The position numbers and the translations under genes were made by a program. This document shows positions 1 to 37,667 of a DNA stretch of 37,667 nucleotides, in pieces. A model generated the notes under the pieces. It saw nothing but the letters and a program-made list of their open reading frames with translations. It was not told the DNA's origin and did no database searches. Within the stretch, counting starts at the first letter, position 1. Each line of letters opens with the position of its first letter. The DNA comes from Sphingomonadales bacterium (lineage in GTDB: Bacteria > Pseudomonadota > Alphaproteobacteria > Rhodobacterales > Rhodobacteraceae): the NCBI GenBank assembly GCA_014763785.1, contig JACXUS010000005.1, positions 1-37,667 on the forward strand, read 5' to 3'.

Positions 1-1436
1 GCGCGGCGCTGATCGCGCTGGGGCTGAGCCTGCCGGTGGGGGTCTGGCTGGCCGGGCACCCGCGCGCGGCGCGCTGGCTTGCGCCGATGCTGGCGCTGCC
101 GCATGCGGGCTTTGCCATCGGGTTTGCGTTTCTGATTGCGCCTTCGGGCTGGATCGCGCGGGGGCTTGCGGGGCCGATGGGCTGGGCGGTTCCGTCCGAT
201 GTGGCGAGCCTTGGCGACCCGCTTGGCCTTGCGCTGATGGCGGGGCTCGCGCTGAAGGAGCTGCCCTTTCTTCTGCTGGTGACGCTGGCGGCGCTGGGCG
301 GGCGCGACTGGCGCGGGCAGATGATCGCCGGGCGGGCCTGCGGCTATCGCGCGGGGCAGGTCTGGCGGCTGGTGATCTGGCCGCAGCTCTGGCCCGCGCT
401 GCGGCTGCCGATGGCGATCGTGATCGGCTATGGGCTGTCGGTGACCGATATGGCGCTAATCCTCGGCCCGAGCCATCCGCCCAGCCTCGCCGTGCAGGCG
501 CTGCGGCTCTATACCCGCCCGGATCTGGGCGGGATCGGCCCGGGGGCGGTGCTGTCGCTGGTGATCCTCGGGCTCTGGGGGGCGATCATCGCCGCGGGCC
601 TGCTGGCCGAACGGCTGATCGCGGGGCCGGGGCGCGGCGCCCTGCGCCGCGCCCTTCGCGGGCCGCAGAGCGGCCCGCGCCCCCTTGCCCTGTCGGGGCC
701 AGTGCTGTTCCGGGCGCTCGGCCTGATCACCGCGGCGGCGCTGATCGTCCTCGCGCTCTGGTCGGTGGCGGTGCGCTGGCCGTTTCCCGCGGCCCTGCCG
801 CAGGGGATCAGCGCGGCGCTTTGGGCGCGCGGCGGCTGGGCGGCACCGATGACGGGCTCGCTGATCCTTGGCCTTGCCGTCACCGCGCTCAGCCTCGGCC
901 TTGCGATCCTGATCCTCGAGACCGAGAGCCGCAGCGCCCGCCCCCTGCGTCTGGGGGCGCTGATCGCGGCGCCGCTTGTGCTGCCGCAGATCGGCTTCCT
1001 GCAGGGGCTCGGCACGGCGCTGTTGTGGCTCGGCCTGCCGCCCGGCTGGCCCGCGGTGATCTGGGCGACGCTGGTCCTGACCTTCCCCTATGCGCTCTTG
1101 ATGCTGGCCGGGCCCTGGCATGGTATCGCGCCCGAGCTGATCCGCTCGGCCACCAGCCTCGGCGCGCCGCCCGGCCGGGTGCTGACCCGGATTCGCCTGC
1201 CGTTGCTCGCCCGCCCGCTCGCGCTGACCGCCGCGACCGCCTTTGCCGTGGCGCTCGGCCAATATCTGTCGGTGCTCTTGCCCGGTGCGGGCCGGGTGCC
1301 AAACCTCGCGACCGAGGCGGTGGCGCTGGCCTCGGGCGCGGACCGGCGGCTGGCGGCGCAGATGGGCCTGCTGCAATCCCTGCTGCCGCTGCTGGCCTTC
1401 GCGCTGGCCCTGATCCCCGGACGGCGCACCGCCTGA
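1..1436 (+). CDS. ABC transporter permease, two-domain (5' truncated by window edge)
   Basis: Open frame runs from the window start (frame 3) to the stop at 1436. Many hydrophobic TM segments, with two EAA-like permease loops (ACGYRAGQVWRLVIWPQLWPALRLP; ATSLGAPPGRVLTRIRLPLLARPLALT). Confidence 0.85.
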   Translation, partial: AALIALGLSLPVGVWLAGHPRAARWLAPMLALPHAGFAIGFAFLIAPSGWIARGLAGPMGWAVPSDVASLGDPLGLALMAGLALKELPFLLLVTLAALGGRDWRGQMIAGRACGYRAGQVWRLVIWPQLWPALRLPMAIVIGYGLSVTDMALILGPSHPPSLAVQALRLYTRPDLGGIGPGAVLSLVILGLWGAIIAAGLLAERLIAGPGRGALRRALRGPQSGPRPLALSGPVLFRALGLITAAALIVLALWSVAVRWPFPAALPQGISAALWARGGWAAPMTGSLILGLAVTALSLGLAILILETESRSARPLRLGALIAAPLVLPQIGFLQGLGTALLWLGLPPGWPAVIWATLVLTFPYALLMLAGPWHGIAPELIRSATSLGAPPGRVLTRIRLPLLARPLALTAATAFAVALGQYLSVLLPGAGRVPNLATEAVALASGADRRLAAQMGLLQSLLPLLAFALALIPGRRTA

Positions 1437-1513
1437 TGCCGCGCCGCTTGCCCACGCCCGCCCGAGCGACTATCCCTGACGCGACCGTTTCCCGACCCGA
1501 ACCCGAGAGACAC

Positions 1514-2179
1514 ATGCCGACCCCCAAGCGCCGCATGACCGGCTGGCCCCGGACCCTCCTTGCCTGCGCCGCCGCGGCCGTGCTCGGCGCCTGCGTCCCG
1601 ATGGATCTTGGCGCGGGCCTTCGGGCAGGCCGGGCCAGCCCGCAGATCACGCTGACCGACGGGCTCGTGCTGGCCGCCCCGCGCGGCTATTGCGTCGATC
1701 CGGCGTCAACCCGTCAAAGCCCCGAAGGGGCCTTCGTCCTCTTTGGCAATTGCGCCGCCATCGCGCGCGACCCAAGCCAGCCGCAGCCGATCTTCCCGGC
1801 GCTGCTCAGCGCCACGCTCGGCCCCGCGGGGGCCCGGCCCGCAGTGCTCGACACCGCCGAGATCGAGGGCTTCTTCCGGTCCGACGCCGGGCGCGCCGTG
1901 CTGGCGCGCTCGGGGCGCGCGGAGGATGTCGAGCTGCTTGACGTCAAGCGCGAGGGCGATCTGCTGCTCTTGAAGATCCGCGATGCCTCGGGCGGCGGCG
2001 AGGGGCTGCAGGCGGGCGCCAGCTATTGGCGCGCGATCACCGGATTGGGCGACCGGCTTGCGGCGCTCTCGGTGCTGCCGCTCGAGGGCGCGCGGCTCTC
2101 GGATGGCGACCAGATCGGCCTGTTGCAGGGCTTCGCTGCCCAAACCCGCGCCGCCCGTGCCGCACAAACAGGCGGTTGA
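1514..2179 (+). CDS. Hypothetical lipoprotein
   Basis: In-frame ATG at 1514 within ORF 821..2179. N-terminus MPTPKRRMTGWPRTLLACAAAAVLGAC resembles a signal peptide with lipobox LGAC. Confidence 0.7.
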   Translation: MPTPKRRMTGWPRTLLACAAAAVLGACVPMDLGAGLRAGRASPQITLTDGLVLAAPRGYCVDPASTRQSPEGAFVLFGNCAAIARDPSQPQPIFPALLSATLGPAGARPAVLDTAEIEGFFRSDAGRAVLARSGRAEDVELLDVKREGDLLLLKIRDASGGGEGLQAGASYWRAITGLGDRLAALSVLPLEGARLSDGDQIGLLQGFAAQTRAARAAQTGG

Positions 2180-2300
2180 CCCTGCGCAACCGCCCTGTCG
2201 GGGGGATTTCTCCTTGGCCGCGGCCGGGCGGCTGGTGTAGGAAGCGACAACATATAAGTGTTTCTGTTTTCGGTAACATTCGGCAGGTAAGCTGACGGTG

Positions 2301-3065
2301 ATGGGCAAGCTATCCCCCTCTTTTCTTGATCGGGTCGCGCTTGGACGGCTGGCTGCGCGCTGGGCGCGGGCGACCGAACTGGCGCCCGGACTGGCCGCGC
2401 CAGAGGCCGAGGCGATCGTGACCGAGGCGCGCACCGCCCGGCGCGATCTCGACCGCCTGCTGCATGCCGCCGAAGCGCGCCTTGGCGCGCCGCTCACGGG
2501 CGATGGCATCGTGCGGCCCCTGGGCTGCGATTGGGCCTGGCGCCCCGAGCTGTGGCACGGCCCGGTCGCGCCCCGCGGCCGCGTCGCCGCCGAGACCCGC
2601 GCCCAGCTCGGCACCGAGGTCACGCTCTTTCACGACTGCACCCGCTCGGAACTGACGATGCGCCAGATCCGCAACGCCGCCGGGCCCGCCCCCTTCGGCC
2701 TCGCGCTGGACATCTTCCGGTTCGACGGCTCGTTCCTGTCGCTGGTGCTCGACCTGCCCGAAACGGGCGCGACCGGCCTGCGGCTGAGCCACCTGTTGCG
2801 CCTCGATCTGCAGATCACGCTGGAGCGCCCGATCGAGATCTATTGCCGCCTCAACGTCCAGCACGGGCCGAATACCGAACAGCTGGTGCGCGAATTGCCG
2901 CTCTATCATGCGGAAACCTATGTCGATTTCGATCTCGGCAATACCAAGCTGAACGAGAAGCGGATCGAGAAGGCCTGGATCGACCTGATCTTCGAGGGGC
3001 CGCAGATGAACCGGATCGCGATCACCGATCTGACGCTGGCGCGCCACCCGCGCGCCGAAATCTGA
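2301..3065 (+). CDS. DUF6478-like protein of unknown function
   Basis: ORF 2298..3065 (GTG-ATG tandem starts). Sequence resembles an uncharacterised Rhodobacterales family; family name is from memory. Confidence 0.7.
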   Translation: MGKLSPSFLDRVALGRLAARWARATELAPGLAAPEAEAIVTEARTARRDLDRLLHAAEARLGAPLTGDGIVRPLGCDWAWRPELWHGPVAPRGRVAAETRAQLGTEVTLFHDCTRSELTMRQIRNAAGPAPFGLALDIFRFDGSFLSLVLDLPETGATGLRLSHLLRLDLQITLERPIEIYCRLNVQHGPNTEQLVRELPLYHAETYVDFDLGNTKLNEKRIEKAWIDLIFEGPQMNRIAITDLTLARHPRAEI

Positions 3066-3074
3066 GGAGCCGTC

Positions 3075-3422
3075 ATGCTGGAACAGTCGCAGATTCGCGC
3101 CGGTCGCTGGGAAGGGATCTTCGCCGCCGAGACGCATCCCGCGCTCGAGGTCGTGCATCTGGGCGCGGTGCTCGACGGGTTGTCGGTGACCGAGGCCGAG
3201 CCCGGCAAATGGCGCCTGTCGCTGCCGATCCCGGCCGAGACGCTCTCGGATGGGGTGCAGACCTATCTCTTGCGCGCGCCGGGCACGGCCGAGGTGCTGG
3301 GCCGCTTCGTCATCGTTGCGGGCGCGCCCTTGGATGACGATCTGCGCGCCGAGATCGAGCTGATGCGCGCCGAACTCGAGCTGCTGAAAACGGCCTTCCG
3401 CCGCCATTGCGCCGAGGGCTGA
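3075..3422 (+). CDS. Hypothetical protein, probably co-transcribed with the upstream gene
   Basis: 115 aa ORF, 9 nt after the upstream stop, with GAGGAG upstream of its ATG. Confidence 0.7.
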   Translation: MLEQSQIRAGRWEGIFAAETHPALEVVHLGAVLDGLSVTEAEPGKWRLSLPIPAETLSDGVQTYLLRAPGTAEVLGRFVIVAGAPLDDDLRAEIELMRAELELLKTAFRRHCAEG

Positions 3423-3508
3423 GGGGCGCTGGCGCGCCCTTGGCTTCTTCTTGGTCCAAATACTCACAGCGCGGCCGATCCACGGGCGCCGCGCCAAGGA
3501 TTGCGCGC

Positions 3509-5521
3509 CTAGAGCGCCGCCCCCAGCCGCGTGCCCTGATCGATCGCCCGCTTGGCGTCGAGCTCTCCGGCGACATCCGCGCCGCCGATCACATGCACCG
3601 CGCGACCCGCGGCACTCAGCTGATCGGCCAGACTGCGCTCGCTCAGCTGGCCCGCACACAGCACCACCGTATCCGCCGCGATCAGCGTCGGATTTTCCCG
3701 CGCGGGCCCGAAGCTCACATGAAGCCCCGCCTCGTCGATCGCCTCGTAATTCACCCCGCCGATCATCTTCACCCCCTTGGCCGCCAGCGCCGCGCGGTGG
3801 ATCCAGCCGGTGGTCTTGCCAAGCTTGCGCCCGGGTTTCTCGGGCTTGCGCTGCAACAGGGTCACCGCGCGGAGGGGCGCCTCAGGGGCAGGTTGCGCGA
3901 GGCCTCCGGGCACCTCGGCCGGGTCGCCCACGCCCCATTCGCGCATCCAGTCCTGCAGCTTCAGCGTCGGGCTTTCGTCCACCGTCAGGAATTCGGCGAC
4001 GTCAAAGCCGATGCCGCCCGCACCTACAATCGCCACCCGCGGCCCGGCCTCGACGCGCCCGGTCAGGATGTCGATATAGCTGACGGCGCGTTCCTGCCCG
4101 GGGATGCCGGGGTCGCGCGGGGTGACGCCGGTCGCGATCACCACCTCATCGAAGGCGGCGAGCGCCTCGGGCGTGGCCTCGGTGTTCAGCCGCAGCGTGA
4201 TGCCCGCGCGGTCGAGCATCACCGCGAACCAGTCGGTGAGGCCGTAGAATTCTTCCTTGCCGGGCACGCGCCGCGCCATCCGCAACTGCCCGCCGATCTC
4301 GGGCGCCCGATCAAAGAGCGTCACCGCATGGCCGCGCCCGGCGGCGGTGATCGCCGCCGACAGCCCCGCGGGCCCGGCGCCAACCACGGCCACGGTCTTG
4401 GGGGTGGCGGTGGGGGCGATGATCAGCTCGGTCTCGGCACCCGCCCGCGGGTTGACCAGACAGGAGCTGACCTTGCCCGAGAAGGTATGATCCAGACAGG
4501 CCTGATTGCAGGCGATGCAGGGGGCGATTTCATCGGCGCGACCGCTCGCGGCCTTCACCACGAAATCCGGATCGGCAAGGAAGGGCCGCGCAAGGCTGAC
4601 CATATCGGCCTCGCCGCGTGCGAGGATGTCTTCGGCGACCTCGGGGCGGTTGATCCGGTTCGAGGTGATCACCGGGATGCTGACCTCGGGGCGCAGCCGG
4701 GCGGTGAGCCATGTGAAGGCCGCCCGCGGCACCGAGGTGGCGATGGTGGGCACGCGGGCCTCGTGCCAGCCGATGCCGGTGTTCAGCAGGCTCGCGCCCG
4801 CCGCCTCGATGGCCTTCGCCAGCGTCACCACCTCATCCCAGGTCGAACCATCGGGCACGAGATCAATCAGCGAAATGCGGAAGATCACGATGAAATCGGG
4901 GCCCACGGCGGCGCGCACGCGGCGCATCACCTCGACCGGCAGCCGCATCCGGTTCTCGAACGAGCCGCCCCAACGATCCTCGCGCCGGTTCACATGGCGC
5001 ACAAGGAACTGGTTGAGGAAATAGCCCTCCGAGCCCATCACCTCGACACCATCATAGCCCGCCTCGCGGGCGCGGGCGGCGGCGGTGGCGATATCGGCGA
5101 TCTGTTTCTCGATCCCGGCCTCGTCCAGCGCGCGCGGGGCAAAGGGCGATATCGGCGATTTCACCGCGCTGGCCGAGACGCAATCGGGGCCATAGGCATA
5201 GCGCCCGGCATGCAGGATCTGCATCGCGATCCGCCCGCCCGCATCATGCACCCGGTCGGTGATGATCCGGTGATGCGCAATATCCTGCGCGGTATAAAGC
5301 CCCGAGGCGCCCGGGAAGACGCCGCCCTCGGGGTTCGGGGCCATCCCGCCCGTTACCATCAGGCCAACCCCGCCGCGGGCCCGCTCGGCATAGAACTCGG
5401 CCACCGCGTTCCAGTCGCCGCGCTCCTCCAGATTGGTGTGCATCGAGCCCATCAGCACCCGGTTGGGCAGCGTGACATGCCCCAGATCGAGCGGACGCAG
5501 AAGATGCGGATACTGGCTCAT
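3509..5521 (-). CDS. fadH: NADPH-dependent 2,4-dienoyl-CoA reductase / NADH:flavin oxidoreductase (old yellow enzyme family)
   Basis: MSQYPHLLRPLDLGHVTLPNRVLMGSMHTNLE start; Fe-S cluster motif CIACNQACLD...SSCLVNP; Rossmann motifs VAVVGAGPAGLSAA and VAIVGAGGIGFD. Confidence 0.88.
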   Translation of the reverse strand: MSQYPHLLRPLDLGHVTLPNRVLMGSMHTNLEERGDWNAVAEFYAERARGGVGLMVTGGMAPNPEGGVFPGASGLYTAQDIAHHRIITDRVHDAGGRIAMQILHAGRYAYGPDCVSASAVKSPISPFAPRALDEAGIEKQIADIATAAARAREAGYDGVEVMGSEGYFLNQFLVRHVNRREDRWGGSFENRMRLPVEVMRRVRAAVGPDFIVIFRISLIDLVPDGSTWDEVVTLAKAIEAAGASLLNTGIGWHEARVPTIATSVPRAAFTWLTARLRPEVSIPVITSNRINRPEVAEDILARGEADMVSLARPFLADPDFVVKAASGRADEIAPCIACNQACLDHTFSGKVSSCLVNPRAGAETELIIAPTATPKTVAVVGAGPAGLSAAITAAGRGHAVTLFDRAPEIGGQLRMARRVPGKEEFYGLTDWFAVMLDRAGITLRLNTEATPEALAAFDEVVIATGVTPRDPGIPGQERAVSYIDILTGRVEAGPRVAIVGAGGIGFDVAEFLTVDESPTLKLQDWMREWGVGDPAEVPGGLAQPAPEAPLRAVTLLQRKPEKPGRKLGKTTGWIHRAALAAKGVKMIGGVNYEAIDEAGLHVSFGPARENPTLIAADTVVLCAGQLSERSLADQLSAAGRAVHVIGGADVAGELDAKRAIDQGTRLGAAL

Positions 5522-5792
5522 GGTCTCCCCCGACGATGCCTTGGCTGGCCCCAACCTGCCGTGCCCGCCCGCGCCTGTCACGCGCAACGCCGCGTCATTG
5601 TTTCAGCCCGCGCATCGCGGATGGCATGGGCTGCGCCCTGCGCCCCCGCCGCCGTCGCGCGGCGCGACACAATCGTTTCGGCGCGTGACCCAACCGCGCA
5701 ATTTCCCCGGTATTGTCCCCGCTCGGCCGCATTTGCGCCCGATTTGGCCCGGAGAACGGTCAGGAACACGAAACGTCCTCGAAGGGTGCACA

Positions 5793-6698
5793 ATGGATCG
5801 CCTGACCGAAATGGAAGCCTTTGCCACCGTCGTCGACCAGGGTGGCTTCACCGATGCCGCCAAGAAGATGGGCATCTCGAAATCGGCTGTCTCGAAACAT
5901 GTCTCGGCGCTGGAGGCGCGTCTGGGCGCGCGTCTGCTGAACCGCACCACCCGCCGCGTCAGCCCGACCGAGATTGGCCTTGCCTATTACGACCGCGCCC
6001 GCCGGGTTCTGAACGACGCGGGCGAGGCCGATGCGCTGGTGACCTCGATGCAGGTCGCGCCCTCGGGGCTTCTGCGGATCTCGGTCGCGACCGATTTCGG
6101 GGTCAATCTGCTCAGCCCGGTGCTCGGCGATTTCCTGCAGGAATTCCCCGAGATCACCGTGAACATGGTGCTGAACAACCGCTATGTGGAGCTGATCTCC
6201 GAAGGCTTCGACATGGCGATCCGGGTGGGCGAGCTGGAAGACAGCAGCCTGCGCGCCCGCAAGCTGACCGAGACGTCGCGCCGGATGATCGCCGCGCCGG
6301 ATTACTTCAAGCGCTACGGCCGCCCGCAGAAGATCGACGATCTCAACGATCACAAGCTCCTGCATTATTCCAACCAGTCGAACGGCAATGTCTGGAAGAT
6401 CACCGCCCCCTCGGGCGAGCGCCGTCAGGTGCGCTCGAACGGCTGGCTGACGGTGAACGATGGCCAGTCGCTGCTGCATGCCTGCATCGCGGGGCTCGGC
6501 ATCGCCTATCTGCCGAGCTTCCTTTATGCCGAGGCGATGAAAAAGGGCCTTGTCGAAGAGGCGATGCCCGAGCTGCCGATGGAGACGCTGGGCATCTATG
6601 CGGTCTATCCGCCGGGGCGGTTTACCCAGCCCAAGGTGCGGGCTTTCATTGATTTTCTTGCGCAGACCTTCGCCGACAAGGGGCCTGACGCCTGGTGA
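5793..6698 (+). CDS. LysR-family transcriptional regulator, divergent from fadH
   Basis: MDRLTEMEAFATVVDQGGFTDAAKKMGISKSAVSKHVSALEARLGARLLNRTTRRVSPT, a typical LysR HTH; substrate-binding domain follows. Confidence 0.92.
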   Translation: MDRLTEMEAFATVVDQGGFTDAAKKMGISKSAVSKHVSALEARLGARLLNRTTRRVSPTEIGLAYYDRARRVLNDAGEADALVTSMQVAPSGLLRISVATDFGVNLLSPVLGDFLQEFPEITVNMVLNNRYVELISEGFDMAIRVGELEDSSLRARKLTETSRRMIAAPDYFKRYGRPQKIDDLNDHKLLHYSNQSNGNVWKITAPSGERRQVRSNGWLTVNDGQSLLHACIAGLGIAYLPSFLYAEAMKKGLVEEAMPELPMETLGIYAVYPPGRFTQPKVRAFIDFLAQTFADKGPDAW

Positions 6699-6735
6699 TC
6701 CACTTCCCCACGGCGTGGTTTTCCGTCCCGCGCCG

Positions 6736-7680
6736 TCAACTGGGGGTCGAGGCCAACACGGCTTCGACCCTTCTGTTTTTCGCGCGCCCCTCGGGCGTCA
6801 GGTTGCTGGCGCGCGGCGCAAGCCAGCCTGCCCCCTCGGCGCTGAGCTGGCCGGGCGTCACCCCGAATTGCTCGATCAGCCGGGCGCGCACCGCCTCGGC
6901 CCGGCGCTTGGACAGCGCGATATTGGCGGCAAGCTGGCCTTCGGTATCGGTATGGCCCACCAGTGCGATCCGCGCTGCGGGGCGCGTCGCCAGATAATCG
7001 GCCAGCGCCGAAAGGCTCGGGTAATCGCCCGCATCGAGCGTCGCCGCCCCGGTCGCAAAAACCAGATCATCAAGCGCCACCGCCCCCTCGCCCTCGAGCC
7101 GCTCGGCAAAGGGGCCCAGCGGCACGGCCGGCGCGGGGGCGCCGGTGTCCAGCGGCGTGCTGGTATCGGCCGCGGCGATCTGCTGGGCGTTCAGCGTGGT
7201 CAGATGCACAAAGCCCGATTCCGAGCTGCGCGAGACCGTCAGCGCCAGCCAGTCGCGCCCCTTGCGTGCCGCCAGATAGCGGAAATCGGCCAGATCGACG
7301 TGCATTTCCGGTTCGGGCAGCAGATCGAGCCCATAGCGGAAATCAAACCCGCCGCAGCTTTCCGTCTCGCAGTCGTAAAGCACGCGGTAGCCCGCGGCCT
7401 CGATCTGGGCGCGCAGCGGCGCGAGGATCTGCAGCGTGGTTTGCTGATTGGCGCGCAGCCGCCATGCGGTATCGGTGCGCGCGCCCTCAAGCGCAACCCG
7501 GCTGCCGCCCGTGGCGTTGAAGGGCCCCGTGGGCAGCGAAAAGCTGGTGGCAGGGCTCGCCTCGGTCGCGGCCACATAGGCGCCCTGCGGCAGTTCGGGC
7601 GCGAAGGGCTCGGCCAGCGCCGGGGTGAGGGTCAGCGCGGGCGCGGCGGCCAGCGCGGTCAGCAGGGCAAGCCGCCTCAT
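6736..7680 (-). CDS. OmpA-family protein
   Basis: Signal peptide MRRLALLTALAAAPALTLTPALAE; C-terminal OmpA domain (IALVGHTDTEGQLAANIALSKRRAEAVRARLI...GRAKNRRVEAVL). Confidence 0.88.
   Translation of the reverse strand: MRRLALLTALAAAPALTLTPALAEPFAPELPQGAYVAATEASPATSFSLPTGPFNATGGSRVALEGARTDTAWRLRANQQTTLQILAPLRAQIEAAGYRVLYDCETESCGGFDFRYGLDLLPEPEMHVDLADFRYLAARKGRDWLALTVSRSSESGFVHLTTLNAQQIAAADTSTPLDTGAPAPAVPLGPFAERLEGEGAVALDDLVFATGAATLDAGDYPSLSALADYLATRPAARIALVGHTDTEGQLAANIALSKRRAEAVRARLIEQFGVTPGQLSAEGAGWLAPRASNLTPEGRAKNRRVEAVLASTPS
6744..6780 (+). terminator. Intrinsic terminator for the LysR gene, inside the convergent OmpA-family CDS
   Basis: GGGTCGAGGCC-AACAC-GGCTTCGACCC (11-bp stem with one G-U) followed by TTCTGTTTTT. 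Confidence 0.72.
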
Positions 7681-8387
7681 CCTCGCGCCTCGCGGCGATA
7701 GTGATAGGCGCCGACCTCGGCCATGCCGAGGCCGCGATAAAGCGCATTCGCGGCGGTGTTCGCGCGGGTCACGACCAGGGTGATGTCCTGCGCGCCCTGC
7801 GCCTCGGCCCAGCGGGCGGCCTCGAACATCATCGCCTGCGCCAGACCCTTGCGGCGCATCGCGGGGGCGACGGCCAGCGCATGGACCATGGCGGTGCCCT
7901 GATGCAGCGCGATGAACATCGCCCCCGCGGCGCGGTCCTCCTTGCGGCCCAGAACGCAGGCGCGGGGTCCGGCGGCGCGCTCCATCACCGTCTGACGGGC
8001 GGCGCCGATGCCAAGATCGGTCCAGAGTTCCCGCGCGATATTCAGCGGCGGCCAATGCGCGAAGGCGGTGACCGGCGGCACCGGCTGGCAGAGCGTCGCG
8101 ACCGGCGCGCCATAGATCACCACCGGGTCGAAGATTTCGTAGCCGCGGGCGGCAAGGGCCGCGTCAAGCGCCTCTTCGCCGGGGCGGATCATGAATTTCG
8201 GCGGCTGGTTCAGCGCGCGATGGGCGGCGATGGCGGCGTCGATGTCGGCGCGCTCAAACGGCACCTCAAGGCTGGCCGAGCTGACGCGCGAGCCCGCGCC
8301 GCGCCCCTCGCGCACGGCAAATCCGCCCGCCTCGTGCAGGGAGGCCGCGGGCCAGGTGCCGTCGATCACCGCGAAGAGATCGCTCAT
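7677..8387 (-). CDS. GNAT-family N-acetyltransferase
   Basis: VHALAVAPAMRRKGLAQAMMFEAARWAEAQGAQDITLVVTRANTAANALYRGLGM; 4-nt overlap with the OmpA gene start. Confidence 0.88.
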   Translation of the reverse strand: MSDLFAVIDGTWPAASLHEAGGFAVREGRGAGSRVSSASLEVPFERADIDAAIAAHRALNQPPKFMIRPGEEALDAALAARGYEIFDPVVIYGAPVATLCQPVPPVTAFAHWPPLNIARELWTDLGIGAARQTVMERAAGPRACVLGRKEDRAAGAMFIALHQGTAMVHALAVAPAMRRKGLAQAMMFEAARWAEAQGAQDITLVVTRANTAANALYRGLGMAEVGAYHYRREARG

Positions 8388-9115
8388 GCGCCCTCCGGGA
8401 AGGCGGCGCGGAGTGCTGACGCCGCCGCCTCGACCGCCGCGGCTTCGGTGCCGCGGGTCACCAGATTGGTGCCATATTGGCCGCCGTCACTGACGAAAGG
8501 ATAGGAGCCGAAGGAGACCTCGGGATGCGCCTCGGCCAGCGCGCGGAGCTGATCGGCCACGCTCGCCTCGGGCACCATCAGCTGCCAGGTGCGGCTGATC
8601 AGCGGCGCGCCGCCCTGCAGCCGCGGCAAAAGCCCCGCCACCATCGCTTGAAAGATATTCGGCACGCCCGCCATCACATGGCAGTTCTCGACCGAAAAGC
8701 CGGGCGCGGCGGAGACCGGGTTTTCGATCAGCGCCGCGCCTTCGGGGATGCGGGCCATGCGCATCCGCGCTTCGGTGAATTCGACGCCGCGGGCGGCATA
8801 ATGGCGGGCAAGGATCGCGCGGGCGTCGTCCCGCACCCCGATCGCGCGGCCGAAGGCCTCGGCCACCGCATCGGCGGTAATATCGTCATGCGTGGGCCCG
8901 ATGCCGCCCGAGGTGAAGAGATGATCATGGGCGCCCGAAAGCTCGCGCACCGCAGCGACGATGCCCGCGTGATCGTCGGGGATCACCCGGATCTGGCGCA
9001 GGGTGATGCCCGCTTGCGCCAGTTCACCGGCGAGGAAATGGGCATTGCCCTCGCGGGTGCGGCCGGTGAGGATCTCATCCCCGATGATCAGGATCGCGGC
9101 GGTGGGATTGGTCAT
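8384..9115 (-). CDS. Competence/damage-inducible CinA-like molybdopterin-binding domain protein
   Basis: AAILIIGDEILTGRTREGNAHFLAGELAQAGI...LFTSGGIGPTHDDITADAVAEAFG, the MoCF-biosynthesis domain signature. Confidence 0.88.
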   Translation of the reverse strand: MTNPTAAILIIGDEILTGRTREGNAHFLAGELAQAGITLRQIRVIPDDHAGIVAAVRELSGAHDHLFTSGGIGPTHDDITADAVAEAFGRAIGVRDDARAILARHYAARGVEFTEARMRMARIPEGAALIENPVSAAPGFSVENCHVMAGVPNIFQAMVAGLLPRLQGGAPLISRTWQLMVPEASVADQLRALAEAHPEVSFGSYPFVSDGGQYGTNLVTRGTEAAAVEAAASALRAAFPEGA

Positions 9116-9172
9116 CTGGGGCTCCTTTTTGCCTGTGTATAAGCGCGCGCCGGGCCGCGGAAAAGCCCGGCT

Positions 9173-9201
9173 CTGGCCAAGCGGCGGATTTGCCCTTATT
9201 T
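9173..9201 (+). promoter_or_regulatory. Candidate promoter of map: CTGGCC-N17-TTATTT with CGGATTTGCCC at the end of the spacer
   Basis: Aligns in register with candidate promoters of folK and rpoZ (see findings); overlaps the dyad CCTTA-TT-TAAGG. Confidence 0.4.
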
Positions 9202-9230
9202 AAGGCGCGGACCAGTCAAGGAGAGAGCCA

Positions 9231-10040
9231 GTGGAAGAAGCCCGCGGCCGGATGACGAAAGATGGCATCCGCATCTATGAGACCGCCGATTTCGAGGGCA
9301 TGCGCGCGGCAGGCCTTGCGGCGGCGCGGATCCTCGATGAGGTGGCGGCGCTGGTGGCGCCCGGCGTGACCACCGGCGCGCTGGACGATTTCATCCGCAA
9401 TCGCGTGGTGGAGCTCGGCACGACCTCGGCGACGATCGGCTATCGCGGCTACAAACATGCCTCCTGCATCTCGGTCAACCATGTGGTCTGCCACGGCATC
9501 CCGGGCGACAAGGTGCTGAAGGATGGCGATATCCTGAATATCGACGTGACGGTGATCCTGGACGGCTGGTATGGCGACAGCTCGCGCATGTATGTGGCCG
9601 GCGCGCTGTCGCGCAAGGCCGAGCGGCTGATCCAGGTCACCCATGACGCGCTGATGATCGGGATCGAGCAGGTGCGCCCGGGCAATACCTTCGGCGATAT
9701 CGGCTTTGCGATTCAGCAATTCGTCGAGGGGCACCGGATGTCGGTGGTGCGCGATTTCTGCGGCCATGGTCTGGGCCGGGTGTTCCACGCGCCGCCGAAC
9801 GTGCTGCACTATGGCCGCAAGGGCTCGGGGCCGGTGCTGGAAGAGGGGATGTTCTTCACCATCGAGCCGATGGTGAACCTTGGCCGCCCGGAGACCAAGG
9901 TACTGGCCGATGACTGGACCGCGGTCACCCGCGACAAGTCGCTGAGCGCGCAGTTCGAGCATTCGGTGGGCGTGACCGCGGAGGGTTGCGAGATCTTCAC
10001 GCTGTCGCCCGCGGATCGCTTCCACCCGACCTGGGGCTGA
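9231..10040 (+). CDS. map: Type I methionyl aminopeptidase
   Basis: CISVNHVVCHGIPGDKVLKDGDILNIDVTVILDGWYGDSSRMY...FCGHGLGRVFHAPPNV...EEGMFFTIEPMV. GTG start (alternative ATG 9252). Confidence 0.95.
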   Translation: MEEARGRMTKDGIRIYETADFEGMRAAGLAAARILDEVAALVAPGVTTGALDDFIRNRVVELGTTSATIGYRGYKHASCISVNHVVCHGIPGDKVLKDGDILNIDVTVILDGWYGDSSRMYVAGALSRKAERLIQVTHDALMIGIEQVRPGNTFGDIGFAIQQFVEGHRMSVVRDFCGHGLGRVFHAPPNVLHYGRKGSGPVLEEGMFFTIEPMVNLGRPETKVLADDWTAVTRDKSLSAQFEHSVGVTAEGCEIFTLSPADRFHPTWG

Positions 10041-10105
10041 GGGGCAAGGCCGGGGGTTCCACCCCCGGACCCCCGGGATATTTGGGGCAAGATGAAAGAG
10101 ATGCC

Positions 10106-10765
10106 TCAGAGCCCGATCAGCGCCGGAACCTGCGCCATATCGGTGAAGAGTTCGGCGCCTTCGGCCGCGAGGCGCGGGTTCGGGCCCTGCGGCGCATAGC
10201 CAAGGCAGCGCATTCCGGCGGCTGCGGCGGCGCGGGCGCCGGTTGCGCTGTCCTCGATCACCACGCAGGCTTCGGCGGGCACGCCCAGAATCCGCGCGCA
10301 GTGCAGATAGAGGTCGGGCGCGGGTTTCGGCGCGCCCAGTTCCTGGCCTGAGAACATCCGCCCCTCGAGGCGGGCGCGGATATCCGGGTGCTGGCCCAGC
10401 GTCGCCTCCATCTTGGCCATGCGCCCGTTCGAGCCGACCGCATAGCGGATGCCCGCGGCGTCGAGCCGGTCGAGGAGCTCGGGCACGCCCGGCATCAGAT
10501 CGGTGCCGACGCGCAGGCGGGCATAGAGGCGGGCGTAATAGTGATCCGCCCAATCGCTTGGGAAGGCGGCACCCATCGCGTTGGCCTGTTGGCGCACGCC
10601 CTCGATCGTGCCGCCGATGAAGAGGCGCTCCATCTCGGGGATCGTCATATTCAGGCCCTGCGCCGCGAACTCCTCTTGCAGGAGGGCGAAGGTCGCGGGT
10701 TCGCTGTCCACCAGCACCCCGTCGCAATCGAACAGGACCGCGGCGATGGTTCGGGGGGCGATCAT
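10106..10765 (-). CDS. HAD-family hydrolase (phosphoglycolate phosphatase/beta-phosphoglucomutase-like)
   Basis: AAVLFDCDGVLVDSEPATFALL...GAPKPAPDLYLHCARILGVPAEACVVIEDSATGARAAAAAGM. Confidence 0.92.
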   Translation of the reverse strand: MIAPRTIAAVLFDCDGVLVDSEPATFALLQEEFAAQGLNMTIPEMERLFIGGTIEGVRQQANAMGAAFPSDWADHYYARLYARLRVGTDLMPGVPELLDRLDAAGIRYAVGSNGRMAKMEATLGQHPDIRARLEGRMFSGQELGAPKPAPDLYLHCARILGVPAEACVVIEDSATGARAAAAAGMRCLGYAPQGPNPRLAAEGAELFTDMAQVPALIGL

Positions 10766-11325
10766 GCGGGCCTCCGGGCGAGGGTGACGAGCGTGTCGCC
10801 ATATTTGCGCTGGTCGATCTGTTCGAGCGGCGCGGGCACGGCGGGGGGGATGTTTTCTTCCCAGACCACCATCGCGCCGGGGGCGATCCAGCCGTGTTCA
10901 AGGCAGGAGGCCAGCGCGCGTTCGCCAAGGCCCATGCCGTAGGGCGGATCGAGGAAGATCAGATCGTAGCCCGCGCCGCGGCAGGGGCCCATGTTGGTTG
11001 CATCGCGGCGCCAGACATCGGTCACGCCCATGGCGCGCATCTTCTCGATATTCTGGCGCAGGAGCGCGCGGGCCGCGGTGCCGTCATCGACGAAGGCCAC
11101 CCGGGCCGCGCCGCGCGAGAGCGCCTCGAGGCCGAGCGCGCCGGTGCCGGCAAAGAGGTCGAGCACCCGTGCGCCGGGCACGGGGTTGCCGTGCGTGCCG
11201 TTGATCAGCAGGTTGAAGATCGCTTCGCGCACCCGGTCGGTGGTCGGGCGCAGATGGGCCGCGGCATCGCCCTCGCCGACCTCGGCCAGTTTCAGGCCCC
11301 GCCGCTCGCCGCCGATGATCCTCAT
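10762..11325 (-). CDS. rsmD: 16S rRNA (guanine(966)-N(2))-methyltransferase RsmD
   Basis: MRIIGGERRGLKL...RPTTDRVREAIFNLL...VLDLFAGTGALGLEALSRGA...DLIFLDPPYG. Confidence 0.95.
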   Translation of the reverse strand: MRIIGGERRGLKLAEVGEGDAAAHLRPTTDRVREAIFNLLINGTHGNPVPGARVLDLFAGTGALGLEALSRGAARVAFVDDGTAARALLRQNIEKMRAMGVTDVWRRDATNMGPCRGAGYDLIFLDPPYGMGLGERALASCLEHGWIAPGAMVVWEENIPPAVPAPLEQIDQRKYGDTLVTLARRPA

Positions 11326-12536
11326 TTCAGGAGGGCTTTCAGCTCGGCGGTTTCGGCGATCTGCTCGGGGGTGACGGGGCTGCCGCCCTCGATCAGGCGC
11401 TTGCCGACCATATAGGCGCGCGCATCGTTCAGCGCATCGACCGCGATCAGGCGGGGGCCGCGGAAGTACCAGAAGCTGAGCCCCTCGCCGCGGCGGGTGA
11501 TCACCCTGTCATAGCCCGCATTCAGCCCCGCGATCTGCAGTTTCGCGTCGAACTGATCCGACCAGAACCACGGTTTCGGGACATAGCTCTTGCCCGCGCC
11601 CAGCATGTTTTTCGCGACCAGCTCGCCCATGTCGATCGCATTGCCGACCGATTCGAGGCGCAGCCGCCCCTCGGGGCCCGGGAAGGCCGCGCAATCGCCC
11701 GCGGCCCAGATCGCCGGGTCCGAGCTGCGGCCCTGCGCATCGACCGCGACGGCGCCGGCGTGGGTCTCGAGGCCCGCCGCCTCGGCCAGCCCGCCCTCGG
11801 GGGTGACGCCGATGCCGACGATCACGAAATCGGCGGGCAGGAGGCGGCCGTCGGCCAGTTCGGCGCCGGTGACCCAGTCGCTGCCGGTCAGGCGGCGCAG
11901 GCCGCAGCCCTCGATCAGGGTGACGCCGTGGCCCGCGTGCAGATCGCGCACCGCGGCGGCGGTTTCGGCGCAGGCGACACGGCCAAGGATGCGCGGCGCG
12001 GCCTCGATCAGGGTGACGTTCAGGCCCAGCTTGCAGGCCACCGCAGCCGCCTCGAGCCCGATATAGCCGCCGCCGATCACGACCAGATTGCGGCCCTTGA
12101 CGAACTGGCCAGACATCGCATCGACATCCGCCAGACTGCGCACGGTGAAGACCCCGGCCAGATCGCCACCGATGGCCGCGGTCAGACGGCGCGGCGTGGC
12201 CCCGGTGCACAGCGCCAGCTGGTCATAGGCGATCACCTCGGTCCCCGAATGCAGCCGCTTGGCGACGCGGTCGATGGCCTCGATCCGCACGCCGGTCAGC
12301 AGGGTGATGCCGTTTTGCTCCCACCAGTCATCGGCGCGCAGCGTCAGCCGCTCGACCGGCATATGGCCCAGCAGATAGGCCTTGGACAGGGGCGGGCGCT
12401 GATAGGGGGGGACGGGCTCCTCGCCGATCACGGTCAGCGCGCCGACATATCCCAGCGCGCGAAGTTTCGCCGCCATCGAGGCCGCCGCCTGCCCGCCGCC
12501 CACGATCACGATCCCGCCTTTGGTCTCGGCCATCAT
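11322..12536 (-). CDS. FAD-dependent oxidoreductase, ferredoxin reductase (BphA4-like) family
   Basis: GIVIVGGGQAAASMAAKLR...PPYQRPPLSKAYL...LVVIGGGYIGLEAAAVACKLGLNVTLIEAAPRIL...IWAAGDCAAFP. ORF can extend to 12551; start uncertain. Confidence 0.88.
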   Translation of the reverse strand: MMAETKGGIVIVGGGQAAASMAAKLRALGYVGALTVIGEEPVPPYQRPPLSKAYLLGHMPVERLTLRADDWWEQNGITLLTGVRIEAIDRVAKRLHSGTEVIAYDQLALCTGATPRRLTAAIGGDLAGVFTVRSLADVDAMSGQFVKGRNLVVIGGGYIGLEAAAVACKLGLNVTLIEAAPRILGRVACAETAAAVRDLHAGHGVTLIEGCGLRRLTGSDWVTGAELADGRLLPADFVIVGIGVTPEGGLAEAAGLETHAGAVAVDAQGRSSDPAIWAAGDCAAFPGPEGRLRLESVGNAIDMGELVAKNMLGAGKSYVPKPWFWSDQFDAKLQIAGLNAGYDRVITRRGEGLSFWYFRGPRLIAVDALNDARAYMVGKRLIEGGSPVTPEQIAETAELKALLK

Positions 12537-12610
12537 CTCACCTCTGGTCACTTGCCGCCCCGACCCTATATCCTGCGGGCAATCATGTGCAACGCGACAG
12601 GGAGATCGGC

Positions 12611-13099
12611 ATGAGCATTACGGTTGGAGAGGTGCTTCCGGGCGCCACGCTGCTGCAGCTGGGCGACAATGGCCCCGAGGCGGTCAGCCTTGGCGACAAG
12701 ATGAAGGGCCGCAAGGTCGTCATCTTCGCCGTGCCGGGCGCCTATACGGGGGTGTGCACCACCGCCCATGTCCCGAGCTTCATCCGCACGCGGGACAAGT
12801 TCGCCGCAAAGGGCGTCGATGAGGTGATCTGCATCTCGGTCAACGATCCTTTCGTGATGAAGGCCTGGGGCGAGACGACCGGCGCGACCGCCGCGGGCAT
12901 CACCATGCTGGCGGATGCCGAATCGGCCTTCACCACCGCGATCGGGATGGATTTCACCGCCCCGCCCGCGGGTCTGATCAGCCGCTCGGCGCGCTATGCG
13001 ATGCTGGTCGAGGATGGCGTCGTGAAGGTGCTCAACCGCGAAGAAAGCCCCGGCACCTGCGAGATTTCCGCGGGCGAGGCGCTGCTCGACGCGATCTGA
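12611..13099 (+). CDS. Peroxiredoxin (Prx5/AhpE-like thioredoxin-dependent)
   Basis: KVVIFAVPGAYTGVCTTAHVPSFIRTRDKFAAKGVDEVICISVNDPFVMKAWG. Confidence 0.93.
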   Translation: MSITVGEVLPGATLLQLGDNGPEAVSLGDKMKGRKVVIFAVPGAYTGVCTTAHVPSFIRTRDKFAAKGVDEVICISVNDPFVMKAWGETTGATAAGITMLADAESAFTTAIGMDFTAPPAGLISRSARYAMLVEDGVVKVLNREESPGTCEISAGEALLDAI

Positions 13100-13125
13100 G
13101 CGGCCGCAGGCCACGCGACAGGATC

Positions 13126-13151
13126 AGGGCCGGGTCACTCCCGGCCCTTTT
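13126..13151 (+). terminator. Intrinsic terminator of the peroxiredoxin gene
   Basis: AGGGCCGGG-TCACT-CCCGGCCCT (9-bp perfect stem) followed by TTT; the loop holds the stop codon of the opposite-strand gene. Confidence 0.8.
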
Positions 13152-13515
13152 GCTGTGCCTGCTCTTCGCACAGGCAGCTGACAGGGCGGCTGTGATCGCG
13201 CAGCACCTCGGCCTGCGGGGCGAGGCGGTCCAGTTGCCGGGCAAGCTGCAGATCCAGCGCGGTCAGCCCGCCCGCCGCATGGGTGGTCAGTGTCACATCG
13301 ACGATATTATAGCGGTTCGACCAGTCGGGGTGGTGATCCAGCGCTTCGGCCGCCAGCGCGGCGCGCGACATGAAGCCCCAGGCTTCGGAGAAGTTTCGGA
13401 ATTTCCAGATTTTCCGGATCGCGTCCTGGTCGGGGGCGGCGACCCAGCCGGCGGTGCCGAGATCGGGCAGTTGGGCGGCGCGTTCGGCGGGGCTCAGGCG
13501 GTCGGGATGGGGCAT
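13135..13515 (-). CDS. phhB: 4a-hydroxytetrahydrobiopterin dehydratase (PCD/DCoH)
   Basis: FRNFSEAWGFMSRAALAAEALDHHPDWSNRYNIVDVTLTTHAAGGLTALDLQLARQLD, the classic PCD motif, plus a short C-terminal tail. Confidence 0.92.
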   Translation of the reverse strand: MPHPDRLSPAERAAQLPDLGTAGWVAAPDQDAIRKIWKFRNFSEAWGFMSRAALAAEALDHHPDWSNRYNIVDVTLTTHAAGGLTALDLQLARQLDRLAPQAEVLRDHSRPVSCLCEEQAQQKGRE

Positions 13516-13547
13516 CGGGTGTCCTTCCGGGGCTGCGGGGTGTCAGA

Positions 13548-14729
<1,182 letters not shown>

Positions 14730-14777
14730 CTCACCCCCGGCTGACGCCCCCAGATGGTGGCGCGCCGCGGCGCGGCG

Positions 14778-15599
14778 TCAAGGCTGGCTCGCCGGCGGGA
14801 TCAGCGCGGGATAGCCTTCGAAGGTGATATTGTCGGCCACGCGCCGCGCCGCGGCCTCGGCCTCGGTCGAGCGGATCGTCCAGCACAGCACCGCCGCGCC
14901 CGCCGATTTCAGCGCCGCCACTCGCGCCCGGCCCAGATCACCCGCCTCATGCGAGATGAAACTGGCGCCCAACGCCTCGTAATCGGGGATGTCGCGCAGA
15001 TGATCGCGCGCAGCCGCAGGCAAAAGCGGCCAATCCGCCGCCGCATAGGCCGAGGTGGTCAGCCCCACCGCAACCCCCGGTGCCGCCGCGCGAAAGGCCG
15101 CGATCGCATGCGGGTTGAAGGACATCACCGCGACCGGCCCGTCATAGGGGGCCAGCACGGCGGCGGTCGCGCGCTCCATCTCGCCGGTTTCGGGGCCCAT
15201 CGCGCCGTCCTGATCCTTGAGCTCGATTAGCAGCGGCACCCGCCCCGCGACGATCTCGAGTACCTCGGCCAGCGTCGGAATGCCATCCTCGGCATCGAGC
15301 AGCCCGAGCGCGCCCAATTCGCGCGCGCTCAGGCCCCGGATGCGCCCCGAAACGCCGGTCAAGCGCTTCAGGTCATAGTCGTGAAACACCATCGGCACGC
15401 CATCGGCCGAGGGCTGGATGTCGATCTCGATCCCATAGCCTGCCGCCACCGCCGCGCGGATCGCCGCGCGGCTGTTCTCGGGGCGCCCGGCGGCGCGGTC
15501 ATGCAGCGCGCGATGCGCGACCGGGGCGCCAAGGAAGGCCTGCGGCAGGGCAACCGGCGGCAGGCCAAGCGCCGCGACGGGCTGGGGGGCGGCCATCAT
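14778..15599 (-). CDS. Glycerophosphodiester phosphodiesterase family protein
   Basis: VAHRALHDRAAGRPENSRAAIRAAVAAGYGIEIDIQPSADGVPMVFHDYDLKRLTGVSGRI...GIPTLAEVLEIV. Confidence 0.93.
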   Translation of the reverse strand: MMAAPQPVAALGLPPVALPQAFLGAPVAHRALHDRAAGRPENSRAAIRAAVAAGYGIEIDIQPSADGVPMVFHDYDLKRLTGVSGRIRGLSARELGALGLLDAEDGIPTLAEVLEIVAGRVPLLIELKDQDGAMGPETGEMERATAAVLAPYDGPVAVMSFNPHAIAAFRAAAPGVAVGLTTSAYAAADWPLLPAAARDHLRDIPDYEALGASFISHEAGDLGRARVAALKSAGAAVLCWTIRSTEAEAAARRVADNITFEGYPALIPPASQP

Positions 15600-16054
15600 T
15601 CGACCTCGAAGATCGCCTCGATCTCGACCGCGACGCCGCGCGGCAGGCTGGCGGCCGACACCGCCGAACGGGCATGGCGCCCGGCCTCGCCGAAGACCTC
15701 GACCATCAGATCGGAGCAGCCGTTGATCACCTCGGGCTGGTCGGTGAAATCGGCCGTCGAATTGACGAAACCGACGAGCTTCACCACACGCTTGATCCGG
15801 TCGAGATCGCCGAGCGCCGCCTGCGCCTGCGCGATCAGCGCCAGCCCACAGCACCGCGCGGCAGCCGCGCCTGCAGCCACATCCAGATCGGCGCCGAGCT
15901 TGCCCTTGATCATCCCATCGGGGCCCGCAGAAATCTGCCCCGAGATGAAGAGCTGCGCGCCCGTGCGCACGAAGGGGACGTAATTCGCCGCAGGCATCGG
16001 CGCCGCGGGCAGGGTGATGCCAAGCGCGCTCAGGCGGGCTTCGATAGTGGACAT
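15596..16054 (-). CDS. RidA family protein (YjgF/YER057c/UK114)
   Basis: YVPFVRTGAQLFISGQISAGPDGMIKGKLGADLDVAAGAAAARCCGLALIAQ; 4-nt overlap with GDPD. Confidence 0.92.
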   Translation of the reverse strand: MSTIEARLSALGITLPAAPMPAANYVPFVRTGAQLFISGQISAGPDGMIKGKLGADLDVAAGAAAARCCGLALIAQAQAALGDLDRIKRVVKLVGFVNSTADFTDQPEVINGCSDLMVEVFGEAGRHARSAVSAASLPRGVAVEIEAIFEVE

Positions 16055-16063
16055 GTTCTTTCC

Positions 16064-16522
16064 TTACCAGTCGATGAAGTCACGAAAATCGGCCAGAACC
16101 ACGCGCCACAGGTCGATCGTGTCGTCGAAGTTCTTCGCGCCCACCCCGTCATAATCGAGGTTGATGTCATATTCGATATAGGGATCGCCCTCGTCGTCCA
16201 GATAGGCCTTGCCGAAGCGCTTGTCGCGGTTCCATTCGTTGATCTTGCCCGCGCTCATCGGGTTTTCCAGATCGAACCCGGCCGAGAACTGGATCGACTG
16301 GCAGGGGCCCTCGTCGCAGCTATAGAAGTAGACGTCGAAATTGGTGCCCTCGATCCGCGTCGAGAGCAGCGGATCGCCGACGATGTCGGTATCCTTCGTG
16401 ACCTTGAGGCCGTAATCCTGCAGCAGATTCATCACCACATCGAGGTCGCCCACGACCTGCGCCTGCGCCGCGCCAAGGCCCAGCAGCGAGGCCGCCGCCG
16501 CGCCGAGAAGTAGCTGTTTCAT
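16064..16522 (-). CDS. YbjN domain-containing secreted protein
   Basis: Signal peptide MKQLLLGAAAASLLGLGAAQAQ; VVMNLLQDYGLKVTKDTD...FDVYFYSCDEGPCQSIQFSAGF. Confidence 0.75.
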   Translation of the reverse strand: MKQLLLGAAAASLLGLGAAQAQVVGDLDVVMNLLQDYGLKVTKDTDIVGDPLLSTRIEGTNFDVYFYSCDEGPCQSIQFSAGFDLENPMSAGKINEWNRDKRFGKAYLDDEGDPYIEYDINLDYDGVGAKNFDDTIDLWRVVLADFRDFIDW

Positions 16523-16576
16523 CCGTCCCTCCTTCGTTTGCGCTGAGCTTAGGGGCATTGGCCCGCCTTGACCAGA

Positions 16577-19500
16577 TCAGGCGACCAGCTGTTCGGCGCG
16601 CTTCAGGTCGACCGAGACGAGCTGGCTCACACCCTGCTCCTGCATCGTGACACCGAAAAGACGGTCCATCCGGCTCATCGTCACGGCGTGGTGGGTGATG
16701 ACAAGGAAGCGGGTATCGGTGCGCCGGGTCATCTCGTCCAGCAGGTCGCAGAACCGGGTGACGTTCGCGTCATCCAAGGGCGCATCGACCTCGTCCAGAA
16801 CGCAGATCGGGGCGGGGTTGGCAAGGAACACCGCAAAGATCAGCGCCATCGCGGTCAGCGTCTGCTCGCCCCCCGAGAGCAGGCTGAGCGTGCTCAGCTT
16901 CTTGCCCGGCGGCTGGCACATGATTTCCAGCCCGGCATCCAGCGGATCGTCGCTTTCGATCAGCTGCAGGTTCGCCTGACCGCCCCCGAAGAGGTGGGTG
17001 AAGAGGGTGCGGAAGCTGTCATTGACCTGTTCAAACGCGGTCAGCAGCCGCTCGCGCCCTTCGCGGTTGAGGCCTGCGATCCCCGCGCGCAGCTTGCGGA
17101 TCGCTTCTTCCAGATCGGCCTTTTCCTTGACCAGCGTGTCATGTTCTTCCTGCACGGATCGCGCATCTTCCTCGGCGCGCAGGTTGACCGCACCCAGCGC
17201 CTCGCGGCTGCGCTTGAGGCGCGCCACCTCGATCTCCAGAGCCTCGGCGCCGGGCATCGCATCGGGGTCGGCGTCGAGCGTTTCCAGCAAAGCCTCGGGC
17301 GTGGTGTCCAAAGCCTCGGCGATCCGCTCGGCGGTCTGCGCCAGCGTCGCGCGCGCGGCCTCAAGGCGCGTCTCGGCGCGGGCCCGGCCTTCGCGCGCCT
17401 CGCCCGCCATCCGCTCGGCATCGCGCTCGGCCATCTGCGCCTCGCGCGCGGCGCCCTCGGCGGCCGAGAGCTTGTCCTGCGCCGCGGCACGCCGCGCCTC
17501 GGCACCCTCGATCGCCTCGCCCAGTTCGGCGCGCTTCTCGGCCAGCTCCAGCGGCACCGCCATCGCCTCTTCCAGCTCGGCCTCGGTCTCGTCGCGGCGG
17601 TTTGCCAGCTCGGCGCTGCGCTTCTCGGCGGTCTCCAGCCGGTGGCGCCAGCCGGACAGCTCCTTGGTCACCTCTTGGCGGCGGCGCAGGCGGGCCTCGC
17701 CCTCGCGGCGGATCTCGTCATGCGCCGAGCGGCGGGTGATCATCGTGACCCGCGCGGCCTCGACCGTCATCTTGATCGCCTCGACCTCGCCGCGCGCGGC
17801 GTCCAGATCGGGCAGGGCGGCGGCCTGCGCCTCGGCCTCGGCCAGCGCGGCGCGCGCGGCCCCCGCGGTTTCTTCGTGGCGCGCGGTGGCAAGGCGCGCG
17901 TTTTCCAGCTTGCCCGCCGAGATCGCACGATCCGCCTCGGCCCGGCTCAGCGCGCGGCCCGCTTCGGCGACGCGCTGATCGGCCAGACGGCGGGCCTCGC
18001 GGGCGCGGACATCGGCAGCGCTGGCATCCGACAGCTGCCGGGTCAGCGCCTCATGCGCCTGCGCGGCGCCGGTCGCGCGGGCGGCGACCTCTTCGAGATC
18101 GCGCTTCAGCTCGACGAGACGGTTCAACTGCTGCAGGCGCAACGCGGCCGCGGTCGGCGCATCCTCGGCCCCCGCGCGGAGCCCGTCCCAGCGCCACAGA
18201 TCGCCCGCCGGGCTGACCAGCCGCTGCCCCGGGCGCAGCTGATCTTGCAGCCGCGCGCCTTCCTCGGCATCGGCCACGAGGCCAATCTGCGCTATCCGGC
18301 GGCGCAGCACCGGCGGAACCTCGACATGGGCCGTGAGCGGCTCGACGCCGACGGGCAGCGGCTGCACGGTGTCGTAATCGGGCAGAAGGCCCCAGCCCGA
18401 GGCCGCCTCGCCCTCGATTTCCGGCGCGCGCAGGTCATCGGCCAGCGCGGCCCCCAGCGCCGCCTCATAGCCGCGGTCAACCCGCACCCGGTCGAGCAGC
18501 TGATGGCCGCTTGCCGCCTCGCGCTCGACCAGGCGCGCGAGCGCGGCCACCTCGGCGCGCAGGGCACCGGCCTCGCCCTCGGCCTCCGACCGCGCGGCGC
18601 GGGCGGTGGATTCGCGGGCCTGCACCGCGGCGCGGGCCTCTTCCGCGGCGGCCAGCGCCTCTTCGGCGAGCTCGGCCGCCTCTTGCGCCTCTTCGGTGGC
18701 CGATTGCGCGGCCTCAAACGCCTCGGCGGCGCGCTCCAGCGCCTCGGCGGCGGCCTCGGCGGCATCCCCAGCACGGGCGGCCTCGGCCTCGGATTTCTCG
18801 GCACTGGCGCGGGTATCGAGCACCAGACGCTGCGCCGACAGGTGCCGCGCCGAAAGCCGCGCTACATCCTCGGTCAGCTGGCTTAGCACGGCTTCACGGT
18901 CGGCCAGCACCTGTGCCGCCTCGGCCGCCTGATCGGCCGCGGCCTCCAGCTTGTCGTCATGGCCCTCGGCGGCCTTGCCGAGCTGGTTCAGCTCCCACTC
19001 AAGGCGCTCGATCGTCTCGCCCGCATCGCGGTTCAGCCCGGCCTCGCGCTCCATGTCGCGATCGAGCTGCAGGATCCGGTTCTTCAGCGTCTCGATCTTG
19101 CTGGCGGCCTGCGCCTCTTGGTCGGTCAGCTGGTCGCGCTGCAACACCAGACGCTGCAGGATCGCCCCGGCAATCGCCTCTTCCTCGCGCAAGGGCGGCA
19201 GCGCCTCTTCCTGCGCGGCGCGGGCGCCTGCTGCGGCGCGGGCGGCCATTTCGGCCTGCGCGGCGCCCTGCATCAGTGCGCGCAAAGCCCCCTCGGCCTC
19301 GAGCCGCGCCTGATCGGCCTCGCGCCAGCGGCGATAGAACAGCATCCCCTCGGCGCGGCGCAGCTCGGTGCCGATCTCGCGATAGCGCGCCGCCTGCCGG
19401 GCCTGCCGCGCCAGCTGCGCCAGCTGGGTCGCGAGTTGCTCGATCACGTCATCGACGCGCAGCAGGTTCTGTTCGGCGCCGTTCAGCTTCAGCTCGGCCT

Positions 19501-20035
19501 CGTGGCGGCGCTGATAGAGGCCCGAGATCCCCGCGGCCTCTTCCAGAATCCGGCGGCGGGCTTTCGGCTTGGCGTTGATCAGCTCGGAAATCTGCCCCTG
19601 CCGCACCAGCGCCGGGCTATGCGCCCCGGTCGAGGCATCGGCAAACAGCATCTGCACATCGCGCGCGCGCACATCCTTGCTGTTGACCTTATAGGCCGAG
19701 CCCGCATCGCGGGTGATCCGGCGCACGATTTCGACCGTGTCGGCCTCGTTGAACCCGGAGGGCGCGAGGCGTTCGGTGTTGTCGATGGAAAGCGAGACCT
19801 CGGCGAAATGCCGCGCGCCGCGGGTGGCGGCACCGGCGAAGATCACATCCTCCATCCCGCCGCCGCGCATCGCCGAGGGGCGGTTCTCGCCCATCACCCA
19901 GCGCAAGGCTTCCAGCAGGTTCGACTTGCCGCAGCCATTGGGCCCGACAACGCCGGTCAACCCGTCATGGATCACCAGATCCGTCGGGTCGACGAAGCTC
20001 TTGAAGCCATTCAGGCGCAGCCGGGTGAAGCGCAA
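16577..20035 (-). CDS. smc: Chromosome segregation protein SMC
   Basis: [50 protein letters not shown]; long coiled coils; [43 protein letters not shown]. Likely TTG start at 20035 with upstream GGAAAGG; the ORF table's longer start is less plausible. Confidence 0.95.
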   Translation of the reverse strand: [1152 protein letters not shown]

Positions 20036-20068
20036 GGCGGGACCTTTCCGATTCCTCTCTGGTCCGCC

Positions 20069-20097
20069 AGTGTCTCGGGGCGCGCGCCCCAAGTCAA
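20069..20097 (-). promoter_or_regulatory. Candidate smc promoter TTGACT-N17-GACACT with a 14-bp palindrome in the spacer
   Basis: Minus strand: TTGACT(20097..20092), spacer containing GGGGCGCGCGCCCC (20077..20090), GACACT(20074..20069); the -10 is weak. Confidence 0.35.
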
Positions 20098-20131
20098 CGC
20101 CGCGCCCCATGATCTGGCGGCATTCGGGCGG

Positions 20132-20140
20132 TTATCCACA
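20132..20140 (+). promoter_or_regulatory. DnaA box-like sequence TTATCCACA
   Basis: Exact match to the strong DnaA-box consensus TTATCCACA, in the smc/lrgA divergent intergenic region. Confidence 0.4.
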
Positions 20141-20230
20141 AGATATGCGTGGTATCCCGCCCGCGATTTCGCCTTTCGGGCCCGCGGAAAGGCGCGTAAC
20201 TTGGCCCGGTTTCCAGCGAAGGGGGCGGGC

Positions 20231-20587
20231 ATGGTTCCGGCATTGGCGATCATTCTGGCGTTTCAGCTGGCGGGCGAGGTGATCTCGCGCGCGGCCCATC
20301 TACCCTTGCCCGGGCCGGTTCTGGGGATGCTGGGCATGGTCGCGGCGCTCATGCTTTCGCCGCGGCTCAAGGAGCTGGTGCGGCCCACCGCGCAGGGGCT
20401 TTTGAACCACCTTTCGCTGTTGTTCGTGCCCGCGGGCGTCGGCGTCGTGGCGCATTTGCCGACGCTGGCCGCCCATGGCGCGGCGCTGGCGGTGTCGCTG
20501 GTGGTCTCGACGCTTCTGGCCATCGTCGTCGGCGCGCTCGCCTTCACCTGGGCGGCGCGCCTGATCGGGAGCGAACCCGATGACTGA
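20231..20587 (+). CDS. lrgA: CidA/LrgA family holin-like protein
   Basis: MVPALAIILAFQLAGEVISRAAHLPLPGPVLGMLGMVAALML...LLFVPAGVGVVAHL; adjacent to lrgB. Confidence 0.9.
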   Translation: MVPALAIILAFQLAGEVISRAAHLPLPGPVLGMLGMVAALMLSPRLKELVRPTAQGLLNHLSLLFVPAGVGVVAHLPTLAAHGAALAVSLVVSTLLAIVVGALAFTWAARLIGSEPDD

Positions 20588-21296
20588 TGCCGCGCTGATC
20601 TGGTCTTACCTGGCCTCGAAGCCGCTCCTGTGGCTCACCGCGACGCTCGTGGCCTATTGGGCGGGGGATGCGATCTTCCGCGCGGCGCGCCGCTCGCCCT
20701 TTGCCAATCCGGTGATGCTGGCGGTGGTGTTTCTGGCGGTGCTGCTGACCGCGACCGGCACGCCCTATCAGAGCTATTTCGAGGGCGCGCAATTCGTGCA
20801 TTTCATGCTGGGGCCCGCGACCGTGTGCCTCGCGATCCCGCTGCACACCAACCTGCCCAAGGTGCGCCGGGCCCTTGTGCCGATCCTTGTGGCGCTGGGG
20901 GCGGGCTCGTTCACTGCGGTTGCCTCGGCCCTTGCCATCGCGAAACTCTTGGGCGCCGATGCCGTGCTGATGGCGACGCTGGCGCCGAAATCGGCGACCG
21001 CGCCGGTCGCGATCGGCATTTCCGAAAGCCTGGGCGGCCAGCCCACGCTGACCGCGGTGCTGGTGCTGCTGACCGGCATGATCGGGGCGATTTTCGTGAC
21101 GCCGATGCTCAATGCGCTGGGCCTGCGCGACTGGCGGGCGCGGGGCTTTGCGACGGGGGTTGCCGCGCATGGCATCGGCACGGCGCGCGCCTTTCAGGTG
21201 CATGATACGGCCGGGGCCTTTGCCTCGATCGGGATGGGGCTCAATGCGGTGCTGACGGCCTTTCTGGCGCCGCTGGTGCTGCACCTGTTCCTTTAG
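20580..21296 (+). CDS. lrgB: LrgB/CidB family protein
   Basis: LLTATGTPYQSYFEGAQFVHFMLGPATVCLAIPLHTNLPKVRR...APKSATAPVAIGISESLGG...ATGVAAHGIGTARAFQ. Confidence 0.94.
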   Translation: MTDAALIWSYLASKPLLWLTATLVAYWAGDAIFRAARRSPFANPVMLAVVFLAVLLTATGTPYQSYFEGAQFVHFMLGPATVCLAIPLHTNLPKVRRALVPILVALGAGSFTAVASALAIAKLLGADAVLMATLAPKSATAPVAIGISESLGGQPTLTAVLVLLTGMIGAIFVTPMLNALGLRDWRARGFATGVAAHGIGTARAFQVHDTAGAFASIGMGLNAVLTAFLAPLVLHLFL

Positions 21297-21967
21297 CGCG
21301 GGGGGCGCAGCGGCGGGCGCGGCTTGTAGACCGGCAGCCGCCAGCCCCAATGCAGCGAGCCCGCGCGCAGAAGAAACGTGACCGCGCCACAGGCCAGCAT
21401 CGCGGGCAGGCCGGGCGCCCCCGCCGCCGTCACGCCAAGCGCCGTGGCCGATCCGGCAAAGGCACAGCTCAGGTACAGCTCGCCCTGTTTCAGCACCAAG
21501 GGCACCTCGTTGCAGACCACATCGCGCATCAGCCCGCCAAAGGACCCGGTGACCACCCCCATGATCAGCACGATCACCGGCCCATGCCCGAGCCCCATGG
21601 TCACCGCCACCCCCGCGGGCACCGCCACCGCCAGCGCCGCCGCATCGAGCCATAGGAGCGTGCGATAGCGGTTTTCCAGCAGATGCGCGGTGAAGAACAC
21701 GACCACCGCCGCGGCTGCGATCATCACGATCAGATCGGGCCGCCCGACCCAGAAGACCGGATCGCGCCCCAAAAGCAGGTCGCGCACCGTGCCGCCGCCC
21801 ACCGCCGTCAGCGCCGCGATGAAGATGAAGCCCACCAGATCCAGCAGATTGCGCGAGGCGACCAGCGCCCCGGTCAGCGCGAAGACCAGCACCGAGATGT
21901 AATCCAGCGCCATCCCGATGGGCAGGCTGGCGATATAGTCCAGAACCGGATGCTGATCGCCCGCCAT
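21293..21967 (-). CDS. TRIC (trimeric intracellular cation) channel family / UPF0126 membrane protein
   Basis: FALTGALVASRNLLDLVGFIFIAALTAVGGGTVRDLLLGRDPVFWV...GSFGGLMRDVVCNEVPLVL. Confidence 0.93.
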   Translation of the reverse strand: MAGDQHPVLDYIASLPIGMALDYISVLVFALTGALVASRNLLDLVGFIFIAALTAVGGGTVRDLLLGRDPVFWVGRPDLIVMIAAAAVVVFFTAHLLENRYRTLLWLDAAALAVAVPAGVAVTMGLGHGPVIVLIMGVVTGSFGGLMRDVVCNEVPLVLKQGELYLSCAFAGSATALGVTAAGAPGLPAMLACGAVTFLLRAGSLHWGWRLPVYKPRPPLRPPR

Positions 21968-22000
21968 CGTGCCCCCCTGTGCTGAGGCGATGCTAGCGGG

Positions 22001-22459
22001 TTATTTCGCAGCCTTGAAGGGGGCCATTCCGGCGCGCGCCAGTTCGTCGGCGCGCTCGTTCTCGGCATGGCCCGCATGGCCCTTGATCCATTTCCAGGTG
22101 ACCTTGTGGCGCGCCTGCGCGGCATCGAGGCGCTGCCACAGATCGACGTTCTTCACCGGCTTGCGGTCGGCGGTTTTCCAGCCGTTGCGCTTCCAGCCAT
22201 GGATCCAGCCGGTCACGCCATTCTTCACATAGGCGCTGTCGGTGGTGATGGTGATCTCGCTCTCGCGAGTCAGCGCCTCGAGCGCGTTGATCGCGGCCAG
22301 AAGCTCCATCCGGTTGTTGGTGGTGTCAGCCTCGCCGCCCTGCAGCTCGCGTTCCTTCACGACCGCGGCACCCTCCATCGCGCGCATCAGAACCCCCCAG
22401 CCCCCGGGGCCAGGGTTGCCCGAGCAGGCGCCATCGGTCCAGGCATGCAATTCGGGCAT
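22001..22459 (-). CDS. rnhA: Ribonuclease HI
   Basis: [26 protein letters not shown]...[18 protein letters not shown]...[22 protein letters not shown]...[20 protein letters not shown]. Confidence 0.97.
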
Positions 22460-23061
22460 CAGGTGCGCTCCAGCGCGAGGCGGGCGCCAAGCGCCGCAAA
22501 GCTCGCCGCAAAGGCGCGGCGCATCCAGGCGGTGACCGCGGGGCGGCTCAGCACGGCCTCGCGGCCGCTGGCGGCAAGGGCGGCATAGCCGAGGAAGACC
22601 GCGAAGGTCATCGCGGCAAAGGCCAGCCCCAGCCCGCCCATCACCGCCATTCCATCGGTCGGCGCCATGAATTGCGGCAGGAACGCCAGGAAGAACATCG
22701 GCAGTTTGGGGTTGAGCAGGTTCAGCATGATGCCACGGCCAATGAGCCGCGCAACGGGCTGCGCCGCCGCCGCCTCGACCTGCAACCCGCCGGTGCCCTT
22801 CAGCGTGCCCCAGGCCATCCACAGAAGATAGGCGACGCCCGCATATTTCAGGCTCTGGAACAGCACCGCCGAGGTATGCAGGACCGCGGCCAGCCCCGCC
22901 ATCGCAATGCCCAGATGCACCAGCGTCGCAATGGTGCAGCCGAAGGCCGCCCAGAACCCGGCGCGGAAGCCCTGACCCAAAGTGGTCGAGAGCGTGTAGA
23001 CAACGCCGATCCCCGGCGCGAGGCAGACGATGAAAACGGTCAGCAGGAATTCGATGCTCAT
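22459..23061 (-). CDS. LysE/RhtB family amino-acid exporter
   Basis: [55 protein letters not shown]...[22 protein letters not shown]; stop overlaps the rnhA start. Confidence 0.92.
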
Positions 23062-24005
23062 GCCGGGATCCTCAAAACACGGGGGACTTTGAATTCAATG
23101 TCTTCGCGGGCGGTCTCGACCAGCTCCACGGTCAGGTCATAGCGGTCGCGGAAGGCGTCGATCACCTCGTTGATCAGCACCTCGGGCGCGCTGGCGCCGG
23201 CGGTGACGCCGACCGCGGCCACGCCTTCGAGCGCGCGCCAGTCGATATCGGTGGCGCGCTGCACCAGCTGCGCATAGCTGCAGCCCGCCGCGCGCCCGAC
23301 CTCGACCAGACGGCGCGAATTCGAGCTGTTCGGCGCGCCGATCACCAGAAGCGCGGCGATCTTCGGCGCGATCGCCTTGACCGCGGCCTGGCGGTTGGTG
23401 GTGGCATAGCAGATATCGTCCTTGGCGGGCCCGATGATCCCCGGGAACCGCGCCTGCAGGGCGCTGACCACCTCGGCGGTGTCATCGACCGATAAAGTCG
23501 TCTGGGTGATCCAGGCGAGCCGGGAGGGGTCACGCGGATCAAGGCGCGCTACATCCTCGACGGTCTCCACAAGCAGAACTTCACCCTCGGGCAGCTGGCC
23601 CATGGTGCCGAGCACCTCGGGGTGACCGGCATGGCCGATCATCACCATCTGCAGGCCCTCTTCATGGTGCCGCTCGGCCTCGATATGGACCTTGCTGACC
23701 AAGGGGCAGGTGGCATCGACATAGATCATCTGCCGCCGTTCGGCCTCGGCGGGCACCGATTTCGGCACGCCATGCGCCGAGAAGATCACGGGCCGGTCGG
23801 TCGGGCATTCGTCGAGCTCCTCGACGAAGACAGCGCCCTTGGCGCGCAGCCCATCGACCACGAATTTGTTGTGCACGATCTCGTGGCGCACATAGACCGG
23901 CGCGCCCCATTTCTCGATCGCCATCTCGACGATCTTGATCGCGCGATCGACACCCGCGCAGAAGCCGCGCGGCGCGGCGAGATAGAGGGTCAGGGCTGGC
24001 TTCAT
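23058..24005 (-). CDS. ispH: 4-hydroxy-3-methylbut-2-enyl diphosphate reductase
   Basis: [60 protein letters not shown]...[16 protein letters not shown]. Confidence 0.97.
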
Positions 24006-24070
24006 CGCGCTCTCCTTGGTCCGCCCCAGACCTAATGCGCGGCGCGCCCGCCGTCCACCCCGGGCGAGGT

Positions 24071-24730
24071 TCAGAATTCGACCTCGAGTTCCTCGATCTC
24101 TTCGGGCTCGGCCAGCGCGCCGGCCGTCCATTCCACCATCGGCGCCCAGGTCAGGATGGTTTCCACATAGGCTTGCAGGCGCGTTTCGAGCGGCACCGAA
24201 TAGGTGCGAAACCGGGTGCAGACCGGGGCATACATCGCATCGGCCACGGTGGGCGTGGCCCCGAACAGGAACGGCCCGCCGTGGGTGGCAAGGCATTCAA
24301 GCCAGATCGCCTTCACCCGTTCCACATCGGGGCGCGCGCCGGAGAAGATCTTGAAGCTCTCGTGCCGCGCCTTGAGGTTCATCGGCAGCGCCGAGCGCAG
24401 GTTGTAGAACCCCGAATGCATCTCGCCCGCGACGGCGCGGCACTGCGCGCGCACCGCGATATCGGCCGGAAAGAGCCCCGCGTCCGGGAAGATCTCGTGC
24501 AGATATTCGGCAATGGCGAGGGTGTCCCAGACCTCGACCTGTCCATGGCTCAGCCGCGGCACCAGAACCGAGGGCGAGAGAAGCAGCAATTCCTGCCGCG
24601 CGCTGGCCTCTGACAGGTCGACCATCGTCTCATTGAACTCGAGCCCCGCCATCTTGCACAACAACCAGCCGCGCAACGACCAGGAGGAGTAGTTTTTCGA
24701 TGAAATAGTAAGCGTCGCTTGTCCCATCAT
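24071..24730 (-). CDS. Glutathione S-transferase family protein
   Basis: [32 protein letters not shown]...[31 protein letters not shown], the GST N-terminal domain. Confidence 0.9.
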
Positions 24731-24828
24731 GGCTCCGATCGTGTCAAACGCTGCGCATCTGCTGATTTTTGTCGCAGGGTTGCCCGGGAGGAGCCAAGCC
24801 TTTTCGCCGAGTCCCAAAAGGAAACGCC

Positions 24829-26052
24829 ATGCTTTACGCAACCTATCAGTCGCTTGATGATATTTTCGCCCCTTTGCGAACGGCGGCGCTGACGGCTCTG
24901 AATTTCGCGCCGCGCGTCGGCGGCGAGATGGCGGGCCCCTTTGGCGGGATGCTGCGCAGCCATGCGGCGCTGATGGAGATGGTCTCGCGCTTCAAGCTCA
25001 GCCACGAACGCCCCGGCTTTGGCATCCATTCGGTGCGGGTCGAGAACCGCGAGGTGCCGGTCACCGAAGAGGTGGTGCTGGATCTGCCCTATGCCAAACT
25101 GGTGCATTTCAAGCGCGATATCGCCACGGTGCAGCCCAAGGTTCTGGTCACAGCGCCGCTCTCGGGGCATTTCGCGACGCTCTTGGCGGGCACGGTGCGC
25201 ACGCTGCTGCGCGACCATGATGTCTATATCACCGACTGGAAGAACGCCCGCGATGTGCCGCGCGCGGCGGGGCCCTTCGGCGTCGAGGATTATGTGGACT
25301 ATGTGATCCGCTTTCTCGAGCATATCGGGCCGGGCGGCCATGTGCTGGGCGTGTGCCAGCCCTGCGTGCAGACGCTGGCCGCGGTGGCGGTGATGTCGGA
25401 GGATAAGAACCCCGCGACGCCGCGGACGATGACGCTGATGGCGGGGCCGGTCGATGTGCGCGAAAGCCCGACCGCGGTCAATGAGCTGGCCAACGAGAAG
25501 CCGCTGGAATGGTTCGAGAACAATGTGATCTCGACGGTGCCCGCGCGCTATGCGGGGGCCGGGCGCAAGGTCTATCCGGGGTTTGTGCAGCTGACCGCCT
25601 TCATGGCGATGAATATGGATCGCCACCGCGCCCAGCACGAGAAACTGTATCAGCACCTCGCCGCGGGCGAGCTGGCCGAGGCTGACAAAATCAGGCATTT
25701 CTACGATGAATATTTCGCGGTGCTGGACCTGACCGCGGAATTCTATCTGGAGACGATCGAGCGGGTGTTTCAGAACGCCGATCTGGCGCGGGGGGAATTC
25801 ACCTATCGCGGGCGCAAGGTCGATCCGGGCAAGATCCGCAATACGGCCCTGCTGACGGTCGAGGGCGGGCGCGACGATATCTGTGGGCTCGGTCAGACCA
25901 CGGCGGCGCATGATCTGTGCAGCTCGCTGCGCCCGCATCTCAAGCGCCATCACCTGCAGGCCAATGTCGGCCATTATGGCGTGTTCAACGGCGGCAAATG
26001 GGATCGCGAAATCTATCCCGTGGTGCGCAACATGATCCTGTCGATGGAATAG
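24829..26052 (+). CDS. phaZ: Intracellular polyhydroxyalkanoate depolymerase
   Basis: Full-length resemblance to intracellular PhaZ: LVTAPLSGHFATLLAGTVRTLLRDHDVYITDWKNARDVP...LGVCQPCVQ (Cys nucleophile motif)...GKIRNTALLTVEGGRDDICGLGQTTAAHDLC; C-terminal HYGVFNGGKWDREIYPVVRNMI. Confidence 0.93.
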   Translation: MLYATYQSLDDIFAPLRTAALTALNFAPRVGGEMAGPFGGMLRSHAALMEMVSRFKLSHERPGFGIHSVRVENREVPVTEEVVLDLPYAKLVHFKRDIATVQPKVLVTAPLSGHFATLLAGTVRTLLRDHDVYITDWKNARDVPRAAGPFGVEDYVDYVIRFLEHIGPGGHVLGVCQPCVQTLAAVAVMSEDKNPATPRTMTLMAGPVDVRESPTAVNELANEKPLEWFENNVISTVPARYAGAGRKVYPGFVQLTAFMAMNMDRHRAQHEKLYQHLAAGELAEADKIRHFYDEYFAVLDLTAEFYLETIERVFQNADLARGEFTYRGRKVDPGKIRNTALLTVEGGRDDICGLGQTTAAHDLCSSLRPHLKRHHLQANVGHYGVFNGGKWDREIYPVVRNMILSME

Positions 26053-26083
26053 AAAAACGCCGGACCCTTGGGCCCGGCGTTCC
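26053..26083 (-). terminator. Hairpin terminator between convergent phaZ and the NYN gene (U tract on minus strand)
   Basis: AACGCCGG(26056-63)...CCGGCGTT(26074-81) with inner CCC/GGG. The plus-strand AAAAA upstream gives TTTTT on the minus strand. Confidence 0.75.
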
Positions 26084-26101
26084 TGTCTGCGGCGCCTGCG
26101 C

Positions 26102-26662
26102 TCAGCTGTCGGCGCTGTCGGTGTCGCGCGGCTCGCGCGGCGGGCGGCCAATCACGTCGCGCAGCGCGTCCAGCTCGATGAAATTATCGGCCTGACGGCG
26201 CAGCTCGTCGGCGATCATCGGCGGCTGGCTGCGGATCGTGGATACGACCGACACACGCACGCCCATGCGTTGCAGCGCCTCGACCAGCGGGCGGAAATCG
26301 CCGTCCCCCGAGAACAGCACCGCATGATCCAGCCGCGGCGCGAGTTCCATCGCATTCACCGCCAGCTCGATATCCATATTGCCCTTGACCTTCCGGCGGC
26401 CCATGGAATCGGTGTATTCCTTGGCGGGCTTGGTCACCATCGCATAGCCGTTGTAATGCAGCCAGTCGACCAGCGGGCGGATCGGGGAATATTCCTCGTT
26501 CTCGAGCAGGGCGGTATAATAAAACGCCCGCACGAGTTTGCCGCGCCGTTCGAATTCCTGCCGCAGCAGCTTGTAGTCGATATCGAACCCGAGCGCCTTC
26601 GCGGCCGCGTAGAGGTTCGACCCGTCAATGAACAGCGCAAGCCGTTCGTCCTTGTAAAACAT
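26102..26662 (-). CDS. NYN domain (LabA/DUF88-like) putative ribonuclease
   Basis: RLALFIDGSNLYAAAKALGFDIDYKLLRQEF...KGNMDIELAVNAMELAPRLDHAVLFSGDGDFRPLVEALQRMGVRVSVV. Confidence 0.9.
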   Translation of the reverse strand: MFYKDERLALFIDGSNLYAAAKALGFDIDYKLLRQEFERRGKLVRAFYYTALLENEEYSPIRPLVDWLHYNGYAMVTKPAKEYTDSMGRRKVKGNMDIELAVNAMELAPRLDHAVLFSGDGDFRPLVEALQRMGVRVSVVSTIRSQPPMIADELRRQADNFIELDALRDVIGRPPREPRDTDSADS

Positions 26663-26720
26663 CAAAACGTCCTTTCCGCGTGTCCCGCGCGTATCGGGCT
26701 CGTGCGCTGCATGGAGTGGG

Positions 26721-26749
26721 TTGACGCAGACACGGCTTTGCCCAATACG
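26721..26749 (+). promoter_or_regulatory. Candidate folK promoter TTGACG-N17-AATACG with CGGCTTTGCCC in the spacer
   Basis: TTGACG at 26721, spacer ending in CGGCTTTGCCC (26733-26743), then AATACG. Confidence 0.35.
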
Positions 26750-26812
26750 CCGTCGGGCTGCAATTCCGCCGTCTGACATAGCAACCACGCAGGCACAAGG
26801 ATATTTGTCTTT

Positions 26813-27397
26813 ATGTGCAGTACCAGTTTCCTGGTTGCCCTTGGGGCCAACCTCCCGTCTGCGGCCGGCGGGCCGGCACAGAGCCTCGTGCGCGCGCTGC
26901 AACTTCTGCCGGAAGAGGGCATACAACCTAAGGCTGTGTCAAGGTTCTACGGCTCGCCTGCCTTCCCGCCCGGCAATGGTCCCGATTATGTGAACGCCTG
27001 TGCGGTGGTCAGCGCCGATCTGAGCGCGTCCGAGCTGCTGGCGGCTTTGCACCGGATCGAGGCGGGGCTCGGCCGCGCCCGCAAGGAGCGTTGGGCCGCG
27101 CGGGTGATCGACCTCGATCTGATTGCGGCGGGCGATCAGGTGCTGCCCGATCGGGCGACCCATGCCGCCTGGCGCGCGCTGCCGCTGGAGGATCAGATGA
27201 AGCGCGCCCCCGAGGGGCCCGTGGTGCCGCATCCGCGCATGCACGAACGCGCCTTCGTGCTGATTCCCCTCGCCGAGATTGCGCCCGGCTGGCGTCACCC
27301 GGTGCTGGGCCGGACCGTGGCCGAGCTGGCCGCAGCCCTGCCCGAGGCGGAAAAAGCCGCACTGGAGCCATTTGCCACGCCGTTTGCCGGGGAATGA
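26813..27397 (+). CDS. folK: 2-amino-4-hydroxy-6-hydroxymethyldihydropteridine diphosphokinase
   Basis: [11 protein letters not shown]...[25 protein letters not shown]...[29 protein letters not shown]...[22 protein letters not shown]. Confidence 0.95.
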
Positions 27398-27401
27398 GCG
27401 C

Positions 27402-27430
27402 TTGTCAAGCCCCGGCTTTGCCCCTAAATA
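27402..27430 (+). promoter_or_regulatory. Candidate rpoZ promoter TTGTCA-N17-TAAATA with CGGCTTTGCCC in the spacer
   Basis: TTGTCA at 27402-27407, 17-nt spacer containing CGGCTTTGCCC (27413-27423), TAAATA at 27425-27430. Confidence 0.45.
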
Positions 27431-27468
27431 GGCGCTTCACACCTCCCAAGTCCTGATTGGAGTTGCCG

Positions 27469-27822
27469 ATGGCCCGCGTGACGGTTGAAGATTGCGTTGA
27501 CAAGGTTCCGAACCGCTTCGAGCTGGTGATGCTCGCAGCGCATCGCGCCCGTGAAGTGGCCGCCGGTGCCGCGCTGACCATCGACCGCGACAACGACAAG
27601 AACCCCGTCGTCGCCCTGCGCGAAATCGCCGAGGAAACCCAGTCGGCCGACGATCTGCGCGAGCGTCTGATCGAGAGCAACCAGACCCAGATCGAGGTTG
27701 ACGAGCCCGAGGACGACGCGATGTCGATGCTGATGTCGGGCGAGATCGACCGCCCGAAAGAAGACGACATGAGCGAAGAGCGCATGCTGCGCGCGCTGAT
27801 GGATGCGCAGGGCCGCGAGTAA
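27469..27822 (+). CDS. rpoZ: DNA-directed RNA polymerase subunit omega
   Basis: [34 protein letters not shown]...[27 protein letters not shown] upstream. Confidence 0.96.
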
Positions 27823-27846
27823 TCTGAAGGGGGCGGACGGGCGCGA

Positions 27847-29964
27847 ATGATCGACGTCGAAGACCTGATCGCCCTCGTTCGCAATTACAATCCGCGCACC
27901 AATGCCGATCTGATCCGGCGGGCCTATGCCTATGGCATGAAGATGCACGAGGGGCAGTTCCGGCATTCGGGCGAGCCCTATTTCACGCATCCCGTCGCTG
28001 TCGCCGCAATCCTGACGGAGATGCGGCTTGATGATGCGACGATCGTCACCGCGCTGTTGCACGACACGATCGAGGATACCCGCTCGACCTATACCGAGGT
28101 CTCGACGCTCTTTTCGACCGAGATCGCCGAACTGGTCGATGGCGTCACCAAGCTGACCAATCTGCAGCTGTCGTCCAGCGCCAGCAAGCAGGCGGAGAAT
28201 TTCCGCAAGCTGTTCATGGCGATGTCCAAGGATCTGCGGGTGATCCTTGTGAAGCTCGCCGACCGGCTGCACAACATGCGCACGATCAAATCCATGCGCC
28301 CCGAAAAGCAGGCCCAGAAGGCACGCGAGACGATGGAGATCTTCGCGCCGCTCGCCGGCCGGATGGGCATGCAGTGGATGCGCGAGGAGCTTGAGGATCT
28401 GGCCTTCAAGGTCCTGAACCCCGAGGCCCGCGTCTCGATCATCCGCCGCTTCGTCAGCCTGCAAAAGGAATCGGGCGATGTGATCCCGAAGATCAGCGGC
28501 GATATCCGCGCCCTGCTGGAAGAGGCGCAGATCGAGGCCGATGTCTTTGGCCGCGCCAAGCGCCCCTATTCGATCTGGCGCAAGATGGAGGAAAAGCAGC
28601 TCAGTTTTTCGCGTCTGTCGGATATCTACGGCTTTCGGGTCATCACCCGCTCGGAAATGGATTGCTATCGCGTGCTGGGGCTGATCCATCACCGCTGGCG
28701 CGCCGTACCGGGGCGGTTCAAGGATTACATCAGCCAGCCGAAATCGAACGGCTACCGCTCGATCCACACCACCGTTTCGGGGCGGGACGGCAAGCGCGTC
28801 GAGGTGCAGATCCGCACCCGGCAGATGCACGAGGTGGCCGAGGCGGGCGTGGCCGCGCATTGGGCTTACCGCGATGGCGAGCAGACCGAGAACCCCTTCG
28901 CCGTCGATCCGACGACCTGGCTCACCTCGCTCACCGAGCGCTTCGCCGAGGGGGATCACGATGAATTCCTCGAAGCCGTCAAGCTCGAGATGTATTCCGA
29001 CAAGGTCTTCTGCTTCACGCCGAAGGGCGATGTGATCAAGCTGCCCAAGGGGGCGACGCCGATCGACTATGCCTATGCGATCCACACGCGGATCGGGAAC
29101 AGCTGTGTGGGCGCCAAGGTCGATGGCATCCGGGTGCCGCTCTGGACCCGGCTGAAGAACGGCCAGTCGGTCGAGATCATCACCGCCGCCGGTCAGCGCC
29201 CGCAGGCGACCTGGCTCGATATCGTCGAGACCGGGCGCGCCAAGGCCGCGATCCGGAAATCCTTGCGTGAAGAGGACCGCACCCGCTTCGTCAAGCTCGG
29301 CACCGAGCTTGCCCGCGTGGCGTTTGAGCATGTCGGGCGCCGGGTGTCGGACAAGGCGCTGCGCACCGCCGCCAAGGCGATGGGCCTGCCCGACGAGACC
29401 GAATTGCTGGCGCGTCTGGGCAGTGCCGAGATCGCCGCGCGCGAGGTGATCGGCGCGCTTTATCCGGAACTGGCCGCGCAGGGCGCCGAGACGGTCGAAC
29501 CCGCCCGCGCGGTGATCGGGCTCGAGGCCGATCAGAGCTTCCGCCGCGCCGATTGCTGCCAGCCCTTGCCGGGCGAGCGGATCGTGGGCATCACCTATCG
29601 CGGCCAAGGCGTGGTGATCCATGCGATCGACTGCCCGGCGCTTGAGGAGTTCGAGGAACAGCCGGAACGCTGGGTCGATCTGCACTGGTCGAGCGGCCAG
29701 CATCCGCCGGTCTATACCGCCTCGCTGCGGCTGACGATCTCGAACGATGCGGGGGTTCTTGGCCATATCTGCACCCTGATCGGGCAGCAGCGGGCGAATA
29801 TTTCCGATCTGCATTTCCGCGACCGCAAACCGGACTTTTACTCTCTTGTCATAGAGGTCGAGTTACGGGACGCAGAGCATCTGCATGCGCTTCTGACCGC
29901 GCTCGAAGCCGAGACGGATGTGGCACAGGTCGAGCGGCTCAGGGATCTGACGCGCAAGCCCTGA
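27847..29964 (+). CDS. Bifunctional (p)ppGpp synthetase/hydrolase, RelA/SpoT (Rsh) family
   Basis: HD hydrolase motif ALLHDTIEDT, synthetase domain (YSIWRKM...DIYGFRVITRSEMDCYRVLGLIHHRW), TGS (FCFTPKGDVIKLPKGATPIDYAYAIHTRIG) and C-terminal ACT-like domain. Confidence 0.96.
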   Translation: MIDVEDLIALVRNYNPRTNADLIRRAYAYGMKMHEGQFRHSGEPYFTHPVAVAAILTEMRLDDATIVTALLHDTIEDTRSTYTEVSTLFSTEIAELVDGVTKLTNLQLSSSASKQAENFRKLFMAMSKDLRVILVKLADRLHNMRTIKSMRPEKQAQKARETMEIFAPLAGRMGMQWMREELEDLAFKVLNPEARVSIIRRFVSLQKESGDVIPKISGDIRALLEEAQIEADVFGRAKRPYSIWRKMEEKQLSFSRLSDIYGFRVITRSEMDCYRVLGLIHHRWRAVPGRFKDYISQPKSNGYRSIHTTVSGRDGKRVEVQIRTRQMHEVAEAGVAAHWAYRDGEQTENPFAVDPTTWLTSLTERFAEGDHDEFLEAVKLEMYSDKVFCFTPKGDVIKLPKGATPIDYAYAIHTRIGNSCVGAKVDGIRVPLWTRLKNGQSVEIITAAGQRPQATWLDIVETGRAKAAIRKSLREEDRTRFVKLGTELARVAFEHVGRRVSDKALRTAAKAMGLPDETELLARLGSAEIAAREVIGALYPELAAQGAETVEPARAVIGLEADQSFRRADCCQPLPGERIVGITYRGQGVVIHAIDCPALEEFEEQPERWVDLHWSSGQHPPVYTASLRLTISNDAGVLGHICTLIGQQRANISDLHFRDRKPDFYSLVIEVELRDAEHLHALLTALEAETDVAQVERLRDLTRKP

Positions 29965-29997
29965 GAGACGCGAACGAGGGCGCGAAAGGACGGGGTT

Positions 29998-30666
29998 TTG
30001 GTTTTCAGGCGGCGCGAGAAACGGACGCTCTGGATCGCTACGCGCGAGGCGATCTGGCCGCGGGGCGGCTGGGCGCGGGCGCTGCAATATCTCAAGCATC
30101 GTGTGAACCGTCTGCCTGACCCGCCGCACCGGATCGCACGCGGGATCTTCGCGGGGATCCTCGTGTCCTTCACGCCGCTCTTCGGGCTGCATCTGGGGGC
30201 GGCGGTGGGGCTGGCGTGGCTGATGGGCGGCAATATCGTTGCGGCGCTGATCGGCACGCTGGTCGGCAACCCGCTGACCTTCCCCTTCATCGCGCTGATC
30301 GCGCTCGAGCTCGGCCATCTGATGCTTGGCCATGAGGCCGGTCACCATGTCAGCGGCGTGGGTGAAGCCTTTCTGGCGGCGGGCGCCGACCTCAAGCACA
30401 ATTTCATCGCGATCTTCACCGCCGAGCGCACCGAATGGGCGGGGCTTGGGCAGTTCTTCGATGATGTCTTCTGGCCCTATCTGGTGGGCGGGCTGGTGCC
30501 GGGCATCCTCGTGGGGCTGGTCGGCTATCACGTCACGCTGCCGATCGTCACCGCCTATCAGAACCGCCGCCGCCACCGGCTAAAGGCGCGGCTCGACAAG
30601 ATCCGCGCGCGGCTTGCGGCCAAGCGCGAGGGGCGGGCAGAGCCCGACCCCGGCGAGGCCGACTGA
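29998..30666 (+). CDS. DUF2062 domain-containing protein (probable TTG start)
   Basis: [61 protein letters not shown] upstream of TTG 29998. Confidence 0.85.
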
Positions 30667-30728
30667 CGCGCCCCTTTTCCTTGCCAACTCGCTCGGGCAT
30701 AGTCCGCGCGAACCGACCGGAGGATATC

Positions 30729-31472
30729 ATGAGCAAAGCCCTGCGTCTGGGTGTGAACATCGACCACGTCGCGACGCTGCGCAATGCGCGCGGCTCGGCC
30801 TATCCCGACCCGCTGCGCGCGGCGCTCGTGGCGCAGGCGGCGGGCGCCGATGGCATCACCGCGCATCTGCGCGAAGATCGCCGCCATATCCGCGATGCCG
30901 ATATGGCCGCTTTGCGCGAGGGGCTGGCGATCCCGCTCAACTTCGAGATGGCCGCGACGGAAGAGATGCAGCGCATCGCGCTCGCCACGCGCCCGCATGC
31001 CGTCTGCCTTGTGCCGGAAAAGCGCGAGGAGCGCACGACCGAGGGCGGGCTGGATGTGGCGGCAGATGACAACCGCCTTGCCGATTACATCGCGCCCCTG
31101 CGCGAGGCGGGCGCCCGGGTGTCGATGTTCATCGGCCATGACCCGCGCCAGATCGAGGCCTCGGCCCGGATCGGCGCGGGGGTGGTCGAGCTGCACACCG
31201 GGCATTACTGCGATCTGCATTACGAGGGCCGCTTCGAGGAACGCGACATCGAGCTCGAGGCGCTGCGCGCGGGCGCGGCCTATGCGCATTCGCTGGGCCT
31301 CGAGGTGCATGCCGGCCACGGCCTGACCTTCGAGACCGTCACCCCGATCGCCGCGATCCCCGAGGTCCGAGAGCTGAACATCGGCCATTTCCTGATCTCC
31401 GAAGCGGTGTTTCTGGGCCTCGAACCCGCGATCACGCAGATGCGCCATCTGATGGACGCAGCGCGGGGCTAG
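30729..31472 (+). CDS. pdxJ: Pyridoxine 5'-phosphate synthase
   Basis: [54 protein letters not shown]...[19 protein letters not shown]...GHGLTFE; RBS GGAGG. Confidence 0.97.
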
Positions 31473-31475
31473 GGC

Positions 31476-31904
31476 ATGATCCTCGGGATCGGGTCGGATC
31501 TGTGCAATATCGAGCGGATCGCCAAGGTGCTGGCGCGCCATGGCGACCGCTTTCGCAACCGCGTCTTCACCGAGGTCGAAATCGCCAAGGCCGAGCGCCG
31601 CGCCGATACGCCGGGCACCTATGCCAAGCGCTGGGCGGCCAAGGAGGCCTGCTCCAAGGCGCTGGGCACCGGCCTTGCGATGGGGATTTCGTGGAAGGAT
31701 ATGGCGGTGGCCAACCTGCCCTCGGGGCAGCCGGTGATGCAGCTGACCGGCTGGGCGGCCGAGCGGCTGGCGGCGATGACGCCCGCGGGCCATGAAGCGG
31801 TGGTCCATGTCACCCTGACCGATGATCACCCCTGGGCGCAGGCCTTCGTGGTGATCGAGGCGCGCCCCCTTGCGCCCGCGCCCGGCGCGCTCACTTCTGG
31901 CTGA
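31476..31904 (+). CDS. acpS: Holo-[acyl-carrier-protein] synthase
   Basis: [36 protein letters not shown]...[19 protein letters not shown]. Confidence 0.96.
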
Positions 31905-31996
31905 CCGCGGGGCCCTTGCGGCGGCGCTTCCTTGACTCGGGCGCGCCTTCGGGCCAAGGAAGGCGGGATTTCATAACCGAAGGGCAGCGGCAGATC

Positions 31997-32779
31997 ATGG
32001 CGAAGAAATCCGAGGGCGGCCTCGTCGAGACGATCAAGACGATCTTCTGGGCGCTGTTGATCGCAGGCGTCTTCCGCACGCTGTTCTTCCAGCCGTTCTG
32101 GATCCCCTCGGGCTCGATGAAGGACACGCTGCTGATCGGCGATTTCCTCTTCGTCAACAAGATGGCCTATGGCTATTCGCGCTATTCCTGCCCCTTCGCG
32201 GCCTGCCCGATCGAGGGCCGCCTGTTCGGCAGCGAACCCGAGCGCGGCGATGTGGTGGTGTTCCGCCACCCGACCCGCGGCGTCGATTTCATCAAGCGCG
32301 TCGTCGGCCTGCCGGGCGACAAGATCCAGGTGATCAATGGCGTGCTGCAGATCAACGGCACCCCGGTGCAGTTGGCCGATGGTGGCAAGTTCACCGAGGT
32401 GAAGGACCTGCAGGGCCCGCAGGGCCTGATCCCGCGCTGCGAGAACGATCCGGTGGGTCAGGGCGGCACCTGCATCAAGGGCCGCAAGATCGAGACCTTG
32501 CCCAACGGCCGTAGCCATTCGATCCTGAACATCACCGACAATTGGGTGGCCGACAACACGCCGGTCTTCACCGTACCCGCGGGCGAATATTTCTTCATGG
32601 GCGACAACCGCGACAATTCCGAGGACAGCCGCTTTGCCGCCGCCGCCGGGGGCCTTGGCTTCGTGCCCGCGGAATTCCTTGTGGGCCGCGCGGACCGGGT
32701 GATGTTCTCTTCGGCGGGGCGCTCGCTCTTCTTCTTCTGGACGTGGCGGGCCGACCGCTTCTTCAAGGCGATCGAGTAA
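31997..32779 (+). CDS. lepB: Signal peptidase I
   Basis: [37 protein letters not shown]...[27 protein letters not shown]...[16 protein letters not shown]. Confidence 0.97.
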
Positions 32780-32789
32780 GGGGCGGCGC

Positions 32790-33479
32790 GTGAAGGCGGG
32801 TGCCGATATCGAGGCCTTTCAGACCCGGCTCGGGCATCGCTTCGCGCGGCCCGAACTGCTGATCCGCGCGCTGACGCATTCCTCGATCGGCTCGGCCACG
32901 CGCCCCGACAACCAGCGGCTGGAATTTCTGGGCGACCGGGTGCTGGGGCTGTCGATGGCCGAGGCGCTGTTTCGCGCCGATAAGGCGGCTTCCGAGGGCC
33001 AGCTCGCGCCGCGCTTCAACGCGCTCGTGCGCAAGGAAACCTGCGCCGATGTCGCGCGCCAGATCGACCTTGGCGCGGTGCTGAAGCTCGGCCGGTCGGA
33101 AATGATGTCGGGCGGGCGCCGCAAGGAAGCGCTGCTTGGCGACGCGATGGAGGCGGTGATCGCCGCGGTCTATCTCGATGCGGGTTTCGAGACCGCGCGC
33201 AAACTTGTGCTGGACCTTTGGGGCGCGCGGATCGACCATGTCGAGGACGACGCCCGCGATGCCAAGACCGCATTGCAGGAATGGGCGCAGGCGCGCGGCT
33301 TGCCGCCCCCGAAATACGAGACGCTCTCGCGCGAGGGGCCGGACCATGCGCCGGTCTTCCGCATCGCCGCGCGTCTGGAGAATGGCGCCGCCGAAGAGGC
33401 GAGCGCAGGATCGAAACGCAATGCCGAGCAGGCCGCCGCCAAGGCCCTGCTCGCGCGGCTGGAGGCAGGCCATGACTGA
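32790..33479 (+). CDS. rnc: Ribonuclease III (GTG start)
   Basis: [38 protein letters not shown]...[20 protein letters not shown]-terminal dsRBD. Confidence 0.97.
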
Positions 33480-34422
33480 CGAGATCGACACCGGCATGGA
33501 CGCCACCGAACCGACCGGCCCGACCCGCGCGGGCTTCGTCGCGCTGATCGGCGAGCCGAATGCCGGGAAATCGACGCTGCTCAATCGCATGGTGGGGGCC
33601 AAGGTCTCGATCGTGACGCATAAGGTGCAGACCACCCGCGCCCGCATCCGCGGGGTCTGCATGGCCGGGCAAAGCCAGATCGTCTTCGTCGATACCCCCG
33701 GCATCTTCCGCCCGCGCCGCCGTCTGGACCGCGCGATGGTGCAGGCGGCCTGGGGCGGGGCCGCGGATGCCGATCTGGTGGTCCTTCTGATCGAGGCGCA
33801 TCGCGGCCTGACCGAAGGCGCGCTGGCGATCATCGAGGCGCTGAAGGCGCGCGACGGCCAGCAGCCGGTGGCCTTGGCGATCAACAAGATCGACCGGATC
33901 TCGGCCGAGAAGCTCCTTGGCTTGGCCGAGGCGGCCAATGCCGAATTTCCCTTTGTGCGCACCTTCATGATCTCGGCCGAGAAGGGCTATGGCGTCGACG
34001 ATCTGCGCGACTGGCTGGCCGAGGAAATCCCGGTGGGCCCGTGGTATTACCCCGAGGATCAGATCGCCGATCTGCCCCTTCGGATGATCGCGGCCGAGGT
34101 CACGCGCGAAAAACTGACCCTGCGCCTGCACGAAGAGCTGCCCTATCAGCTCACCGTCGAGACCGAGAAATGGGAAGAGCGCAAGGACGGCTCGGCCCGG
34201 ATCGACCAGATCATCTATGTCGCCCGCGATGGCCACAAGGGGATCATCCTCGGCAAGGGTGGCGAGACGATCAAGGCGATCTCGACCCAGGCGCGGCAGG
34301 ATCTGACCGAATTCCTCGGGCGTCCCGTGCATCTCTTCCTGCAGGTCAAGGTGCGGCCGAACTGGCTCGACGAGGCCGAGCGCTATTCCGAGATGGGGCT
34401 CGATTTCAAGGATGGCGCGTGA
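33472..34422 (+). CDS. era: GTPase Era
   Basis: [42 protein letters not shown]...FVDTPGIF...[10 protein letters not shown] domain ([24 protein letters not shown]). Confidence 0.97.
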
Positions 34423-34750
34423 GCGGCTGAAAACCGATCTCTGGGTCCGCGCCTATCTGCGGCGGCTCGAGCTCGCGAATATCCCCGGCTATGTCACCCG
34501 CCGCGGCCAGCCCGATCTGGGCGCTGTCATGGTGAAATGCGCGACGCTTGACGGTAATGCGCGGCTCTGGGCGCGGCAGACCGATCTGATGACAGGGACA
34601 AGCGGCTGGCAGGTGCTGGCCGAGGGCCCCGAGCCCGATGTGGATGCCTCCGCCGCAAAACAGCGCGGCTTCGACCCCGACCTCTGGCTGATCGAGATCG
34701 AAAGCCGCGAGGGCCGCACGCTTCTCGACGAAGACGGCCTGAGCGACTGA
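34412..34750 (+). CDS. DUF1491 family protein
   Basis: RLKTDLWVRAYLRRLELANIPGYVTRRGQPDLGAVMVKC; overlaps the era 3' end. Confidence 0.85.
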   Translation: MARERLKTDLWVRAYLRRLELANIPGYVTRRGQPDLGAVMVKCATLDGNARLWARQTDLMTGTSGWQVLAEGPEPDVDASAAKQRGFDPDLWLIEIESREGRTLLDEDGLSD

Positions 34751-34796
34751 GCCGCCCCCCTTTCCCTTTCATCTTGCCCTAAATATCCTGCGAGGG

Positions 34797-34835
34797 CAGC
34801 CAGTGGTGCGCCATTGGTTCGAGCACCAATGGCTG
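34797..34835 (+). promoter_or_regulatory. Hairpin with alternative pairing in the recO leader
   Basis: CAGCCAGTGGTGC/GCACCAATGGCTG (13 bp, one mismatch) or CCATTGGT/ACCAATGG (8 bp, perfect); both use ACCAATGG. Confidence 0.45.
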
Positions 34836-34878
34836 CGGGGGCAGACAGCCCCCCGGCGCTCTCAACTGGAACCAACCG

Positions 34879-35604
34879 ATGGACTGGCAAGACAGCGGCA
34901 CGATCCTTTCCGCCCGCCCGCATGGCGAGAGCTCGGCCATCGTCGAGGTCTTCACCGCGGCGCATGGGCGGCATGCGGGGGTGGTCCGCGGGGGCGCCTC
35001 GCGCAAGATGGCGGCCACGCTGATGCCGGGCAGCCATGTCGCGGTCAGCTGGCGCGCGCGGCTGGAAGATCACCTGGGCAGCTTCACGGTCGAACCGCTC
35101 GCCAGCCGCGCAGGCGCGCTCTCGGACCGGCTGGCGCTGATGGGGCTCAATGCCGTCTGCGCGATGCTGGGCTTTGCGCTGGCCGAGCGCGAACCGCATC
35201 CGCGCCTTTATGCCGCGACCGAGCCGCTCTTCGGCGTCATCGGTCAGGCGGCCGAGGGCTGGCCGGTCGATTACCTGCACTGGGAAATGGCGCTGCTTGA
35301 TGAGCTCGGCTTCGGCCTTGACCTCAGCCGGTGTGCGGTGACCGGCACGCGCGACGATCTGGCCTTTGTCAGCCCGCGTTCGGGGCGCGCGGTCAGCCGG
35401 GCGGGGGCGGGCGACTGGGCGCCGAAGCTCTTGCCGCTGCCCTTGTGCCTGATGGGGCAGGGGCCCGCCACATGGGAGGAAATCGGGCAGGGGCTGCGGC
35501 TGACCGGGCATTTCCTTGGGCTTTTTGCCGCCGATCACGGCCACCGCCCGCTGCCCGAGGCGCGCAACCGTCTGATCGCCGCGCTGGCGCGGCAGGGTTT
35601 GTGA
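34879..35604 (+). CDS. recO: DNA repair protein RecO
   Basis: [72 protein letters not shown]. Confidence 0.95.
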
Positions 35605-35612
35605 TTTCGACG

Positions 35613-35673
35613 CTTCCGCGTCAGGGCGCCTGATCGGGCTTTCGCGTCAGACCTCCTGATCCGGGCTTTCGCG
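35613..35673. repeat. Imperfect tandem repeat, about 26/27 bp x 2.3
   Basis: CTTCCGCGTCAGGGCGCCTGATCGGG / CTTTCGCGTCAGACCTCCTGATCCGGG / CTTTCGCG. Confidence 0.65.
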
Positions 35674-36162
35674 ATCGTCGAGCGTGAGCTGCATCAGCGT
35701 CAGATCGAGCCAGCGCCCGAATTTCTGCCCGACCTGCGGAAGCGTGCCGATCACCTGAAACCCGAGCCTTTCGTGCAGCCGGATCGAAGGGCCATTGGCT
35801 GCATCGACGGCGGCCACCATCGCGTGCACCTCGGCTGCGCGGGCATAAGCGATGAGCTGCTCCATCAGCGCCCGACCACGTCCGCCGCCGCGCGCCCTCT
35901 CCGCCAGATAGACCGAGTGTTCCACCGTCGCGTGAAAGCCGTCCTGCGGGCGAAACGGGCCATAGCTCGCGTAGCCCAGAACCGTGTCGCCCTCGTCCAG
36001 CACCAGCACCGGCAGGCCCTGTGCCTGCCGCGCCATCAGCCATTCCGCGCGGTTGAGCGCGTCGACCTCGACCTCGTTCCAGATCGCGGTCGTCTCGCGC
36101 ACGGCGTGATTGTAGATCTTGGCGATCTCTTCGGCATCCTCGGGGGTGGCATCACGGATCAT
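35647..36162 (-). CDS. GNAT-family N-acetyltransferase (phosphinothricin/methionine sulfoximine acetyltransferase-like)
   Basis: MIRDATPEDAEEIAKIYNHAVRETTAIWNEVEVD...ATVEHSVYLAERARGGGRGRALMEQLIAYARAAEVHAMVAAVDAANGPSIRLHERLGF. Confidence 0.92.
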   Translation of the reverse strand: MIRDATPEDAEEIAKIYNHAVRETTAIWNEVEVDALNRAEWLMARQAQGLPVLVLDEGDTVLGYASYGPFRPQDGFHATVEHSVYLAERARGGGRGRALMEQLIAYARAAEVHAMVAAVDAANGPSIRLHERLGFQVIGTLPQVGQKFGRWLDLTLMQLTLDDRESPDQEV

Positions 36163-36210
36163 CGGGCTCTCCTTTGCGCCATCTGAGCGCAACCGCTGCG
36201 CGGCGCAATG

Positions 36211-36233
36211 AAAAAGGGGCCCCGAAGGGCCCC
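36211..36233 (-). terminator. Intrinsic terminator of the acyl-CoA dehydrogenase gene
   Basis: Minus strand GGGGCCC-TTCG-GGGCCCC followed by TTTTT. Confidence 0.85.
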
Positions 36234-36254
36234 AGGTTAGAGGCTTCCAAAATC

Positions 36255-37667
36255 TCAGCCCAGCAGACGCCGCGCGATGACCTGCGCCTGAATTTCCGCC
36301 GCACCCTCGAAGATGTTGAGGATGCGCGCGTCGCACAGGATGCGCGAGATCGCATATTCCAGCGCAAAACCGTTGCCGCCGTGGATCTGCAGCGCATTAT
36401 CCGCAGCCGACCACGCCACGCGGGCACCGAGCAGCTTCGCCATCCCGGCCTCGAGGTCGCAGCGGTGGCCGTGATCCTTCTCCCAGGCGCTGAAATAGGT
36501 CAGCTGCCGCGCGATCATGATCTCGACCGCCATGATCGCCAGCTTGCCCGCAACCCGCGGGAAGTCGATCAGCGACTTGCCGAATTGCTTGCGGTCGATG
36601 GCATATTTCATGCCGATCTCGCAGGCCGCCTGTGCCACGCCGACGGCGCGCGCCGCGGTCTGGATGCGGGCCGATTCAAAGGTCTCCATCAGCTGCTTGA
36701 AGCCTTTGCCGGTCTCGCCGCCCAAGAGATTCTCGCCCTTGACGCGGAAGCCGTCAAAGCCGAGCTCGTATTCCTTCATGCCGCGATAGCCCAGAACCTC
36801 GATCTCGCCGCCGGTCATGCCGGGGGTGGGGAAGGGGTTCTCGTCGGTGCCCGGGGTTTTCTCGGCCAGGAACATCGACAGGCCGCGATAATCGGTGGTG
36901 TTCGGATCGGTCCGCGCCAGCAGCGTCATCACATGCGTCCGCGCGGCATGCGTGATCCAGGTCTTGTTGCCGGTCACCACCCAGTCGTCGCCGTCTTTCA
37001 CCGCGCGGGTGCGCAAGCTCCCGAGGTCCGAGCCGGTGTTCGGTTCGGTGAAAACGGCGGTCGAGAGGATCTCGCCCGAGGCCAGACCCGGCAGCCATTT
37101 CGCCTTTTGCTCTTCGGTGCCACCGCAGAGGATCAGCTCGGCCGCGATTTCCGAGCGCGTGCCCAGCGAACCGACCCCGATATAGCCGCGCGACAGCTCC
37201 TCGGTGACCACCACCATCGAGGCTTTCGACAGCCCGAGCCCGCCATATTCCTCGGGGATCGTCAGACCAAAGACGCCGAGTTCCGCCAGCTCCTCGATGA
37301 TCTCCATCGGGATCAGCTCGTCTTTCAGGTGCCATTCATGGGCGTTCGGAATGACGCGTTCCTCGGCATAGCGGTGGAACTGGTCGCGGATCATCTCCAG
37401 CTCTTCGTCGAGCCCCGAGGCGCCGAACAGCGCCCGGCCCTGATTGTCCTGCATCAGCGCGACCAGCGCCATGCGGGCGTCATTGGTGTTGCCGCGCGCC
37501 ATCAGCTGCTCCGCCGCGGCCGAGGGGGTCCAGCTCAGGCCCAGATCCGACAGACGCGCGACCTCGCCCTGGCTCATCGGAATGCCGCCCGCGATCTGGT
37601 TGAGGTATTCGCCAAAGCCGATCTGCAGGATCAGGCTTTCCATCGCGCCAAGGGCGCCGCCCTCGGC
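36255..37667 (-). CDS. mcd: Acyl-CoA dehydrogenase family, probably (2S)-methylsuccinyl-CoA dehydrogenase (5' truncated by window edge)
   Basis: EEYGGLGLSKASMVVVTEELSRGYIGVGSLGTRSEIAAELILCGGTEEQKAKWLPGLASGEILSTAVFTEPNTGSDLGSLRTRA, plus an N-terminal extension beyond a standard ACAD (LILQIGFGEYLNQIAGGIPMSQGEVARLSDLGL). The frame stays open to the window end. Confidence 0.82.
   Translation of the reverse strand, partial: AEGGALGAMESLILQIGFGEYLNQIAGGIPMSQGEVARLSDLGLSWTPSAAAEQLMARGNTNDARMALVALMQDNQGRALFGASGLDEELEMIRDQFHRYAEERVIPNAHEWHLKDELIPMEIIEELAELGVFGLTIPEEYGGLGLSKASMVVVTEELSRGYIGVGSLGTRSEIAAELILCGGTEEQKAKWLPGLASGEILSTAVFTEPNTGSDLGSLRTRAVKDGDDWVVTGNKTWITHAARTHVMTLLARTDPNTTDYRGLSMFLAEKTPGTDENPFPTPGMTGGEIEVLGYRGMKEYELGFDGFRVKGENLLGGETGKGFKQLMETFESARIQTAARAVGVAQAACEIGMKYAIDRKQFGKSLIDFPRVAGKLAIMAVEIMIARQLTYFSAWEKDHGHRCDLEAGMAKLLGARVAWSAADNALQIHGGNGFALEYAISRILCDARILNIFEGAAEIQAQVIARRLLG

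Follow-up and report, generated by a model that had tools for sequence, protein, structure and literature searches.

A bipartite motif with REP-like features at gene 3′ ends in Rhodobacteraceae

Among the closest described systems, known uptake sequences occur at roughly one per kb. Doublets of REP elements are known whose two arms differ (hetero-dimers) without an obvious explanation, and the text available for the CGTC-REP family records a proposal that such differences shield the repeats from hairpin-cleaving enzymes (PMC3733652). Paracoccus, Ruegeria and Roseobacter go unmentioned in the searchable text of that paper (PMC3733652). Studies of RNase E and PNPase in R. sphaeroides report AU-rich cleavage sites or no 3′-end motif. 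Searches of the open-access literature, whose coverage is incomplete, yielded no published description of the element considered here, motif strings included. Nor is it described in the searchable text of the REP and CGTC-REP papers or of a 26-genome structured-RNA survey, which reports other Rhodobacterales motifs.

Copies in the window and anatomy of the repeat

The window, that is, the whole stretch of 37,667 nt analyzed here, contains three copies of a bipartite motif (3 core matches versus 0.17 expected from shuffles, with 3 mismatches allowed). A sequence-only reading had located these strings shortly after stop codons, and their positions and strands proved to be as it gave them: they start 15, 7 and 21 nt past stops that end at 34750 (+), 10106 (–) and 3422 (+), respectively. 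The first, a class A motif of form CTTTCATCTTGC-CCT-AAATATCC at 34766–34788 (+), is a sense half unit past the DUF1491 stop and ahead of recO. Two G/C-rich hairpins follow it, at about 34796–34836 and 34837–34853 (+; RNA fold z –2.2). The second, also class A and in sense orientation, reads CTTTCATCTTGC-CCC-AAATATCCC (10075–10098, –); it lies past the stop of the gene at 10106–10765 (–) and is followed by the hairpin CCGGGGGT-GGA-ACCCCCGG at 10050–10068 (–). The third is a class B motif, CTTCTTCTTGG-TCC-AAATACTC (3444–3465, +), followed at 3469–3494 (+) by the inverted repeat GCGCGGC-N12-GCCGCGC. Gene calls agree with the earlier statement that two of the three copies, those at 10075–10098 and 3444–3465, lie in gaps between convergent genes; the other lies between the co-directional genes DUF1491 and recO. 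The hairpin assigned to each copy stands for both class A motifs, with a second one added at 34837–34853; the repeat at 3469–3494 is atypical for class B and folds no better than shuffles. All three copies are half units, and as single sequences their folds are unremarkable (z –2.2, –0.8 and –0.7 versus shuffles). In the region 3422–3506, synteny between the window and contig C49 of the sister genome G001 begins at position 3506, directly after the class B element, and the gene preceding this element is a different one in G001.

Two sequence classes, sharply separated, coexist in one genome. Class A consists of CTTTCATCTTGC-N3-AAATATCC plus a G/C hairpin. Class B, mostly without a hairpin, is TTCTTCTTGG-N3-AAATACTC/ACGC, with the right block AAATACTC in genome G000 and AAATACGC in the relative G013. 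In G013, a G/C hairpin with double G tracts follows the motif in 27/29 class A copies versus 3/51 class B copies, the latter mostly running on into A-rich or other sequence. The hairpins of class A close with GCCCCCGG and lack a T run. The distance from TTG to AAATA is constant at 4 nt. Block letters carry nearly 2 bits each and N3 carries about 0–0.6 bits, the first spacer base reaching 1.1–1.5 bits in two class A sets.

In its complete form the unit is an inverted pair: two motif copies have their 5′ ends toward each other and, in class A, G/C hairpins lie on both flanks. A half unit is one motif, with one hairpin in class A. Full units fold far better than shuffles (RNA fold, z –10.3 and –8.8). 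Across 56 inverted pairs from three genomes, block letters are mostly the same in both arms, whereas N2 is the same in only 6 pairs (11%) versus 16.6 expected, and the three N positions together are identical in 43/168 comparisons versus 65.0 expected (0/5000 permutations as low in either case). The stem of the pair retains an internal loop, its arms being mismatched at the middle N. Between motif and final hairpin, unrelated units of two genomes carry a conserved multi-hairpin insert, GGTGAGACGGGAT..TCCCGTCGAACGGGC.GCCCGTGGCAGCCC (L001, about 98–210 (–); L160, 9130–9400; L163, 11318–11440), which has no Rfam match. For the window and the full-unit loci, Rfam likewise gave 0 matches above the gathering cut-off, the best sub-threshold hit being a microRNA model.

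Genomic spread and placement at gene ends

The core TCTTGS-N3-AAATAYNC has about 161–170 matches in the source genome (161 with 2 mismatches allowed) and 0 for a reversed-pattern control. A stricter core gave 266 copies in the 3.8 Mb of G013. The density is ~1 copy per 13–20 kb. A relaxed core gave about 55–220 copies per genome in 18 genomes of the genus. The three copies are far from alone, and the similar strings suggested earlier for other Rhodobacterales are indeed present, in many copies, across Rhodobacteraceae genomes. Among the matches listed, a strict pattern was found in roughly half of the 296 genomes searched from the order, all from one family, and many of these genomes have tens to >100 copies each. 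Outside Rhodobacteraceae, a search of 192 alphaproteobacterial genomes gave 0–5 matches in non-family genomes, which is the control level. Plasmids of the family also carry copies; in C. sphaeroides and C. azotoformans, for example, gap and fba are separated by an antisense half unit. A phage origin was rejected, with no match among phage records. In some genomes the original string appears scarce because the letters differ there. Thus, the dialect is mostly CTTTG-N3-AAATATCC in R. aestuarii, CTTGG-N3-AAATACCT in Sinirhodobacter sp. WL0062 and CTTGC-N3-AAATACCT in S. hankyongi.

Along the chromosome, an exploratory comparison showed low element density near dnaA in two cases, G294 C1 (KS P = 0.019) and G013 C1, the latter with 20 plus-strand sites at 2.0–2.2 Mb versus 0 in its initial 200 kb. 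GC skew in G013 is too weak for placing origin and terminus. A replichore strand bias of the KOPS/Chi type, hinted at among the matches listed, vanished in the full list.

Placement was counted over ~1.9 Mb of sequence drawn from ten genus genomes, with genes from a simple home-made caller. The 117 units, pooled from this single genus and non-independent, comprise 40 in convergent, 67 in co-directional and 7 in divergent gaps, and 3 in coding sequence. Intergenic bases predict 14.6, 60.1 and 39.3, respectively, for the 114 intergenic units (chi-square about 71). G013 alone gave 12/17/1 versus 4.0/18.0/8.0 expected. Together with the copies found genome-wide, these counts agree with the earlier suggestion of a dispersed REP-like element at gene 3′ ends. 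Sense half units cluster close to stop codons, often beginning 0–6 nt past the stop, which bears out the proximity proposed for them; the strand bias expected alongside is absent, with 19 sense and 17 antisense half units in co-directional gaps. Such parity speaks against recognition on a single RNA strand, as at a simple RNase E site, and strand-specific RNase E processing past the stop codon, one of the roles first proposed, is not borne out. The absence of strand bias had been named in advance as speaking against the element; it strikes the RNase E version and leaves a bidirectional 3′-end role untouched. The two classes, the inverted pair as the complete form and antisense half units as common as sense ones all lay beyond the view of the sequence-only reading.

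At one orthologous convergent site the element stands where several relatives have a canonical terminator. The site after the gene at 10106–10765 has a half unit in G000, G001, G008, G011 and G015 and a full unit in G006 and G007. For the same gene in G016, a canonical A-stem-T hairpin takes the place of the element; such a hairpin also occurs at this site beside another neighbor gene in G005, G012, G014, G017 and G002. In convergent gaps of 30–80 nt, a canonical terminator was found at 0/12 gene ends with the element versus 16/40 without it (P = 0.01). Over all gene ends with gaps of 50–300 nt, the presence of one does not exclude the other (odds ratio about 0.9). Strict exclusion therefore holds in short convergent gaps only, not in wider or co-directional gaps. 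Half units also occur within operons (DUF1491-recO and gap-fba), suggesting that they cannot, as a rule, bring about full termination.

Conservation, in-place change and competing explanations

Decayed copies are few. Over 19 letters, G013 has 78 copies with 0–1 mismatch (46 paired and 32 single), 0 with 2–3 and one with 4. Among copies with at most 4, mismatches average 0.39 for singles and 0.41 for paired copies. Since N3, its first base excepted, is near random between 2-bit blocks, the blocks are not explained by whole units having recently been duplicated or gene-converted. The conserved blocks, the fixed spacer, the lack of a decay tail and the equality of singles and pairs indicate that selection acts on each copy.

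Letters change at sites that stay in place. At the DUF1491-recO site the element is present in ten relatives with differing letters, and in the three relatives with a dialect listed these letters are the commonest dialect of the own genome. In the sister genome G001, the left block of class A (ATCC-tail) is CTGTG in 64/64 copies, with no intermediates seen, while G000 has mostly CTTGC and a minority of CTGTG, the two sometimes sharing a contig. Both orthologous window sites differ in this way, CTTGC versus CTGTG in G001. At DUF1491, G001 and R. viridis have the same right block and the same hairpin; therefore, the left block changed in place. Letters changed together at all sites between the sister species, which suggests a putative cell factor reading the motifs. 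Within the sequence evidence, this concerted dialect change is the strongest sign suggestive of a reader that co-evolves with its motif.

Between species at 84–94% nucleotide identity, the compared sites mostly persist (3/3 for G006/G007). One site of the G009/G010/G014 set is deleted or absent in G009, without obvious target duplication; G002/G017 show one decayed copy; and there is a likely direct-repeat deletion among close species. At G014 C160, about 26855–26920, the unit is inverted relative to the orthologous site in G010 and G009. Tandem direct half-unit arrays with a 152-bp period occur at L122, L126 and L130 (G327 C5), and G327 has further tandem arrays at 125–166 bp spacing.

Could the repeats be a mobile, REPIN-like family? 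Here, the inverted pair would be non-autonomous and served by a transposase in trans, singles would be its remnants, and 3′ ends would merely tolerate insertion. The inverted doublets with short spacers, the several classes per genome, the extragenic location and the hetero-dimer arms are as the accessible text describes for REP/REPIN (PMC3116915, PMC3733652), and the tandem copies in G327 and the unit inversion and deletion between close species also fit. Yet the Y1 transposase (PF01797) was found in 0/18 genus genomes, with control genomes positive, and a RAYT-driven REP was rejected on this ground. Moreover, the model predicts drifting singles, whereas singles are as perfect as pairs; orthologous sites persist while the left block alone changes; and N3 and loops are not homogenized. 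We regard such mobility as unlikely.

A motif resembling uptake sequences, as in Neisseria and Pasteurellaceae, would be kept perfect by biased uptake and recombination, which would also shift its dialect everywhere, and its pairs would serve secondarily as terminators. Such a motif would be orientation-independent, as this one is. Its inverted pairs are enriched between convergent genes, as USS pairs are (PMC1852404), and the per-genome dialects and concerted change in place would follow. But one copy per about 13–20 kb is far sparser than known uptake sequences, coding DNA is nearly empty (3/117 units), and the motif exceeds known uptake sequences in length and comes in two classes per genome; this explanation seems to us quite unlikely. 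It is equally improbable that an RNA-level 3′-end hairpin or RNase III-type signal suffices, through stem, internal loop and G/C hairpins and without a dedicated DNA-binding factor: the strong folding of full units, the arms that match in blocks and mismatch at N2/N3, and the near-universal hairpins of class A favor it, but stemless half units retain exact block letters in both orientations, class B mostly lacks hairpins, and pairing alone accounts neither for the fixed letters nor for a dialect shared across the genome.

A possible boundary element and its relation to known systems

Our preferred reading, held tentatively, is that the family is a Rhodobacteraceae-specific bipartite repeat at transcription-unit ends, a REP/BIME-like bidirectional boundary element with a putative co-evolving factor. 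The motif probably points to an uncharacterized factor. It may be read as double-stranded DNA, which would account for the lack of orientation bias; the simplest candidate for a sequence-specific reader is a DNA-binding protein, and classes A and B probably have separate factor specificities. As RNA or single-stranded DNA, a full unit would fold into a long stem that contains a small internal loop and, in class A, has G/C hairpins on its flanks. Bound site and RNA hairpins would jointly limit read-through from both sides, and the resulting 3′ ends would be capped by hairpins, similar to the action proposed for REP/BIME elements. Half units within operons (DUF1491-recO; gap-fba) would modulate or stabilize transcripts rather than fully stop transcription. 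More speculatively, a family-specific reader with class A and class B specificities might bind ~200 transcript-end sites, and a shift in its specificity might rewrite all of them in place. If so, the repeats would form a boundary system that works in both directions across the whole genome and whose code evolves fast.

Rhodobacter and Roseobacter relatives are of importance as laboratory, photosynthetic and marine bacteria, and a near-perfect motif at as many as a few hundred of their gene ends has a bearing on transcript ends in them. Duplication or gene conversion does not easily account for a concerted change at orthologous sites that stay fixed, with N3 and hairpins untouched, and what keeps bacterial intergenic repeats alike becomes a directly testable question.

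Of the known systems, REP/BIME/REPIN elements are similar in being short extragenic repeats with a hairpin, in hundreds of copies and in inverted doublets (56 pairs here) whose arms often differ at stem positions. In contrast to REP/REPIN, the class A and B consensus of three genomes lacks a GTAG tag, the motif is long and bipartite with a random N3, the genus has no Y1/RAYT transposase, and singles are as conserved as doublets. CGTC-REPs, as far as the available text describes them, are likewise alphaproteobacterial palindromic repeats without a dedicated transposase, with hetero-dimers preferred in several families (PMC3733652). Measured against that description, our consensus has neither the CGTC (or TGTC/CCTC) tag nor the CCA tail, nor an 8–9 bp stem starting with A/T pairs (PMC3733652). 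Paired DUS/USS terminators share the orientation-free motif, inverted pairs between convergent genes and genome dialects. The present element differs from them in its far lower density (266 in 3.8 Mb), its near-absence from coding sequence (3/117 units), its longer bipartite motif and its two classes per genome. With canonical intrinsic terminators, finally, the element shares genomic position, and the two interchange at one orthologous convergent site; yet its G/C hairpin is followed by no U-tract, its blocks are conserved, and its half units lie within operons too.
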